Of a DNA stretch of 64,000 nt, positions 1-64,000 are shown piece after piece. A model generated the notes under the pieces. It saw nothing but the letters and a program-made list of their open reading frames with translations, searched no databases and had not been told where the DNA came from. A program made the translations under genes and the position numbers. The stretch comes from Pseudoprevotella muciniphila (GTDB lineage Bacteria; Bacteroidota; Bacteroidia; Bacteroidales; Bacteroidaceae), in NCBI RefSeq assembly GCF_003265305.2, contig NZ_CP033459.1, positions 1,364,001-1,428,000 on the forward strand. The letters are read 5' to 3'. Positions within the stretch are counted from its first letter, which is position 1. Each line of letters opens with the position of its first letter.

Positions 1-449
1 ACCGTTGCGACGACGCACTCTGTGCTACTCGTGCTGCCATTGAAGAAGGTGTGGTAACCGGTGGCGGTGTGGCATACATCCGCGCACAGGCTGCCCTCGA
101 GGGTCTCACCGGTGCCAATGCCGACGAAACAACAGGTATCAACATCATCCGCAGAGCCATTGAGGAGCCCCTTCGCCAGATTTGCACCAACGCAGGTCTT
201 GAAGGTGCTGTGGTTGTGAACAAGGTGCGCGAAGGCAAGGGCGACTTCGGCTACAATGCCAAGACCGACACTTACGAAAATCTCCGCGCAGCCGGTGTGG
301 TTGACCCCGCCAAGGTAACACGTGTTGCCCTCGAAAATGCTGCAAGCGTGGCAGGCATGTTCCTCACCACAGAATGTGTGATTTGCGACAAGAAGGAAGA
401 ACATCCCGAAATGCCTATGGCTAACCCGGGCATGGGAGGCATGATGTAA
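1..449 (+). CDS. groL: Chaperonin GroEL, C-terminal part (cut by window edge)
   Basis: The reading frame is open from the first bases of the window (codons begin at position 3) to a TAA at 447-449, giving about 148 C-terminal residues of the 60 kDa chaperonin. Recognisable are the equatorial-domain segment [16 protein letters not shown] and the Gly/Met-rich tail ending GMGGMM, typical of group I chaperonins. GroEL forms a double-ring ATP-dependent folding machine in the cytoplasm with GroES. The 5' part lies outside the window. A strong hairpin follows the stop. Identification is secure. Confidence 0.97.
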
Positions 450-477
450 AGACCTTCATCAGATAGTCTGAACATAT

Positions 478-525
478 AAACATAAAGCACCGCTACCAAC
501 ATTCTGGCAGCGGTGCTTTATGTTT
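478..525. terminator. Bidirectional hairpin terminator between groL and a convergent gene
   Basis: A 20-nt arm (478-497) pairs almost perfectly with 506-525 around an 8-nt loop. It lies between the convergent groL stop and the end of the phosphoesterase gene, so it probably ends both transcripts. The hairpin is outlined by A-rich and T-rich stem ends instead of a long separate T tract. Confidence 0.8.
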
Positions 526-543
526 GGAGATTTCTGAAAACTT

Positions 544-2862
544 TCAATTCACAAACGTCTTCTTTCCATCCACAATGTAGAGTCCGCGTTTGGGTTTCAT
601 AACACGGCGACCTTGCAAGTCGTAGATGCCTGCAGCCTTAGAGGTTTTTATGACAGAAGGCGTTTCGATACCTACTGTAGAATTATCCACATTGCGATAG
701 ACTGTGTAGGATGCAAGATTTTTCGTGACGTTAATGCCGCTGAACGTGCCACTCTCGCCATAATTCTTCATTTGGAACACGATGCGGTCTTTGTATACAT
801 AGATTACAAGAGCCTGCACAATTCGCGAGTTTGAGGTGTTTACCTGAGTATCAATGGTGTTCAAGGCATAGCGCATAGACCCCATGAAAGCCGAAATAAA
901 CGAAGGTTCTCCTTCCGGTGCTTTTTCAATGTTCCATATCACTTTGTCATTTCGTGCCATGGTCAATTTGTCGCCCTCAGGCGTAATGCGCACACTCCTA
1001 AGCATCTGATAAGCGGTACCTTTGTTCACCAACTCGTTACCCATAGCATACGAATTGGTAGAATTGTTGACTACAACGATGTATTTTCCGCCTATTTTCA
1101 GAGCGCTGCAAAGATTTGCTGTGATAGTATCCGCCGAAGCATACTCCACCTCAAAGAATTTCACTGTTCCGCCATCAACACGGGTAACAGATCCGCTTCT
1201 GCCCAGACCTAAAGGCAGACCATCCAACTTCACTGTGGCAACAGTGCCGTTCATAGACAGTTCGCACAGCATTGGTTTGTCCGACATACAGGTGCTTCGG
1301 GAGTCGTAGGAAAGATACCTGCCATCTTCCTGATTGCGCAGACACACGATACCGTTCGTAATGGGGACTATCCCTGCAATCTGACCACTGTCTGCAGCCA
1401 ATTCCCAAACGGCTGTTTCACCAGGACTTAAGTCGAAATATACATTCGGACTGGTGATTGGGCTCAGCACTTTCACACCATTGAGACGTGAACTGTTTCC
1501 GCTTCCTGTTCCATCGCTACACAAAGCATAATAGAGGTTGTCCTTCGTTGCCTGAGCCACGAAAATAAACTTCTCACCAGGTACAAAATCGCTGAAATTC
1601 TGCACCCTTCTGCCATATACCCTCGTAGATGTGGAACGCACATATCTGTAAACATAGATGGGCACAGCAGATTCGCCGCCCGAGAATGTGGCAGAACTAC
1701 CGCAGAACAGGTATCTGTCCGCAAATTGAAGGATGAATGCATTTGCATTGTTCGATGCTGCAGAAATCATTACTTCTGTGGGCGCGTCTTGAGTTGACAG
1801 ATTGTTCTCAGTAGAATAGTTGAGATATTTGCCGCTCTGCATACTCTTGAAGGTAACCCGCGCGACACTGTCTGAACGGAGGTTCTCGAGAGGTCCATCC
1901 ACATGTGTGGAGTCTGTCGTAGAGATGATGTTACCGGCATTGTCGTAACGAGTGATTCGTTGCGACGTACGATAGCGCGAATAGGCATAGTCGGTATGAT
2001 GGTCATGCCCATAAAGCATGATGAGATTGGGGTGCTTTGCCAGTTCCTGCTTGAGTTGCCACCCCGTACTTCTCGGGTCTTTACACTCTATTCCCTTGGA
2101 GTAGGCGCTGATACCCTTCGAGTCGCCAAAAGGAATGTGGAGCAAGAAAAACACAGTCTTGTCGGGATTGTCGGCATAAATCTCCTGCAACTTCATGATA
2201 GCCCAGTTCACTGACTCCTGACTGTATTGGTAGTCCCATGCGTCAGCCCATTGGTATTTTCCGCAGTTGAGTACCACGAAGTCGAAGCCATCCACCACAT
2301 AATGAAACGCCGCAAGCACGGAAGTCTTTCCCAACGTACCATTGTCGCACGTCTCGTAGAATTTGTCATCGTCGGAAAGTGGATACACGTCCTCCTCCAT
2401 CACGGGATAGTATTCCGCTGAATTGTAAGGCTTCGGCAGTCCATTAAGGTTGGCTACTTCATAGTCGTGGTTACCTGTGGCATAAAGTACAGGGCGAAGG
2501 GTGCGCGTATCTTTGAATCCTCCGCGTGTGGCTTGCCGCATCAAGTCGCGTATGCGCTCCCAATGGGCTTTGTCAATGGTACAGTCGCTGGTATAGTCGC
2601 CTCCCATGATAATAATATCAAGGTCTTCGTCTGCCTTCATCTTAGCCATCGTGTTGAGCACAGTACCGCGCACGCGTATGGAGTCTATGGCACAAGAGAT
2701 GAGTTCTTGCTGGTTGTGTAAATCCGACAGACATCCTATAGTCAGGAGAGGTTTCTCATCCACTGATTCTCCGCTTTCAGTCTGTGCTTTTAGCGTCAAG
2801 CCGCCAAAAGGTGCAAAGATAATAAAGGATAGAACCAATAATAAAGTAGTCAGTTTTTTCAT
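544..2862 (-). CDS. Secreted calcineurin-like metallophosphoesterase with T9SS-like C-terminal tail
   Basis: A 772-residue protein with an N-terminal signal peptide ending near LKAQ (residue 27). The metallophosphoesterase motifs appear in order: SDLHN (46-50), GGD (87-89), GNHD (130-133), an LLHIP segment near 245 and YGHDHH near 290, so the two-metal active site looks complete. About 400 residues of beta-rich sequence follow. The C-terminus carries IYDLQGRRV followed by RGLYIVDGKK, a tail shared with other secreted proteins in this window and similar to type IX secretion sorting signals. It probably acts outside the cell or on its surface; the substrate is unknown. It is last in the minus-strand run radical SAM-tilS-lipoprotein-phosphoesterase. 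Confidence 0.88.
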   Translation of the reverse strand: MKKLTTLLLVLSFIIFAPFGGLTLKAQTESGESVDEKPLLTIGCLSDLHNQQELISCAIDSIRVRGTVLNTMAKMKADEDLDIIIMGGDYTSDCTIDKAHWERIRDLMRQATRGGFKDTRTLRPVLYATGNHDYEVANLNGLPKPYNSAEYYPVMEEDVYPLSDDDKFYETCDNGTLGKTSVLAAFHYVVDGFDFVVLNCGKYQWADAWDYQYSQESVNWAIMKLQEIYADNPDKTVFFLLHIPFGDSKGISAYSKGIECKDPRSTGWQLKQELAKHPNLIMLYGHDHHTDYAYSRYRTSQRITRYDNAGNIISTTDSTHVDGPLENLRSDSVARVTFKSMQSGKYLNYSTENNLSTQDAPTEVMISAASNNANAFILQFADRYLFCGSSATFSGGESAVPIYVYRYVRSTSTRVYGRRVQNFSDFVPGEKFIFVAQATKDNLYYALCSDGTGSGNSSRLNGVKVLSPITSPNVYFDLSPGETAVWELAADSGQIAGIVPITNGIVCLRNQEDGRYLSYDSRSTCMSDKPMLCELSMNGTVATVKLDGLPLGLGRSGSVTRVDGGTVKFFEVEYASADTITANLCSALKIGGKYIVVVNNSTNSYAMGNELVNKGTAYQMLRSVRITPEGDKLTMARNDKVIWNIEKAPEGEPSFISAFMGSMRYALNTIDTQVNTSNSRIVQALVIYVYKDRIVFQMKNYGESGTFSGINVTKNLASYTVYRNVDNSTVGIETPSVIKTSKAAGIYDLQGRRVMKPKRGLYIVDGKKTFVN

Positions 2863-2895
2863 GGTAAATATATGTATGTTGCCTGTATGAGGCTG

Positions 2896-3279
2896 TTAAT
2901 CGATGTTGAAAGATAGTGTGTCGCCACGCGATGTGCCCATACCGTTTCTAGCAAATGCAGTGCAACTGTATGCGCCAGGCTCCAACGAGTCGGCTGTGGC
3001 GCGGAAAATGGATGTAGAATCATCCGACAGCACCTTCACCGCGGAAAGGTTGTCGGACCAATACTCGAACCCACATTCGCGTATGCTACTGTTAGGTGAA
3101 GCCTCTATCTCACCAGTAACGGTTACAGCCTGATCTGCCACCTCCACATTCAGCGTTCTCACGGTGGGCTTAAAGGGCTGTTCACCGGAACGGTCTTCGC
3201 CGGTACATGATGCAGCAACGGCAAGCACAATACCCGCCGCAAGTATCTTGCAAACTATGATGAGGTCCTTAAATTTCAC
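2896..3279 (-). CDS. Small lipoprotein, fibronectin/Ig-like fold probable
   Basis: Short lipoprotein with lipobox LAVAASC followed by a charged linker (TGEDRSGEQ) and about 90 residues of beta-strand-like sequence ending NGMGTSRGDTLSFNID, similar in texture to the fibronectin type III-like segments of Bacteroidetes lipoproteins. No ATG is available in frame. I chose GTG at 3279, which gives a compact lipoprotein signal; a TTG at 3303 is the alternative. It sits between tilS and the secreted phosphoesterase, with gaps of 43 and 33 bp, and is probably cotranscribed. Function unknown; a surface or periplasmic partner of the phosphoesterase is only a guess from position. Confidence 0.7.
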   Translation of the reverse strand: MKFKDLIIVCKILAAGIVLAVAASCTGEDRSGEQPFKPTVRTLNVEVADQAVTVTGEIEASPNSSIRECGFEYWSDNLSAVKVLSDDSTSIFRATADSLEPGAYSCTAFARNGMGTSRGDTLSFNID

Positions 3280-3322
3280 GTGAAGTTCCCTTTGGGGCTG
3301 CAAGTTACAAAAAAAAACCGAA

Positions 3323-4684
3323 TTAGTTCACTATTCTTCGGCTTAAACGCATATCCAGCGATAAAACATCTTCTGTCTCTGTTGTTATGGCAGCCCTTGC
3401 GTCGATGCGATGCCCTACTACCCAGAGGATGCCATTATCGTCACCCACAACGAGTGTTTTCATCTTTTCCAAGCGCGAAAGTTTCTTATCAGTAAGGTAG
3501 TCGCTCACGAGTTTCGAGCCTTTCATGCCGTAAGGCACAAACCTGTCGCCTTCTTCAGTGTTTCTCACCCACAACCTGCCCACGACGGCACGCTTATCAA
3601 GTTTGGCGCACCATGGGCGGATCTTGTCTATCAAGCGGTTGTCTGTTACAGCCACAGAGAGGGTTCCGAAGCCCAGCAATTCCAAAGAGCCTTCGTCAGG
3701 CAGGAACGCCTTTGCCAAGGGGCTGAAAGCAGGACAGTATTCAAGGTGGGAGGCGGACTGTGTGCAAATATGCGTGGCACTCTTGTACAATGCCCCTACC
3801 CTGCCGTTGAGTTTCGCTATTTCGTCCACCTCCGTCGAAGAAAACTTGCCTTCGAGCCAATGCCGCACGATGAGGTGACCGTACGGCTCCGTTCTGAGCC
3901 AATCGAGCGGCAGACGATGGATGCCGTTCACAACCGTTTCGTGCGCTGCGATAGTTTTCTGCAGATGACTCTCAGCAAACTGGAAATATTCGCGCAAGTG
4001 GTCTGCCGTTTGCTGCAACGAACTGTCGATGGAAGGGTTTATAGTGCGCAGGAGAGGTATTACTTCGTGGCGTATTTTGTTGCGCTTATACCGCGTATCG
4101 GTATTGCTGCTGTCCTCCACATATTTTGCGCCGCAGGCTTTCAGGAAATCGAGCACTTCGCTCTGACTGCATGTTATGAGTGGTCGCACCACATTTCGGT
4201 CGTTCTTCAGCGACATACCGCACAGTCCTCGCAGCCCTGTGCCGCGCAAAAGATTGAGCAAAAGCGTCTCGTTGCTGTCATCGCGATGGTGCGCCACGGC
4301 TATGCATACGGCATCATGTTTCTGGCGCAACTGTTCAAACCAGTCGTAACGCAGTTCGCGAGCCGTCATTTCTATGCTCCATCCGAGCCGCGAAGCCTCG
4401 TTCTGTGTATCAAATTGCACCATTTCGAGAGGAATATCTTGTTCTTCGCAGAATTGCCGCACAAAGTCCGCATCGCGCTCGCTCTCCTCGCCCCGCAATC
4501 TGAAGTTGCAATGCGCTGCCACCAACCGACAGCCAAGTGCCTTTAGCGCCAGCACCATAGCCACGGAGTCGGCACCACCGCTCAGACCGGCTATAACGAG
4601 CCCGTCGCCCACGAACTCGAGAAAGCCCGTGTTGACAATTTTTTCAAGGAGTGGATGCTGCGAAGGTGTACTATTCCTTTTCAT
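3323..4684 (-). CDS. tilS: tRNA(Ile)-lysidine synthetase TilS
   Basis: 453 residues. The N-terminal PP-loop ATP-pyrophosphatase signature SGGADS lies at about residues 35-40, followed by the Rossmann-like segment with AAHCNFRLRGEESERD, the HHRDD motif and LLRGTGLRGLCGM, all characteristic of TilS. The C-terminal third carries the TilS C-domain pattern (RNTEEGDRFVPYGMKGSK...VSDYL). The enzyme converts C34 of tRNA-Ile(CAU) to lysidine with ATP and lysine, which is essential for AUA decoding. Length is normal. It lies 18 bp downstream of the radical SAM gene and upstream of the lipoprotein, in a probable operon. Confidence 0.95.
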   Translation of the reverse strand: MKRNSTPSQHPLLEKIVNTGFLEFVGDGLVIAGLSGGADSVAMVLALKALGCRLVAAHCNFRLRGEESERDADFVRQFCEEQDIPLEMVQFDTQNEASRLGWSIEMTARELRYDWFEQLRQKHDAVCIAVAHHRDDSNETLLLNLLRGTGLRGLCGMSLKNDRNVVRPLITCSQSEVLDFLKACGAKYVEDSSNTDTRYKRNKIRHEVIPLLRTINPSIDSSLQQTADHLREYFQFAESHLQKTIAAHETVVNGIHRLPLDWLRTEPYGHLIVRHWLEGKFSSTEVDEIAKLNGRVGALYKSATHICTQSASHLEYCPAFSPLAKAFLPDEGSLELLGFGTLSVAVTDNRLIDKIRPWCAKLDKRAVVGRLWVRNTEEGDRFVPYGMKGSKLVSDYLTDKKLSRLEKMKTLVVGDDNGILWVVGHRIDARAAITTETEDVLSLDMRLSRRIVN

Positions 4685-4702
4685 AATGGAGTTTTGAGAG
4701 CG

Positions 4703-5479
4703 TCAATAAGATACAGAAGTGTTGAAACCGGCAGCACGCAGGATGTCTGCAATGCGGTCCAGGTCCTCGTGTGTGGCTTTCCGGAGGTTGGCGTCGGGTG
4801 TCTCACGGTCGATGGTGTAGATCATCACCTGCTGCGGACGGATGGTCTTCAGGGCGTCCAGCCATGGCAGTACGAATTCATCGCTGGTGTTGTCCACCGA
4901 AATGCCGTTGTGCATACCTTTCATAAACATGGTCTGCACGATGACATGTCCATCGAAAGCCACCATAGCCCTGACGATTTCTTCTACATCATACTTCCCC
5001 ACGGGGCGGTCCGTGAGGCGGATATATTCGGCATCCACCGTATCGAGTTTCAGGATATTATCATCCACCTTCATGAGCGCATCATGCACGGCGGGGCGCA
5101 TACACTGCGTGGCATTGCTCAGTACGGCTATTTTTGCTTTCGGACAGTAGCGGTTGCGCAACGCGATGGTATCGTCGATGATTCCGGCAAAATCTTTATG
5201 AAGCGTGGGCTCACCGTTGCCTGCAAAGGTCATCACATCGGGCAGCACGCCCTCTGCCACCATCTTCTGCAACTGTCGCTCAAGCGCTGCTGCCACTTCG
5301 GCACGCGTGGGACGCGGAGAATGTGTCACGTGGTCCTTGTTGAAACCGCACTCGCAGTAGATGCAGTCGAAACTACACTGCTTACCGTCGCCCGGAAGCA
5401 GGTTGATGCCCAGCGACACACCGAGCCGACGGCTGTGAACAGGTCCGAAAATCGGAGAAGGATATATTATAGTTGACAT
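4703..5479 (-). CDS. Radical SAM protein, COG0731-like
   Basis: 258 residues with the radical SAM cluster motif CxxxCxxC at C35, C39 and C42, plus an extra Cys at 44, and the N-terminal pattern FGPVHSRRLGVSLG typical of the short Fe-S oxidoreductase family related to tRNA wybutosine-type enzymes. MTFAGNGEPTLH matches the SAM-binding GNGEPT motif of this group. It probably binds a 4Fe-4S cluster and S-adenosylmethionine; the substrate is unknown. It heads the operon with tilS, so a role in tRNA modification is possible but is inferred from position only. Confidence 0.88.
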   Translation of the reverse strand: MSTIIYPSPIFGPVHSRRLGVSLGINLLPGDGKQCSFDCIYCECGFNKDHVTHSPRPTRAEVAAALERQLQKMVAEGVLPDVMTFAGNGEPTLHKDFAGIIDDTIALRNRYCPKAKIAVLSNATQCMRPAVHDALMKVDDNILKLDTVDAEYIRLTDRPVGKYDVEEIVRAMVAFDGHVIVQTMFMKGMHNGISVDNTSDEFVLPWLDALKTIRPQQVMIYTIDRETPDANLRKATHEDLDRIADILRAAGFNTSVSY

Positions 5480-5500
5480 GACTAAATGCTTTTATTGGGC

Positions 5501-5508
5501 AAAAATAA
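5501..5508 (-). promoter_or_regulatory. Candidate -7 box for the radical SAM/tilS operon
   Basis: Read on the minus strand this is TATTTTTG, matching the Bacteroidetes -7 consensus TAnnTTTG, 21 bp upstream of the start codon at 5479. No clear -33 TTTG was seen. Confidence 0.5.
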
Positions 5509-5639
5509 TAAAAACTGAAGGAACACGTACACGAACTGAAATGAACCACGAACGATACTTAGCCTTCTTCCTCCATGAATTTCCATAAAATAGCCATCAA
5601 TTTAACCCACAGCAAAAGACCACAAAGGACAAATTCTCT

Positions 5640-5763
5640 GCTTCGCGATAGGGTCTCGGAACTCCGAAAAAAACCACGAATTACAAATCAAGATTACTCG
5701 CTTGTTAAAGCAAGGATTTCATAAATTTTGCCATTGCTCCGCTTGGCGATTACACAGATTGTG
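5640..5763 (+). repeat. Dispersed intergenic repeat, copy A (most diverged)
   Basis: Shares the start GCTTCGCGATAGGG with copies at 39749 and 44754, and further along shares TTGCCATTG, GGCGA and CACAGATTGTG-type segments in the same order and at similar spacing. Copy A is the most degraded of the three. Confidence 0.65.
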
Positions 5764-5856
5764 GCGAGAACAGTCAACGTTCTACTCTCCCACTCCCTAA
5801 AGGTCTTCGCTATTCAAATCTTCGTTCTTTTCAGAGTTGAGAATGATATAATGCTT

Positions 5857-6444
5857 CTATCTATTCTCCAGATTATGAATGTTATTCGACCAATAAATAG
5901 GTTTGTCGGGATTTAGGCGAAAGTTCTCTGCATAAGACTTACGAATAGGAAAAGGTTCTTGAAGAGCTCTCAGAGGTATGCAGTACAAGTCTGCAGGGTG
6001 GTCGGGTGTTCCTCCTACACCGAGCATCACGACTACTGACATATTTTTGTCACGCGAGAACTTGTTGTAGTCGTCAATCTTATATTGTTCCACCCACGAC
6101 ACCTTCATGTCGCCATTATACTCGTGCCACGATGAGCGATATTTGCATTCTATGGCAAACTCTTTATTAGTGGCTTTATCACGGAACACTATATCGCAAT
6201 ATTTGTTACGCTCCGCTTTATGGTACTGTCCGCTATAATCGTTCACTTTTTCTATAAGTTTGAACTGTCTGGGGTTGAGCAGATTTACAACGTATTCTTC
6301 GAAGTCCTTGCCCATCTTGTAATTCTCATTGACCACTGAACTCGTTTCTTTCTGCGATTTGCTGTCTGAACGCGCCACAAAATAAATGCCTAATGCGAGA
6401 CAAATTGCGCCGATTATTATAAGAGGTATTCCCATTTTCTTCAT
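5857..6444 (-). CDS. Membrane-anchored PD-(D/E)xK nuclease-like protein
   Basis: 195 residues. One N-terminal membrane segment (residues 5-24, then positively charged) anchors the protein. The rest resembles Mrr/restriction-endonuclease-like folds: a helix with GKDFEEYVV (E49/E50), a core strand with YCDIVF (D84) and the catalytic strand FAIECKYR (E99, K101), i.e. the D...ExK signature. It probably cleaves DNA near the inner membrane, or is a structural relative. It lies 19 bp downstream of the DUF4435 gene in a three-gene minus-strand unit, which suggests a common role, possibly defence. The family is usually annotated only as restriction-endonuclease-like. Confidence 0.75.
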   Translation of the reverse strand: MKKMGIPLIIIGAICLALGIYFVARSDSKSQKETSSVVNENYKMGKDFEEYVVNLLNPRQFKLIEKVNDYSGQYHKAERNKYCDIVFRDKATNKEFAIECKYRSSWHEYNGDMKVSWVEQYKIDDYNKFSRDKNMSVVVMLGVGGTPDHPADLYCIPLRALQEPFPIRKSYAENFRLNPDKPIYWSNNIHNLENR

Positions 6445-6463
6445 TATATCAGTTTGATATAGA

Positions 6464-7534
6464 TTATTTTACACTTTCTCCCAGCTCCAAGAGCCCCTCA
6501 GCAGCAAGGAAGTCTTTGATATTGGCGATGATTTGTTGATATTGCGGTGCTGCGGTGTAGCCGGTCTGCTTGCGCATCATTTCCTCTACGGCAGCGGTGG
6601 AGTGCTGGTAGCCGCTGAGTTCGTTCTGGAACTGTGTGCGGTGTACGGCGTTGTTTCTGATTTCCCTTTCCCGCTCTCTGCGCAGGCGTTCACAGACTGC
6701 GGTCATGAGGGGTGTTACTATGCCGTCCTGCAAGTCGTGTCCGCGCATGTAGAGATAGGTTGTTTCGGGTGTCAGACCCTTTTGCAAGAGTTCGTCGCGC
6801 AGGGGTTTGTACGTTTTCTTACCTTCAGGAAATTCCTTGTAGAGTCGTGATATCTTGGCATTGACGCGGTGCTGAAGCGCATTGAGTTTCGCTTCCGGAT
6901 GATAAAGGTTGACATCATTCAGACCTACGATATTGAAGAAGTCGAGCAACGAGAATTTCTTGTACTGCCCATACCGATATGCCCAGACGTTCCATACGAA
7001 GAGTGGCCAGATGATGCGCGAATAGGCTGTGAGGAAGGATTCGAAGTCGAAAATGCGGTGGTCGTTGAGCGTCGCCATGACGCACACGCCATGCAGCGAT
7101 GGGGCGTAACACTGGAAGTTTTCTATTGCATAGACGTAGGTGTGGAAGATGTATTTGTTGCTGCACACTTCGACACTGGTGGGTGTAGAGCCTTCAATGA
7201 GGTAGTCGTAGTCGGCGTCCACACAGGCGATCATGCAGCCGCCGAGTCTGTCGCCGAGTTGATTGCCGATGGCTATTTTCTTTCCCTTGCCGAGCGACTC
7301 GTTGGAGGGCAGCATCACCTCAAAATAGAATTTTTCGTTCTCGAGGGGTCGAAGCAGGTTGCTCCAAAAGAAGATGTCGTTGTAACTCTCCACGTATGCC
7401 ACGATTTTCTTGCGCGCACCCGCCCCGTTGAGTTTATTCAATGCGGAAACATAATCCGAATTGATATAACTCGTCAGGCCACCACCCATGTTAGTGGTAC
7501 CATAAGCAGCGTTTCTGTTTCTTTTTCGCGACAT
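6464..7534 (-). CDS. DUF4435 (TOPRIM-like) protein, AriB-like
   Basis: 356 residues. The N-terminal 130 residues fit the DUF4435/TOPRIM-like fold: an acidic strand end IVAYVES (E49) and the DxDxD motif CVDADYD (D106, D108, D110), the metal-binding residues of TOPRIM nucleases. The remaining two-thirds is helical. DUF4435 proteins are partners of ABC-type ATPases; in the PARIS anti-phage system the pair is AriA (ATPase) and AriB (DUF4435). Here the partner ATPase gene lies 27 bp upstream, with the PD-(D/E)xK gene directly downstream. A nuclease/effector role is inferred from family and context. Chosen start is ATG at 7534. Confidence 0.8.
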   Translation of the reverse strand: MSRKRNRNAAYGTTNMGGGLTSYINSDYVSALNKLNGAGARKKIVAYVESYNDIFFWSNLLRPLENEKFYFEVMLPSNESLGKGKKIAIGNQLGDRLGGCMIACVDADYDYLIEGSTPTSVEVCSNKYIFHTYVYAIENFQCYAPSLHGVCVMATLNDHRIFDFESFLTAYSRIIWPLFVWNVWAYRYGQYKKFSLLDFFNIVGLNDVNLYHPEAKLNALQHRVNAKISRLYKEFPEGKKTYKPLRDELLQKGLTPETTYLYMRGHDLQDGIVTPLMTAVCERLRREREREIRNNAVHRTQFQNELSGYQHSTAAVEEMMRKQTGYTAAPQYQQIIANIKDFLAAEGLLELGESVK

Positions 7535-7561
7535 GTTGCAGATAATTGTTGAAAATAGCCC

Positions 7562-8386
7562 TTATGTAGTTATATTGTCTACTTCGGTCACGGCATGCTG
7601 CCAATCTTTCATGATTACACCGGGCGAATGCGTGGTAAGTATGATTTGTGCGTTAGGATTGAGCGTGCGCACCATCGTGATGAGGTCTTTCTGCCATTCG
7701 AAGTGAAGGCTTGCCTCGGGTTCGTCCATCAGGAAAACGTATGGCTGCATGTCTTCCGTGAGTGCCGTGAGGAGAATAATCAGCATTTGTTTTTCACCGC
7801 TTGAGAGGAGGTATGGTTTAAGCACCTCTTCGTACTGCAGGAATTGCAGTTCGTTGCTCTGGCGGTCCACTTTCTTGCCCGTCCCTTCAAAGAGTTGGTC
7901 CACCATATCCAAGAATTTCGTCTTCATGGCAGAAGCCTTCACTGCCTGTTCATGCGCATCGGGCGAGCCGCTCGTGAGCAACTGAATCATTCTGTTACCC
8001 ACATTCACCTGATAGTGGAGATAGCGGCGCTGCAACTGATAGAGTTGCCAATCGAGTTCTGTCACGATGCGTTCGTCTGTGATGACCTGTGTGCGCCCGT
8101 TGTCCATCAGTATTCTGTCGAAACTGCGGATAATGTCATAACGTATGCATGTGGCATCACTGGGGTCAAACACCACCTTGACATCGGCGAACTCGTTTTT
8201 TACTATCTCTCCTGAATATGGTGCGTTGCGCAAGTTCTGCACGATGCGGTTGAGGATGGTGCTCTTCCCTGCGCCATTCTTACCGCTAAGCACGTTCACA
8301 TCGGGGCGAAGCGTCCATTTAACATGACGACGTCCGCTCCACAAACTGCGGATTTCAATCTTTGAGATATAATTCGCGTATTTCAT
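7562..8386 (-). CDS. ABC-type AAA ATPase, partner of DUF4435 protein
   Basis: 274 residues from the ATG at 8386 (a GTG at 8398 is also in frame). Walker A GKNGAGKST (35-43), signature LSSGE (194-198), Walker B LMDEPE (219-224) and switch His in TTHSP (H253) are all intact, so it is an active SMC/OLD-like or AAA_21-type ATPase with only a short linker between halves and no long coiled coil. Such minimal ATPases act as sensors or switches for a nuclease partner, as AriA does for AriB or Old for its TOPRIM domain. It is first in the unit, with a promoter box just upstream. Confidence 0.88.
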   Translation of the reverse strand: MKYANYISKIEIRSLWSGRRHVKWTLRPDVNVLSGKNGAGKSTILNRIVQNLRNAPYSGEIVKNEFADVKVVFDPSDATCIRYDIIRSFDRILMDNGRTQVITDERIVTELDWQLYQLQRRYLHYQVNVGNRMIQLLTSGSPDAHEQAVKASAMKTKFLDMVDQLFEGTGKKVDRQSNELQFLQYEEVLKPYLLSSGEKQMLIILLTALTEDMQPYVFLMDEPEASLHFEWQKDLITMVRTLNPNAQIILTTHSPGVIMKDWQHAVTEVDNITT

Positions 8387-8411
8387 AATCTGTTCCACAT
8401 TAGGTTTTACG

Positions 8412-8419
8412 CAAAATTA
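8412..8419 (-). promoter_or_regulatory. -7 box for the ATPase/DUF4435/nuclease unit
   Basis: Reads TAATTTTG on the minus strand (consensus TAnnTTTG), 25 bp upstream of the ATG at 8386. Its position favours 8386 over the GTG at 8398 as the start. Confidence 0.6.
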
Positions 8420-8660
8420 CTCATTTCATGCGAGGAATGTGTTTTTTTTTCGAAAAAAAGTGAAAACAAACTAAACTAATACCGTCTTTTTGCGTCTAAT
8501 TATCAAATCTGCAAGTTACAGAACGCTTTGCATGAAACCAAGATGGGAAGAACGTGCGGAATTACTGACGATAACTCAACAGTAATGCTGCAAGTTTTCA
8601 CTATATGTGTATATAAAGTCTATGTCTCTTTGCTGAAATAAATAAAAAACTTACATACTT

Positions 8661-11600
8661 ATGAGAAGGAAACTCTTCTTTTTAGCACTCGTTTTCATCA
8701 CCGCACTGACCTCACAGGCGCAAATCACCGTAACCGGTACAGTATTCGACGCTGATGAAGGCGAGCCTTTGGAATATGCCGTAACTGCCATCATGCGCGA
8801 CACAGCCATTGTGGGAAGGGCAAACACCGACGAAAAAGGTGTGTTCACCATCCCTGTCAAAGAGCCAGGAATGTACAAACTACGCATTTCTTACATCGGC
8901 TATTCCACATTCTCTGCCACTTTCAATGTGGAAGAAAACAAAGAAGTCGTTAACCTCGACACCGTCCTCCTTGGTTCAAAAAACAGCACAGGCAACCGCG
9001 CCATCGTTACAGCCACAGTGGCAAAGGTGCAGCAGGTGGAGGACACAACAGTGTACAACGCTTCAGCCTATCGTGTGCCGGAAGGTTCCACTCTTGAAGC
9101 ACTCATCAAGCAGTTGCCCGGAGTGCAAGTGAGCGACGAAGGTACCATCACATGGAACGGGAAAACCGTATCGGAATTCCTCATCAACGGCAAAAACTTC
9201 TTCAAAGGTAACACCGATGTGGCAATGAAGAATCTACCGACTGACCTCGTTAGCAAAATAAAGGCATACGACCGAAAGAGCGACTATACACAGCAGACAG
9301 GTATTGACGATGGAGAGGAAGTTACCGTGATGGACATTTCGACCAAGCGCGAGCTCAACCAATCATGGATAACCAACATCACGGGAGGCTACGGTACAGA
9401 ACACCGCTACAGTGCACAACTCTTCATCTCTCGTTTTACTGACAAGAGCCACATCTCCCTTATGGCGGCTGCCAACAATGTCAGCGACCGAGGATTTGGA
9501 GGACCCCGAGGATTTGGAGGCTCAAACGGATTAACTGCTTCAAAGAGCATTAATTTCAGCGCAGAGTGGGACAACGGCAAAAAACGATTTGCGCCAGGAC
9601 GCTTTGAAATCGAAGGCGACATCCGCTTCAACCACCGCAGCACAGACGTATATTCCAGAACAGCTTCTGAAAGTTTCCTCTCAACAGGTTCAACAAGTTC
9701 TGTACAATCCTTCGGAGTAAGCCAAAGCCAAACATTCGGGTCTAATACAAACTTAAATGCAAACTTAGAACTGGATTGGAGCCCCGACTCGATGACAGCC
9801 ATCTCATTTGAACCCACCATGTCCTACTCCAACAGCCGAAGCAACGGTACTAGTCTCAGCGCCACATTCAACGACGACCCCTTCACACTTGAAAACATTG
9901 TCAGTACAGGCGATGTGCTTGATAGTATATTTGCCACAAACGTAATGCCCGCGCTACGTGCCATGACTGTAAACCGCAACACGAATTATAGCAAAAGTAA
10001 GAGCCATAGCTTTAGTACTAACGCCCGACTCAACATGACACGCAGAATAGGAAAAAATGGGCGTAACTTCAATATCAGCCTCAACGGAGGATTTGGTAAC
10101 AGCAAAAGTCGCTCTTTCTCTATTTCAAACATTGACTACTTCCAGCAAGATAGGACCACATTCCAAAACATCTATTCTTATAATCCCTCAAAAAATTGGA
10201 ATTATAATGTGCGTTTAGGCTATGTAGAACCGCTCGGAAAGAAATGGTTTGCAGAAGCACGCTATCAATATTCTCATCGATTCACCGACGGAGAACGTCA
10301 ACGCTATGCCCTACACGAAATGGATGATACAACTTACAGATACAATTCATTCGACTGGGCATTAGAAAATTTCGGCTCAGCACCCACCGACGCTGAAATA
10401 CTCTCTGCCATACGCGACGAAAGAAACAGTCAGTATGCCAAATACCACTATTCTAACCACAACATTACACTCGGCATACGCTATAATGGTGAAAAAATAC
10501 GCACTAACATCGGTGTATCGCTTAACCCACAGCACACAAAGATGGACTACAACCGCCCCGCACTGCTTGACACCGTGGTCACACGCGACGTTTTCAACGT
10601 GTCGCCCGAATTCAACTTCCGCTATAGTTTCTCGCGAACAAACAACCTTGAATTCCGATTCCGCGGACAGGCTTCACAACCATCTATGACCAACTTACTT
10701 GATGTATGGGACGACTCTAATCCTCTCAGCATATCAGGAGGTAACCCCAATCTGAAGCCTTCATGGGCAAATTCTTTCAATGCCAACTATCGTGGCTACA
10801 ACACAGACCGGCAGCAAGGCATCAACGCGCGATTAAGTTTCAACCAAACGCTCAACTCCATCAGCAGTCGCACCGTCTATGATGAAGCAACAGGTGTGCG
10901 CTACACAAGACCAGACAACATCAACGGAAACTGGAATATCAATGGGAACTTCATGTTCAACACGCCAATTGATGCTCAAAAACTATTTAATGTAACCACA
11001 TACACCGACTTCGGGTTCCAACGACAAGTGGGTTATATGAGTACATACAGATCAGGGAACAACACACCCATGCTCTATGATGCCGTGTACACACCACGCC
11101 TAATGGATGCTGAAACCACAAACTATCAAGAAATATTCGATAGAGCCACCAGCACTAGTACAAAGGGGAATACTCGTACATTCACATTAAACGAAGCATT
11201 GACGCTAACCTACAAGCACACATATTTTGACATAGGCGCTAACGGAAATATAAGATATCAGAACGTACGCAGCACATTGACCTCAAACAACAAATTGGAC
11301 ACTTGGCAGTTCAGCTACGGACTAAATGGTAATCTCCATACAAACATCGGTATTTCATTCTCCACAGATATTCGAATGAGTTCGCGTCGCGGCTATTCAT
11401 CTAAGGAAATGAACACCAACGAACTCCTCTGGAACGCACAACTTTCATACAGCTTCCTCAGCAACAAGGCAGCCACCATAAGACTCCAATGGAATGACAT
11501 CTTGCAAAGACAGAGCAACATCAGTCGCAGCATTTCAGCCACAAGCCGAACCGACAGAGAAACTAATGCCATCAACTCTTACTTCATGGTAAGTTTCACC

Positions 11601-11780
11601 TACAAACTCAACATCTTCGGCGGCACAAGCAGAGACAAACAGCTCCAACAAAGGAACGGACCAAGCGGTCGACGCCCAGGCGATGGTCCTCCTCCAGGTG
11701 GCAGAGGAGGTGGCAGACCTGGTGGAGGTGGCGGCTTCGGAGGAGGCGGTGGCTTCGGCGGAGGCAGGGGCGGCTTCTAA
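8661..11780 (+). CDS. Outer-membrane beta-barrel protein (TonB-receptor-like) with Gly-rich tail
   Basis: 1039 residues. Signal peptide ends near TSQAQ (residue 20). Residues 21-110 form a carboxypeptidase-regulatory-like domain (TVTGTVFDADEGEPLEYA), followed by a plug-like region (LEALIKQLPGVQVSDEGTI) and a long barrel rich in alternating aromatic/polar strands, as in the OMP_b-brl_3 family. No clear TonB box was seen. The last 40 residues are a low-complexity Gly/Arg/Phe tail (repeats of GGGGFGG). It is monocistronic, divergent from the ATPase unit and convergent with fucP. Substrate unknown; there is no SusD partner, so it is not a classical SusCD glycan porin. Confidence 0.85.
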   Translation: MRRKLFFLALVFITALTSQAQITVTGTVFDADEGEPLEYAVTAIMRDTAIVGRANTDEKGVFTIPVKEPGMYKLRISYIGYSTFSATFNVEENKEVVNLDTVLLGSKNSTGNRAIVTATVAKVQQVEDTTVYNASAYRVPEGSTLEALIKQLPGVQVSDEGTITWNGKTVSEFLINGKNFFKGNTDVAMKNLPTDLVSKIKAYDRKSDYTQQTGIDDGEEVTVMDISTKRELNQSWITNITGGYGTEHRYSAQLFISRFTDKSHISLMAAANNVSDRGFGGPRGFGGSNGLTASKSINFSAEWDNGKKRFAPGRFEIEGDIRFNHRSTDVYSRTASESFLSTGSTSSVQSFGVSQSQTFGSNTNLNANLELDWSPDSMTAISFEPTMSYSNSRSNGTSLSATFNDDPFTLENIVSTGDVLDSIFATNVMPALRAMTVNRNTNYSKSKSHSFSTNARLNMTRRIGKNGRNFNISLNGGFGNSKSRSFSISNIDYFQQDRTTFQNIYSYNPSKNWNYNVRLGYVEPLGKKWFAEARYQYSHRFTDGERQRYALHEMDDTTYRYNSFDWALENFGSAPTDAEILSAIRDERNSQYAKYHYSNHNITLGIRYNGEKIRTNIGVSLNPQHTKMDYNRPALLDTVVTRDVFNVSPEFNFRYSFSRTNNLEFRFRGQASQPSMTNLLDVWDDSNPLSISGGNPNLKPSWANSFNANYRGYNTDRQQGINARLSFNQTLNSISSRTVYDEATGVRYTRPDNINGNWNINGNFMFNTPIDAQKLFNVTTYTDFGFQRQVGYMSTYRSGNNTPMLYDAVYTPRLMDAETTNYQEIFDRATSTSTKGNTRTFTLNEALTLTYKHTYFDIGANGNIRYQNVRSTLTSNNKLDTWQFSYGLNGNLHTNIGISFSTDIRMSSRRGYSSKEMNTNELLWNAQLSYSFLSNKAATIRLQWNDILQRQSNISRSISATSRTDRETNAINSYFMVSFTYKLNIFGGTSRDKQLQQRNGPSGRRPGDGPPPGGRGGGRPGGGGGFGGGGGFGGGRGGF

Positions 11781-11807
11781 GGCATAACATTACCCCACTA
11801 TATTAAA

Positions 11808-11850
11808 GAGCGGATCATAAAAACGATTATGACCCGCCCTTTTGTTTTGT
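11808..11850. terminator. Terminator between barrel gene and fucP
   Basis: Stem GCGG-A-TCATAA / TTATGA-C-CCGC (11810-11837) followed by CCTTTTGTTTTG on the plus strand. The flanking genes converge, so it probably serves both. Confidence 0.8.
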
Positions 11851-11863
11851 TCTGAAACCAACG

Positions 11864-13192
11864 TTAACCTGCAGCCAATTTCTTGCGGAAGAAATAGGTG
11901 CGCAGTCCGTAGATCATGACGATAACGAAGCAGATGAGCGGAAGCACAAACGACACGTTCACTGCAGCCATGCCGGCTATCTCCTTCCGGTCAATAATCA
12001 TGCCCTGGAGTGGCGGCATGAGCGCACCGCCCACGATTGCCATCACGAGGAAAGCCGCACCGAGTGTGGTGTCTTTGCTGTCCACATTCTCAAGCGCAAT
12101 GCCATAGATGGTGGGGAACATCAGCGACATGAAGATACTGATGCAAACGAGGCAGTAAAGACCAACAATACCTTCTATGAGAATAGCGCCGAGCGAAGCA
12201 CAACCAGCCCCTATGGCAAAACATGCCAGCAGCAAACTGGAATTCACATACTTCATCAGGAATGTACTGATAAAGCGCCCTGTGATAAACATTGCCATGG
12301 CAGCGATATTATACATCTGTGCTGTTGCCTTGTTGATACCTATGTTGTCTGCATACTGGATGATGAATGTCCACACCATGATTTGCGCTGCCACATAGAA
12401 CATCTGGGTGATGACACCTTCACGATAAATCTTGTTGGATACAAGGTTTTTCAATGTCTGCGCGTTGCTTATCTTCTCGCCCTGAATGTTGGTCTGCGGC
12501 ATCTTGGTCAGGATGATTATGACGAGCAATGCCACTACCACGAGACCGATGGCTACGTATGGGTCGCGGATGATGGCAAGGTCGTGCAAGCGGATGCCTG
12601 CCTTCTCAGCGTCGGAGAGCGACGGGAAGATAATCTCACCTGCTGCATTCCTGCGGTCGGAAATCAACTGGGGCAGCACTATGAACGATGCCACGCTCAT
12701 GCCGATGATAGAACCCATCGGGTTGAACGACTGCGCGAGATTGAGCCGTCGTGTAGAGGTCTCTTTCGAACCGAGTGAAAGAATGAACGGATTGGCTGTC
12801 GTCTCGAGAAAGGCAAGTCCGAAAGTTAGGATGTAGAGCGAGAGGCAGAAGAAGGTGAATTCCTGGTATGCCGCTGCGGGAATGAACAGGAATGCACCGG
12901 TGGCATAAAGCGAAAGTCCGAGCACGATACCGCTCTTGTAACTGTATTTGCGAATGAAAAGCGCTGCCGGCACAGCCATGGTGGCATAGCCGCCATAGAA
13001 AGCGAACTGAACCATCGAGGCCTTCGTGGCAGAGAGTTCCATCACAGTTTGAAATGCCGCCACCATGGGGTTGGTAATGTCGTTTGCAAAACCCCACAGG
13101 GCGAAGAGGGAGGTTATCAGAATAAACGTCTTGAGATATTTTTTCTCAACGAGTTTTTGCCTGATGCCTCCGTTTTGAAGATTATTTTCCAT
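11864..13192 (-). CDS. fucP: L-fucose:H+ symporter FucP
   Basis: 442 residues (E. coli FucP is 438), major facilitator superfamily with about 12 membrane segments. Characteristic features are SLFALWGFANDITNPM at the end of the first helix and GLAFLETTANPFI, which carries the conserved acidic residue of FucP-type sugar/H+ symporters. It imports L-fucose across the inner membrane. It is the last gene of the fucI-fucA-fucK-fucP run, separated from fucK by a 178-bp gap full of 9-bp repeats that might uncouple its expression from the rest. Confidence 0.93.
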   Translation of the reverse strand: MENNLQNGGIRQKLVEKKYLKTFILITSLFALWGFANDITNPMVAAFQTVMELSATKASMVQFAFYGGYATMAVPAALFIRKYSYKSGIVLGLSLYATGAFLFIPAAAYQEFTFFCLSLYILTFGLAFLETTANPFILSLGSKETSTRRLNLAQSFNPMGSIIGMSVASFIVLPQLISDRRNAAGEIIFPSLSDAEKAGIRLHDLAIIRDPYVAIGLVVVALLVIIILTKMPQTNIQGEKISNAQTLKNLVSNKIYREGVITQMFYVAAQIMVWTFIIQYADNIGINKATAQMYNIAAMAMFITGRFISTFLMKYVNSSLLLACFAIGAGCASLGAILIEGIVGLYCLVCISIFMSLMFPTIYGIALENVDSKDTTLGAAFLVMAIVGGALMPPLQGMIIDRKEIAGMAAVNVSFVLPLICFVIVMIYGLRTYFFRKKLAAG

Positions 13193-13246
13193 GCAAAAAA
13201 TGTAATATTTCTGTTTTAATTCTGTTCAAGTAAGTCCCATTTGCTT

Positions 13247-13300
13247 GAAGTTAACGTAGTTAATGAAGTTATCGCTTCGCTCGAAGCTAACGACGTTACC
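13247..13300 (+). repeat. 9-bp tandem repeat array (GAAGTTAAC type), left arm
   Basis: Six consecutive 9-bp units: GAAGTTAAC, GTAGTTAAT, GAAGTTATC, GCTTCGCTC, GAAGCTAAC, GACGTTACC. The array is preceded by TTGCTT, as is the one at 15406. It lies in the fucK-fucP gap. Confidence 0.85.
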
Positions 13301-13336
13301 TTATGCTGATTTTATTTATCGTTCCAAAGTATCGTC

Positions 13337-13372
13337 ATTAACTTCTTTAACTTCGATAACTTCGATAACTTC
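13337..13372 (-). repeat. 9-bp tandem repeat array, inverted arm
   Basis: Read on the minus strand: GAAGTTATC, GAAGTTATC, GAAGTTAAA, GAAGTTAAT. It is inverted relative to 13247-13300 and runs into the fucK stop codon (13371-13373). The two arrays could pair into a long RNA hairpin between fucK and fucP. Confidence 0.85.
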
Positions 13373-14726
13373 AGAAAGTTGAATTGTTTTGTATTGACAT
13401 TTGCACCATGATGTTACCGATGGCTGTTGCTTCCTTTTCACAAGGCACCACACGGCAACCAGTCTTTTCTGCTGTCAAACGATTGAGCAAGACATTCTGC
13501 GAACCGCCGCCCACCACATAGATGGTATCTATTGTCTGTCCGCTGCATTGCTCCAACTTTGTCTTGACATCGGCATACTTCGCTGCGAGCGACATGCAGA
13601 CAACACGCATGAAGTCGCCCTTGGTTTCGGGTACCTGCATTCCGCCATTTTTGCAATAATCACGAATGGCTACCGACATGCTGCGCGGTTTGGAGAAACA
13701 CGGTGCATCCACGTCCACAATGCTGTCCACTGTACTCTTTTCCGCATCGGCAATGAGCGATGTGTAGGTATAATCCTCACCTGCTGCCTTCCATTCCTGT
13801 TCCAGGTTCTGGAGGAGCCAAAGCCCCGTGATGTTGCGCAGGAAACTGATGTGTCCGTTGGTAATGCCTTCGTTGGTGAAATCGGATGCCAGGGCGTCAG
13901 GTGTAACGATTGGCGACGGTGTGTCGATGCCCATAAGCGACCATGTACCACTAGAGATGAAAGCCCAGCCGTCGGACACTTCGGGCGATATGGAGGCTAT
14001 GGCGCTTGCTGTGTCGTGACTGCCCACGGTAACGACCTTTATCCCCGCAGGAGCACCTACTTCTTCTGCCACATCGGGCAGGAGTTCGCCGAGAATGGTT
14101 CCGGCTGGCGCAATCCTTTGCATGATGCCAATAGGCAGTCCAAGGCGACTGAACACCTCTGCGTCCCATTCCTGCGTGGAAGGATTAAGCATCTGCGATG
14201 TCGTGGCGATGGTGTATTCGTTCGCCGCCACGCCGCAGAGGTAGTAGTTGAATAGGTCGGGCATGAACAGCAATTTGTCCGCCACTTCGAGCGCCACATC
14301 GCCACGTTCCTTCATCGCCAAAAGTTGGAAAACGGTGTTGATTTCCATGAACTGATTGCCAGTCAAGGCAAAGAATTCTTCTTTCGGAATGGATTGGAAA
14401 GCCTTGTCAAGCATGCCTGCGGTACGAGCGTCGCGGTAGCACACAGGATTGGCAAGGAGCGAGCCGTTGCGGTCAATCAGTCCGAAGTCCACACCCCAAG
14501 TGTCGATACCTATGGAAACAATATCGTCATACTTTGAGAATGCCTTTTTCAGCCCTGTCTTGAGTTCTTCAAACAAGGCAAGGAAATCCCAGTGGACTGT
14601 TCCGCCGAGTGTTATCTGACGGTTGGGGAAGCGATGCACTTCTGTAAGCGCGATGCCCGAAGGCGTGCTTTCTCCCACAATGACACGCCCGCTTCCTGCA
14701 CCGAAATCTGCTGCAATATATTTCAT
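13371..14726 (-). CDS. fucK: L-fuculokinase (rhamnulokinase-like FGGY kinase)
   Basis: 451-residue sugar kinase of the FGGY/RhaB type: phosphate motif ADFGAGSGRV at residues 5-14, SIGIDTWGVDFG, FALTGNQFMEINT, VGSHDTASA and SSGTWSLMG, then the C-terminal ATP-binding VVGGGSQN. By sequence it is closer to rhamnulokinases, but its place between fucA and fucP indicates phosphorylation of L-fuculose to L-fuculose-1-phosphate. It starts 22 bp after the fucA stop. The substrate is inferred from the operon. Confidence 0.88.
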   Translation of the reverse strand: MKYIAADFGAGSGRVIVGESTPSGIALTEVHRFPNRQITLGGTVHWDFLALFEELKTGLKKAFSKYDDIVSIGIDTWGVDFGLIDRNGSLLANPVCYRDARTAGMLDKAFQSIPKEEFFALTGNQFMEINTVFQLLAMKERGDVALEVADKLLFMPDLFNYYLCGVAANEYTIATTSQMLNPSTQEWDAEVFSRLGLPIGIMQRIAPAGTILGELLPDVAEEVGAPAGIKVVTVGSHDTASAIASISPEVSDGWAFISSGTWSLMGIDTPSPIVTPDALASDFTNEGITNGHISFLRNITGLWLLQNLEQEWKAAGEDYTYTSLIADAEKSTVDSIVDVDAPCFSKPRSMSVAIRDYCKNGGMQVPETKGDFMRVVCMSLAAKYADVKTKLEQCSGQTIDTIYVVGGGSQNVLLNRLTAEKTGCRVVPCEKEATAIGNIMVQMSIQNNSTF

Positions 14727-14748
14727 GTAAAAATACGCATTATGATGG

Positions 14749-15381
14749 TTACTTTCCCAGGAACGTGTGTTCGATGTCTGCCACTTCTTCCGGCGTGAGC
14801 ACGGTATGACGGAAACCGCTGCGAAGGACTATCTCGCAAGCCATTTCAAGGAACTCTGCCTTCTCTATTGCCGCATTGAAATCCTTACCTACAAATACCT
14901 GTCCATGCTTAGCGAGGAGCACAGAATCATGGTCTTTCATGGCTTCCACAACGGCATGAGCCAATTCGGGCGAGCCTGGACGATAATAAGGGATGACAGG
15001 CACTTCCTTGCCCACATGGCATGGTAGTTCTGCCGTCACGTTCAGATTCTCTGGTTTGGGATCCATGCAGGCAATAGTTGTGGCACAAATGCTTTGGCAA
15101 TGAAGCACCACATTCACATCGGGCCTGTTTTTCAGAATTGTGAGGTGGAAGCCACTCTCCATCGACGGACGCACACCGTTGAGCGACTGTCCTGTCTCAA
15201 TGTCGCAAATCGCCACTTGGTCTTCACGCAGTTCCGGAATCCACGACCCTGTGGCAGAAACGAGCGCCACATCGCCTACGCGCCACGAGAGGTTGCCGCT
15301 CGAGCAACGTGTCAGACCATGATCACCGACCTTGCGGGCCGCAGCCACGAATGCACTGATTTGTTCTTTACTGATGTTCAT
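14749..15381 (-). CDS. fucA: L-fuculose-1-phosphate aldolase (class II aldolase)
   Basis: 210 residues, class II aldolase/adducin family. Seen are GLTRCSSGNLSWR (substrate phosphate loop), SMESGFH (catalytic Glu region), VVLHCQS and LAKHGQVFVG (zinc His). In the second motif the usual HxH zinc pair reads H-C-Q. I believe such HxQ forms also occur in Bacteroidetes FucA-like proteins, so this is not evidence of inactivity. The reaction splits fuculose-1-phosphate to dihydroxyacetone phosphate and lactaldehyde. The gene lies between fucI and fucK. Confidence 0.88.
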   Translation of the reverse strand: MNISKEQISAFVAAARKVGDHGLTRCSSGNLSWRVGDVALVSATGSWIPELREDQVAICDIETGQSLNGVRPSMESGFHLTILKNRPDVNVVLHCQSICATTIACMDPKPENLNVTAELPCHVGKEVPVIPYYRPGSPELAHAVVEAMKDHDSVLLAKHGQVFVGKDFNAAIEKAEFLEMACEIVLRSGFRHTVLTPEEVADIEHTFLGK

Positions 15382-15405
15382 TACTTATACTTATTCTAAT
15401 TGCTT

Positions 15406-15432
15406 GAAGTTATCGAAGTTATTGAAGTTAAA
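15406..15432 (+). repeat. 9-bp repeat array in the fucI-fucA gap
   Basis: Three units GAAGTTATC, GAAGTTATT, GAAGTTAAA, preceded by TTGCTT exactly as at 13247. The array ends 4 bp from the fucI stop codon. Confidence 0.85.
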
Positions 15433-15436
15433 TGGG

Positions 15437-17227
15437 TTATTTGTAGAGTGGACCGAAGTTCTTGCAAGCACGGAAATCGCTGCCTTCGGGTTCCATGCCG
15501 AACGCACGCCATGCGCTAGGACGGAAGATGGTGTCTTCTTCCACATTGTGCATGCAAACAGGGATACGAAGCATGGAAGCGAGCGTGATAAGGTCGGCAC
15601 CGATGTGGCCGTATGCTATTGCACCATGGTTAGCACCCCAATTATCCATCACGCTATAAACATCCTTGAAGGCACCCTTGCCTGTTACACGAGGCGCGAA
15701 CCACGTTGTGGGCCATGTCTTGTCTGTGCGTTCGTTGAGCACCTTATGCTGTTCGGGAGTGATGTCCACGGTGTAGCCTTCTGCCAGTTGGAGCACAGGA
15801 CCAAGACCTTTTACGAGGTTCAGACGCATCATCGTGCAAGGCATACCGCCCTTCGAAAGGAAGTTGGACGAATAGCCACCTCCACGGAAATAGTCGCGGT
15901 TGGCGGGATACCAGGTTGTAGCACCGAGTGTAGCCTTGATATCGTCTTCGTTCACGTCCCAGAAGTGTTTCATTTCGGGCTTGCCTTCTGCATTGGTCAT
16001 CTGACCTGCTGCGTCGAGCGAACATGAACCGGAATTGATGAGGTGGATGATACCCTTTGCAGCACCGCCCTCAAGAGGCTGTCCCGTTACGCGCAGCACA
16101 CTCTCCGGGCTCCAGTAGGTGCGTATATCTGCAAAGATAACGGCACGGTTGGTCAGCAGTTTTCCGAAGAGCATGGTTACGCCATTGCAGGCATCGTTCT
16201 CCGTAGCGAAAGCAAAGGGTTCCTGCGGACCGTTCCAGTTGAAGGAAGTGTTCATCAGTGCTTCGGGGAAGTCGCCGTTAGGCATGTGGTCGGTCCACTG
16301 GCGCTGTCCCTGGAAACCGCCGCAGATAGCGTTGTGGCCGAGTGCTTCTTCCTTGAAGCCCAACTCGCGGAGTTTGGGATTGCCCGTCATAAGGTCCTCG
16401 AAGATGAGACGCATCTTCACCACGTATTCCCAGTCGGCATCCTTCTCTTCGCGCGTCTTCACCTTTTCAGGACGGTTGAAGTCTTCGCCCTCGTTGGGCA
16501 TACAGTTGGCGCGTGTCCATGCCATTGCCTTCTCGTATTCTTCCTTGTCGTAGATGCCCTCGTTCACACGGCGGATAATTTCTGTCATATCCACCTGTTC
16601 GTTTCGCATACCGAGGTATTCCTGGAAGAAATTGGGGTCAACAATAGACCCGGCTATACCCATTGCCACGTTACCGATGCTCAGGTAACTCTTGCCCTTC
16701 ATCTGTGCCACGGCTATACCGGCACGCGCGAAGCGGAGCAGTTTCTCTCGCACATCTTCAGGAATAGTCTTGTCGTCGGCATCCTGCACGTGGTGGCCAT
16801 AAATGCCGAAAGCAGGCATACCTTTCTGCGTATGCGCTGCAAGCGCTGCGGCAAGATACACAGCACCCGGGCGCTCGGTTCCATTGAAGCCCCAGATGGC
16901 TTGCGGCACCTCGCCGTCGTAGTGAATCACTTCGCTCACATAGCACCAGCATGGCGTTACGCTGACCACCACACCCACGTTGTTGTTCCTGAACTTCTCG
17001 CTGCAAGCAGCAGCCTCTGCCACACGACCGATGGTGCCGTCGGCAATGACACACTCCACGGGGGTGCCGTCGCTGTACTTCAGTTCTGAAGAAAACAGGG
17101 CAGCAACATTCTTTGCCATGTCCATCGTCTGGTCTTCCAAACTCTCACGAACGCCATTCTGGCGACCGTCAATCACTGGGCGAATACCGATACGCGGATT
17201 CTCGCCGATAAACCTTTTCTTTGTCAT
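15437..17227 (-). CDS. fucI: L-fucose isomerase FucI
   Basis: 596 residues (E. coli 591). N-terminal [21 protein letters not shown] is a family hallmark. Metal ligands are recognisable as Glu in [10 protein letters not shown], Asp in IFADIRTYW and His in [15 protein letters not shown]. The enzyme interconverts L-fucose and L-fuculose in the cytoplasm using Mn2+. It is the first gene of fucI-fucA-fucK-fucP; no fucR-type regulator is adjacent, and upstream lies an AT-rich orphan in the same orientation. Confidence 0.96.
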
Positions 17228-17329
17228 TGATGGTATTGATTTTAGTTGTTATTGTTCTTTCTGCAAAAAAGCATGTAAAATTAAATAGTTTTTGAAAATC
17301 ATAAAAAAGTTAAAAACCGCTAAACGATA

Positions 17330-17971
17330 TTAGTGTCCTGACGCACATTTGGCTAACACCCAAAAAGCAAGACAAAAAACCACAAAACCTATTATTGACA
17401 TTATAATATTAGTACCTACTTCTGTTGTTCTTTGTGTAATTGTCCTTGTCTCTACCATGAACTTATTACATATTGCATAAACACCATATTTTACTGTATT
17501 TATACAACTTTCTTCAAAGCCCTGAATTGTATATTTTTTACTAAAACAATTAATCCTATTCTTTGCTTCAATGGCTGCTTTTTTTATTCTCAAAACATCT
17601 TCATTTGCATATGAACTAAACGATTGAGCATACAAGTAATGATAAGATATATTTTTTGTCTTATATTTATCACTCATACTTATAATCGCCATGTTTAGAT
17701 TAGCACAAGCTTTTAGAATATTGATAGCGGTGACTATAGTATTAAGATTTCTATAATAATCTGAATTCTTATTATATCTTCTGTCTCCACTTTTAAATTT
17801 ATTCATCGTCTCTGATACATAACTAGGGTATTTAAAATCTGCTCTCTGTTTATCATTCATTTTAGAAAAACTATCAACTAAATCATTAAAACCAGTTAAA
17901 CCTTGAAGATAGACTAGAGCTTTATCCATTTTTATTAGTGGATAATAATTTAAAACTTCATTGCTACTCAT
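17330..17971 (-). CDS. AT-rich orphan gene, C-terminal membrane segment
   Basis: 213 residues, not recognised. No signal peptide; mostly helical and rich in Asn, Lys, Tyr and Ser, with one hydrophobic segment near the C-terminus (about residues 188-207, IIMSIIGFVVFCLAFWVLA), so it is probably tail-anchored. Base composition is strikingly more AT-rich than the flanking genes, which suggests recent transfer. Short tandem motifs (ATCAACTAAA repeated) lie upstream at about 18052-18080. The frame is clean, so it is likely real, but nothing indicates its function. Confidence 0.65.
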   Translation of the reverse strand: MSSNEVLNYYPLIKMDKALVYLQGLTGFNDLVDSFSKMNDKQRADFKYPSYVSETMNKFKSGDRRYNKNSDYYRNLNTIVTAINILKACANLNMAIISMSDKYKTKNISYHYLYAQSFSSYANEDVLRIKKAAIEAKNRINCFSKKYTIQGFEESCINTVKYGVYAICNKFMVETRTITQRTTEVGTNIIMSIIGFVVFCLAFWVLAKCASGH

Positions 17972-18170
17972 AATAAAACCCTTTGACAGAATTAAAGTTT
18001 ATAAGATTTTAATGTACACATCGTTGATTTTTAGCAATGTACAGTAACATTAACATCAACTAAAATCAACTAAAATCACCTACATGCACAACTTCTACGC
18101 AAAATTACCATAATATTTGATTTCGCAAGCACTTATCTAAAGATTTAGTTAACGTAGTTGTATGTAAAAC

Positions 18171-18206
18171 AATAAAAACGGGATATTCCGAAAAGGAATA
18201 CCCCGA
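18171..18206 (-). terminator. Terminator of the SH3-domain gene
   Basis: On the minus strand CGGGGTATTCC / GGAATATCCCG with a short loop (18180-18206), followed by a T-rich tract. It lies 24 bp past the SH3 gene stop. Confidence 0.85.
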
Positions 18207-18229
18207 TTGGTGTTCTGTCCAAGGAAGGC

Positions 18230-18745
18230 TCAGCAACAATTGGTCAGTGCATTTCCACAGAGCCATTCTGCCTGTATCCAGCCTACCTGTTTGCCATCAG
18301 AAGTGGTACACTTCACCCAGCCACCTCGTACTTCAAGCGGATGGAGGGTCATCTCTTCCTTGATGGTGTACACCTTCTTGCTTTTGGTGTTCGGCTGTTG
18401 GTAGAGATAGAGCATCTCACCGCCATAGTTGCGTGTTCCTACGACTATCACCGAAGAGTGTATCCAGTAGCCGGTGCGGGAGCCGGTGAGTTTCGAAAGG
18501 CCCTCATACCCATCTGCCACAGAGAAGTACGAGTTGTCGCAGATGCGCCACCACCCATTCCGGGGCTCTTCCACTTCAAGCATGGCAATGGTGCTTTGTG
18601 GTATGCGGTGAACCACCTTTCCCTTGGGCGAATTACGTATATTCGTACTTGAGCCGGAGTCATCGCTCACGTACACGCTGAGCGACTGTGCGTTGATGCC
18701 CACTGCTATGGTAAGCAGGGCAAGCAGCAGAAAAAACCGCTTCAT
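18230..18745 (-). CDS. Secreted bacterial SH3-domain protein
   Basis: 171 residues with a signal peptide ending near GINAQ (residue 20). Two SH3b-like repeats are visible: STNIRNSPKGKVVHRIP...GWWRICDNSYF (about 30-75) and LYLYQQPNTKSKKVYTIKEE...GWVKCTTSDGKQVGWIQ (about 110-160). Such domains usually bind peptidoglycan or peptides in the periplasm. The gene is monocistronic, with its own terminator. No catalytic domain is present. Confidence 0.82.
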   Translation of the reverse strand: MKRFFLLLALLTIAVGINAQSLSVYVSDDSGSSTNIRNSPKGKVVHRIPQSTIAMLEVEEPRNGWWRICDNSYFSVADGYEGLSKLTGSRTGYWIHSSVIVVGTRNYGGEMLYLYQQPNTKSKKVYTIKEEMTLHPLEVRGGWVKCTTSDGKQVGWIQAEWLCGNALTNCC

Positions 18746-18770
18746 AATTGACGATGTTACCTGTTTGGGA

Positions 18771-19178
18771 TTAATACTCCATTACTGCGGGCAGTTCCTT
18801 AGCCTGAGCCACCATCTTCTCTACTTCCTTGAGTGCAGGAACGCGGTTCACGAGGTTCTTCTTGGCATTCACCTCCTCGAGTTTGGGTTGCAGGTTGGCT
18901 GGCACGCGGTTCCGGAGTTCTTTTACGGTATCAACACCTGCTGCCTCAAGCAGTTCGGAGAACTGTGGACCTACACCGTCTATTCTCATCAGGTCGGCAT
19001 GGTTAGTCCAAGTCAGGATAAGTTTACCGCTGATGCCTGTAGCCTCTTCCAGAGCCTTTCTGCCGGCAGGTTTTGCACATTTTTCAAGCAGTTCCTCTGT
19101 AGTGTTAATGCCTGCTGCGGTGAGTTTCTCAGCATAAACAGCGCCGATCCCCTCAATGTCAATAATTTTGTAGTTCAT
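18771..19178 (-). CDS. DUF4332 helix-hairpin-helix protein
   Basis: 135 residues containing two helix-hairpin-helix motifs: IEGIGAVYAEKLTAAGI (about 8-24) and IDGVGPQFSELLEAAGV (about 65-81), the DUF4332 arrangement. The fold suggests non-specific DNA or nucleic-acid binding in the cytoplasm; the biological role is unknown. It is followed 25 bp later by the SH3 gene on the same strand. A TAAATTTG -7-like box precedes it. Confidence 0.85.
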   Translation of the reverse strand: MNYKIIDIEGIGAVYAEKLTAAGINTTEELLEKCAKPAGRKALEEATGISGKLILTWTNHADLMRIDGVGPQFSELLEAAGVDTVKELRNRVPANLQPKLEEVNAKKNLVNRVPALKEVEKMVAQAKELPAVMEY

Positions 19179-19229
19179 GATGTTTGATTGTTTGTTAATA
19201 AGGTTGGTTCATTAAAATAGTTGATGCCA

Positions 19230-19237
19230 CAAATTTA
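19230..19237 (-). promoter_or_regulatory. Candidate -7 box for the DUF4332 gene
   Basis: TAAATTTG on the minus strand, 51 bp upstream of the start at 19178. No convincing -33 element. Confidence 0.4.
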
Positions 19238-19497
19238 AGAAAAAAACGGAATATGACGCATTTTTACAATAAAAAAACATTTACGACAAGATAATTTTAC
19301 GACTGTTCAACTATCAACTATACTGCGCCATAGGCTTAATATCACAGGTTGAAAGATACACAAGACTCTCCACCTGCCATTCTCTGCTTATAGATCTGTC
19401 AATAGGAAAGCCCAAACATCCATAATAGTAATAAAATAGCCTATCTGTTCTTCCATACTTTAAGCTTTAACTGTTATTCGGCTGTAAAGATAAAAAA

Positions 19498-19608
19498 AAT
19501 GTTTCCAAACATTAAATTTTATAAAAAAAAGTGTTTCCAAACACTAAATTTTAAAAATAGAATGTTTTCAAACACTAAAAATCGCTTTTCTTAATGTCTG
19601 CAAACACT
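19498..19608 (+). promoter_or_regulatory. Array of four evenly spaced near-palindromic operator-like sites
   Basis: Four 16-bp sites: AATGTTTCCAAACATT (19498-19513), AGTGTTTCCAAACACT (19530-19545), AATGTTTTCAAACACT (19561-19576) and AATGTCTGCAAACACT (19593-19608). The first two have perfect 7-bp arms around a 2-bp centre. Start-to-start spacing is 32, 31 and 32 bp, about three helical turns, so all sites face the same side of the DNA. They lie about 100-200 bp upstream of the Cys/His-rich protein gene, so a dimeric regulator binding cooperatively is plausible. Confidence 0.75.
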
Positions 19609-19703
19609 TTGTAAAACTATCAGATTATTCATTGATAAAGCAGTCCTGTACGGACGCAAAAACTTTTTCACCACCTGCTATCTTCCAACTCACATAGTTT
19701 TAC

Positions 19704-19711
19704 TACCTTTG
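19704..19711 (+). promoter_or_regulatory. -7 box of the receptor cluster
   Basis: TACCTTTG fits TAnnTTTG and lies 16 bp upstream of the ATG at 19728. Confidence 0.6.
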
Positions 19712-19727
19712 CCCTGATTCTGAACGC

Positions 19728-20090
19728 ATGAGACGAAACAGTATTGACATACGGCGCAGATGGTTTGCTTGGTTGTTGCTGGCGGTTTTTATCGTTACCC
19801 GGGCGCTGATGGCGTTCCACACTTACGAAGAGACACGCTTTTCGCACACCGAGTGCAATGCCTGTGTGCAGCACGCTCCGACGCACCTGCATGAAGGGCA
19901 TCTCGGCATGACGGGGCATCCCTGTCTGCTGTGCGAGATGTCGTCGTTGCCGTATGTCGTAGCGACTGTGTTGCTGTTCGTTCCTTGTCAGCGCTTTGTA
20001 TATTTCTTGAAATCCGCTGTGCGCCGTACACGTTTGCAGTTGCTGACGTACACCGTGCCACACCGCGGGCCACCTGCCTTGTTGGCTTAA
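19728..20090 (+). CDS. Small Cys/His-rich membrane protein
   Basis: 120 residues. A hydrophobic segment at about 12-28 and another at about 72-92 bracket a loop with CNAC (residues 42-45) and CLLC, plus many His residues (HTEC, HAPTHLHEGH, GHPC), i.e. a likely metal-binding loop on the periplasmic side. It is the first gene before a TonB-dependent receptor and a His-containing lipoprotein, and it lies downstream of the operator-like array. I do not recognise a named family with certainty. A role in sensing or handling a transition metal is inferred from composition and neighbours. Confidence 0.7.
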   Translation: MRRNSIDIRRRWFAWLLLAVFIVTRALMAFHTYEETRFSHTECNACVQHAPTHLHEGHLGMTGHPCLLCEMSSLPYVVATVLLFVPCQRFVYFLKSAVRRTRLQLLTYTVPHRGPPALLA

Positions 20091-20187
20091 TCCCCCCAAA
20101 ATCTTTTTCTGCGCTATTTCACAGAGCAACAGCCTTATCTCACGGCAGTTGCCATTTTGGCGTAATAATAACTCAAAAGCAAACAAG

Positions 20188-22353
20188 GTGATAAAAACAA
20201 TAAAAATCTCATCGCATATAGCAGCAATATGTCTGTTGCTTGCCTATGCCTTGCCGGCAGTGGGGCAGATTGACACGACTGAAGTGCGGCAGCGGGCAGT
20301 GGTATTCGGCAGCCGCCAGGCCCGACTCTCGAAGAGTACGAGCCTCACAGCCGTTTCGGTCAGTCAGGACTTCCTCGATACACATTTCACCGGTAACATC
20401 GTGCAAGCGCTGGAGCACGTGCCAGGTGTGCAATCCATGGACATCGGCTCGGGCTTTTCCAAACCTATGATACGTGGTCTGGGCTTCAACCGCATCGCCG
20501 TGGCAGAAAGCGGAGTGAAACAGGAAGGACAACAGTGGGGCGCCGATCATGGTTTGGAAATCGATGCCTTCAATGTGTCGGCAGTGAACGTACTGAAAGG
20601 ACCCGCATCCCTGATTTACGGCAGTGATGCCATGGGTGGTGTTATCGACATCAAACAACCAAAATATCCCACGGAGAACAAAGTGTTCGGCGAACTTTCG
20701 CTCCTCGGCAAGACTGTGAACGGCTCATTAGGCGGTTCGCTGCTTTTGGGCTTCCGCAAGGACGCATGGCTCGTGCAGGGCAGATATACCGAACAGCACT
20801 TCGGCGACTACCGCGTGCCTACCGACACCGTGCTCTATCTTACACAGAAGTTGCCCATCACGCACAGGCGACTGAAAAACACGGCAGGATTTGAGCGCGA
20901 TGCAAGCATTTTCGCAGGCTACAAGAAAGGCAATTACGAAGGCAACCTTATGGTGAGCAATGCCTTTCAGAAGAGCGGTTTCTTCGCCGGTGCCCATGGT
21001 GTGCCCAACATTGCCTCACTTATCGACGACGGCAAACGCTACAACATAGAACTGCCATACAGCAAGGTGAACCACCTGAAAGTGCAGACGCACCAAGAAG
21101 TGAAATGGAGTAAATTTGCGCTCTTTGCCGACCTTGGCTGGCAACACAACCACCGCGAGGAATGGAGTGCATTCCATACCCACTACGGCACCCAGGCTGC
21201 ACCCTACAAGGACCCGGACAAGGAACTGATGTTCAACCTCCACACCCTGTCTGCCAACGCTGCCCTGAAATGGCAAACAACAGAAACATTTTCCCAGACC
21301 GTCGGCACAGGCGGGCAATACCAAGACAACACTATTGGCGGCTATGGTTTCCTACTGCCGGAATACAACCGCAAAACGGCAGGCCTATTCTGGCTGGGAG
21401 AATGGAAACCCTCCGAAAAAATCACGCTTACCTGCGGTTTGCGATACGACTGGGGGCACATTTCTGCAAAGCCCTACGACAACGTCTATCTCGCCGACTA
21501 TCTACGGGAACAAGGCTATACGGACGACGTTGTAGAAGAGAACAGATGGTCGTCGCGACGTGTCAGCCGCAGTTTCAGCGATGTCAGCGGAGCGATGGGG
21601 CTTGTTTGGCAACCTTCACCGATTCACCTCCTGAAAATAAATGTGGGGCGCAGTTTCCGACTGCCCGGCGCCAACGAATTGGCTGCCAACGGCGTGCACC
21701 ACGGCACATTCCGCCACGAGCAGGGCGACAACAATCTCTCTTCAGAGCACGGCTGGCAATTCGATGCAGAATACTCTCTTTCTTTGGGCCCTATACTCAT
21801 CTCTGCATCGCCCTTCGTCAGTCTTTTCGACAATTACATTTTCCTGCAACCTACGGGCGAATGGTCCTTGCTGCCCGATGCCGGACAAATCTACCGCTAC
21901 AAGGAGGCCTCCGCCACATTCATTGGCGGCGAACTCTCTGCAAAGGTCAATCTCTGGAAAAACCTGAGATACGAATTCAGCGGAGAATATGTCCACACAA
22001 GGAACAACGACGCCAAGACAGCACTCGCCTTCTCTCCCCCCACCACCCTGCGCAACACGCTTTCCTGGGAAGAACGGGAGTTTGCCATCAGTGCTGAACT
22101 GCAAACCATTGCAAGACAGAACCACATCGCACAGAACGAAGACAAGACACCGGGCGCTACCCTGCTCCACCTCAGCGCCAATGCCTGTCTGCACATACTG
22201 GGCACCTCGGCACACATATCACTGAAAGTGCATAACGTATTCGACAAGAAGTACTACAACCACCTGAGTTTCTACCGCAAGGTGGAAATACCGGAGCCCG
22301 GCCGCAACTTCTCCTTAACAGTAAAAATACCCTTTTCAATAACAACAAAATAA
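20188..22353 (+). CDS. TonB-dependent outer-membrane receptor (metal/siderophore/haem type)
   Basis: About 721 residues from the GTG at 20188, which gives a compact signal peptide ending ALPAVGQ; an upstream TTG at 20149 is less likely. Plug-domain landmarks: NIVQALEHVPGVQ, MIRGLGFNRIAV, VLKGPASLIYGSDAMGGVI. The barrel ends with a terminal strand NFSLTVKI. There is no N-terminal carboxypeptidase-like extension and no SusD partner, so it resembles the smaller receptors for metals, haem or cobalamin, not glycan SusC. It is flanked by a Cys/His-rich membrane protein and a DUF4625 lipoprotein, which fits metal import; the exact ligand cannot be read from the sequence. Confidence 0.88.
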   Translation: MIKTIKISSHIAAICLLLAYALPAVGQIDTTEVRQRAVVFGSRQARLSKSTSLTAVSVSQDFLDTHFTGNIVQALEHVPGVQSMDIGSGFSKPMIRGLGFNRIAVAESGVKQEGQQWGADHGLEIDAFNVSAVNVLKGPASLIYGSDAMGGVIDIKQPKYPTENKVFGELSLLGKTVNGSLGGSLLLGFRKDAWLVQGRYTEQHFGDYRVPTDTVLYLTQKLPITHRRLKNTAGFERDASIFAGYKKGNYEGNLMVSNAFQKSGFFAGAHGVPNIASLIDDGKRYNIELPYSKVNHLKVQTHQEVKWSKFALFADLGWQHNHREEWSAFHTHYGTQAAPYKDPDKELMFNLHTLSANAALKWQTTETFSQTVGTGGQYQDNTIGGYGFLLPEYNRKTAGLFWLGEWKPSEKITLTCGLRYDWGHISAKPYDNVYLADYLREQGYTDDVVEENRWSSRRVSRSFSDVSGAMGLVWQPSPIHLLKINVGRSFRLPGANELAANGVHHGTFRHEQGDNNLSSEHGWQFDAEYSLSLGPILISASPFVSLFDNYIFLQPTGEWSLLPDAGQIYRYKEASATFIGGELSAKVNLWKNLRYEFSGEYVHTRNNDAKTALAFSPPTTLRNTLSWEEREFAISAELQTIARQNHIAQNEDKTPGATLLHLSANACLHILGTSAHISLKVHNVFDKKYYNHLSFYRKVEIPEPGRNFSLTVKIPFSITTK

Positions 22354-22360
22354 TACAACA

Positions 22361-22840
22361 ATGAAAACAATGAATATCAAGCACGTTATCTTTCCTGTAA
22401 TCCTTTCCTTCCTGACTTTTGGCACCACATCGTGCGGCGGCGACGACGGCGACACCACCAGACCAACCATCAACGTCATAGCACCAGAAGAAGACGCCAC
22501 ACTTCTCATCGGCGACGAGGACGGTGTACTCTTCAAGGCAGAATTCAGCGACGACACAGCCCTGAAGTCGTACAAACTGGAGATACACAATGCCACGAAC
22601 GGACACACCCACGGTGCGCCGAAACTGCAAGAAAACCCAGTGTATTTCACTTTCAACAAGTCGTATGAACTCGGCGGTGTGAGAAACGCCAAAGTCGAGC
22701 ACCGCGACATCGTAATCCCCGAAAATGCCACACCCGGACACTATCACCTGATGGTTTATGTTACCGACGTAGCCGGCAACCAGACCTACATGGCGCGCGA
22801 CATAGAACTCTCGCATGATTCGTCAGTGCATGAGGAATAA
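22361..22840 (+). CDS. DUF4625 lipoprotein
   Basis: 159 residues; lipobox GTTSC then an acidic GGDDGDTT linker. The body is beta-rich (RPTINVIAPEEDATL...), like an Ig-type fold, and ends DVAGNQTYMARDIEL, a DUF4625 pattern. It contains His clusters (NGHTHG, GHYH). It starts 7 bp after the TonB receptor stop, so it is cotranscribed and probably helps capture or hand over the ligand at the outer membrane. The role is inferred from position. Confidence 0.8.
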   Translation: MKTMNIKHVIFPVILSFLTFGTTSCGGDDGDTTRPTINVIAPEEDATLLIGDEDGVLFKAEFSDDTALKSYKLEIHNATNGHTHGAPKLQENPVYFTFNKSYELGGVRNAKVEHRDIVIPENATPGHYHLMVYVTDVAGNQTYMARDIELSHDSSVHEE

Positions 22841-22896
22841 TTTTTGCCAAAGACAATAAAATGCGACGGTTAAGAGCAATTATTCCCAATATTGTG

Positions 22897-22904
22897 TAAC
22901 TTCG
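22897..22904 (+). promoter_or_regulatory. Candidate -7 box for the MATE gene
   Basis: TAACTTCG differs from TAnnTTTG at one base and lies 16 bp before the ATG at 22921. The same variant occurs upstream of the genes at 45109 and 50217. Confidence 0.4.
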
Positions 22905-22920
22905 CATTAAATATAAAGAA

Positions 22921-24300
22921 ATGTCGAAAGAGTCTGATAAATTCCTTATATTAGGCGAGAAGCCCATAGGCAAATTACTGTGGCAATATGCCACTCCTGC
23001 CATCGTAGCGATGGCGGCTGCTTCCATATACAACATTATCGACGGCATTTTCATAGGACAAGGTGTAGGACCTGAAGCCATCATCGCCCTCGGCCTCACC
23101 ATGCCCGTCATGTCGCTCACCGCAGCATTCGGCGCTATGGTGGGTGTAGGTGGAAGTACGCTCATGTCTGTACGGCTCGGACAAAAGGAATACGAAACCG
23201 CCAAGAAGATACTCGGCAACGTACTGGTCATGAATGTGGCAATGGGGCTTATCCTCGGTGGCTTGCTTTGGGCTTTCATCAAACCTATTCTGCGTTTCTT
23301 TGGTGCAAGCGACATGACCATCGGACCTGCATACGACTTTATGACTGTCATTCTCATAGGCAACGTCGTGACACACCTCTACCTCGGGCTTAACGCGCTC
23401 CTGCGCTCCACGAACCGACCGGAAATAGCGATGTATGCCACATTTGGGACAGTCATTCTCAACTGCATTCTTGCCCCACTTTTCATCTTCGTCTTCAACT
23501 GGGGCATACAGGGCGCAGCGACTGCAACGGTAATGGCGCAGTTTATTATGCTACTCTGGCAATTCTGGCTGTTCTCTAACAAGAACGACATGATCCACAT
23601 ACAAAGGCAATACCTCAAAGCCGACAGAAAAATCATTTCACAGTCGCTCAGCATAGGTATGTCGCCTTTCCTGATTAACCTCTGCGCATGCCTTGTGAGC
23701 GTATTTATGACGAGAAGCCTTACCCACTACGGCGGCGACTATGCAGTAGGGGCTTTCGGCATTGCCAACAGGTTGCTTATGTTTATCGTCATGTTCGTCA
23801 TTGGTCTTAATCAAGGTATGCAACCCATAGCGGGCTACAACTACGGCGCAAAGAAATACAACCGCGTAATCGAAGTGCTCAACAAGTCGCTCATTTTCGG
23901 CACGGCTTTCACATTGATAGGCTTCATCGTGGCGATGTTCTTTGCTGAGCCTTTCTGCGCCATGTTTGCCAAAGACGAACCAAAACTCATAGAAATGTCG
24001 GCACATGCCATGCGGATACTCTGCATGTTATTCCCCCTCGTGGGACTCTGCATCATCGCCACGGCATTCTTCCAGAGTCTCGGAAAACCTACCATCAGCA
24101 TTTTCCTGTCACTCACACGACAACTCATCTTTATCTTACCAGCCATATACATACTGCCTCGAATCATGACGGACAACCCCGTGGACGGTGTGCTTTATGC
24201 CTTCCCCGTGAGCGATGGACTCGCCTTCATCGTGGCTGTTGTCATGCTCATAAGAGAGGTAAGGAAATTCAAGAAAATAACAATTCAAACAACCACATAG
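22921..24300 (+). CDS. MATE-family multidrug/cation efflux pump
   Basis: 459 residues with about 12 membrane helices in two related halves. The N-terminal helix pattern PIGKLLWQYATPAIVAMAAASIYNIIDG and the segment GVGPEAIIALGLTMP are typical of the MATE (NorM/MepA-like) family, as is QGMQPIAGYNYGA at about residue 300. It extrudes cationic drugs or metabolites using a Na+ or H+ gradient. It starts a plus-strand run with the cytidylate-kinase-like protein and the phosphoesterase (gaps 14 and 6 bp). Confidence 0.9.
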   Translation: MSKESDKFLILGEKPIGKLLWQYATPAIVAMAAASIYNIIDGIFIGQGVGPEAIIALGLTMPVMSLTAAFGAMVGVGGSTLMSVRLGQKEYETAKKILGNVLVMNVAMGLILGGLLWAFIKPILRFFGASDMTIGPAYDFMTVILIGNVVTHLYLGLNALLRSTNRPEIAMYATFGTVILNCILAPLFIFVFNWGIQGAATATVMAQFIMLLWQFWLFSNKNDMIHIQRQYLKADRKIISQSLSIGMSPFLINLCACLVSVFMTRSLTHYGGDYAVGAFGIANRLLMFIVMFVIGLNQGMQPIAGYNYGAKKYNRVIEVLNKSLIFGTAFTLIGFIVAMFFAEPFCAMFAKDEPKLIEMSAHAMRILCMLFPLVGLCIIATAFFQSLGKPTISIFLSLTRQLIFILPAIYILPRIMTDNPVDGVLYAFPVSDGLAFIVAVVMLIREVRKFKKITIQTTT

Positions 24301-24314
24301 AAAACACAGGACGT

Positions 24315-24947
24315 ATGGAAAAAAAATCGCCATTCATTATAAACATCGGGCGGTCGCTCGGAGCAGGCGGACGCTACATTGGCAAGAAACTTGCCGAACA
24401 TTTCGATATTAGTTATTTCGACAAGGAAATACTCGCGCTCGCTGCAAAAGAGAGCGGATTCACACCCGAAATCTTCGAAAAAAGCGATGAAAACAAAGGT
24501 TTTTTGCGCTCATTGATAAACAGCATAGCACCCACCATGAGCGGCGACTTCTACAGCAACCAGATTTCCGACGAATCGCTATTCAGAATACAAAGCGATG
24601 CCATACGCAAGGTGGCTGCAGACCGCTCATGCGTCTTCATCGGACGCTGTGCCGACTATGTGTTGCGCAACCACCCCAGATGTGTCAATGTTTTCATTGC
24701 AGCCGATGAAGAAGACCGCATCAAGCGCATCATGGAAAACGCACAGACCGACGAAAAGACGGCAAAACGCATGATGACACATGGCGATACGAAACGCGCC
24801 AACTACTACAACTTCTATTGCAACGGAAAGTGGGGTGCTGCCGCCACATACGATCTCTGTATCAATTCAAGTGTGCTCGGACTGGACGGAACATTCGATT
24901 TCATCAAGGATTTTGTCATCAAGAAACTGGAACTCGACAAAGACTGA
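24315..24947 (+). CDS. Cytidylate-kinase-like family protein
   Basis: 210 residues. A nucleotide-binding N-terminus of the pattern IGRSLGAGGRYIGKKLAEHF (the GxGGxxIGKKLA form of the P-loop in the cytidylate_kin2 family), then YFDKEILALAAKESG, FIGRCADYVLR and RIKRIMENAQTD. It is probably a nucleoside or small-molecule kinase; the housekeeping Cmk is a different protein. It is cotranscribed with the MATE gene and the phosphoesterase. The physiological substrate is unknown. Confidence 0.85.
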   Translation: MEKKSPFIINIGRSLGAGGRYIGKKLAEHFDISYFDKEILALAAKESGFTPEIFEKSDENKGFLRSLINSIAPTMSGDFYSNQISDESLFRIQSDAIRKVAADRSCVFIGRCADYVLRNHPRCVNVFIAADEEDRIKRIMENAQTDEKTAKRMMTHGDTKRANYYNFYCNGKWGAAATYDLCINSSVLGLDGTFDFIKDFVIKKLELDKD

Positions 24948-24953
24948 ACCGCC

Positions 24954-25451
24954 ATGACACGCATCGGACTTCTATCTGATACCCACGGCTTCTGGGACAG
25001 CCGCTACGAGCAGTATTTCGCAGAATGTGACGAAATATGGCATGCAGGAGACATCGGGACAACGGAAATTGCAGATCGTCTGAATGCCATAAAACCACTC
25101 ACTGCGGTATATGGCAATATCGATGGCGAAGATTTGCGCCGATGCTATCCGGAACTTATCAGATTTAAGTGCGAAGAAGTGGAAATCCTTATGAAGCACA
25201 TCGGTGGTTATCCGGGAAACTACGACAGGAGCATACGTCAGAACATTTTCAACAACCCGCCTAAACTCTTTATTTCCGGGCATTCGCACATTCTGAAAGT
25301 GGTTTACGACAAGAACCTGCAACTCCTGCACATCAACCCGGGGGCAGCAGGCATACAGGGCTGGCAGAAGGCAAGGACTCTCGTGCGTTTCACTATCGAC
25401 AGGACAGAAATCAAAGACGTTGAAGTCATCGAACTCGGCGTTGACAGTTGA
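24954..25451 (+). CDS. YfcE/MJ0936-type metallophosphoesterase
   Basis: 165 residues, a compact cytoplasmic phosphodiesterase. Motifs in order: LLSDTHG (6-12), HAGDIG, YGNIDG, SGHSH and HINPG, the full two-metal set of the YfcE family. Length is typical. It starts 6 bp after the kinase-like gene. Substrate unknown; relatives hydrolyse model phosphodiesters. Confidence 0.9.
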   Translation: MTRIGLLSDTHGFWDSRYEQYFAECDEIWHAGDIGTTEIADRLNAIKPLTAVYGNIDGEDLRRCYPELIRFKCEEVEILMKHIGGYPGNYDRSIRQNIFNNPPKLFISGHSHILKVVYDKNLQLLHINPGAAGIQGWQKARTLVRFTIDRTEIKDVEVIELGVDS

Positions 25452-25493
25452 GAATTGATAGTTGATAAGGGCGACAAAAAAAACATAAAAGTT

Positions 25494-25566
25494 ACATGGC
25501 TATAGGTTACACCTGCCCACCCTCTTTATATAGGGCGATTGAGCACGATGTAACCTATAACCATGT
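25494..25566. repeat. Long-armed inverted repeat between convergent genes
   Basis: Arm ACATGGCTATAGGTTACA (25494-25511) pairs with TGTAACCTATAACCATGT (25549-25566), 17 of 18 positions matching, around a 37-nt centre that itself holds GCCC/GGGC. It lies between the phosphoesterase and a convergent lipoprotein gene. It lacks a clear T tract, so it is either a bidirectional terminator or a small MITE-like insertion. Confidence 0.75.
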
Positions 25567-25626
25567 CATGTCATCTTGTCAGAAAGAACAAAGCACACCC
25601 TTTGCCATCAAGTTGACTGTACCTTC

Positions 25627-26166
25627 TCAAGGGTTGTGCACATAAAGGTTATTCATGCCGTCGTATGTGGCTTTGTACCTGATGAGCGTAACGGCAGAAG
25701 TATTGCCTTCCACAAGCAGTCCTTGCTGCGTCTGCAGGCTGTATTTGCACTTGCATCGCGGGCAGAAGAGTGTGGTGCGCTCGTCAGAAAACTGCAGTTG
25801 CCGCGTGATATAGTTTCTGTTGCAGTTGGGACAGGCGAGGTCGTAGGCAGTGAGTTGCTGGTCGAGCACGGGCGTACCTACAATAATACCTGCTATAAAG
25901 ATGGGTGTAAGGCGCTGGTCAACGGCAGTTTTCGTATATGTAAAAGTTCCTGCCACATCGTTGCACTCGAAGATGTAGTTGTTCCCCGAGTTGCGTATGG
26001 TGCAGAACGTGCCGGGACTGCCGCCCAATGCGGCTTGCAGTTGCGGCACAGAGAGACTCTGTTGGAACACAAAGTTGGCACGGAAGTCACTATATTCTTC
26101 CTGTGCATCACAGCCCGCAAGCAGAAATGCTAAAGAAAGCACCAATAACGACCAAGAAAATCTCAT
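25627..26166 (-). CDS. Cys-rich lipoprotein with paired CxxC motifs
   Basis: 179 residues; lipobox LLAGC (about residue 19). The C-terminal half contains CPNC and CPRCKC, together like a zinc-ribbon or rubredoxin-type knuckle, which is unusual on the periplasmic side. Two further Cys are in FCTI and FECND. A Rieske-like or zinc-ribbon fold is possible. It lies downstream of pyrE and the SRPBCC gene but has its own -7-like box almost adjoining the start codon. Function unknown. Confidence 0.72.
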   Translation of the reverse strand: MRFSWSLLVLSLAFLLAGCDAQEEYSDFRANFVFQQSLSVPQLQAALGGSPGTFCTIRNSGNNYIFECNDVAGTFTYTKTAVDQRLTPIFIAGIIVGTPVLDQQLTAYDLACPNCNRNYITRQLQFSDERTTLFCPRCKCKYSLQTQQGLLVEGNTSAVTLIRYKATYDGMNNLYVHNP

Positions 26167-26171
26167 TTGTA

Positions 26172-26179
26172 CAAAAATA
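26172..26179 (-). promoter_or_regulatory. -7-like box abutting the Cys-rich lipoprotein start
   Basis: TATTTTTG on the minus strand, only 5 bp before the ATG at 26166. If it is used, the mRNA would be practically leaderless. Confidence 0.4.
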
Positions 26180-26187
26180 TGGTGTTT

Positions 26188-26649
26188 CTACACAAGCGCC
26201 AGCATACGCGCCACACCATCTGCAGCCTTCTTCAATGGACCTGACACCGCGGCTTTCATCAGGAAGTTTACTTCTGCGCCTATCGTTACGCGTATTTTGC
26301 AGGAACTTTCATCAATCGGCACGAGTTGTATCCACATATTGAGAGGTATCGGTGTGTTTTCGGCTTCCATTTTCACAAGTTTGGGTGCATCGCGCTCAAT
26401 GATGCGGAGCATGACGTCTCCCAATGGTGAAGATATACTCATTGTGTCGGTATCGAAAGTCATGCCATCAATCATCTTGCGCGCCTGCTCCTGCTTTTCT
26501 TCGTCTAATTCCTGACTCATTTTCTCTGCAAAGGCAGGGTCATTCAGTTTTTCCTTTATTGCGGCAAGATTATTAAGATCGGAAAACTTGGCGTATGCCT
26601 CATCTATGGGGCGTGCCACTACATGTATTTCGCTTTCGTATTTTGTCAT
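26188..26649 (-). CDS. SRPBCC-fold protein
   Basis: 153 residues with the pattern of START/polyketide-cyclase-like (SRPBCC) proteins: an initial strand YESEIHVVARPIDEAYAKFSDL, a helix with many Glu/Lys, MLRIIERDAPKLVKM, and a final long helix VNFLMKAAVSGPLKKAADGVARML. These small helix-grip proteins bind hydrophobic ligands. It lies 28 bp downstream of pyrE and is probably cotranscribed. Ligand unknown. Confidence 0.75.
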   Translation of the reverse strand: MTKYESEIHVVARPIDEAYAKFSDLNNLAAIKEKLNDPAFAEKMSQELDEEKQEQARKMIDGMTFDTDTMSISSPLGDVMLRIIERDAPKLVKMEAENTPIPLNMWIQLVPIDESSCKIRVTIGAEVNFLMKAAVSGPLKKAADGVARMLALV

Positions 26650-26677
26650 TACTTATTTTCTTAAAAAAGACGATTAA

Positions 26678-27304
26678 CTACTTTCCCCACTCTGCCGGAT
26701 TTTTTCTCCATGCAGCGAGAGTCTCTATCTGTTCCTGTTTGATGTAGCCCGTTTCTGCTGCCACTTCGATGACGGCATTATAGTCCGAGAGCGTAAGGAG
26801 TTTTACATTGGCATCGGCAAAGGCGCTTGCTGCAACATCGAAGCCATAAGTGTAACTTGCCACCATGCCAACAATCTCGTTACCATTCTTACGGATGGCA
26901 TCCACTGCCTTCAGACTGCTTCCTCCTGTCGAGATAAGGTCCTCCACTACTACCACTTTCTTTGCGGCATCGAGTTGACCTTCTATCTGGTTGCCCATGC
27001 CATGGTCTTTCGGTTTGGGTCGTACATAGACGAAAGGCAAACCGAGCAAATCCGCCACGAGAGCACCTTGTGCTATGGCTCCGGTAGCCACACCAGCCAC
27101 CACTTCTGCCTCGCCGAAGTTTTCTGCCACAAGACGAGCCAACTCCAACTTCACGAATGTGCGGATGTCGGGATATGACAATAGTTTGCGATTATCGCAA
27201 TAGATAGGAGACTTCCAACCGCTTGCCCAGGTAAATGGTGCTTCTGGGCTCAGTTTCACGGCTTCTACAGCCAGGAGTTTCTGTGCAAAGAGTTTTGCTA
27301 ACAT
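26678..27304 (-). CDS. pyrE: Orotate phosphoribosyltransferase PyrE
   Basis: 208 residues, normal length. The PRPP-binding signature VVVVEDLISTGGSS and substrate loops WASGWKSPIYCDNRKLLSYP and YVRPKPKDHG are all present. It converts orotate and PRPP to orotidine-5'-phosphate in de novo pyrimidine synthesis (cytoplasm, homodimer). It is first of a minus-strand pair with the SRPBCC gene, with a -7 box at 27349-27356. Confidence 0.96.
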   Translation of the reverse strand: MLAKLFAQKLLAVEAVKLSPEAPFTWASGWKSPIYCDNRKLLSYPDIRTFVKLELARLVAENFGEAEVVAGVATGAIAQGALVADLLGLPFVYVRPKPKDHGMGNQIEGQLDAAKKVVVVEDLISTGGSSLKAVDAIRKNGNEIVGMVASYTYGFDVAASAFADANVKLLTLSDYNAVIEVAAETGYIKQEQIETLAAWRKNPAEWGK

Positions 27305-27348
27305 AATGTTATTGCGTATTAGTTTCGTTTCGTTTTGTTTTCTTTGTG

Positions 27349-27356
27349 CAAAAATA
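27349..27356 (-). promoter_or_regulatory. -7 box of pyrE
   Basis: TATTTTTG on the minus strand, 44 bp upstream of the start codon. Confidence 0.5.
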
Positions 27357-27426
27357 CATTTTTCCTATGAACCGCGCGATTGCTCTTATCTAAATTTGCG
27401 TACATGCACATTCAAATAACAAAAAA

Positions 27427-27451
27427 GTTGGGAACGACATTCGCTCCCAAC
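27427..27451 (-). terminator. Terminator of the lipoprotein/secreted protein pair
   Basis: GTTGGGA/TCCCAAC stem; on the minus strand it is followed by a run of six T. It lies 32 bp past the stop at 27483. Confidence 0.88.
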
Positions 27452-27482
27452 GTGAAAACTGAAAATATCTTCTTAATACTCT

Positions 27483-28103
27483 TTAATACTCTGCGTACAA
27501 CTTGATGTAGTCCCAGATGGCATCGATGGCGCATTGGCGCATATCTACTCTAAGGCTGCCATCGTTGTACACATTCTCCACTACCCTGTACAGAGCACCC
27601 CAATCGCTGTCCATCAGTTTCTGGGCTTTGATAAGGGCTGCGATGTAACGGATGGTGAAACTATTCGTCCGGTCTTTCTTTACTGCCATTTCAGCCAATT
27701 CGACAGCCTCGTCCACATTGAAATAGTTGCTCATCGCCTTGGCATAAGCACAGACCACGAGTGTACCGGCGTCCAACTTCTTGGCTAAACTCTTCATGTT
27801 CTTCGCCTTGTAGCGCTTCATCAGATACGTGCCGAACTGGTCGCCTGTGGTCAGACCGTTAAAATTCCAGCCGATGGCATTGACTACTGCCACGCGCTCG
27901 TCAACGGGTACATTCTTGTCTGCCAGATAGTTCATCACAGTCGGGTTTACCTCTCCCGGATTAGCAATAGCCTCTGCCACCATGTCTATGTCATTATAGC
28001 AGTGAGCAAAATCAGAGGATGTCAGCGGAGAGTCGGCATGGGCAGCCACTGTACCTACGCACGCCAGAAGCATGCTCAAAAAGATTTTACTAATTGTTTT
28101 CAT
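27483..28103 (-). CDS. Secreted alpha-helical protein, unrecognised
   Basis: 206 residues with a signal peptide ending AAHA (about residue 22). The mature part is all helical and reads like degenerate TPR or HEAT-type repeats (VDERVAVVNAIGWN, VDEAVELAEMAVKKDRTNSFTIRYIAALIKA). It begins 1 bp after the stop of the upstream lipoprotein gene, so translation is probably coupled. Periplasmic location is likely; function unknown. Confidence 0.75.
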   Translation of the reverse strand: MKTISKIFLSMLLACVGTVAAHADSPLTSSDFAHCYNDIDMVAEAIANPGEVNPTVMNYLADKNVPVDERVAVVNAIGWNFNGLTTGDQFGTYLMKRYKAKNMKSLAKKLDAGTLVVCAYAKAMSNYFNVDEAVELAEMAVKKDRTNSFTIRYIAALIKAQKLMDSDWGALYRVVENVYNDGSLRVDMRQCAIDAIWDYIKLYAEY

Positions 28104-28104
28104 T

Positions 28105-28674
28105 TTATTTGATTTTAAGAGATTTCATGATTTGTTTAGCAACATCTCCGCCAATTCTTTCGGCATCTTTATTATCATAGTAGATGACCACAGAAGCACG
28201 TTTCATTCCACTGAAAACCTCTTTTTTCGTCGTAATAGCCTCACCATCCTCACTCTTGCGCTTATAGTAATAGTAGTTGTCGCCACATTCTTCTTCAACG
28301 AATTCACCTTTGCCTCCCATTTCCTTCTCACTTTCAAAATTCCTCTTCACACTCTCGGCAGTCCATGGATCACCAAGGGAACCATCATTACCGCCGCTGG
28401 TTTCAATACGGATGGCATCTATCGAATTGGGGTCGCTAACGAAAATGGTACCACTTTCGGCTCCCACCGTAGGATCTTGACGGGTCATCCAATCCGGTAT
28501 GTTAACCGAATATCCCATTTGTTCATTGGTGTAGGTGGTAAAACCTTTAGGATTCTCTTCTGCCGCAACGGCTGTGGAGTCTTTGCCATCTGCGCCATTT
28601 GATTTGTTGTTGCCACACGAAATAGTAAGTAGACCTGCCGTTACGATGACAAAACTGAAAAATGTTTTTTTCAT
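28105..28674 (-). CDS. Lipoprotein with PsbP/DUF1795-like body
   Basis: 189 residues; lipobox LLTISC followed by a low-complexity linker (GNNKSNGADGKDST). The body begins YTNEQMGYSVNIPDWM and ends AKQIMKSLKI, like the PsbP/Mog1-type fold of small bacterial lipoproteins. It precedes the secreted helical protein in a two-gene unit with its own promoter box and a shared terminator. Function unknown. Confidence 0.75.
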   Translation of the reverse strand: MKKTFFSFVIVTAGLLTISCGNNKSNGADGKDSTAVAAEENPKGFTTYTNEQMGYSVNIPDWMTRQDPTVGAESGTIFVSDPNSIDAIRIETSGGNDGSLGDPWTAESVKRNFESEKEMGGKGEFVEEECGDNYYYYKRKSEDGEAITTKKEVFSGMKRASVVIYYDNKDAERIGGDVAKQIMKSLKIK

Positions 28675-28721
28675 TGTAAAATGTCTAAATAGTTAATACT
28701 TAAGTGTTTCTGAATCTTTGG

Positions 28722-28729
28722 CAAAAGTA
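28722..28729 (-). promoter_or_regulatory. -7 box of the lipoprotein pair
   Basis: TACTTTTG on the minus strand, 47 bp upstream of the start at 28674. Confidence 0.5.
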
Positions 28730-28822
28730 ATAATTATATGTGAGAATAAAAAAATTTATAGCATATTTTTTGGAAACCGAAAAACATACGGTGCAGAGCA
28801 TCTATCTTCCCAACGAATTATT

Positions 28823-28830
28823 TATCTTTG
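28823..28830 (+). promoter_or_regulatory. -7 box of tdk-pepD
   Basis: TATCTTTG lies only 7 bp before the tdk ATG at 28838, implying a leader of very few bases. It also rules out the longer in-frame start at 28718. Confidence 0.65.
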
Positions 28831-28837
28831 CAACACC

Positions 28838-29446
28838 ATGGAAAAATATGAAGAAAATCGCGGCAGGGAACTTTTCAGCCGCGGAAGAATAGAAGTTATT
28901 TGCGGATCGATGTTCTCCGGCAAAACCGAAGAACTCATCCGACGTCTCAAACGTGCGCGCATAGCCAAGCAGAAGGTGGAAATCTTCAAACCTGCCATCG
29001 ACACCCGTTACAGCGAAGAAGACGTAGTGTCGCACGACTCCAATGCGATTGCTTCCACCCCTATCGACTCATCGACATCGTTGCTGCTAATGACGGACGA
29101 AGCCGACGTGGTAGGCATCGATGAAGCACAATTCTTCGACGAAGGATTGGTCGGTGTGTGTAATGAACTCGCCAACAGGGGTAAGCGTGTCATTATCGCA
29201 GGACTTGACATGGATTTCAAGGGTGTGCCTTTCGGACCTATGCCTGCACTCTGCGCCATAGCAGAAGACGTTACGAAAGTGCATGCCATCTGTGTGCGCT
29301 GCGGCGACTTGGCATACGTGTCGCACCGCACCATAGCCGACGAACGGCGAGTGGTGCTTGGAGAGAAAGCCGAATATGAGCCCCTCTGCCGCCACTGCTA
29401 CGAACAAGACAAGAAGGACAAAAGCAACACTCCACACAACCTATGA
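28838..29446 (+). CDS. tdk: Thymidine kinase
   Basis: 202 residues from the ATG at 28838. Upstream codons are open but span the promoter box and are not family sequence. P-loop [11 protein letters not shown], Walker B-like VGIDEAQFF, lasso-region SHRT and the zinc-ribbon Cys pairs CVRCGD and CRHC define a type II (TK1-like) thymidine kinase, which phosphorylates thymidine for salvage. Its stop overlaps the pepD start (ATGA at 29443-29446), indicating translational coupling. Confidence 0.95.
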
Positions 29447-30858
29447 TTTACGATATTTTCAAGGAAATCAACAATGTTCCCCGCCCTTCCTGGCATGAAG
29501 AAAAAATAGCAGACTGGCTCTGCAACTTTGCCGAGACACACCATCTCGACTATGACCGCGATGCCAAAAACTGCATCGTTATCAGAAAACCCGCCACAAC
29601 AGGCTGCGAGAATGCCGAACCCATTGTTCTCCATGCACACATGGACATGGTCTGTGTGGCAGAAAAAGGAAAAACTTTCAATCCGCAGACCGACCCTATT
29701 GAAGCCTACATAGAAGATGGCTGGATGAAGGCGCGCGGCACCTCGCTTGGTGCTGACAACGGTTTGGGACTTGCCATGGCGCTGGAAGTGATGCGGAGCA
29801 ACGACCTTGTACATGGTCCGCTCGAACTTTTTATCACTACAAACGAGGAAGACGGCATGACAGGAGCCGCTGCAGTGTCGCCAGACTTTGTCAAGGCACG
29901 CAAGATGATTGACCTTGACTCGGAAGACTACGATACCATTACCGTGGGTGCTGCAGGTGCATACTTGCAGACGGCGGAACTGCCACTAACTCATGAAGAG
30001 ACAAAGCCCGGTTATGATTTCTTCGTTCTCAGCATAGAAGGCGGACTCGGCGGACATTCCGGTGTGGATATAGGCAAAGGGCGCAACAATGCCGTAAAGA
30101 CCATGGGACGCGTGCTGTCGGCGATAAAAGAAGCATGCCCTGACCTGCAACTCTGCACCATTAATGCAGGAGAAGCAAATGCCTCCATAGCCGCCAACGC
30201 AGAAGCCGTTATCGGTGTTCCAAAAGAAAACAGTGAGATCATTGAAGCGATGACAGGTACACTACTGCCGGTCAACCCCAATGACCCCAACATGAAACTC
30301 GCCTGTACCTATGCAGAACGCCCTGCAAATGCCATCAGCGACAATGCAACTGACGCCTTACTCGAATGTCTTGAAGCATTGCCTTTCGGTGTACTGAAAA
30401 TGAGCGAGCACATGGCTGGGACAGTGGAAACATCGAGCAATGTGGGAGTCTTAAAGACGGAAAAAGACCACTTCTTCATCAGTGCGCACTCACGGAGTTT
30501 TGTTTATGACGATATGGTTGCTCTGGGTGAGAGCATCTGCCAGATATTTAAGAAATACGGAGCAAAGACGAATTTTATAATGTCAACGCCCGCTTGGGAA
30601 GAGAACGCAGAGTCGGACTATGTTCATCTAGTGGAACAAACTTTCATCGATGTATTAGGATTTAAGCCAAGAAAGGTGCAGATGCACTTTGTGATGGAAA
30701 TGGGCTATTTTGTAGAAAAATTCCCTGGTATAGAAATCGTGCCTATCGGACCACGTATCATAGAGCCACATTCCACGAGCGAAAGGGTGGAACTCTCCAC
30801 TGTGGACAATATCTGGAAAGTGCTTGTAGAATTATTGAAACGCTTAGCACAGGCTTAG
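29443..30858 (+). CDS. pepD: Cytosol non-specific (aminoacyl-histidine) dipeptidase PepD
   Basis: 471 residues, M20-family metallopeptidase. HAHMDMV supplies the first zinc His with its catalytic Asp, GADNGLG the bridging Asp, [10 protein letters not shown] the catalytic Glu pair, and [11 protein letters not shown] the C-terminal His. It cleaves dipeptides such as carnosine-type Xaa-His in the cytoplasm with two zinc ions. It overlaps tdk by 4 bp. Its end faces a convergent lipoprotein gene only 5 bp away with no visible terminator. Confidence 0.95.
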
Positions 30859-30863
30859 GACAA

Positions 30864-31256
30864 TCAGTCCCAGCCCTCATTGTCATTATTCTCCATAAAA
30901 CGCGACATGCCGTTATCGTGCATGTCGTTTTCTGATGCAGGATCAAAGCCACGCATGCCGTCGTCCTTGAAACTGTTATCTTCCGTATTGGAACGACCAG
31001 ATGAAGCGCGCCGCCTATGAGATGAAGACGCACTCTTCTCAGAAGTTCCTGAAGAGGAGGCCTTTAACTTTTCATCTGATGATTGGGGAACACTGTCAAC
31101 GACTGCCCCAATCGAATCATTCGCCGCAGTGTCAACTGATGCTTCTGACGTATAGCCTGGGTCGTATTCAAATGTTTGCTTCGCTTTCTCATCCTGTCCG
31201 CAACTGCAAAGTACAAGCGCGAACAATAGCATTGCAAAAGGAAATATTTTCTTCAT
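30864..31256 (-). CDS. Small hydrophilic lipoprotein
   Basis: 130 residues from the ATG at 31256; the 18 codons before it are not signal-like. Lipobox LVLCSC, then an acidic and Ser-rich disordered body with a basic patch SSSHRRRASSGRS and a C-terminus rich in Asp, Asn and Met. No fold is recognisable. It is followed closely by the convergent pepD. Function unknown. Confidence 0.65.
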   Translation of the reverse strand: MKKIFPFAMLLFALVLCSCGQDEKAKQTFEYDPGYTSEASVDTAANDSIGAVVDSVPQSSDEKLKASSSGTSEKSASSSHRRRASSGRSNTEDNSFKDDGMRGFDPASENDMHDNGMSRFMENNDNEGWD

Positions 31257-31273
31257 AATCTGTATAGGTTTGT

Positions 31274-31756
31274 TCAGAGAATCAGTTCGTAATCCACCAC
31301 ATCGAGCCATTTGTCGAATTTCCGACCAACTTGATGAAACTCAGAAACTTTTCTGAAACCAAGTTGTTCATGGAACTTGCAACTGGCTGTATTTTCTGCC
31401 GTGATACATGCGATGAGCACGCGAATATCAAGTTGTCGGCAACCTTTTATCAACCGTTCCATCAGCATACGTCCATAGCCTTTGCCTAATACTTCTTGTG
31501 TGAGATAGACTGTGGTTTCATAAGTATGGCTGTAAGCCGCACGCTCTTTCCATGGGTGAGCATAGCAATAGCCCACTATCGCACCATCTTCTTCTGCTAC
31601 AAGCACGGGAGCCTCTCGGCTGAAAGCGGTCAGACGGTCTCTCATTTGCTCTGCACTGACTGCAATGGTTTCGAAACTCGTGGTTGTATACAGCACGTAA
31701 TAGTTGTATATTTCGGCTATAGAAGCAGCGTCTTCCGCACGAAATGGGCGTATCAT
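31274..31756 (-). CDS. GNAT N-acetyltransferase, phosphinothricin-acetyltransferase-like
   Basis: 160 residues from the ATG at 31756 (MIRPFRAEDAASI). The codons upstream overlap the PAP2 gene and are not family-like. The acetyl-CoA site is in VYLTQEVLGKGYGRMLMERLI (the Q/RxxGxG/A loop, here VLGKGYG), and ITAENTASCKFHEQLGFRKV matches the Pat/MddA subgroup, which acetylates phosphinothricin, methionine sulfone or similar amines. The gene is 14 bp downstream of PAP2. The actual substrate is unknown. Confidence 0.88.
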   Translation of the reverse strand: MIRPFRAEDAASIAEIYNYYVLYTTTSFETIAVSAEQMRDRLTAFSREAPVLVAEEDGAIVGYCYAHPWKERAAYSHTYETTVYLTQEVLGKGYGRMLMERLIKGCRQLDIRVLIACITAENTASCKFHEQLGFRKVSEFHQVGRKFDKWLDVVDYELIL

Positions 31757-31770
31757 GTCAACAGTATTCT

Positions 31771-32457
31771 TTAGAAAAATGCAATAATGGCTATTACCGC
31801 AATGGCAGTGTAGTGAACGATAATGACAGGCCAAGGCTCTTGGTCGTATATCTCTCTGATGGGCAACAGGTTCCATTTCTTTTCTAACCTACGATGAACC
31901 CTTGCATAGCCGTGATACACTAATGCACCTACCAAGCAGCCCCAAATCATTCCAACAAGTACATCGCCCACATAATGCACACCAAGATACAGGCGGGAAT
32001 AGCAAAATGCCAATGCCCATATCGCTCCGGCAATAATTACCCATTTTCTTCGGAAAATAAGTCCTAACATGGTTATTGCACCGAAACTGTTTGCGGCATG
32101 TGCTGAAAAGAAACCATAAGTCCCGCCATGGTATAAATGGCCTGCGCTATCCACGTAGAGATAGAGTGAATCTATGATATCGGGATTATGTGAAGGTCGT
32201 AATCGGGCAAAAATTGGTTTGAAAACATTTGAGGACACCCAGTCGGTCAATAGCCCCATGATGACGAAGGCTGTCAGAATGAGCAATACTTCTCTCCATT
32301 TCTTTGCCTTCCAAGCAAAATATGCCACAATTGTAAGAACAGTGGCAATCCACGTAAACTTGCTGGAAAACATCCACCAAAACCGGTCGATATTGTAACT
32401 TCCATCATAGTTTATAAAGAGGATAAGTTCGTTTTCTAATTCTTGTAATTGCTGCAT
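31771..32457 (-). CDS. PAP2-family membrane phosphatase
   Basis: 228 residues with about six membrane segments. The three PAP2 motifs are present: KPIFARLRP, FFSAHAANS and SRLYLGVHYVGD, so it is likely active on a lipid phosphate such as undecaprenyl pyrophosphate or phosphatidyl phosphate. It lies upstream of the GNAT gene on the same strand, and a TATCTTTG box precedes it. Confidence 0.9.
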   Translation of the reverse strand: MQQLQELENELILFINYDGSYNIDRFWWMFSSKFTWIATVLTIVAYFAWKAKKWREVLLILTAFVIMGLLTDWVSSNVFKPIFARLRPSHNPDIIDSLYLYVDSAGHLYHGGTYGFFSAHAANSFGAITMLGLIFRRKWVIIAGAIWALAFCYSRLYLGVHYVGDVLVGMIWGCLVGALVYHGYARVHRRLEKKWNLLPIREIYDQEPWPVIIVHYTAIAVIAIIAFF

Positions 32458-32474
32458 TTCTTAAAAAATCGCTG

Positions 32475-32482
32475 CAAAGATA
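32475..32482 (-). promoter_or_regulatory. -7 box of the PAP2 gene
   Basis: TATCTTTG on the minus strand, 17 bp upstream of the start at 32457. Confidence 0.55.
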
Positions 32483-32612
32483 CAAACTCTTTTAAACTTT
32501 TTTAACCGTAAACAGTCTTAATGACTAAAATTATAGTGTATTGTTTTGAATGGCCACTGAAAAGTCAGGAGTTTATACAGCAATACATCCATTCACAGGC
32601 TATCTAAATTTT

Positions 32613-35099
32613 ATGAACAGAATTATTTTTACCCTTTTCGCAGCAATGCTCTCTGTTATAGCAATAGCACAAGGCAGTGTTCGCGGAAATGTTTATGACG
32701 AGACGACCCACGAGCCTTTGTCGTTTTCTAACGTCCAGATTATGCAGGACAACAAGGCCATCAAAACATCTACAACCGACGTTGAAGGTGCATTTGCCAT
32801 CACAAACATCCCTTTTGGTAAATATAACATCAAAGTGAGCCATCTCGGCTATAGTTCCGAGAGTTGGCAAGTTGTACTCGACTCCGTACACCACGCCGTG
32901 AAGTTCGACACGCTCACATTCGTAAAGACATCTGAAGGTACGGCTGTTGTAACGGCACAGCGCTCAACCATGCGTCTTGAAGTGGACCGCAAGTCGTATA
33001 ATGTGGACCAGACAATAGCCAACACAGGAGCCACTGCCGATGAAGTGCTTGAAAACATTCCTTCTGTGGAAGTTGACCAAGATGGCAACATTTCTCTTCG
33101 CGGCAATTCCAGCGTTGAAGTATGGATTAACGGACGTGCCAGCGGACTGACCAGCGAGAACCGCTATGAAATCTTGCAGCAACTCCCTGCAGAAAGCATT
33201 GAGCGCGTAGAAGTCATCGACAATCCTTCTGCCAAATTCAGCGCAGAAGGTTCGGCGGGCATCATCAACATCGTGCTGAAGAAAAACCGCAAGGCAGGCT
33301 ATTATGGTTCGGTACAAGTGGGGGGCAACACCAATGGCGGTGCTAATGCCAGTGGAAACATCAACTACAGTAGTTCTAAATTCGATGCCTATTTGAATCT
33401 CGGCTATCGCCACCGTCACAACAATCGCGGTGGAAGTTACAGCCGCCAGACCTACACCGACGAAGACATCTTCCAGAATTATGACGGTAAGAACCAAAGT
33501 CGTGGCAACAACCTCTTCACACGGGCAGGCATAACCTACCACGCAACACCAAAGGACGACATCACCCTTGCCGGCATGATGATGCAGGGCGGTCACAACC
33601 GTGTAAATTCCACTCTCTACCGATACGGCACACTCAGCACCGGCATAGAAAACAGCAATATGTTCCGCCGCACAGCCACCGACGGCAATATGCAAATGTA
33701 TCACGGCGAACTTGTGTACCAGCACAATTTCAGCGAGACGCATTTCCTGAGTGCTTCTGCGGAATACAACCGCTGGATGATGAACGATGAAGCGGTTTAT
33801 CAAGACAGTACGACATACGCAGATGGCATAACTCCTTCAGAATACAGTTACCAACTCCGTCCCAACCTCATCCGTAACAGGTCAATGGAGTTCAAATTAG
33901 ACTACGAAAACCAAATCACCGACAATTTCAAACTGCAGACGGGTTACGACGCAAGGCTCAGCCACGAAAACACACCGCAAAGCATGGAAGCCGACTATAC
34001 CGACTGGAATGGTGCACACCTCGTTATGGACGAGAATTTCTTCAACCGCTTCATCTATTCGCTCGATGTGCATGCACTCTATGCCACGGCGTCTTTGCAG
34101 TTCGGGAAACTCGGCGTGATGGCAGGACTGAGAGGAGAATACTGGAAGGTCAACACTGAGAGTTATAACTATGAACAGGAAACGGACCGCACCAAGCGTA
34201 ATCCCGCGTTCAAGAAAGACTTCTTCCAACTCTTCCCGAGCGTCTTCCTCAACTACCAACTCTCCAAGGCAGACCAGATACAACTCAACTACTCCAGACG
34301 TCTGCGCCGTCCGTTTGGCGGACAGTTGAACAACTTCAAGAACACCCGCGATGCTTCGATTATCGACATGGGTAATCCACACCTTGAACCTGAATACTCC
34401 AACGCACTCTCGCTCAACTATCTGCGCATATGGGAACTCCATTCGCTCAGCGTCAGTGCATACTACAGACCGACGACCAACGTCATGCAGCGCATACAGT
34501 ATCGCAACAACACCGACGGACTGATGTACCAGACCAACGAAAATGTATCAAAAAGCGTGAGCACAGGTCTGGAAATAGTGGCAAAGAACAAACTCTTCAA
34601 AATCCTCGACCTCACCACAACAGCCAATTTCTACTACTTCAAGATGCACGGCTACAACTTCCTCGTGGAAGACCAGATAGTCAGCGGAAAGGGCAACGAG
34701 AATTTCTGCTGGAACCTGCGCTCCATGGGTAGTTTCACACTCCCTGCCAACTTCACACTGCAACTCACTGCCGACTATCGCTCCCGACAGTCAACCGCAC
34801 AGGGCTTCCGCCGCTCAAACTTCAGTTTCGATGCAGGATTGAGAAAGACCTTCCTCAACCGCAAATTCACCGTTGCGCTCAACTGCCGCGACCTCTTCGA
34901 CACACGCAAGTTCCGCAACGTTACCGTTACCGACCAATTCACACGCGACCAGAAATTCTGGCGCGGTGGACGCAACGTCAACCTGACCCTCACCTGGAAC
35001 TTCGGCAACATGAAGCAGAAGCCCAAGAAACGCCAGGCACAGCAGCAGGACGACATGGACATGAACGGCGGCTACGACAACGGCAGCGAAATGGAATAA
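32613..35099 (+). CDS. Outer-membrane beta-barrel receptor (OMP_b-brl_3 type)
   Basis: 828 residues from the ATG at 32613, which begins a clean signal peptide (ending AIAQ); earlier in-frame codons are not signal-like. A carboxypeptidase-regulatory-like domain follows (SVRGNVYDETTHEPLSFSNV, about 20-105), then a plug with LENIPSVEVDQDGNISLRG and VIDNPSAKFSAEGSAGIINIVL, then the barrel. The C-terminus continues past the last strand as a Lys/Gln/Asp/Met-rich tail. It is monocistronic, with a good terminator. No SusD-like partner; substrate unknown. Confidence 0.87.
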   Translation: MNRIIFTLFAAMLSVIAIAQGSVRGNVYDETTHEPLSFSNVQIMQDNKAIKTSTTDVEGAFAITNIPFGKYNIKVSHLGYSSESWQVVLDSVHHAVKFDTLTFVKTSEGTAVVTAQRSTMRLEVDRKSYNVDQTIANTGATADEVLENIPSVEVDQDGNISLRGNSSVEVWINGRASGLTSENRYEILQQLPAESIERVEVIDNPSAKFSAEGSAGIINIVLKKNRKAGYYGSVQVGGNTNGGANASGNINYSSSKFDAYLNLGYRHRHNNRGGSYSRQTYTDEDIFQNYDGKNQSRGNNLFTRAGITYHATPKDDITLAGMMMQGGHNRVNSTLYRYGTLSTGIENSNMFRRTATDGNMQMYHGELVYQHNFSETHFLSASAEYNRWMMNDEAVYQDSTTYADGITPSEYSYQLRPNLIRNRSMEFKLDYENQITDNFKLQTGYDARLSHENTPQSMEADYTDWNGAHLVMDENFFNRFIYSLDVHALYATASLQFGKLGVMAGLRGEYWKVNTESYNYEQETDRTKRNPAFKKDFFQLFPSVFLNYQLSKADQIQLNYSRRLRRPFGGQLNNFKNTRDASIIDMGNPHLEPEYSNALSLNYLRIWELHSLSVSAYYRPTTNVMQRIQYRNNTDGLMYQTNENVSKSVSTGLEIVAKNKLFKILDLTTTANFYYFKMHGYNFLVEDQIVSGKGNENFCWNLRSMGSFTLPANFTLQLTADYRSRQSTAQGFRRSNFSFDAGLRKTFLNRKFTVALNCRDLFDTRKFRNVTVTDQFTRDQKFWRGGRNVNLTLTWNFGNMKQKPKKRQAQQQDDMDMNGGYDNGSEME

Positions 35100-35119
35100 G
35101 CATGTTTTCCTAACCATTT

Positions 35120-35160
35120 AGCCGGACAACCAATAAACAAGGTCGCCCGGCTTTTTAAAT
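35120..35160 (+). terminator. Terminator after the barrel receptor gene
   Basis: AGCCGG...ACC / GGT...CCGGCT stem followed by a T-rich tract (TTTTAAATTTTT). Confidence 0.88.
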
Positions 35161-35241
35161 TTTTCTTCAATCGCACTTGACAAAATTTTGTAACAGAAGA
35201 CGCCAACGCCGGAAAAACGTCCAATGTTTTTCTCTAAAAAA

Positions 35242-35272
35242 TTGTTAATTTGTGCAGATGTGAGTAATTTTG
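35242..35272 (+). promoter_or_regulatory. Promoter of the AspT/YidE-type transporter
   Basis: TTG (35242-35244), 20 bp, then TAATTTTG (35265-35272), a good Bacteroidetes -33/-7 pair, ending 24 bp before the ATG at 35297. It excludes the in-frame start at 35270. Confidence 0.65.
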
Positions 35273-35296
35273 CACACAAACAATACAGATCTTATT

Positions 35297-37018
35297 ATGG
35301 ATTGGCTCATTAATATTTTTACTGACACAAGTTCCTTGGCACATATCATGGTGCTTATTGCCATTGTCATTTCCGCTGGCGTGGCATTGGGAAAGGTCAA
35401 ATTTGCAGGTATCTCGCTAGGTGTTACATTCGTTCTCTTCGTGGGCATCCTTGTGGGGCATATCTATACGCACTCCGGTATGGCTAATGAGGAAAATCTT
35501 GCAGCGCCGGGGCAAGTGCTCAACTTCATCCAGGACTTCGGACTGATTCTCTTTGTCTATTGCATCGGTCTGCAAGTGGGACCGGGTTTCTTCCAGAGTT
35601 TCAAATCGGGCGGCGGCATGAAGATGAACTACATCGCCATAGGCATCGTGCTGCTTAACGTGGCTGTCATGCTGGGGCTTTACTATCTCGTTTTCGCATC
35701 GAAAGGCGACAAGAACGATCTCCCCATGATGGTGGGTGTGCTCTACGGTGCCATAACGAACACGCCCGGTCTCGGTGCTGCACAAGAAGCGCTCAAGACT
35801 GTTGGCGGTTTCGGCGACCTGAACATCGCGAGCGGCTATGCCTGTGCCTACCCGCTTGGCGTTGTGGGCATCATCGGCTCAATGATTCTTCTGCGCTTCA
35901 TCTGCAAAATCAGCCTCAAAGATGAAGAAGAAGAAATCAGAAAATTGCAGGAGGACAATCCTCACGCAAAACCACACCGCATGAGCATCAAGGTGACCAA
36001 CCACAGCATTGACGGTAAGAAACTCTCACAAATCAGGGAATTCCTCAACAGGACATTCGTCTGCACACGAATACTCAAGGACGGCAACTATATCACGCCA
36101 AGCCACGACACCGTGGTAGGATATGGTGACCTCCTCAACCTCGTCTGTGCAGAAGATGACAGCGACGCTGTTCTCGCATTCCTTGGCGAAACCGTTGAAG
36201 GTTACGACTGGAAAGAGGAGCGCAGCGAAACGGTGTCCAGGCGCATACTCGTTACACAGAACAGCGTAAACGGCAAGACGTTTGGAGAAATGCACTTCAG
36301 TTCGGTGTATGGCGTCAATGTTACGCGCATCACCCGTCAGGGCATGGAACTCTTCGCCGACCGCGCACTGCGCATACAGATTGGCGACCGACTCCTCGTC
36401 GTGGGCGAGAAGGAAGCCGTAGAACGTGTGGCTAACGTGCTGGGCAACAGTGTGAAACGCCTTGACCACCCCAACATCGGTGCCATCTTCCTCGGCATAC
36501 TCCTTGGCATCGTGCTCGGTATGCTGCCCATAGCCATACCCGGCATGTCGGTGCCTCTAAAACTCGGACTCGCAGGCGGACCGCTCATCATAGCCATCCT
36601 AATCGGTGCATACGCCTACAAACTCCACCTGAACACCTACATGACGAGCGGTGCCAACCTGTTCATCAGAGAATTAGGTCTTGCGCTCTTCCTCGCCGCA
36701 GTGGGCATAAAAGCCGGAGCAACATTCTGGTCAACGGTTACAAATGGCGACGGACTGACATACGTGTGGTGCGGTTTCCTTATCACCACCATTCCACTGC
36801 TTATCATGGGATTCGTGGCAAGAAAAGTCTATAAGTTCAATTACTTCACCCTCATGGGTATGATGGCAGGTGCCACCACCGACCCACCCGCACTGGGATA
36901 TGCCAACATGACGTCATCGACGGACGCGCCCAACGTGGGCTACTCCACCGTCTATCCGCTCTCCATGTTCCTGCGCATACTCTGTGCACAAGCCATCATT
37001 CTCTTCCTCTGCACATAG
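35297..37018 (+). CDS. AspT/YidE-type antiporter with RCK_C domains
   Basis: 573 residues. Two membrane halves (about 1-195 and 395-573), each with five or so helices and the conserved GLxxGPGF/GxxxGAxFW-type segments, flank two cytoplasmic TrkA-C (RCK_C) domains at about 215-385 (ILKDGNYITPSHDTVVGYGDLL, ALRIQIGDRLLVVGE). This is the aspartate:alanine exchanger/YidE family. The RCK_C domains suggest ligand gating. Transported substrate unknown. It heads a plus-strand series with a membrane protein, an ADP-ribosylglycohydrolase and fucU. Confidence 0.9.
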   Translation: MDWLINIFTDTSSLAHIMVLIAIVISAGVALGKVKFAGISLGVTFVLFVGILVGHIYTHSGMANEENLAAPGQVLNFIQDFGLILFVYCIGLQVGPGFFQSFKSGGGMKMNYIAIGIVLLNVAVMLGLYYLVFASKGDKNDLPMMVGVLYGAITNTPGLGAAQEALKTVGGFGDLNIASGYACAYPLGVVGIIGSMILLRFICKISLKDEEEEIRKLQEDNPHAKPHRMSIKVTNHSIDGKKLSQIREFLNRTFVCTRILKDGNYITPSHDTVVGYGDLLNLVCAEDDSDAVLAFLGETVEGYDWKEERSETVSRRILVTQNSVNGKTFGEMHFSSVYGVNVTRITRQGMELFADRALRIQIGDRLLVVGEKEAVERVANVLGNSVKRLDHPNIGAIFLGILLGIVLGMLPIAIPGMSVPLKLGLAGGPLIIAILIGAYAYKLHLNTYMTSGANLFIRELGLALFLAAVGIKAGATFWSTVTNGDGLTYVWCGFLITTIPLLIMGFVARKVYKFNYFTLMGMMAGATTDPPALGYANMTSSTDAPNVGYSTVYPLSMFLRILCAQAIILFLCT

Positions 37019-37062
37019 CGGGTGCCAGGAAACCTTGAATGTGAATCTATCATGATGTAAAT

Positions 37063-37614
37063 ATGAAGACAAGATTTAAGAAGAAAGGGAAAATCATAGA
37101 CATCGGCATCACAGCAGTGGCGGGTGCGCTCTCTGTGGGCGTTATGCTCTATGGGGTTTACCATTTTGGTCTTAGCGAGGCTTGGCCCGAATTAGTGCTT
37201 AACGTGTTCTACATAGCGTGCCTGGCGATGATATGGATGTACTTCTTCAATCGTCTCGATGCCCGGAAGTTCAACTATTGGTGTTCAGTATGCATTGGCG
37301 TTACGGTTTTGCTGCGCGACATCCTCTTCCCGCCCCCACTATCTTGCTATGCTCTCCATTTGGCATGCCTCACACTCTCAGTGCTGCTCTTGCTCATGCT
37401 TACCTTCTTCTATGCCCGCAAAAAATGGAAGACGTACTCTAAGCGGAACCTGTGGATGATTTTTATAGTTGACATGGCGATTGCTGCGCTCTACAACTAT
37501 GTGATTTATACAAATCCCATCAACGAATACACCAACTACCTGCTCACGGAAATCTGGATTCGCCCCACCATCACGTATGGACTCGTGGCGTGTTTCGTGT
37601 CGGAGACGGAATAG
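37063..37614 (+). CDS. Five-helix membrane protein, unrecognised
   Basis: 183 residues starting MKTRFKKKGKIIDIG; about five hydrophobic helices (roughly 13-35, 43-63, 71-92, 98-120 and 130-150) with short loops and no obvious catalytic residues. It lies 44 bp after the transporter and 24 bp before the ADP-ribosylglycohydrolase gene, so it is probably in the same transcript. Function unknown. Confidence 0.7.
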   Translation: MKTRFKKKGKIIDIGITAVAGALSVGVMLYGVYHFGLSEAWPELVLNVFYIACLAMIWMYFFNRLDARKFNYWCSVCIGVTVLLRDILFPPPLSCYALHLACLTLSVLLLLMLTFFYARKKWKTYSKRNLWMIFIVDMAIAALYNYVIYTNPINEYTNYLLTEIWIRPTITYGLVACFVSETE

Positions 37615-37638
37615 AAACAAAACAGGAAATAAAACACT

Positions 37639-38439
37639 ATGTTAGGTAGCATTATCGGCGACATCGTAGGCAGTGTTTACGAATTCAACAATATCAAGAC
37701 CAAGGACTTTCCTTTCTTTTCTTCTGGATGCACCTTCACGGACGACAGCATCCTCACCCTCGCCACAGCCGACTGGTTGCTCCACGGGGGAGACGTGGCA
37801 CACTATTACAGCAGATATGCACAGGAATACCCAAGCCCCATGGGCAGTTATGGCGGCGGCTTCCTCTGCTGGATAGAACAGACCAAGGCAGGCATCTTCA
37901 GCCCGTACAACAGTTGCGGAAACGGTTCTGCCATGCGCGTGGGACCCGTAGGCTGGGCTTTCGACACAGAGGAAGAAGTGATGCAGGCTGCCAAGACTTC
38001 GGCAGAATGTACCCACAACCATCCCGAAGGCATCAAGGGCGCACAAGCCACAGCGCTGTGCATTCTCATGGCTCGACAGGGGAAAGACAAGGAAACCATC
38101 AGAAAGGTCATTGAAGAAAAGTTCCACTACGACCTGCAATTCACCTGCGACAGCATCCGCGACACCTACGGCTGGGGTGCTGTGTGCCAAAACACGGTTC
38201 CGCAGGCGATAGTGGCGTTCCTCGACGCAGAAGATTTTGAGGATGCCATACGCAACGTCATCAGCATCGGTGGCGATTCCGACACACTGGGCTGCATCAC
38301 GGGAAGCATAGCCGAAGCCTTCTATGGCATACCACAGGACCTTCGCGACGAGACTTTTGCCCTGTTGCCAAACAATTTCGCAAAACTGGTCAGCGATTTT
38401 GAAAATAAATACAGAGACAGCACTCTCCATAAAAAATAA
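37639..38439 (+). CDS. ADP-ribosylglycohydrolase (DraG/ARH-like)
   Basis: 266 residues. Metal-binding motifs at both ends: FTDDS (33-37) and IGGDSDTLG (near 213), with GNGSAMRVGP in between, the standard DraG/ARH set. It hydrolyses ADP-ribose linkages from proteins or from small molecules in the cytoplasm, with Mg2+ or Mn2+. Together with fucU (6 bp downstream) it forms an uncommon pair. No matching ADP-ribosyltransferase is visible in the window. Confidence 0.92.
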   Translation: MLGSIIGDIVGSVYEFNNIKTKDFPFFSSGCTFTDDSILTLATADWLLHGGDVAHYYSRYAQEYPSPMGSYGGGFLCWIEQTKAGIFSPYNSCGNGSAMRVGPVGWAFDTEEEVMQAAKTSAECTHNHPEGIKGAQATALCILMARQGKDKETIRKVIEEKFHYDLQFTCDSIRDTYGWGAVCQNTVPQAIVAFLDAEDFEDAIRNVISIGGDSDTLGCITGSIAEAFYGIPQDLRDETFALLPNNFAKLVSDFENKYRDSTLHKK

Positions 38440-38445
38440 TATACC

Positions 38446-38880
38446 ATGTTAAAAGGAATTTCACCACTCATCAGTCCCGAACTGCTTAAAATATTGGCAA
38501 GCATGGGACATGGCGACGAAATAGTGCTCAGCGACGCACATTTCCCCGCAGAATCGTTCAACGACAGGGTTATCAGAGCCGACGGACTGCGTGTGCCCGA
38601 ACTGTTGAGAGCCATACTCCCTCTCTTCGAACTCGACGCATACGTGGAGCATCCCCTCGTGATGATGGCTGCCGTACCGGGCGACACACTCGACCCCGCT
38701 GTGGAAGAATCCTATCTCAAAGCCGTGAACGAAACGAACCCGCAAATCAAAGCCTTCGGACATGAAGAGCGTTTCGCCTTCTACGAAAGGACAAAGAAAG
38801 CCTACGCCGTACTCGTTACCGGCGAAACGGTAAAATACGGCAACATTATCCTCAAGAAGGGCGTAACACCCATAGAATAA
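38446..38880 (+). CDS. fucU: L-fucose mutarotase FucU (RbsD/FucU family)
   Basis: 144 residues, full length. [37 protein letters not shown] carries the family's catalytic His region (MGHGD, DAHFP), and the end [14 protein letters not shown] is typical of FucU. It interconverts alpha and beta anomers of L-fucose. It lies more than 20 kb from fucI-fucA-fucK-fucP, in an operon with an ADP-ribosylglycohydrolase, so its regulation may be separate. Confidence 0.92.
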
Positions 38881-38895
38881 CGCCCCACCCCCTCA

Positions 38896-38920
38896 TCAGA
38901 CCGAATTCCGTCTGATTTCT
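38896..38920 (+). terminator. Terminator after fucU
   Basis: TCAGAC...GTCTGA stem (38896-38915) around CGAATTCC, followed by TTTCT. Confidence 0.7.
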
Positions 38921-38930
38921 AAAAACAAAA

Positions 38931-38973
38931 AAGCAACCTGCACGTAGGATTTGATTCCTTATGCAGGTTGCTT
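38931..38973 (-). terminator. Terminator of the HMA-like protein gene
   Basis: AAGCAACCTGCA / TGCAGGTTGCTT, a 12-bp perfect stem; on the minus strand a T-rich tract follows (TTTTTTGTTTTT). Confidence 0.88.
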
Positions 38974-39038
38974 ACCAAGTGTCCTCCATCTTACAGATTT
39001 TTTTCTCCCGGATTTTAGCGTTTGTAGCAATCACCGAA

Positions 39039-39560
39039 TTATTTTCTGCCACCTTGCTTGCCGAAACCACCTGATTTGCCTTTAGAATCGTGGTTGGAAG
39101 CCTTCCCTTTGTCGTTCTTCTGTCCGTGTCCTACATTGCCGTGGTTCATGGAGCCGTGGTTGTTGGAGCCGTTATTCTTCGCCCCTCCATGCTTCCATCC
39201 TGCGTTTTTATCGCCATGGTTTTTCCCTGCCTGGAGTTGGTATCCCTGTCTTGCAAGAGCATTGCGGATTTGGCTGAGCGAAACCACTCTGTCGTTATAA
39301 ACCACGATGAGCGAATGGTTGGCCCTGTTCCATCTGGCATTCTTCACTCCTTTTATGCGCAATGCAGCCTTTACTATTTTACTTCTGCTGAGACTGTTGT
39401 AGTTGTAGATGGCTATTGAGGCACTTTTCTCCTTGTGATGTTGCATTTCGATAACTGCGTTCTTGCTGTTTACACCGGCTTTTGAACTGTTATTTGCACT
39501 TGCCGAAAGGCTGAAAGAGGCTGCCATAGCCAATGCGATGATGTAATGATAGCGTTTCAT
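39039..39560 (-). CDS. Secreted HMA-like domain protein with His/Gly/Asn-rich tail
   Basis: 173 residues. Signal peptide to about residue 22 (ending ASAN). Residues 45-110 have the strand-helix-strand-strand-helix-strand rhythm of a heavy-metal-associated domain (SIAIYNYNSLSRSKIVKAAL, VKNARWNRANHSLIVVYND, SQIRNALARQGYQ), but no CxxC is present. The last 60 residues are disordered, with GKNHG, GWKHGG, NNHGSMNHG and GHGQKND repeats. It might bind metal through His in the periplasm. No partner gene is nearby; function unknown. Confidence 0.7.
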   Translation of the reverse strand: MKRYHYIIALAMAASFSLSASANNSSKAGVNSKNAVIEMQHHKEKSASIAIYNYNSLSRSKIVKAALRIKGVKNARWNRANHSLIVVYNDRVVSLSQIRNALARQGYQLQAGKNHGDKNAGWKHGGAKNNGSNNHGSMNHGNVGHGQKNDKGKASNHDSKGKSGGFGKQGGRK

Positions 39561-39748
39561 GACTTTTCTTTTTTATCAGGTTTGACTTTTTGTTTTACTT
39601 AACCTTAGCAACGGATTTTTAGAAAACCCGAATTACTTTTTCGGTTTTATAACATTATGACGAATGAAAAATCAAAAGGTTTAAGAAGTGTTTTGAAAAG
39701 ATTAAGTGATTATTTGTTAGTCAAGATTTTAAGAATCAGAGAATTTGT

Positions 39749-39861
39749 CGCTTCGCGATAGGGGTAAGGAACGCTAAGAACACGGATTTAACACGAAGAC
39801 TTGTCGCCCATCCTGACGCGAATGTTGCCATTGATCCACTCGGCGAAGACACGGATTGCTG
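39749..39861 (+). repeat. Dispersed intergenic repeat, copy B
   Basis: Begins CGCTTCGCGATAGGGGTAAG, identical over 20 bases to copy C at 44754. Later blocks CACGGATTTAACA, CATCCTGA, GCCATTG and GGCGAAGAC occur in the same order. Confidence 0.8.
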
Positions 39862-39892
39862 CGCTGCGAACCTTAATTCTCTAATTCTTGAA

Positions 39893-39932
39893 AAATAAAA
39901 AAAATGCCGCCCATATATCAATACAGGCGGCA
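39893..39932 (-). terminator. Terminator of the BspA-like operon
   Basis: TGCCGCC / GGCGGCA stem (39905-39932), followed on the minus strand by a run of T. Confidence 0.88.
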
Positions 39933-39969
39933 CTTTCTTGAAATGTATGTAATGATTACTTCACCATTA

Positions 39970-40179
39970 TTACCAATTCCAGTCCCAATAGTTGCTGGAA
40001 GTACCTTCGTCCATATCTAAATCTAAATCTAACTTTCGCGTATCCCAGCCTCCCGGATCAATTACGGGGGGAGCACCGCCGGGACCATGGATGTCGCCAC
40101 CGGTATTGGCAAAGAATTCTCCAAAGGTGAATGGTATCGTTCGGCACTGAGGCTTTATATAAATCTTCTTTGATTCCAT
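39970..40179 (-). CDS. 69-residue small protein downstream of the BspA-like gene
   Basis: Starts MESKKIYIKPQCRTIPF, an N-terminal KKxYxKPxxxxI pattern that I associate with many short Bacteroidetes proteins of unknown role. The middle is Gly/Pro-rich (GGDIHGPGGAPPV) and the C-terminus is acidic and aromatic (LDLDLDMDEG, YWDWNW). No signal peptide. It starts 30 bp after the stop of the leucine-rich-repeat protein and shares its terminator. Function unknown. Confidence 0.65.
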   Translation of the reverse strand: MESKKIYIKPQCRTIPFTFGEFFANTGGDIHGPGGAPPVIDPGGWDTRKLDLDLDMDEGTSSNYWDWNW

Positions 40180-40209
40180 AAATAATATAGTTAAATATAC
40201 TTTCTATGT

Positions 40210-43200
40210 TTATTTTATGACAACCTTACGTCCGTTATTGATATAGACACCGCGCTGAGTAGGCTGGTTATTGAGTTTTCGCCCTTCAATGGTGTACCAT
40301 ACATCCCGAACAGGACTTGCTTTCACGCCATTCAGACCGGTTGAAATCTCACCAAGTCCGCTGCCCATGTGGTCTTCATCCACAATAACCATACGGTTGG
40401 TCGGAGAAACTGTTGGATTATACAGGTCTTTCATGAGTACAGAACTGTGTACGCGGAAGTATGCGCGGTTTGCTCTGGTATAGCCGGGATTTTGTGTCTG
40501 AACGAAGTAGCCGTTGCTCAAGCCGAAGGAGATGAAACCGTCTGCATATTCGTCTCCATTCATCACTACAGATGGGCGACCTGATACGTAATAAGGTGTA
40601 TAATCCCACTCGCCGGAATCCTGTTGGAAGTATTTGCGGGCAACCGAAACCTTAAGCGGATTCGAAGCAGAGTCAGTTAAATAAGTTTCTTGCGTTACTG
40701 TTTCCCAGAATGGCCAGACGTATGTAGGCTCTACACAGGGCACGAGGATGTTGCCGTGGTCGGTGTGGTTGTCATGGAAATCATGACGAGCTTTAATTTC
40801 ACCAATGTCCGTACCCCATTCCTGTATGAGGTCGAAGATATCAATCCACTGGCGGCAGTGCCAGTCTTCAATATGTGCTAAACCATAGCCCCATGTTACA
40901 CCAAGTTCTGATTGTGGTAGGGTATTCTTTTCGTTTCCGCAATAGACAGTATCTCCCTTAACATAGGATACACCTTTAATCGTAATGTCTACATCTGTTA
41001 CATATTTGTGGGTACAAGGTACAAAGCGATAGTAAAGTAATTTATGGAGACCATCTGAACCAATCTCTGTTTTATCATTAATTTTAGAGTAATTGGGAGT
41101 AACCCATTGCACACCAGTCGGATTGCCGAGCAACGTCCTCAGATAACCTGTACCCGCTTCACAAGCCTCAACCCAATTTATAGCAGCAGGAATGGTGAAT
41201 CTATTAAATCCTGCTGAACAGCGATAGGGCCTTCCAGAACTACTTGTCCAATAATCGTATTTCTTTACGGTAATAGGAGCTGTAACTTCATACTTCTTTT
41301 TACCATCACTACCCTTATCTGGTGATGCTCCGGTGCCAACAGCTTCATATAAGGAGGTGCCATCAGTTTTAGCAGCCCACTTTTTATAATAACCTATTGG
41401 GACAGTAACCGTTTTACTGAAGTCAATTGTGATAGGATTACCTGCACGGTCTCTCATGTTCAGCAAGTCATATTCCTTTATCTCATAATCTGTGCCTGCA
41501 TCATTCCATACGGCAATCTGACGCCATCTGGCAGTATGGTCGTTGAAATCGAGCCAGGGCTTGCCTGCCATGTCTCGCAGGTTTTCGTCTGAGTCGAACG
41601 TCAGCAAACGGCTGTGGATATTGACACGGGTCAGACTGGTTGGAGGATCAGTCACTCCTGGACTGCCAACCTCTACACCAAATTTCTGTGGCACTGTCTT
41701 TATCAGTTTGGCAATCTCCCCGTAGTCAGCATAGAGCGGCATAAGATAGATGGCTGGTTGTGTGTAAGCAAACAACATGCCTTCATCCGGCGGCAGGATG
41801 GCATCTTCAACTTCCATCGTTGCAATCTTGGGTACATCGTCATGATTTTCATTGTCGAAATATTGGTGAGCCGTGCGTGGGAACACATGCTGCGCGCCAT
41901 GTACGGTGCTGTCGTTTGGATCTATATAGAAATCAATGGTAGGTGTCCACAGCGTTTTGCTTTCACCCATGTTGTTCGTTGTATTAGAGGAAGCCCAAGT
42001 GTCAACCGTACCGCCGTGGGAGGGTTTCAACACATAACTATCTAATGTCCAAGACGTGCTGGCTACCCACCAGGGAGCTTTCGAATAAGTGTAAGTGCCA
42101 CCATCCTTGCTGGTGTAATGGCCGTAATTCGGTTTGGTATATTCTTTGGTCAGATCGAACTTCACGCGATACTCATGATGACGATATTCCTTGCTGAACA
42201 GACCTAATATTGGCAGAAGTTGTTCATTCTCATCGATGCCATGTACATAACGCTCTCCACAACTCAAAGGCACAATGATGCGCACGCGATGGGTAGAATC
42301 AGTATCGAAGGGCCGACCGTCCGAAATGATACGAGGAGGAACTTTGGCATTAAACTCTACAGTAACGTCTGTCCCGTCCTCGTAGAACGAGCGATAACCC
42401 AAAAAGAGTCCATTGGAATTGACAGGATTCTCGGGGGCAGCATCTGTTCCTGCCACAAAGGGAATATAAGAGATGTTGTTTTTAGCAAATGCATATTGAC
42501 CAATGCTATCAATGTGAGTAGGCAAGTCGAAGCGTCCACCCGCACCCAGGTTGTTACCATAGAAAGCATAACTCCCTATCTTTTTCAGACTTGCAGGGGG
42601 AAGGAATGTACTAATGTCGGCACCCTCGAAAGCGTTGTCGCCAATTCGGGTTAGCGCCATGGTTTCGCCAGTAGGATCGCCACCAGATGCCACGAAAGAA
42701 AGGTCGGTGAGTGAGGTGCACTCGTAGAATGCACGGTCGGAAAGTTCCTGAATGCTAGGACTTATTATCACTTCTGTAATATTGTGGCACTGAGCAAAAG
42801 CACCCTTGCTTATTTTCTTCACCAATGGTGTCTTGTTCATATCCACTTTCGTGATATTATCCCAACCTTGGAAACAACGCTCGCCGAACTCGCGGAACTT
42901 GGCTGAATTTATCACCTGATATATGGAGTCGTATTGCGCGTACGACATGGCATAATGACCAAGGGATTCAATGTTATTGTTGGCTACCCATTCCTCGTCA
43001 GTGCAGGTTTCGCCGATGAAAGGATATACATTGCTGCCCTTGTGGAACGAAATTTTCTTGGGAGCGGAGAATCCCGTCCTGCGCAGACCGCTGTCGCCGA
43101 TATAGGTGATGCCCTTCGGCAAGATGAAGTGCGTGTGCTCCACATCACTGAACGCACCGAAGTCGATGCCGACCACTTTGAGGATAAGGTGACGGCCTTT

Positions 43201-44019
43201 ATACGTTGCGCCTAATTCATTTTCGCTATCAGCGAATTCCTGGTCCAGCATAATGAAGCTGGGAATGGTAATCGTCCGGCTTCCACCCGGCACGTTCGCA
43301 TAGCTTGCCGCATTCTCTGCAGCTGTCTCACTACAGAATGTGGGTGTCAAGTACATACCGGTAATAAAAGACTCTTCATAGGACTCATATTCCGGTGAGT
43401 CTCCACTTTCCTCTGCTTGGATCTTATTGCGAACGTTAGTCAACTGACCTGGAGTGAGACCCTTGCCAACCACAACGTAGCCACCAATGAGTTCACCATT
43501 GTGAAAACCGACCGTTCCATTTGGCCTTAAATCCGGATGGTTAGTTCCTCGCCCTTGCCACTCTTCGTCTGGAGTGCCATTGGCTGTGCCGGTACGCAGC
43601 ACGGTGAAATACACGTCTTCTTCCACACCGCCTTCACCAATAGGCTTGAAACCGCCCAAATAAACACGGGTAGGTGCATCATGAGTAAAGTAGCCTGTGC
43701 TGTTGCAATAGTCATCCTTAAAGATGGCACGATAAGGAGTGGTCAGACAGAACTGATCTTTATTCGGGTCTTCTGCTATTCCTGAGCCAGCCAGCGAGGT
43801 GGAGGTCCAAGTCGGCGACACAGAAGCCCTGATTACAAGACCATGACCACCGCCATACAGAGAGTCTTCACCCGCAGAAGTTTTCGGGTTTGCATAAGGA
43901 ACAGCGGAACCTAAATTCTCATAATAAGCACGATTCTTCACTGTCTCTTGCGCTGCAACCTGAAGCACCGTTAAATTGCCGAGAAAAAGGCAAAGCAAAA
44001 TGAGTAATGTCTTTTTCAT
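40210..44019 (-). CDS. BspA-like leucine-rich-repeat surface protein with T9SS-like tail
   Basis: 1269 residues from the ATG at 44019 (another in-frame ATG is at 44025). Signal peptide ends VAAQ (about residue 24). The central region (roughly 250-560) has LRR_5/BspA-type repeats, for example LVKKISKGAFAQCHNITEVI, IQELSDRAFYECTSLTDL and LKKIGSYAFYGN. A long beta-rich region follows. The C-terminus WYTIEGRKL...RGVYINNGRKVV resembles the sorting tails of the other secreted proteins here. It is probably a cell-surface adhesin or binding protein, followed in the operon by the 69-residue protein. Confidence 0.87.
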   Translation of the reverse strand: MKKTLLILLCLFLGNLTVLQVAAQETVKNRAYYENLGSAVPYANPKTSAGEDSLYGGGHGLVIRASVSPTWTSTSLAGSGIAEDPNKDQFCLTTPYRAIFKDDYCNSTGYFTHDAPTRVYLGGFKPIGEGGVEEDVYFTVLRTGTANGTPDEEWQGRGTNHPDLRPNGTVGFHNGELIGGYVVVGKGLTPGQLTNVRNKIQAEESGDSPEYESYEESFITGMYLTPTFCSETAAENAASYANVPGGSRTITIPSFIMLDQEFADSENELGATYKGRHLILKVVGIDFGAFSDVEHTHFILPKGITYIGDSGLRRTGFSAPKKISFHKGSNVYPFIGETCTDEEWVANNNIESLGHYAMSYAQYDSIYQVINSAKFREFGERCFQGWDNITKVDMNKTPLVKKISKGAFAQCHNITEVIISPSIQELSDRAFYECTSLTDLSFVASGGDPTGETMALTRIGDNAFEGADISTFLPPASLKKIGSYAFYGNNLGAGGRFDLPTHIDSIGQYAFAKNNISYIPFVAGTDAAPENPVNSNGLFLGYRSFYEDGTDVTVEFNAKVPPRIISDGRPFDTDSTHRVRIIVPLSCGERYVHGIDENEQLLPILGLFSKEYRHHEYRVKFDLTKEYTKPNYGHYTSKDGGTYTYSKAPWWVASTSWTLDSYVLKPSHGGTVDTWASSNTTNNMGESKTLWTPTIDFYIDPNDSTVHGAQHVFPRTAHQYFDNENHDDVPKIATMEVEDAILPPDEGMLFAYTQPAIYLMPLYADYGEIAKLIKTVPQKFGVEVGSPGVTDPPTSLTRVNIHSRLLTFDSDENLRDMAGKPWLDFNDHTARWRQIAVWNDAGTDYEIKEYDLLNMRDRAGNPITIDFSKTVTVPIGYYKKWAAKTDGTSLYEAVGTGASPDKGSDGKKKYEVTAPITVKKYDYWTSSSGRPYRCSAGFNRFTIPAAINWVEACEAGTGYLRTLLGNPTGVQWVTPNYSKINDKTEIGSDGLHKLLYYRFVPCTHKYVTDVDITIKGVSYVKGDTVYCGNEKNTLPQSELGVTWGYGLAHIEDWHCRQWIDIFDLIQEWGTDIGEIKARHDFHDNHTDHGNILVPCVEPTYVWPFWETVTQETYLTDSASNPLKVSVARKYFQQDSGEWDYTPYYVSGRPSVVMNGDEYADGFISFGLSNGYFVQTQNPGYTRANRAYFRVHSSVLMKDLYNPTVSPTNRMVIVDEDHMGSGLGEISTGLNGVKASPVRDVWYTIEGRKLNNQPTQRGVYINNGRKVVIK

Positions 44020-44248
44020 ACACATAAATTATTTGATTATTGTTTATTTTCTGATTTTCAGATTGTGATTTGTATCAGTCAATCTATTATAATTTTTAAT
44101 TAATATTTCAACACAATCTCTCCGTTAATCTCTCAATCTATCTGTGATAAATAATAAGAATCAACAAGAAAGGCCGACAAGGTTTCTAGAGAAAAGCCTG
44201 AAACAGGATTTAACCTGATTAAACAAGCATACTCCAACTTGTAATTTG

Positions 44249-44256
44249 CAAATATA
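44249..44256 (-). promoter_or_regulatory. Candidate -7 box of the BspA-like gene
   Basis: TATATTTG on the minus strand. It would give a leader of more than 200 bases, longer than elsewhere in the window. Confidence 0.4.
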
Positions 44257-44375
44257 TTTTTTTTACGTTAATTTTATACAATCAGACACTTTTTTTTGAT
44301 TGATTTTTTTATTGTTTTTATTGCAACTATCACATTTTGCAATATGGAGTTAGCAAAATAAGGTGTAAAAACTGG

Positions 44376-44735
44376 TATTGGTGTCCGGTAAACGGGCTGA
44401 AAGCCCCAAAGCCCATAGCCCGGGACAACGTCCCGGGTGAATGTGATTAAAGGCATTGGCGCGCTGTAAGCGCAAAAGCAGATATAAAGGCAAAAAGTTT
44501 TGGCGTAAAGACTTGATTCATAATGCTTTTGTCCTTTCAGGACGTACTCAACTACATCCATATACCCATGGCGTTGCCATGGGCTATGTGCTGTAAGGCT
44601 TTCAGCCTGATTCAGAGCACTAAAACTGACGCTACAAAGTAAAAGCGTAAGCCCCCATAGATTACCCCTACCCATAAAACACCCATATAGAAAGGCTTAT
44701 GACTGAGTCCATAAAACTTTTACCGGACACCAATA
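44376..44735. mobile_element. MITE-like element with 17-bp terminal inverted repeats and six hairpins
   Basis: TATTGGTGTCCGGTAAA at 44376-44392 is repeated inverted at 44719-44735. Inside are six hairpins, each with a 3-nt loop: 44394-44406 (GGGCT, loop GAA), 44419-44437 (CCCGGGAC, AAC), 44461-44473 (GCGCT, GTA), 44531-44543 (GTCCT, TTC), 44565-44583 (CCCATGGC, GTT) and 44596-44608 (AGGCT, TTC). The last three are the first three inverted, with different but still paired stems. No protein is encoded. A target duplication is not clear. Confidence 0.75.
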
Positions 44736-44753
44736 AAAAACTAACAGGGATGA

Positions 44754-44866
44754 CGCTTCGCGATAGGGGTAAGGAACGCGAAAGACACAGATTTAACAAG
44801 AAAACATTATCGCTCATCCTGATACGAATTATGCCATTGCTCGGCCCGGCGAAGACGCAGATTGTG
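44754..44866 (+). repeat. Dispersed intergenic repeat, copy C
   Basis: Starts 18 bp after the MITE-like element. It is most similar to copy B: a shared 20-base start, then GGAACGC, ATTTAACA, CATCCTGA, CGAAT, GCCATTG and GGCGAAGACGCAGATTGTG-type blocks. Confidence 0.8.
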
Positions 44867-44968
44867 ACAGAGAATTCTCAACTATCAATGACTATCTACT
44901 CCTTAATATATAATCCCCAGTCGTCAAATTTTGCTTCAAAACATACAATAATAAGCAAAAAAATCATT

Positions 44969-44985
44969 TAGTTCAATTTGAACTA
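44969..44985. promoter_or_regulatory. Perfect 17-bp palindrome upstream of the carboxylase operon
   Basis: TAGTTCAA-T-TTGAACTA. It lies just upstream of a TAACTTCG -7-like box (45006-45013), where the -33 element would be, so it is a candidate operator for a dimeric regulator. Confidence 0.6.
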
Positions 44986-45037
44986 TTTATTTCAAAACTT
45001 TTTCTTAACTTCGCGCTGATTTTTGAAAAAATAAAAC

Positions 45038-45090
45038 AGGGTCAGGCACTTGGTCTCTGCCACTGAGTTGGCGAAGAGGCAGGAAACCCT
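45038..45090 (+). promoter_or_regulatory. Structured 5' leader of the carboxylase operon
   Basis: AGGGT (45038-45042) pairs with ACCCT (45086-45090). Inside, CTGCC can pair with GGCAG, or GCCA with TGGC, and these two pairings exclude each other. It lies 19-70 bp before the start codon, so an attenuation or riboswitch-like function is possible. I do not recognise a named RNA family. Confidence 0.4.
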
Positions 45091-45108
45091 CCCCGAAATA
45101 ACAATACA

Positions 45109-46662
45109 ATGACTCAACAACAAAACAAAATCAAGAAACTCGTCGAACTCCGTCAGCAAGCACGCTTGGGCGGTGGCGAGAAAGCGATTGAGAAACAACA
45201 TGCGAAAGGCAAACTCACTGCCCGCGAACGCATAGACCTCCTGCTCGACAAGGGCAGTTTTGAGGAAATGGATATGTTCAAACTCCACCGTTGCCACTAC
45301 TTCGGCATGGAGAAAAAGCAATATCTTGGCGATGGTGTGGTATGCGGCAGCGGCACAATCAACGGCAGACTGGTTTACATCTTCGCTCAGGACTTCACCG
45401 TGAACGGAGGTTCTCTCTCCGAGACCATGGCGCAGAAGATTTGCAAGGTGATGGACCAGAGCCTCAAGATGGGTGCACCATGCATCGGACTGAACGATTC
45501 TGGCGGTGCTCGTATTCAGGAAGGCATCAACGCTCTTGCAGGCTTCGGCGAAATCTTCCAGCGCAACATCGAGGCAAGTGGTGTGGTACCACAAATCAGC
45601 GGTATCTGCGGTCCATGCGCCGGTGGAGCGGTTTACAGCCCGGCGCTGACCGACTTCGTCGTGATGCTCGAAGGCGTGAGTTATATGTTCCTCACAGGTC
45701 CGAAAGTGGTGAAGACCGTTACTGGTGAGGATGTCAGCCAGGAAGAACTCGGTGGCGCGAGCGTACATAGCACTAAAAGCGGTGTGTGCCACTTCACTGC
45801 AAAGAACGAAGAAGAATTTGCAGCCATCATCCGCCAGTTGCTCAACTACATTCCGCAAAACAACCGCGAACGCGCACCGCGCGTACCTTGCAACGACCCC
45901 ATCGACCGCAAGGAGGATCTCCTCAACGAAATCATTCCCGACAATCCCAACCAAGCCTACGACATGTACCAAGTGATAGGCGCTGTGGTGGACAACGGAG
46001 AATTCATGGAGGTACACCGCAACTTTGCCAAGAACATCATCATCGGCTTTGCACACTTTAATGGTCAGAGCGTGGGTATTGTTGCCAACCAGCCAAGCGT
46101 TTATGCCGGTGTGCTCGACTGCAACGCATCACGCAAGGCAGCACGTTTCGTACGCTTCTGCGACTGCTTCAACATTCCTATCGTGTCGCTCGTTGACGTA
46201 CCAGGCTTCCTCCCGGGTACGGGACAGGAATACAATGCCGTTATCGACCATGGCGCAAAACTTCTTTACGCATACGGCGAAGCAACGGTGCCCAAGGTTA
46301 CTGTCACCCTGCGCAAAAGTTACGGCGGCAGCCACATCGTGATGGGCTGCAAGCAACTCAAGGCGGACCTGAACTACGCATGGCCCTCAAGCGAAATCGC
46401 CGTAATGGGAGCCGCAGGTGCTGTGGCGATTATCGACGGCAAGGCTGCTAAAACAGCCGAAGACCCCAAGGCGTTCCTTGCAGAGAAAGAAAAGGAATAC
46501 AACGAACTCTTCTCCAACCCATACAAGGCTGCAGAGTTTGGCTATATCGACGACGTTATCGAGCCGCGCAACACACGTTTCCGCATCTGCCGTGCTCTCG
46601 CACAACTGGAAAACAAACGCGAGACACGTCCTGCAAAAAAACACGGCAACATACCTTTGTAA
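45109..46662 (+). CDS. mmdA: Acyl-CoA carboxyltransferase subunit (methylmalonyl-CoA decarboxylase alpha/propionyl-CoA carboxylase beta)
   Basis: 517 residues, full length. Two crotonase-type carboxyltransferase halves carry [31 protein letters not shown] and [18 protein letters not shown], with CoA-binding [11 protein letters not shown] and [15 protein letters not shown]. It transfers CO2 between biotin carrier and acyl-CoA. It is followed by a small BCCP-N-like protein and a biotin carrier, so methylmalonyl-CoA decarboxylation or propionyl-CoA carboxylation in the succinate-propionate pathway is the likely role. The membrane subunit OadB/MmdB is not in the window. Confidence 0.92.
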
Positions 46663-46704
46663 TTCCACATACAAACGTACACCAACTCAAAGAATTTCAA
46701 GAGT

Positions 46705-46980
46705 ATGAAAACATTTAAATATACCATCAACGGCAGCGAACTTTCGATACGCCTTGACGAGAAAAGCGGCACCATTGCCGAACTGCAGGTGGACGGCGCT
46801 TTCCCCACACCAACTGATGAGGAAATGAAGCAATACGCTGCAGTCATCGCCCTTGCACTGATAGAATATCAGGTGGAGGATGTGCACGATGATGAAGCAG
46901 GCGTCATCACGCTCAGCCACACCGAGAGTTCATGGAACAGTCCCTACGAACTGATGAACAGGCTCGATGGCAGAATATAG
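46705..46980 (+). CDS. 91-residue protein related to the N-terminus of the biotin carrier
   Basis: Sits between mmdA and the biotin carrier gene, at the place where Na+-pump gamma subunits often lie. It has no membrane segment, so it is not OadG-like. Its first 31 residues match the first 31 of the next gene's product at 14 positions, including KY-INGSE, V-G and D18. The rest (PTPTDEEMKQYAAVIALALIEYQVED) is helical, and no AMKM biotin site is present. It is probably a structural or assembly subunit of the carboxylase complex. The interpretation is mine. Confidence 0.75.
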   Translation: MKTFKYTINGSELSIRLDEKSGTIAELQVDGAFPTPTDEEMKQYAAVIALALIEYQVEDVHDDEAGVITLSHTESSWNSPYELMNRLDGRI

Positions 46981-47003
46981 AATTCCGAAAAAATCAAACA
47001 ACG

Positions 47004-47465
47004 ATGAAACAATATAAATATAAAATCAACGGTTCCGAGTTTGACGTTACCATCGACAGTATCAATGGTAACAAAGCAAAGGTTGAAGTAAACGGTCTGC
47101 CTTTCGATGTAGAAATGATTGGTAGCACACTCGTGGAAAGCGCCCTGCCCGATTCTGTATCAGAGGGAGCCAGCGCGCCTGTATCCGCTCCTGCCGCTCC
47201 TGCACAGGAAGCACCAAAAGCAGCAGCGACAGCACCTATGGGTGCCGGCGAAGGCGTAGCAGTGAAAGCGCCCCTCCCTGGTGTAATCACAAGCATCAAG
47301 GTGGAACTCGGTCAAAGTGTGAAGAAAGGCGAAACAGTTGTCGTGCTTGAAGCCATGAAGATGGAGAACAACATTGCAGCCGAGAACGATGGTGTTGTCA
47401 GCGGTATTGCCGTACAGACAGGCGACAGTGTGCTCGAAGGCACAGTGCTCATCACCATCGCCTGA
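47004..47465 (+). CDS. Biotin carboxyl carrier protein
   Basis: 153 residues from the ATG at 47004. The N-terminal domain MKQYKYKINGSEFDV is followed by a flexible Ala/Pro-rich linker (about 58-82), then a biotinyl domain with VLEAMKMENN (biotinylated Lys119) and GDSVLEGTVLI. It carries carboxyl groups between the partner subunits. Gap to the small gene is 23 bp; a large hairpin follows. Confidence 0.93.
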   Translation: MKQYKYKINGSEFDVTIDSINGNKAKVEVNGLPFDVEMIGSTLVESALPDSVSEGASAPVSAPAAPAQEAPKAAATAPMGAGEGVAVKAPLPGVITSIKVELGQSVKKGETVVVLEAMKMENNIAAENDGVVSGIAVQTGDSVLEGTVLITIA

Positions 47466-47487
47466 CACGTATTTTTAACTCCAAACG

Positions 47488-47527
47488 CCTGCGGGTTGTA
47501 AGGACACGATGCCTTGCAACCCGCAGG
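47488..47527. terminator. Hairpin terminator between the carboxylase operon and a convergent gene
   Basis: CCTGCGGGTTGTAAGG pairs with CCTTGCAACCCGCAGG, one mismatch, loop 8 nt. No long T tract; probably bidirectional. Confidence 0.8.
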
Positions 47528-47578
47528 TGTATCAATACAGATTACCGCTATATTGAAAATATGATAACCACTCTGCCA

Positions 47579-49267
47579 CTACTTCTTCCAGAAGAGTTTC
47601 AGGGGGTGTGTACGGTGTTGGCTGTCGATGGCACGCAGTTCGTAGCAGCCGCGGGCTATACCGTAGAGATAAAGCCTGTCGGCATTGGGGTGCCGGAGCA
47701 CCGCTCTGCCTGCCATGTCGAGAATTACGAGTTCTTCGGCATCCACATTGCCCACGTCCATCACGCCATCCACTTCTGCCATATCCTGCCGTTTGTTGCT
47801 TTCTATGTTCTTTCTGAGCGTATTCACCAAGGCAGGTTTGCTTTCGTTACCATATCGGTCAACAGCCGTAACGGCAAAACAGCCGCGAAGTTTATCGGGC
47901 AAGGCTGGCGCATAGACAAATTCTGTGGTTTTAAGGTTTTCTGCAACGATTTGCGCAAAATCCAAGTTTTCAGAAAGTACGTCGGAACGATATACATTAT
48001 AGTGTACGGCATCGGGCTGTGCGTCCCAACTCAAACGTATATCCCATTTGTTCTGCGTGGATTGCAGGCGCGGTGTGGCGGGCAGTTTATTGCTTACCCA
48101 CGTCATGGGCGGTATGCGTGCACTGCGCGAGTAGAAATGGTCTTTGCAATAGTCGTAAAGACCTTTTTCGTTGTTCAGCAGAAATCGTGTGCGGAAATAA
48201 GCCTGCCCCATACCAAGCCAGCGCAGGAAGTTCATCTCGCGGGTAATCACATCGAGGTTCCAGTTCTTTTCGTTCTTGTTCAGGAAATAGATGCCCAGTC
48301 CCGGCACGATGGGTTTTTCGTTGGCACGTTGTTGCCAATCCACAGCAAAAGGATAAAAATGATCACCCGTGAAGTACATCATCGGCATGAGCATATCCAT
48401 CAGTCCTTCGTCGAGCCATGCCACACAATCCTGATGTACGGCATCGCGTGCGTTCCAGCCCTTTGAACTATGAAGGGGAAGGTCGCAGTACTTGCCCACC
48501 GGAGAGCAACTCAGTTTTACCCAAGGTTTTACGGAACGCACTGCATCGTGGATTGCACGAACTGTCCGCGTGACATTCTCCGAGCGCCACTGGTTTCGGT
48601 TTTGTCCTTTGCCGTATTTCTGATAGGTCTTGTTATCATTGAATGGTATAGACGATTCCGGATAACGGATATAGTCGAGACTTATGCCGTCCACATCATA
48701 ATTTTCCACGATTTCCTTGCAAATGGAGGCGATGTAATCGGCTGTGCCAGGCACTCCCGGGTCCATCATCCACTGGTCGTCACAAAGTTGGCACAATTCA
48801 GGACGTTTTTTAGGCAATGCCGCATTCCCGAGTTGCTTCGCTGCCGGCAGTTTGCAAATGGGGAAACACACCACCCAGGCATGAAGTTCCATGTTGCGCT
48901 TATGACATTCCTCTATAGCGAACGCCAGCGGATCGTAACCGGGCGCTCTTCCTGCCCTACCCGTCATGCAAGCGTCCCACGGCTCTATTTTCGACGGATA
49001 AACCGTTGTACTTCTCACACGCGCCTGCATCACCACAGTATTGATACCGCATTGTTGCAACTCATCGAACATCTGTACGAGTTCGGCTCTCTGCCGCGCT
49101 TCGCCTTCTGCTGTTGTGGCAGCACTCTTTGGCCAGTCGAGATTCATCAGTGTGGTCAGCCAAACCGCCCTTACTTCATACTTAGGTTGCGGCATTTGGG
49201 CTCTCATCGCCTGCACTGCAAGAAACGTCAATGCAAGGACAAAGAAAATTCTGTTTATCTTATTCAT
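47579..49267 (-). CDS. GHL10-type (glycoside hydrolase-like, YngK family) secreted protein
   Basis: 562 residues; signal peptide to about residue 23. The catalytic-type barrel starts EVRAVWLTTLMNLDWP and contains GINTVVMQAR, YDPLAFAIEECHKRNMELHAW, NYDVDGISLDYIRYP and VKLSCSPVG, typical of the GHL10 (PF02638) family that is thought to act on peptidoglycan or related glycans. A fibronectin III-like domain (about 400-490) and a C-terminal sorting-like strand pair (LDMAGRAVLRH...GCYEL) follow. It is downstream of the TPR gene on the minus strand. Confidence 0.9.
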   Translation of the reverse strand: MNKINRIFFVLALTFLAVQAMRAQMPQPKYEVRAVWLTTLMNLDWPKSAATTAEGEARQRAELVQMFDELQQCGINTVVMQARVRSTTVYPSKIEPWDACMTGRAGRAPGYDPLAFAIEECHKRNMELHAWVVCFPICKLPAAKQLGNAALPKKRPELCQLCDDQWMMDPGVPGTADYIASICKEIVENYDVDGISLDYIRYPESSIPFNDNKTYQKYGKGQNRNQWRSENVTRTVRAIHDAVRSVKPWVKLSCSPVGKYCDLPLHSSKGWNARDAVHQDCVAWLDEGLMDMLMPMMYFTGDHFYPFAVDWQQRANEKPIVPGLGIYFLNKNEKNWNLDVITREMNFLRWLGMGQAYFRTRFLLNNEKGLYDYCKDHFYSRSARIPPMTWVSNKLPATPRLQSTQNKWDIRLSWDAQPDAVHYNVYRSDVLSENLDFAQIVAENLKTTEFVYAPALPDKLRGCFAVTAVDRYGNESKPALVNTLRKNIESNKRQDMAEVDGVMDVGNVDAEELVILDMAGRAVLRHPNADRLYLYGIARGCYELRAIDSQHRTHPLKLFWKK

Positions 49268-49281
49268 GATTATGGTATATA

Positions 49282-50217
49282 CTATTTAGACAATGCCCTG
49301 TACATACTTTGCATTTCGCTGACCGACACACCTGCTGCCACGGCGCTGTCGAGGTCTTTACGAGCAGCAGTCATGCGCTTCAGCGTGATAAGTATCTTCG
49401 CGCGCCCCACATAGAGGGTACCATCATTGGGTTGCGCTGATATGGCGGCATCATAGTCGATGAGCGCACGGTCCAGAAAGCCCATCCTGTACAGAAGTTC
49501 TGCCCGTGCCACCCGTGCGTCAGTGAGTTCGGGATAGCCCTGCACAAGCGCATCAAGCCGCTCAAGTGCCATCTGTTGCCGCCCATCGTTCTCGTCCACC
49601 AATGCCAACAACAGCCGCGCACTGGTATTTTCGGGATCTTCATACACGATGGCCTCCAAGTCGTTCCTCGCATCAGCATAGAGACGCAGTCGCATCTCTG
49701 CTGCCGACTTCAGGAAACGCACCTGCTTCGTGTTTATATCACTGCGCTTGCTTTCGAGCAATATTTTACAATCTTCAAGTGAGCGACGATAGTCCTTCAT
49801 TTCGTGGTAGCACTGCGCACGCAGGAAACGCACATCGTCCATGTCCGGGTCGGCTTTAAGTGCCTCGCTGAAATACGTTTCCGCCTTGCGATAGTCGTTT
49901 CGCACGTATGCAATGCGTCCGAGATTTGCACGCACCACATGGTTGCCTTTCGCATCAGGGCGCAACTTTAGTGCTTCCTTGAAGAGACTTTCGGCCTCGG
50001 AAAGGGAGTCTGCATTAAGGGCATTAAAAGCGAGTGTGAGTCGGTCATTGTATGCCAGAGAGTCTTTCTTGATGCGTCGTGCAACCGCTTCATCGAGGTT
50101 ATAGTCGTCGGTGGTTTTGTTGCGCACCTTGCCACCCTTGCTCAAATCAATAATGGTTTGCGCAGAGGCAGTGCCTGTCAAAAGCAAAAACAGGATGAAA
50201 TATGCAATTCTTTTCAT
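49282..50217 (-). CDS. Secreted tetratricopeptide-repeat protein
   Basis: 311 residues; signal peptide ends SAQ (about 19). Several TPR units, for example LGRIAYVRNDYRKAETYFSEALKADPD, FLRAQCYHEMKDYRRSLEDC and LYRMGFLDRALIDYDAAISAQPNDG. TPRs mediate protein-protein contacts, here probably in the periplasm. The next gene downstream (14 bp gap) is the GHL10 enzyme, so it may assist envelope glycan turnover; this is inferred from position. Confidence 0.87.
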   Translation of the reverse strand: MKRIAYFILFLLLTGTASAQTIIDLSKGGKVRNKTTDDYNLDEAVARRIKKDSLAYNDRLTLAFNALNADSLSEAESLFKEALKLRPDAKGNHVVRANLGRIAYVRNDYRKAETYFSEALKADPDMDDVRFLRAQCYHEMKDYRRSLEDCKILLESKRSDINTKQVRFLKSAAEMRLRLYADARNDLEAIVYEDPENTSARLLLALVDENDGRQQMALERLDALVQGYPELTDARVARAELLYRMGFLDRALIDYDAAISAQPNDGTLYVGRAKILITLKRMTAARKDLDSAVAAGVSVSEMQSMYRALSK

Positions 50218-50223
50218 TGTGTG

Positions 50224-50231
50224 CGAAGTTA
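50224..50231 (-). promoter_or_regulatory. Candidate -7 box of the TPR gene
   Basis: TAACTTCG on the minus strand, 6 bp before the ATG at 50217. It is the one-mismatch variant also seen at 22897 and 45006. Confidence 0.35.
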
Positions 50232-50286
50232 GGCAAAACCAACCATATTTATCCCTTATAAGACTGTTTTTCGTTCATAAAAATAG

Positions 50287-51753
50287 TTAAAGCGTTTCAT
50301 GGCTTGGTGTTAGTTCCTTTCCGATGGATGCGAGATAAAGTGCCATGAAAGTAATCAAACCATTGAGCATCAAGAGTTCGTAGCCAAAGGTATATCCCCA
50401 AAGACGGGGTGAAGAATAATCGAGCGCTGCACAAATTAGTGGTGCTGCAATGCAGATGTAAGGTATTGATTTTCTTCGCACGGTGCGTTTCGTGAACATT
50501 CCGAAGGCATAGAGTCCAAGCAAGGGACCGTATGTGTAGGACGCCATGACATAGATGGTGTTGATAACGTTTTGACTACTCAAGACGCGGAAAAGCAAAA
50601 TAAACGTCAGAAAGGCGAGAACCACAGCAATGTGTACGCGCTTTCTGATTCGCTCGGCATCGGGTTTGGAGCGCCCTTTCTGTTCCACACCAAGGATATC
50701 GATGCAGATGCTTGTGGTGAGCGACGTCATAGCACTATCGGCGCTTGAAAATGCTGCCGAGACAATGCCTATGGCAAAAGGGATGATGACTACGTTTCCC
50801 AACAGCCCGCTTTTCACCAATGCGGGCATCAGTTCGTCGCCTGTGGCCGTAACGGCGTGTTGGTTGGCAAAGGTGTAGAGCAAGATGCCTAACACGAGAA
50901 AAAGGAAATTGACTGGCAAGAAACAGATGCCGTATGCACACATATCTTTCTGTGCATCCCGTAGGCTGCGACAAGTGAGGTTTTTCTGCATCATGTCCTG
51001 GTCAAGCCCAGTCATGACCACCACAACGAATATGCCACTTAGGAATTGCCACCAAAAGTATTGCTTGCTGCCTATTTCCCAACAGAACACTTGGTTCATC
51101 CCACTGTTATTGACTACATCTATTATGCCTTGCGTAGAAAGGTCCATCTTCACGATAACGATGACGAACATCACCACCAAAGCCAGCAACAGACACAACG
51201 TTTGCAGGGCATCGGTGTGCACAATGGTCTTCATACCACTGCGACGTGTATAAAGCCAGATGAGCACGAGTACAATTATCACCGTCAGCGAGAAGGGCAC
51301 ACCCAACGGCTCGCTTACAAATTCCTGCAGTACCACACACGCCAGATACAAGCGCGCTGCAGCCCCCGTGAGCCTACTCATCACAAAAAAAGAGGCACCC
51401 GTGGTCTGTGCGGAAGCACCAAAACGTGTGCGCAGATAACTGTAGATGCTTGTCAATTTCAGGCGATAGTACATCGGCAGCAACACGAATGCCACAAGTA
51501 AGTAGCCGAAGAAGAAACCGGCACACATCTGCAGATAGGTCATGTCCGTCTTGTTTACCCAACCTGGCACACTGACAAACGATACCCCGCTGATACTGGC
51601 GCCAATCATACCGAACGCCACCATGCCCCATGAAGAATGACGACCTGCACGGAAAAATGCATCATTGCTGCCCGAGTTCCTCATGCGATACGAAATCCAC
51701 AGGAGGAGAGAGAAATACGCTAAAAGCGTAAAAAGCATAATGAGTCCTGTCAT
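50287..51753 (-). CDS. Sodium:solute symporter (SSS family)
   Basis: 488 residues with about 13 membrane helices. The family motifs GASISGVSFVSVPGWV (residues 51-66) and SAAFSSADSAMTSLTTS (Na2-site Ser residues) are clear. It imports a small solute with Na+. Lying between the GH20 gene (upstream) and the TPR and GHL10 genes, it may take up a released sugar such as N-acetylglucosamine or an anhydro sugar, but the substrate cannot be read from the sequence. Confidence 0.9.
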   Translation of the reverse strand: MTGLIMLFTLLAYFSLLLWISYRMRNSGSNDAFFRAGRHSSWGMVAFGMIGASISGVSFVSVPGWVNKTDMTYLQMCAGFFFGYLLVAFVLLPMYYRLKLTSIYSYLRTRFGASAQTTGASFFVMSRLTGAAARLYLACVVLQEFVSEPLGVPFSLTVIIVLVLIWLYTRRSGMKTIVHTDALQTLCLLLALVVMFVIVIVKMDLSTQGIIDVVNNSGMNQVFCWEIGSKQYFWWQFLSGIFVVVVMTGLDQDMMQKNLTCRSLRDAQKDMCAYGICFLPVNFLFLVLGILLYTFANQHAVTATGDELMPALVKSGLLGNVVIIPFAIGIVSAAFSSADSAMTSLTTSICIDILGVEQKGRSKPDAERIRKRVHIAVVLAFLTFILLFRVLSSQNVINTIYVMASYTYGPLLGLYAFGMFTKRTVRRKSIPYICIAAPLICAALDYSSPRLWGYTFGYELLMLNGLITFMALYLASIGKELTPSHETL

Positions 51754-51767
51754 CTTCTATCTTTAAA

Positions 51768-51800
51768 ATGCGCCACTCCGTTACAGAAAGGATGGCGCAT
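51768..51800 (-). terminator. Terminator after the GH20 gene
   Basis: ATGCGCCA / TGGCGCAT, an 8-bp stem, followed on the minus strand by TTTT. Confidence 0.75.
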
Positions 51801-51842
51801 TGCGTCTTGTTTTTTGTGCTTATAATGTATGCAAGATAGAAA

Positions 51843-54800
51843 CTATCTGATTTCTTTTCTTCCGTTGATGACATAGATGCCCTTGCCCGCCTTGCTTACG
51901 CGGCGACCCTGAAGATCGTAGGTCGCTCCGTTGGCGGCTTTGCCTGATGTGTGCAATGCGATGCCCGTTGGCTGGTCGTCATATATCAGGTTGTAGGCAT
52001 TGCCGGAGGTATTCACCATGCTCGAAAGATATAGCCCTTCAAATTCGGGTGTGGCCGGTGTAGCCAACTCTTCGATGGGGCAACTGTAATACTTCTTGCC
52101 GAGAGCTGTGCCACTTACTGTCATGCAGTTGTACGTGAACAGGCGGACGGCCTTTGGCAGCCAGCCCGTCCCCTGCGGACGTATGGCGCTGGCATCTGAG
52201 CCGATGGTGCCCGGTTCGCTCGTGGAATGGATTGAAATGGGATAATAGCGGAGAGGCGTGGACGAAGACGTGGCAGCATTCGTGATGATGAAATCGCCCT
52301 CTTCAGGGTTATACGTCAGGGTGATGTATCCACTTACCGTATTGACGAGGTTTCCGAGCTTTCCGGTAGCGCTTGAAGCCGGACTGCCCACATAGCGTCC
52401 ACGTGTTGTTGCACTGACGAGCCGCATATTGACGCTCATCTCGGCACTGGTGTTGGCACGTGCAGCATTCACTACCCATGCGTTCTCTGCAAAGACTTCT
52501 TCGGTGTTTCCAAGGTTGGAATTCCCCTCCCTGACACAGATTGTGGCACCATTGAAGGTGTCCCATGTGTTTGCAATAAGGATAGTGTCATCTTTCTGTG
52601 GCAGCAAGATGGAATTCTTTACCGCTGCCAATGCTTCTGCTACTGCGTTATCATTGTCAGCACTCAGTGCAGCATTCAGTGCATCAACCGTTTCTTGTGA
52701 AAATGCGCCATAGTTTTTTTCAGTCTCTGAGGTGTAGGTTCTGGCTTTCGTCAACAAGGTTTGTGCTTCCTTGCGCATCTGCTTAGTACTTGTAATGTCC
52801 GATATGTCAAAAGTAGGCACGAATGTCCAGAGCCCCCCATTGCCGCTGGCAGGGTCGGTGTAGCAATTCACACGGTAACCCTTGCCGCTCATGGAATGGT
52901 TCATATATTGACTGGTGCTCTGGTCACTGCAAATGGTGTAATAGTAATTGTCTCCCTGAGCACCATATCCTCCACTGCCGAGTATGAAATTATAATGCTT
53001 TGCACTGTTGTCGTAACTCCAGTAGCCATTGGTGTTGAATGCTGTAGCGTTCTGCTTGAGTGAACCGTCCGGCAAAGCCTTGCAGACTAAAGCATATTTG
53101 CCGGGGTTATTAGGGTCCTCCTCGAATGCCCACATCTGGTAATCGTAGGCAGCATCCGTTGTGGCTGCCTGGGTGTTTGTCCAGAGTTGTCCTACAGCAG
53201 GAGAATAACTGCTATAGGTGGTCAGAAGCGGAGAGCCAGAACGAATCAGTTCCCAACAACGGTTTGCGCGCTCATCGGTGGCTTTCGTTACAATGCGGTA
53301 ATATTTTTTGCTGTCCCCGCTCAAACCGGTAGAACTCACCGGATATACACGGTCTTCATCGCTGGCGGTGGGTTCCGCTCCCTCATATTCAATGAACTGT
53401 GGATGGTAGTTGTATCCACCCATCCTGAGCATGGCTGTATCCTGCTTCATGCGATTGACAAACTGGTTGAAATTCTTGCTTGCCAATGGTGTCCATCCAC
53501 TCTCAGCAATACCCATGAGGCGCGGCAGGGCAAGGTGCTCAAGATGGTCCACATCGCTCACGTGTTCGCACCAGAATGTGCCTTGCACACCGTAAGTAAC
53601 GCCATTGTCAATAGGCTGGTAGTTGTACATGATTTTCAGGTTGTCCGCCTGTCCGTACCCTGCACCATAGTCCTGCGTATTAGCCTTACGGTTGATGTAG
53701 TAGCTGGCATTAGTCTCCCATGGGGTGATGATACATTGCAAGCCAAGATTTTTTGCCTTAGCGGCAGAATTAGCAGTAGGATTCCAGCAATAAACGATTG
53801 CGCCAGTCTGCGCTACCAAATCAGTGTTAGCATTACCTGCGGTAATTGCTTCATTCCATACGCTAACTTTCTTGCCGAGTGAGACAAGATGGTCGCTCAT
53901 CTCTTTAATAAAAATGCTCTGCAACTGTCTGTAGTTTGACAATCCAAGACTACTTACCTTTGCCTGACATTCTGCATTATTTTCCCAAGCCGTTGTAGGA
54001 CACTCGTCGCCTCCGATGTTGAAGCGTTCGCCCGGGAAGAGTTCTGCCAATTCGGTGATGACATCCTTACAGAACTGCACAGTGCCCTCATTAGCCACAT
54101 TGAGCACATCGTTGTACACACCACCGCTAATTTGTACGCTGTGGTTGCCGTTCGGCGTACAACTGTATTCGGGATAGGCAGCAATGGCTGCACACATGTG
54201 CCCCGGCATATCTACTTCAGGCACAATGGTAATATGGAGTTTCTCGGCGTATGCCACGACGTCGCGAATTTCATCCTTCGTGTAGAAATAGGGTCCATAC
54301 TGACTATTGGTCCAGTACTGGCCATATTTCAAACTACTGTTCCACGAATTGCTGCGAGTGGCACCAACGGTGGTCAGTTTGGGATACTTGTCTATCTGCA
54401 CGCGCCAGCCCTGGTCGTCGGTAAGGTGCCAATGGAAGAAGTTCATCTTATAGTATGACATCAGACGCAAGATTTTCTTCACTTCATTGACATCGAAGAA
54501 ATGGCGGCTCACATCGAGCATAAAACCACGGTACTTGAAGCGTGGAGCATCCTTTATGGTTACTACAGGCACAGTGTATTCGCCTGGTTTGAAAATACCG
54601 AGCATCACGTTGCCGGGCATCATCTTCTTAAGCGACTGAAGACCATAGAACACACCCACTGCAGTGCTGGCCTGCAAACTGATTTTGGAAGAGGTAATGG
54701 TAAGATTATAACCTTCAGGATCAGTCACAGAACTTGAATAAAGCACATTAACAGGTGCGCTGTCGTCCGAAGCCACTGTGGCTGTCAGGCCGGTTGCATT

Positions 54801-55013
54801 GCTAAAATCCGTAGCGAAACTCTTTACTTCCGTCATCTGAGCAGCATCGAGATTGATGGTGTTGATGTTGAAAGTCTTAGGGAATACGAACATGCCGCTA
54901 CCTGTCGTAATGGACTTAGGCCAAGGCGTGAGATTTACCGACTGTGCTTGCGCTACGATAGGAACAAACAACAGCAGTAAGGTGTAAATAAGAGATCTTT
55001 TCATCTTTTTCAT
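51843..55013 (-). CDS. GH20 beta-N-acetylhexosaminidase, multi-domain, T9SS-like tail
   Basis: About 1056 residues from the ATG at 55013; the earlier in-frame start at 55037 overlaps the promoter. Signal peptide to about residue 24, chitobiase-like beta domain 25-150, catalytic barrel from about 160 with HWHLTDDQGWR and the catalytic pair D336-E337 in GGDECPT. Downstream are beta domains (YRIVTKATDERANRCWE), a helical linker (about 760-830) and the C-tail YDLQGRRV...GIYVINGRKE. It cleaves terminal GlcNAc or GalNAc from glycans on the cell surface or outside. Its transcript ends before the SSS gene. Confidence 0.93.
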   Translation of the reverse strand: MKKMKRSLIYTLLLLFVPIVAQAQSVNLTPWPKSITTGSGMFVFPKTFNINTINLDAAQMTEVKSFATDFSNATGLTATVASDDSAPVNVLYSSSVTDPEGYNLTITSSKISLQASTAVGVFYGLQSLKKMMPGNVMLGIFKPGEYTVPVVTIKDAPRFKYRGFMLDVSRHFFDVNEVKKILRLMSYYKMNFFHWHLTDDQGWRVQIDKYPKLTTVGATRSNSWNSSLKYGQYWTNSQYGPYFYTKDEIRDVVAYAEKLHITIVPEVDMPGHMCAAIAAYPEYSCTPNGNHSVQISGGVYNDVLNVANEGTVQFCKDVITELAELFPGERFNIGGDECPTTAWENNAECQAKVSSLGLSNYRQLQSIFIKEMSDHLVSLGKKVSVWNEAITAGNANTDLVAQTGAIVYCWNPTANSAAKAKNLGLQCIITPWETNASYYINRKANTQDYGAGYGQADNLKIMYNYQPIDNGVTYGVQGTFWCEHVSDVDHLEHLALPRLMGIAESGWTPLASKNFNQFVNRMKQDTAMLRMGGYNYHPQFIEYEGAEPTASDEDRVYPVSSTGLSGDSKKYYRIVTKATDERANRCWELIRSGSPLLTTYSSYSPAVGQLWTNTQAATTDAAYDYQMWAFEEDPNNPGKYALVCKALPDGSLKQNATAFNTNGYWSYDNSAKHYNFILGSGGYGAQGDNYYYTICSDQSTSQYMNHSMSGKGYRVNCYTDPASGNGGLWTFVPTFDISDITSTKQMRKEAQTLLTKARTYTSETEKNYGAFSQETVDALNAALSADNDNAVAEALAAVKNSILLPQKDDTILIANTWDTFNGATICVREGNSNLGNTEEVFAENAWVVNAARANTSAEMSVNMRLVSATTRGRYVGSPASSATGKLGNLVNTVSGYITLTYNPEEGDFIITNAATSSSTPLRYYPISIHSTSEPGTIGSDASAIRPQGTGWLPKAVRLFTYNCMTVSGTALGKKYYSCPIEELATPATPEFEGLYLSSMVNTSGNAYNLIYDDQPTGIALHTSGKAANGATYDLQGRRVSKAGKGIYVINGRKEIR

Positions 55014-55034
55014 GCTGAATGGTTTAAGTTCGCG

Positions 55035-55066
55035 CAAAGTTACGATTTTCTGACAAGGTAGCCAAA
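55035..55066 (-). promoter_or_regulatory. Promoter of the GH20 gene
   Basis: On the minus strand TTTG (55063-55066), 20 bp, TAACTTTG (55035-55042): a full Bacteroidetes -33/-7 promoter, 21 bp before the ATG at 55013. Confidence 0.7.
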
Positions 55067-55120
55067 TAGGCCGACGCAGGACATGCGGACTTCCGAGAAA
55101 GAATTGTCTGATTTACAAAA

Positions 55121-55163
55121 ACTTGCCGCCTTGCTTACTACAAGAGTCTGCAAAGCGGCAAGT
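55121..55163 (-). terminator. Terminator of the zinc metallopeptidase gene
   Basis: ACTTGCCGC / GCGGCAAGT, a 9-bp perfect stem, followed on the minus strand by a T-rich stretch. Confidence 0.85.
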
Positions 55164-55192
55164 TGTTTTGTCTTTGTTCTTGATTTCCGTTA

Positions 55193-55873
55193 TCAGTCGC
55201 GTCGGGAGAGGAAAATCATGATGTAGTAGAAGAGTGTGGCTAATGAGCCGAGGGCGGCTGCTACGTAGGTGTAGGCTGCGGCGTGGAGGGCTTCCTTTGC
55301 CATGGGCAGTTCGGTGGCGTTTGCCGTTGCCGAAGATTCCAACCATGCCGTAGCGCGGCGGCTGGCATCGACTTCCACCGGCAGTGTTACAAAACTGAAC
55401 AATGTGGTGGCTGCAAAGAGGATGATGCCTAACAGCAGCAAAGCGGGGAATACTTCTACGAGCAACATACCACCAAGAAGCACCCACATCACGATTTTCG
55501 ACGAGAACGACACCACCGGCACGAGGGCGGTACGCATACGCAACGGACCGTATGCCTTCGCGTGCTGCACGGCATGTCCGCATTCGTGCGCGGCTACGGC
55601 GGCTGCCATGATGCTGTAATTGTTATAAACGCTCTCGCTGAGGTTCACCGTCTTGTCAGTAGGGTTGAAATGGTCGGTGAGTGAACCGGGAGTGCTCGTT
55701 ACCTTGACATCGTAAATACCGTTTTCACGGAGCATCTTTTCTGCCACTTCGCGCCCTGTGAGGCGGGAAGAGGTTGGTACTTCTGAAAATTTCTTAAACT
55801 TTTTCTGCAGGTTGGCCTGAACAAGATAACTCATCAGGGCTACACCGCCGAATATTAACCAATAAAGTAGCAT
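55193..55873 (-). CDS. Neutral zinc metallopeptidase (YugP family), membrane-bound
   Basis: 226 residues. N-terminal membrane helix (2-20), then HEXXH-type AAHECGHAVQH (about residues 94-104), followed by two further membrane helices (about 115-160) and a C-terminal helix. The sequence VSTPGSLTDHFNPTDKTVNLSE before the motif is typical of the YugP-like DUF/zinc metallopeptidase family. It probably cleaves proteins at the membrane; targets unknown. Monocistronic. Confidence 0.9.
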   Translation of the reverse strand: MLLYWLIFGGVALMSYLVQANLQKKFKKFSEVPTSSRLTGREVAEKMLRENGIYDVKVTSTPGSLTDHFNPTDKTVNLSESVYNNYSIMAAAVAAHECGHAVQHAKAYGPLRMRTALVPVVSFSSKIVMWVLLGGMLLVEVFPALLLLGIILFAATTLFSFVTLPVEVDASRRATAWLESSATANATELPMAKEALHAAAYTYVAAALGSLATLFYYIMIFLSRRD

Positions 55874-56063
55874 ATTTTCCTATGTTGAATTGTTGTATAA
55901 CTATCGTTTGGGCAACTTCTGTGCCAATCGCCTGATTTCTGCGCTAAATTAGTCATTTCTCACGGCATGGCTTAAATTCAAATAAGAAGTGCAAGACTCG
56001 TCCTGTGGGATTCACTGATTGAAAGGTAAGTCAGAGACATCAAGTAGCAACATAAAAGCAAAA

Positions 56064-56081
56064 GGGAGATTTTCATCTCCC
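56064..56081 (+). promoter_or_regulatory. Hairpin at the 5' end of the IS30 element
   Basis: GGGAGAT-TTTC-ATCTCCC, a perfect 7-bp stem upstream of the transposase promoter. It could hinder read-through from outside promoters into the transposase gene. Confidence 0.6.
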
Positions 56082-56091
56082 TGAGATTAAC

Positions 56092-56099
56092 TACTTTTG
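56092..56099 (+). promoter_or_regulatory. -7 box of the IS30 transposase
   Basis: TACTTTTG, 8 bp before the ATG at 56108. Confidence 0.55.
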
Positions 56100-56107
56100 T
56101 GTTGCAT

Positions 56108-57055
56108 ATGAAATATAAACAGCTAACCTCGCAGCAAAGGTACACAATCCAGAACGGATTAAAGCAAGGATTGACCAAAAAGATGATCGCCGCCCTCATA
56201 GAGGTGAACGAAAGCACCCTTTACAGGGAAATCCATCGAAATGGCGGTGCCAAGGTTTATAATGCAGAAAAGGCACAGCGCGAAGCAGACCGCCGCAAGA
56301 CGCGTCTTCAGAAACCGCGAAGATTCACACACGCCCTTAAGCGGGAAGTCATAAGTCTGCTGCAAAAGAAATGGTCGCCCGAACAGATATGCGGGTATAT
56401 AAAGAGACAAGGGCGCGAATGCGTCTCCCATGAAACAATATACGCATTCATCAGAACCGACAGGAAGTGCGGAGGGATGCTTTGGAAACTCTGCCGTCAC
56501 GCAATGAAGAAGCGACGGAAGACAGACAAGGGAAAACGGATTCCCATAAAAGACCGCGTGAGTATAGACCTTAGGCCGGAAGAGGCAGACGGCACGCGTT
56601 TCGGAGATTGGGAAATGGACACCATAGTCGGTAAGGATGGGAAAGGAGCGCTAGTTACACTCTACGAGAGACGTACTGGATATGGGATGGTCAAAAGGCT
56701 GCCTGATGGAAAAGAGGCAAAAGGCGTGGAAGAAGCAGTATACAGAATGTTGATTCCTTACAAGAAACAAGTACTCACTATTACTACAGATAATGGAACA
56801 GAGTTCGCCAGGCATAGTCAATTGGCAAAGAAACTCTCCACGAAAATCTTTTTTGCACACCCTTATAGCTCATGGGAAAAGGGAGGTGTAGAAAACTACA
56901 ACAAACTCGTCAGACAATATATACCTAAGGGAACGAATTTAGAACAATACACAGACAAATATCTTATGGAAGTACAAAAGCAAATTAACAGCAGACCAAG
57001 AAAAAAACTCAACTTTAATAACCCAAAAAACGAATTTTACAAACTTTTAGACTAA
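56108..57055 (+). CDS. IS30-family transposase
   Basis: 315 residues from the ATG at 56108. N-terminal helix-turn-helix (TSQQRYTIQNGLKQGLTKKM), then WSPEQICGYIKR and the DDE catalytic triad: D171 in DWEMDT, D228 in TTDNGTEF and E262 in GGVENYN, spaced as in IS30 enzymes. The frame is intact, so the element may still be active. It recognises the inverted repeats and joins strands during transposition. Confidence 0.95.
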   Translation: MKYKQLTSQQRYTIQNGLKQGLTKKMIAALIEVNESTLYREIHRNGGAKVYNAEKAQREADRRKTRLQKPRRFTHALKREVISLLQKKWSPEQICGYIKRQGRECVSHETIYAFIRTDRKCGGMLWKLCRHAMKKRRKTDKGKRIPIKDRVSIDLRPEEADGTRFGDWEMDTIVGKDGKGALVTLYERRTGYGMVKRLPDGKEAKGVEEAVYRMLIPYKKQVLTITTDNGTEFARHSQLAKKLSTKIFFAHPYSSWEKGGVENYNKLVRQYIPKGTNLEQYTDKYLMEVQKQINSRPRKKLNFNNPKNEFYKLLD

Positions 57056-57139
57056 TATTGCACTTGCTACTTGAATCTACGTGGCGAATTTTTATTGACA
57101 AAACCACACGAAAAGGGACAGTTTTATTCATATAAATCT

Positions 57140-57147
57140 TAAATTTG
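57140..57147 (+). promoter_or_regulatory. -7 box of the phosphoesterase lipoprotein gene
   Basis: TAAATTTG, 34 bp before the ATG at 57182. Confidence 0.5.
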
Positions 57148-57181
57148 CACTTTTTAACTTTTTCTGTTTGATTATTTGATA

Positions 57182-57985
57182 ATGAAGCAAAGAAGCCTAC
57201 TGTTATTGTTCGTTGTGTTGCTCCTGACGTCGTGCGACATGTTTGAGGCGCATCCTTACGATGCCCACGTCTCTGGTGAGCGCGAAGTGAACAAACGCAA
57301 CATAGCGCGCATAGAGGACAGCCTGCGGGGCAAGAAGAGTTTCCGCTTCGCCATGATCAGCGACACGCAGCGATGGTATGACGAGACGGAGGACGCCGTG
57401 AAGGCACTCAACAGGCGCGACGACATCGACTTCGTGGTGCATGGTGGCGATCTATCCGACTTCGGCATGACCCGAGAATTTATCTGGCAGCGCAACATCC
57501 TGAGCAAACTCAAGGTACCATATATTTGTGCCATCGGCAACCACGACCACCTCGGCACGGGTGAACACGTGTTTCGTGAGATATTCGGCGATACGAACTT
57601 CGCCTTTACTGCGGGCAACGTGCGCTTTATCGTACTCAACACAAATGCTTTGGACTATGACTATTCGGAGCCCATTCCCGACTTCTTCTTTCTCGACGGC
57701 CAGAAGGCTGATTTTCCTGCAGAAGCCGAAAAGACCATTTTCCTGATGCATTGCGCGCCTGGTAGCGAAATATTCAATAACAACGTGATGAATGTGTTCG
57801 AGCAATATGTTCTGAGTTTTCCTAACACATTGTTCTGTCTCTATGGTCACTCGCACAATATCAGCGTGAAAGACCTGTTCGGCGATGGTTTGCTGTATTA
57901 TGAGTGTCCGAACATTGCCAAGCGCATCTACCTGCTCTTCACCATTAACGAAAACGATTACACCTATGAGGCAGTGGAATATTAG
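57182..57985 (+). CDS. Metallophosphoesterase lipoprotein
   Basis: 267 residues from the ATG at 57182. Lipobox LLLTSC, then the calcineurin-like motifs ISDTQ, GGDLSD, GNHDH, LMHCAP and YGHSHN, a complete two-metal site. It is anchored by lipid in the cell envelope. The gene follows the IS30 element and overlaps the next gene by 20 bp if the latter starts at 57966. Substrate unknown; it is shorter than the secreted phosphoesterase at 544-2862 and lacks the C-tail. Confidence 0.88.
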   Translation: MKQRSLLLLFVVLLLTSCDMFEAHPYDAHVSGEREVNKRNIARIEDSLRGKKSFRFAMISDTQRWYDETEDAVKALNRRDDIDFVVHGGDLSDFGMTREFIWQRNILSKLKVPYICAIGNHDHLGTGEHVFREIFGDTNFAFTAGNVRFIVLNTNALDYDYSEPIPDFFFLDGQKADFPAEAEKTIFLMHCAPGSEIFNNNVMNVFEQYVLSFPNTLFCLYGHSHNISVKDLFGDGLLYYECPNIAKRIYLLFTINENDYTYEAVEY

Positions 57986-58718
57986 TAAGATGTTGGCAAG
58001 TGGCTTCCTGTTTCTCACTTTGACAATGGGAGTGCATGCAGAAGACATTTCGCCCAACGGAATGGCCACGACGGCAGATGGTGATTCGTTGAATATCTGT
58101 TTGCAAGATAGCACCATAAAGAAAACCGAGAAACCAAAGAAGCCAAAGAAACGCTACGACGACCGCATAGAGAGTTACAGAAACTTATTCTTGCGATTGA
58201 TTCCCACTCATAGCAAATTGCAGTTTTATGGTGATATGGGACTGGCTAATCTGGGTATAGGTTGGGACTATGGCAAACACTCGCAATGGGAAACGGACGT
58301 ATTATTCGGTTTCATACCGAAGAACTATTCCGGTTCTGTGAAAGTTACGATGACACTCAAGCAAACTTTCAACCCTTGGAGCATCAATCTGGACAAAAAA
58401 GGATATTTCACCTTCGAACCACTTCAGACAGGTTTATACGCAAACTTTGTTTTTGGCAACGAATTTTGGGTAAACAAACCTTCAAGATATCCCAAAGGCT
58501 ATTATGGTTTTATGAGCAAGATGCGCTTTCATGTATTCCTTGGAGAGAGTTTCACTTACGACATACCAGACCATAAGCGCAGTTTCATCAAGTCAATCTC
58601 TGCATTAGGCGAAATCAGCACCTGCGACCTCTATTTATCGAGTGCCATACCCAACAAATATCTTGGACTCGAAGATTGGTTAAGGCTGTCCTTTGGACTT
58701 AAATTCAGGTTCCTTTGA
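57966..58718 (+). CDS. Predicted outer-membrane beta-barrel or surface protein
   Basis: About 250 residues. The start at 57966 (MRQWNISKM) gives a signal peptide with basic residues ending VHAE; an ATG at 57990, 4 bp after the upstream stop, is the alternative. A Lys-rich segment (KKTEKPKKPKKRYDDR) precedes about 170 residues of alternating strands (LQFYGDMGLANLGIGWDYGKH, FGFIPKNYSGSVKVT, ...FRFL end), like a small 8-strand barrel. Family unrecognised. Its overlap with the phosphoesterase gene suggests coupled translation and joint function. Confidence 0.7.
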   Translation: MRQWNISKMLASGFLFLTLTMGVHAEDISPNGMATTADGDSLNICLQDSTIKKTEKPKKPKKRYDDRIESYRNLFLRLIPTHSKLQFYGDMGLANLGIGWDYGKHSQWETDVLFGFIPKNYSGSVKVTMTLKQTFNPWSINLDKKGYFTFEPLQTGLYANFVFGNEFWVNKPSRYPKGYYGFMSKMRFHVFLGESFTYDIPDHKRSFIKSISALGEISTCDLYLSSAIPNKYLGLEDWLRLSFGLKFRFL

Positions 58719-58772
58719 CACGTCACATCAAGACACTACAGAATCATAATGATTTGTAAATAAAAAATCAAA

Positions 58773-58803
58773 ACCGCCACGTTTAGCATTGCTTCGTGGC
58801 GGT
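58773..58803. terminator. Bidirectional terminator between convergent genes
   Basis: ACCGCCACG / CGTGGCGGT, a 9-bp perfect stem, followed by a T-rich stretch on the minus strand. Confidence 0.85.
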
Positions 58804-58836
58804 TCTGTAGTTCTGGAAAGTTATATAAATCAGTAT

Positions 58837-59505
58837 TTATTCTGGCAGGAAGAGCAGGATGTCCTTCAGGTTATTTGGGTCTTTCCAACTCCACCAGCGG
58901 TCTGCCATCTTGTTCTTGAAAGCCTCCTTGAAATCCTTACTGATGTATGGCTTAATGGCCGTTTCGTTTGCAGGTACAATGGTACCTTTCACACTGAAGA
59001 AATATTGATCCTTGAGCGGATAGCCCTTTGAATCCTCCCATTTATCGCCATCAGTTTCCAAAAATGCCGAAGGACCATACAGACCACCATCTATCTCGAA
59101 GAATGGCAGATTGGCACCACCACGTGTTTCTTCATTGTATTTCTCAAGGTCCACAGTAGTCACACAAAGGAGAAAATTGTAGTTGCGCTGCGAAACGACT
59201 TTTGCCATCCGACGGTCGGCATAGTTGATAATGATATATTTTGTACTATCGTCAAACTGCACGCCAACGATGCTGGCATTGAGTGCTTCCTTTATCTGAT
59301 TGCTGTCCTTATAGACCAGAGTTGACTTACCCAAATATATATTGGCATCGGCTTCCACCGATCTGTTGAAACTCTGCAACACCTTTGCCTTGCGGAATTC
59401 GGGGAAGGTCAGCAGACTGTTCACACGTTTCTCCACTTGAAGTTGCTGTGCAAGGGCAGGTAGCATCATAACAATGACGAGGAGACTGACGAAAATTCGT
59501 TTCAT
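58837..59505 (-). CDS. Secreted protein, unrecognised
   Basis: 222 residues with a signal peptide ending ALAQ (about 20). The mature protein is mixed alpha/beta: VNSLLTFPEFRKAKVLQSF, ANIYLGKSTLVYKD, KYIIINYADRRMAKVV, then FSVKGTIVPANETAIKPYISKDFKEAF. It is probably periplasmic or surface-exposed. It has its own promoter box (TATTTTTG at 59529-59536, minus) and terminator. Function unknown. Confidence 0.7.
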   Translation of the reverse strand: MKRIFVSLLVIVMMLPALAQQLQVEKRVNSLLTFPEFRKAKVLQSFNRSVEADANIYLGKSTLVYKDSNQIKEALNASIVGVQFDDSTKYIIINYADRRMAKVVSQRNYNFLLCVTTVDLEKYNEETRGGANLPFFEIDGGLYGPSAFLETDGDKWEDSKGYPLKDQYFFSVKGTIVPANETAIKPYISKDFKEAFKNKMADRWWSWKDPNNLKDILLFLPE

Positions 59506-59528
59506 AATGTGATAGTTGTTTTACGGTG

Positions 59529-59536
59529 CAAAAATA
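59529..59536 (-). promoter_or_regulatory. -7 box of the secreted protein gene
   Basis: TATTTTTG on the minus strand, 23 bp upstream of the start at 59505. Confidence 0.5.
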
Positions 59537-59635
59537 AACACATTTTTTCGATTTACGCAGTCGCATAATGCTAAAAAGAATTAATAATGCTTTTCTGTCC
59601 TTTGATAGAGTTGAGTATTGTTTAGACAGAATAAA

Positions 59636-59663
59636 ATAGCCATCGCCTGACTGCGATGACTAT
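59636..59663 (-). terminator. Terminator of the DUF4923 gene
   Basis: ATAG-C-CATCGC / GCGATG-A-CTAT stem, followed on the minus strand by TTTTATT. Confidence 0.75.
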
Positions 59664-59694
59664 TATATGTGATTTTTTCTTAATACTGCAAAGA

Positions 59695-60363
59695 TTATTT
59701 CTCCAGTTCAATACCCACAAGCATGCCGTCGTAACTGCCGAGGAACGAACTGAGCGCCTTGATGGAGGCACTGCCCGTCAGTCCGCCTGCTATGCTGAGC
59801 AGATTCTTGAGTTTGTCGCCCTCGATGAGCAGACTGATGCCTTTCATGCTCTGTGCCACATGTAAGTTCACCTTCTTGATTTTCATCACGTTGAGCGTAA
59901 TCATCTTCTTGTTGGTGTCCAGCGTATAGGTCCCCGAAATAGGTTTGTTTGCTATTCTTCCGCTGAATGTCTTGTCGGAATTGAACTTGAAGGTGCAGGA
60001 ATTACTATTGAAGCCTGCGGCGGAGAGTTTTTGGTCCAATTGTCGTTCTATTTCGTTGGCAGAAGCCGTACCTGCCGCCTTTTTAAGCATATTCTCTGAT
60101 TCGAACACACAACTTGAGCCGGCATAGTGCCAGTCGCCTATAATACTGTTCTCCGACACTTTACCACTGCCAAGAATGGTGTTGAGGATGTTTCCGAAAC
60201 CTAAATTGCCGTTCGAAGAAGTGGCAGGCTTACTGGTTGTCCCCACTTTCGAGGTTGGTGTAGTACTGCCTTGGTTGAATACGTTTCCAAATTGACCGAG
60301 CCCTTGTGTACCCGTGCAGGAACACAGCGTCAACAAAGCGGCTGCCATCATAATTTTTTTCAT
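59695..60363 (-). CDS. DUF4923 lipoprotein
   Basis: 222 residues; lipobox LTLCSC followed by a Gly/Ser/Thr-rich linker (GQFGNVFNQGSTTPTS). The body IIGDWHYAGSSCVFESENMLKKA...QLDQKLSAAGF...KFNSDKTFSGRIANKPISGTYTLD matches DUF4923, a lipocalin-like family of Bacteroidetes. The role is unknown, probably periplasmic ligand binding. It lies downstream of the P-type ATPase-like gene on the same strand. Confidence 0.82.
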   Translation of the reverse strand: MKKIMMAAALLTLCSCTGTQGLGQFGNVFNQGSTTPTSKVGTTSKPATSSNGNLGFGNILNTILGSGKVSENSIIGDWHYAGSSCVFESENMLKKAAGTASANEIERQLDQKLSAAGFNSNSCTFKFNSDKTFSGRIANKPISGTYTLDTNKKMITLNVMKIKKVNLHVAQSMKGISLLIEGDKLKNLLSIAGGLTGSASIKALSSFLGSYDGMLVGIELEK

Positions 60364-60396
60364 CTTAAATATGGTTTTAATGTTTATATAACTTTC

Positions 60397-63081
60397 CTAT
60401 CTCAAAAATCCCAACGAGAGAACTATCATACTTGCCACTACGATCAAGATCCAGTCAATCCACCCCATTGGGGCTGTGCCGAACAGATCGCCGCCGAAAT
60501 TGACAATCATCACCTGTACGACCACTATGATTGCTGCCACGAGCAAGAGTCCTGTGCATTTTCCGAGCCCTGCGAGAAGGCCTTTGTCGCTGTAAAGTGT
60601 GCGTGAGTTGAAGAGGTGCATCAGCAGGAAGAACACAAAAAGCGTGGAAAATGCGCTTTCTTCTATGCCGTTGAGGTGGGCGAACGCAGTTGCTTCAGCG
60701 CGTGCAGACCAATCGAGCAGATTGCTGCCCACTTCGAACCAAGAAAAAGCAAAGAGCAAGCCGACAAGCAGTACGAAGCCCACGGCGGCAAAGGCGCCTA
60801 TGCGCATCCACATGCCGCGCGTTACCAGTGGTGTGTCTTTTTTCTTCTGTGCCTTTCGTCTCATGATGCCTTGCGAAGCAGGAAGCGAAGCCAGGGCAAT
60901 CGCGCCGAAAGTGTCCATTATCAGGTTGACCCACAGCAGTTGGATTGCATTAAGCGGACTATGCACAGAGAGCACTGCACTCAACAGTATTACGGCTCCA
61001 ATCAGAATGGATACTGACAGTTGGAACATGATGAACCGGCGGATATTCAGATAAACACTCCTTCCCCACATCACAGCCTTAGCAGCACTCTGGAATTCTC
61101 CATTGAGCAGGGTGATGTCGCTGGCATCCTTCACCATCTGCGGACTACTACCACTTGTCAGACCCACGTCCGCCTTCTCCAGCAGACCTATATCTGCCAC
61201 TGTGGTACCCGTAACAGCCACAGTGTGTCCCACCGCCTTGAGCAGTACTGCGATGCGTTCTTTGTCAGAAGGCAGAGCGTCGCCCACCACCCTAACATGC
61301 TCCAGACGGGACTGCAATTCGTCATCGCTCAAATCGCGAAGGTCAGAAGCACTGACTGTTTCTCCGTCTGAAAGATGACTGATATTTTCTGCCAACACTT
61401 TTGCCACGGCAAGCGGTTTCTGAGTAACTATTTTCACCTCGACTCCCGCCTCTTCAAATTCTGCAAGCGTAGCCAGCACATCGTCGCGCTCGTGGAGAGC
61501 AATGCTCATATAGCCTTGGAATGTAAGGTGTCCAGACACACACGTCTCGCCGTCAATGCCTTTTTCTGTCGCGTTGAGTTCCTGACAGGCGAAACCCACA
61601 GTGTAAAGACCATTCTGCTGCGCTGTGAGAATTTCCTGCTCAAGCACTTCGCGCTGGCTACCGTCTGCCGTATCAGCCGACATGGACAGCACAGTCAAGG
61701 CGTCGCCACAAACATACACTATTCTTGCACCAGGCACCTCACCGGAGAACACTTCAGTGGCTGAATAGCGCCGCTCGGAGGAATAGAGCAGACGGTCCAC
61801 TACGAGTGCGTTCAGGCGAAGCATTTCATAACTCTTGTCGGTCGATTTCTTCCATAGCCATTTCAGAAGCGCGGCTTCTGTAGGATCGCCCACAGCCGAA
61901 ACCTCACTGTAGTCTGAAATGTCGAGCCATGCCATTGTGTTGACCGCAATGCCTTCCGAAATAAGCCGGGAGGATTTGTCCGTGCCGAGTTGCTGACCAT
62001 CAATACCCAATATGTGAGATGCTGCAACACTCCTGTCATCAGAGAGTAACCAGTCGTCTGCCTCTACGCATACAACGGAGCAGCGCCCCATCGTTTCGCA
62101 TGCAGCCGACTTCCGCACGAGGATAGAAGCCTTGCGCAACTGGCGCATGCTCAGGGCGAGTGCCAGTGTACTGCTCATTGACAAGCCTTCGGGAACAATG
62201 CAAACCACCATGGTGAGCGCCAAGAGCAAGGTATTCACGAAGTACGACCAAAACTCCAGATTGGCACTTGCGCCATCACTCAGGAAATGCACCGTTCGCA
62301 GCACTACAATCGCCACAGCCAGAGCGTAGCCCACATAGTTCATCAGACGCTCAAGACGCGCTGTGCGCTGGTTCAGTGGACTCTGATTGCTGTTATCTAT
62401 GGTTGGATGCACATACACACCATGGTATTGTGTGCGGTTACCTACGAATTGCACACGGAAGATGCCGTGTCCGCGAAGTACCTTACTGCCACGAAGCACG
62501 TATTGAGTGGCTGTAGATTCCTCACCTTCCCGGGGAGACTGTTTTGCTACTTTCTCACCACCGCTGAGTTGCGACTCATCGACAACGAGCCTCACTGCCT
62601 CGAGCAGTTCGCCGTCTGCCGGCACTTCGTCGCCTTCACTGATGAACACGAGGTCGCCCACTACGATGCTTCTGCGCTCTGTTTCCGTGAGACAGCCGTT
62701 GCGAAGCACCTTAACCGGCGCACGGTCGTCTGCCTTGGCTATTTTCCTGAAAGCACATTCGCAGCGGTATTCCAGCCAATAGCCCACCCCGACAACGAGG
62801 AGGATGGCAACAAGGATGCCGAGTGGCAAAAGAAACACGCCTGCATCGCCAGAGCGGTTGAAGCCACCACTCATCGGTGTGGAAAAATATTCCAGAGCGG
62901 CAAGGACGAAACTGGCAAGAAGTGCCAGAAGCATCAGGCGTACAATAGTGTCGTTAAGTTTTTCTGCGAGTCCTTTCAGCGCAAAGTGCCGATGAAAGGG
63001 CGTTACGATGTTCATGCCGTATTTGCGGCGGTTTTCCTCCACCTGCTCCTTACGCAATCCCTTGTAATGTTTATTCTTCAT
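60397..63081 (-). CDS. P-type ATPase-like protein lacking catalytic motifs (pseudo-ATPase)
   Basis: 894 residues with the layout of PMCA-type cation P-ATPases. It keeps M4 VPEGL (296-300), ILVRKSAA (320-327), GDPTEAALL (398-406), LPSDK (603-607) and M6 WVNLIMDT (717-724). The catalytic motifs are changed: CSDKTGT reads CVEADDW (338-344, Glu340 instead of the phosphorylated Asp), TGES reads SGGE (173-176), KGAPE reads CGDAL (458-462), TGD reads TQK (553-555) and GDGVNDA reads GTTVADI (625-631). The frame is intact over 2.7 kb. Its role is unknown; a regulatory or channel-like function is possible. Confidence 0.85.
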   Translation of the reverse strand: MKNKHYKGLRKEQVEENRRKYGMNIVTPFHRHFALKGLAEKLNDTIVRLMLLALLASFVLAALEYFSTPMSGGFNRSGDAGVFLLPLGILVAILLVVGVGYWLEYRCECAFRKIAKADDRAPVKVLRNGCLTETERRSIVVGDLVFISEGDEVPADGELLEAVRLVVDESQLSGGEKVAKQSPREGEESTATQYVLRGSKVLRGHGIFRVQFVGNRTQYHGVYVHPTIDNSNQSPLNQRTARLERLMNYVGYALAVAIVVLRTVHFLSDGASANLEFWSYFVNTLLLALTMVVCIVPEGLSMSSTLALALSMRQLRKASILVRKSAACETMGRCSVVCVEADDWLLSDDRSVAASHILGIDGQQLGTDKSSRLISEGIAVNTMAWLDISDYSEVSAVGDPTEAALLKWLWKKSTDKSYEMLRLNALVVDRLLYSSERRYSATEVFSGEVPGARIVYVCGDALTVLSMSADTADGSQREVLEQEILTAQQNGLYTVGFACQELNATEKGIDGETCVSGHLTFQGYMSIALHERDDVLATLAEFEEAGVEVKIVTQKPLAVAKVLAENISHLSDGETVSASDLRDLSDDELQSRLEHVRVVGDALPSDKERIAVLLKAVGHTVAVTGTTVADIGLLEKADVGLTSGSSPQMVKDASDITLLNGEFQSAAKAVMWGRSVYLNIRRFIMFQLSVSILIGAVILLSAVLSVHSPLNAIQLLWVNLIMDTFGAIALASLPASQGIMRRKAQKKKDTPLVTRGMWMRIGAFAAVGFVLLVGLLFAFSWFEVGSNLLDWSARAEATAFAHLNGIEESAFSTLFVFFLLMHLFNSRTLYSDKGLLAGLGKCTGLLLVAAIIVVVQVMIVNFGGDLFGTAPMGWIDWILIVVASMIVLSLGFLR

Positions 63082-63110
63082 GAGTGCTACTCAAATATAC
63101 TTTTATGGTG

Positions 63111-63118
63111 CAAAAATA
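63111..63118 (-). promoter_or_regulatory. -7 box of the P-type ATPase-like gene
   Basis: TATTTTTG on the minus strand, 29 bp upstream of the start at 63081. Confidence 0.5.
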
Positions 63119-63192
63119 CTATTTTACTGCGTTTTCACCATCACAGAGGCTAAAAAACGTGCAGCAGGGTGTCCTATGGGGTATTTTATAAA

Positions 63193-63372
63193 TCCAAATC
63201 GGTCATCTGATTTATTGTCAGAATAGTATAGATTTTGGTGGTTTGGCTTTTTGGCACTCGAAGGCGTAGCGGGCTACGTCGAGAGTGACAGACAGACAAA
63301 ACGCCAAAATATATGCTGTTATGACATAAGAGACCATAAAACCCCATTTTTCGGTCTAATGACCGATTTGGG
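63193..63372. repeat. Long imperfect inverted repeat overlapping the menA stop
   Basis: CCAAATCGGTCAT at 63194-63206 is inverted at 63359-63371. Further in, TATAGATTTTGG matches, inverted, the CCAAAATATATGC region, and GGCGTAGC/GCTACGTC forms the centre near 63270. The two halves correspond over most of their length, so the whole 180-bp stretch is palindromic. The right end encodes the last codons of menA. Confidence 0.7.
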
Positions 63373-64000
63373 ATAAAATAAGTCCCACCACGACGAGTAT
63401 GCCGAAAATCATCATGTTGCGGCTCGTCAGTGCCAGCACCTTATTGAGTGCCTTACCTGAAAAGATGCGCGTCATCGTCCGCCAGGTGGTAATATGTGGC
63501 AACAGGTATAAGGCACCTATCATGACACCCCATGCACCATCAACAGCCACAGGCACCAGACAGACCACTCCGAGCATGCCAACTGCCAGATAATAATAGC
63601 GTCCGAAGCGTTCGCCAAGCACGGAAATCAACGTATGCTTACCGCTCATGCGGTCAGTGTCGCGGTCGCGGTAGTTATTCAGGACAAGCAACGTGTCCAC
63701 CACAAGCCCCACCGCTGCACTGAGCCAAAGCGCATGACTGCAGATGTTGCCTGCCTGCACATAATAGGTGCCACAAACCGGTACAAAACCAAAGAACACC
63801 CATACCAGCACATCGCCCATACCGCAATAACTCAACAGGGTGGTATAGAGAAAAGCGAACACGATGCACGCCACACCCAAGCCAACGAGCCACCATGCCT
63901 CACTGCATCGAGAAAGGAATGTCTGCCAAAGCAGTGCAAGTCCTATGCCGCCGGCAAGCACGATTGTTAATGCTATCCCAATTTTCATGGCTGACGGTGT
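63356..64000 (-). CDS. menA: 1,4-dihydroxy-2-naphthoate polyprenyltransferase MenA, 5' end outside window
   Basis: The frame is open to the window end (64000); about 214 C-terminal residues are visible. UbiA-family membrane prenyltransferase: LLVLNNYRDRDTDRMSGKHTL is the second Asp-rich motif, surrounded by hydrophobic helices. MenA attaches the polyprenyl chain in menaquinone synthesis. The last residues (SQIGH, stop TAG) lie within a long inverted repeat. Confidence 0.9.
   Translation of the reverse strand, partial: TPSAMKIGIALTIVLAGGIGLALLWQTFLSRCSEAWWLVGLGVACIVFAFLYTTLLSYCGMGDVLVWVFFGFVPVCGTYYVQAGNICSHALWLSAAVGLVVDTLLVLNNYRDRDTDRMSGKHTLISVLGERFGRYYYLAVGMLGVVCLVPVAVDGAWGVMIGALYLLPHITTWRTMTRIFSGKALNKVLALTSRNMMIFGILVVVGLILSQIGH

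Follow-up and report, generated by a model that had tools for sequence, protein, structure and literature searches.

A P2B-type P-type ATPase homologue of Pseudoprevotella muciniphila in which most catalytic motifs are replaced

P-type ATPases are defined by a phosphorylated Asp. In the genome of Pseudoprevotella muciniphila we found an open reading frame for a full-length homologue of the P2B (PMCA-type) pumps, in which this Asp is replaced by Glu and most of the other catalytic motifs are also missing. It is highly probable that the product is catalytically dead but maintained. The explanation that we favour as a whole, with slightly more confidence than doubt, is that of a P2B-derived pseudoenzyme, folded and non-pumping, which may serve as a cation-responsive regulator.

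Gene and family assignment

The gene lies in the window, i.e. the whole stretch of 64,000 nucleotides that was analysed (contig NZ_CP033459.1, positions 1,364,001 to 1,428,000), and coordinates refer to this window unless stated otherwise. The source genome is a single contig of 2.92 Mb.

60397..63081, minus strand: predicted catalytically dead P2B/PMCA-type P-type ATPase homologue, 894 aa (TIGR01517, Pfam, AF2 fold)

The frame extends over 894 codons from ATG to stop, with no stop codon or frameshift inside. The initial annotation had described an uninterrupted full-length P-type ATPase homologue without giving a strand, and this description holds for the minus strand. The best NCBIfam model was TIGR01517 (PMCA type), with a score of 398.9 bits, which is below the cut-off of 507. 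The Pfam models E1-E2_ATPase and Cation_ATPase_C matched above cut-off, and the Hydrolase and Cation_ATPase models, which correspond to the P and N domains, scored below it. Relatives came mostly from Bacteroidales; the nearest canonical pumps of the same genus were 40-42% identical to the protein, and the best identity anywhere was 41-42%. Full-length homology, a P-type fold and ten membrane helices place the protein in the P2B family by descent and fold, yet it fails the enzyme features by which the family is defined: the Asp of DKTGT, TGD, GDGxND and KGAPE are all missing.

Loss of the catalytic motifs

Motifs were read from an alignment of the protein with 123 distinct homologues, mostly from Bacteroidales. 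The following replacements were found:

62554..62565, minus strand: SGGE where the actuator domain normally has TGE, residues 173-176 (one-residue ambiguity in the alignment)
62050..62064, minus strand: EADDW for DKTGT, with Glu340 encoded by GAG at 62062-62064 (DKTGT in 123/123 homologues)
61696..61710, minus strand: CGDAL for the nucleotide-binding KGAPE, residues 458-462 (alignment)
61486..61497, minus strand: LHER for DPxR, residues 529-532 (alignment)
61417..61425, minus strand: TQK for TGD, residues 553-555 (alignment)
61192..61209, minus strand: GTTVAD for the Mg2+-binding hinge GDGTND, residues 625-630, last Asp kept (alignment)

The replaced motifs are close to invariant in the relatives. 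DKTGT, TGE and TGD were each present in all 123 aligned homologues, as was DPVR or DPIR, and GDGTND was present in 122, the remaining one having GDGAND. DKTGT was also found in 28 further P2B copies of the same genus and in four copies on viral contigs, a count that leaves out two C-terminal fragments not covering the motif (L167 and L168 are weak matches, at ~23% identity).

The change of DKTGT to EADDW, and the Glu codon, had been given exactly in the initial annotation, which further claimed that every catalytic motif is replaced. This can be upheld for DKTGT, KGAPE, TGD and GDGTND, and DPxR can be added to them, but the loss of TGE is less certain than the others, because the alignment is ambiguous by one residue: in the ungapped alignment the catalytic Glu is Gly, or alternatively it is shifted by a one-residue insertion (SGGE). 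Moreover, some catalytic residues remain, namely the Thr of TGD, the Lys of DK, the second Asp of GDGxND and the Arg of DPxR. In the N domain Glu402 is present, and the changes of Phe to Tyr433 and of Lys to Arg438 are both mild. Local frameshifts were considered as a source of the odd motifs and ruled out, because the substitutions are in frame and the neighbouring residues are conserved.

The ion site in the membrane

The initial annotation stated that the ion-site helices are kept. The residues concerned are the following:

62179..62196, minus strand: M4 ion-site motif VPEGLS, residues 296-301, PEG kept, next Pro lost (alignment)
61009..61011, minus strand: Ser691, at the position of the M5 ion-site Asn of relatives (alignment)
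60910..60927, minus strand: M6 ion-site motif NLIMDT, residues 719-724, all residues kept (alignment)

The statement is correct for M4 VPEGL and M6 NLIMDT; the Ca2+-site residues Glu298 of M4 and Asn719 and Asp723 of M6 are present. It does not extend to the second Pro of PEGLP, which is Ser, or to the M5 Asn (in FQMTIN), which is nearly invariant among the homologues and is Ser here. The ion site is therefore partly altered.

Predicted structure

The AF2 model is a complete P-type fold: the A, N and P domains are present, as are ten membrane helices (pLDDT 80.3, pTM 0.74). The values for a canonical relative modelled from the same rows were 81.5 and 0.73, respectively. In a Foldseek search with the model the best E-value was obtained with ACA8, and the highest TM-score among the listed matches was 0.83, with SERCA2b in the E1-2Ca2+-AMPPCP form. 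ACA8 was also the best sequence match in the PDB (8qmp, E 1.3e-83). The input alignment consisted of 45 canonical relatives, so that all other rows were canonical pumps, and the E1-like shape of the model is no evidence of a locked state, because these rows shaped it.

Pattern of divergence

At the alignment columns that are at least 97% conserved, the protein retained the residue in 141 of 236, i.e. 40% were changed. The first P-domain segment had the lowest retention (5/16), and the second had about half (33/67). Columns with a catalytic or nucleotide-binding role, listed by one of us from knowledge of SERCA, were retained in 10 of 31 cases as against 131 of 205 for the others (Fisher p = 0.0014). 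Relative to the identity normal for the clade, the P domain was the most eroded region (ratio 0.40-0.42) and M6 the best preserved (0.75).

Neutral drift was simulated by mutating a canonical relative without selection, insertions and deletions not being counted. When drift was continued to 50% amino-acid identity, a mean of 17.5 stop codons accumulated (minimum 10 in 30 runs); at 70% identity the mean was 10.0, and at 80% it was 6.2 (minimum 1). If between half and all of the divergence were neutral, about 10-17 stops would be expected, as against none in the actual gene. Identities to a canonical relative at the three codon positions were 0.53, 0.65 and 0.34, third positions being saturated, and the GC content by codon position broadly resembled that of the neighbouring genes.

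The nearest canonical pumps are 70-78% identical to one another, and a MetF-like protein of the source genome is 68% identical to its counterpart in the congener G016. Set against these values, the best identity of the dead copy indicates strong acceleration. The absence of stops in so divergent a gene argues for selection on the protein during much of its divergence, which does not prove selection at the present day.

A recent pseudogene produced by point mutation was considered and is unlikely: there are many multi-substitution losses, no homologue with DKTGT is close, and there is no stop where neutral drift would have left about 10-17. The case of close homologues with DKTGT and a change in this strain only was thus not encountered. 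The initial annotation had proposed a maintained non-pumping protein and not a decaying gene, with conserved EADDW-type relatives as support. The open frame and the presence of a canonical pump in the genome are in line with it, but such relatives were not found: the homologues all carry DKTGT, although none of them is close.

Distribution and descent

So far the dead form is known from one genome only. No second dead copy was found among 58 genomes of the same genus, 399 of the family and 295 of the order, in a genome collection that covers about half of GTDB species. Motifs were read in part of the family-level matches, so that independent losses elsewhere are possible. When the second P-domain segment (residues 518-660) was used as a probe at E <= 1e-25 against the family and order genomes, only the source genome was reached. 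A scan of GTDB contigs and another of viral contigs, both of which may leave out records very near the source genome, yielded no dead copy either. Three viral contigs (L172, L173 and L174; IMG/VR, 187-195 kb) encode P2B-like Ca2+-ATPases of 820-865 aa with 28-29% identity, in which DKTGT and the other motifs are intact.

The initial annotation had suggested looking for a canonical paralogue, and the source genome has one such pump, 35% identical to the dead copy:

G000:C1:2256454-2259165, minus strand: canonical P2B pump L002 (all motifs present)

In trees the end branch of the dead copy was very long, 2.2 with FastTree, where the median was 0.2, and 10, i.e. at saturation, with IQ-TREE under C20. 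FastTree and a quick IQ-TREE run grouped the dead copy with a pump clade found only in the genus. Descent from this clade did not hold up, since the AU test did not reject its grouping with the clade that contains its own paralogue (p = 0.45). Sisterhood with the G016 copy alone was rejected (p = 0.006). The test cannot separate the two clade placements because the end branch is so long. The branch of L002 is itself longer than those of most relatives (0.71 with FastTree, 1.2-1.6 with IQ-TREE); judging from these branch lengths, the whole lineage, and not the dead copy alone, may evolve fast.

Genomic neighbourhood

The following features flank the gene:

59695..60363, minus strand: DUF4923 lipocalin-like lipoprotein, 33 bp downstream of the dead-pump gene and co-oriented with it
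63111..63118, minus strand: TATTTTTG, candidate Bacteroidota-type -7 box preceding the start codon (by consensus match alone)

Two -7-like boxes precede the start codon, and a UbiA-family (menA-like) gene is located upstream. A DUF4923 gene also follows the canonical P2B pump in the congeners G016 and G022. This suggests that the dead-pump locus once held a working pump. As evidence of orthology the adjacency is weak, because it was seen at no more than three of the loci searched, the family is widespread in the genus but mostly not beside a P2B pump, and in the DUF4923 tree the window copy does not group with the pump-adjacent copies of G016 and G022. In both of these genomes DUF4923 is present twice: one copy follows the canonical P2B pump, and the other lies elsewhere and belongs to a separate clade (L195 and L196 were compared with L182 and L190). 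The open-access literature searched yielded nothing relevant on DUF4923.

Further genes in the region were noted. Just past the window end, two genes (L130:9584-14121, plus strand), whose products resemble a DNA methylase and a helicase, look by eye like a type III restriction-modification pair, and a gene with a Fic-like HPFMEGNGR motif comes next (14219-15091). Within the window, an ORF at 56099-57055 (plus strand) resembles by eye an IS30-type transposase, with no Pfam match at 1e-10. A product of 1271 aa, with leucine-rich repeats of the BspA type (Pfam LRR_5), is encoded at 40210-44025 (minus strand).

Possible function

ATP-driven pumping by the 894-aa protein appears very unlikely, because neither the nucleophile nor the Mg2+ site is left and most of the phosphate-contacting motifs are gone. 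No aspartyl phosphate would be formed, hence no ATP-driven pump cycle would take place, and P2B pumping in the source genome would presumably be left to the separate canonical gene. With Glu298, Asn719 and Asp723 kept, a divalent cation could still be bound in the membrane, and the resting state of the protein would be E1-like, with its cytosolic side open. Nucleotide may still bind to the N domain, where the changes are mild. The cytosolic head would then act as a cation-responsive regulator, possibly in concert with the canonical pump or with the lipoprotein encoded by the co-directional DUF4923 gene. That the protein is such a regulator and not a transporter is put forward tentatively. The wider reading, a bacterial P2B pump turned into a constitutively non-pumping cation-binding regulator or channel and kept beside a working paralogue, can be held with a little less reserve, though still as a possibility. 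The losses of the M5 Asn and of the second Pro of PEGLP, and the occurrence in one genome only, count against the favoured explanation. The long terminal branch and the erosion outside the catalytic sites would also fit relaxed constraint.

Relaxed constraint is at the centre of the alternative that a redundant P2B copy was inactivated and is on its way out, its frame still open by chance. The gene is a singleton with a very long branch and broad erosion, and a canonical pump remains elsewhere in the genome, all of which would be expected of a decaying gene. On the other hand, several motifs were lost by multiple substitutions without one stop or frameshift where the simulation expects about 10-17 stops, the losses are concentrated at catalytic sites (p = 0.0014) while M6 is strongly kept, and confidence in the predicted fold equals that of the control. 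We regard decay as rather unlikely. Even less can be said for a working pump with Glu as the nucleophile, which is most improbable. Glu is chemically close to Asp, and the catalytic residues that remain could be counted in its favour, but KTGT, the Asp of TGD and the first Asp of GDGxND are gone, and so is the actuator Glu in the best alignment. In classical pump mutagenesis, replacement of Asp by Glu at the phosphorylation site abolishes the phosphoenzyme. The D409E mutant of C. elegans CATP-1 was used as a pump-impaired allele, perhaps only partly inactive according to its authors (PMC11631496).

The other two alternatives also assume a maintained protein. A role as regulatory partner, in a heteromer with either the DUF4923 lipoprotein or the canonical P2B pump, would agree with the position of the co-directional DUF4923 gene, with the like adjacency in G016 and G022, and with the rather long branch of the genome's own canonical pump. 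The rarity of this adjacency, the location of most DUF4923 genes of the genus away from P2B pumps, and the DUF4923 tree speak against such a role, to which we give about the same low weight as to decay. It is slightly less likely again that the protein acts as a passive channel or leak for cations, in which the gates would be unlocked without phosphorylation and the PEGL/NLIMDT path would let Ca2+ or a different cation follow its gradient. The kept Glu, Asn and Asp of M4 and M6, with M6 as the best-kept region, would suit a leak, whereas the M5 Asn is lost, a second gate or pore feature was not identified, and the large cytosolic head would be superfluous. Of the three we would favour the regulator, with the partner and the leak channel close behind.

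Comparison with known systems

No description of a bacterial P-type ATPase pseudoenzyme was found in the open-access literature searched. If maintained without the Asp, the protein would reveal the capabilities of the ion-binding scaffold in the absence of ATP, which are currently a matter of debate for TMEM94/ERMA; the weight of the finding is limited by its resting on a single gene in one genome.

With the P2B Ca2+-ATPases (Arabidopsis ACA8, mouse PMCA2 and the canonical pumps of Bacteroidales) the 894-aa protein shares the domain order, the ten predicted helices, PEGL and NLIMDT. In contrast to them it is without DKTGT, KGAPE, DPxR, TGD and GDGxND, its TGE is altered and its M5 Asn is lost. 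A pump-independent function was proposed for C. elegans CATP-1 (Ruaud and Bessereau 2007, as cited in PMC11631496), but this precedent differs in that the catalytic Asp is present and that the function, inferred from mutant alleles, is debated.

The nearest functional parallel found would be TMEM94/ERMA, a protein of the eukaryotic ER with P-type architecture, which has GSSANL in place of GDGVND and lacks TGES (PMC13322241, PMC12134183). One group reports that it binds AMPPCP and has no ATPase activity (PMC12134183). According to another group the Asp, which is kept in the sequence DKQGI, is necessary for Mg2+ transport (PMC13322241), and the groups disagree on whether TMEM94/ERMA transports Mg2+ with ATP (PMC12134183, PMC13322241). 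Compared by literature descriptions alone, the two proteins differ in that TMEM94/ERMA is eukaryotic and retains the Asp, which the bacterial protein has lost, and in that its M4 motif is PILPLL, unlike the PEGL of the bacterial protein.
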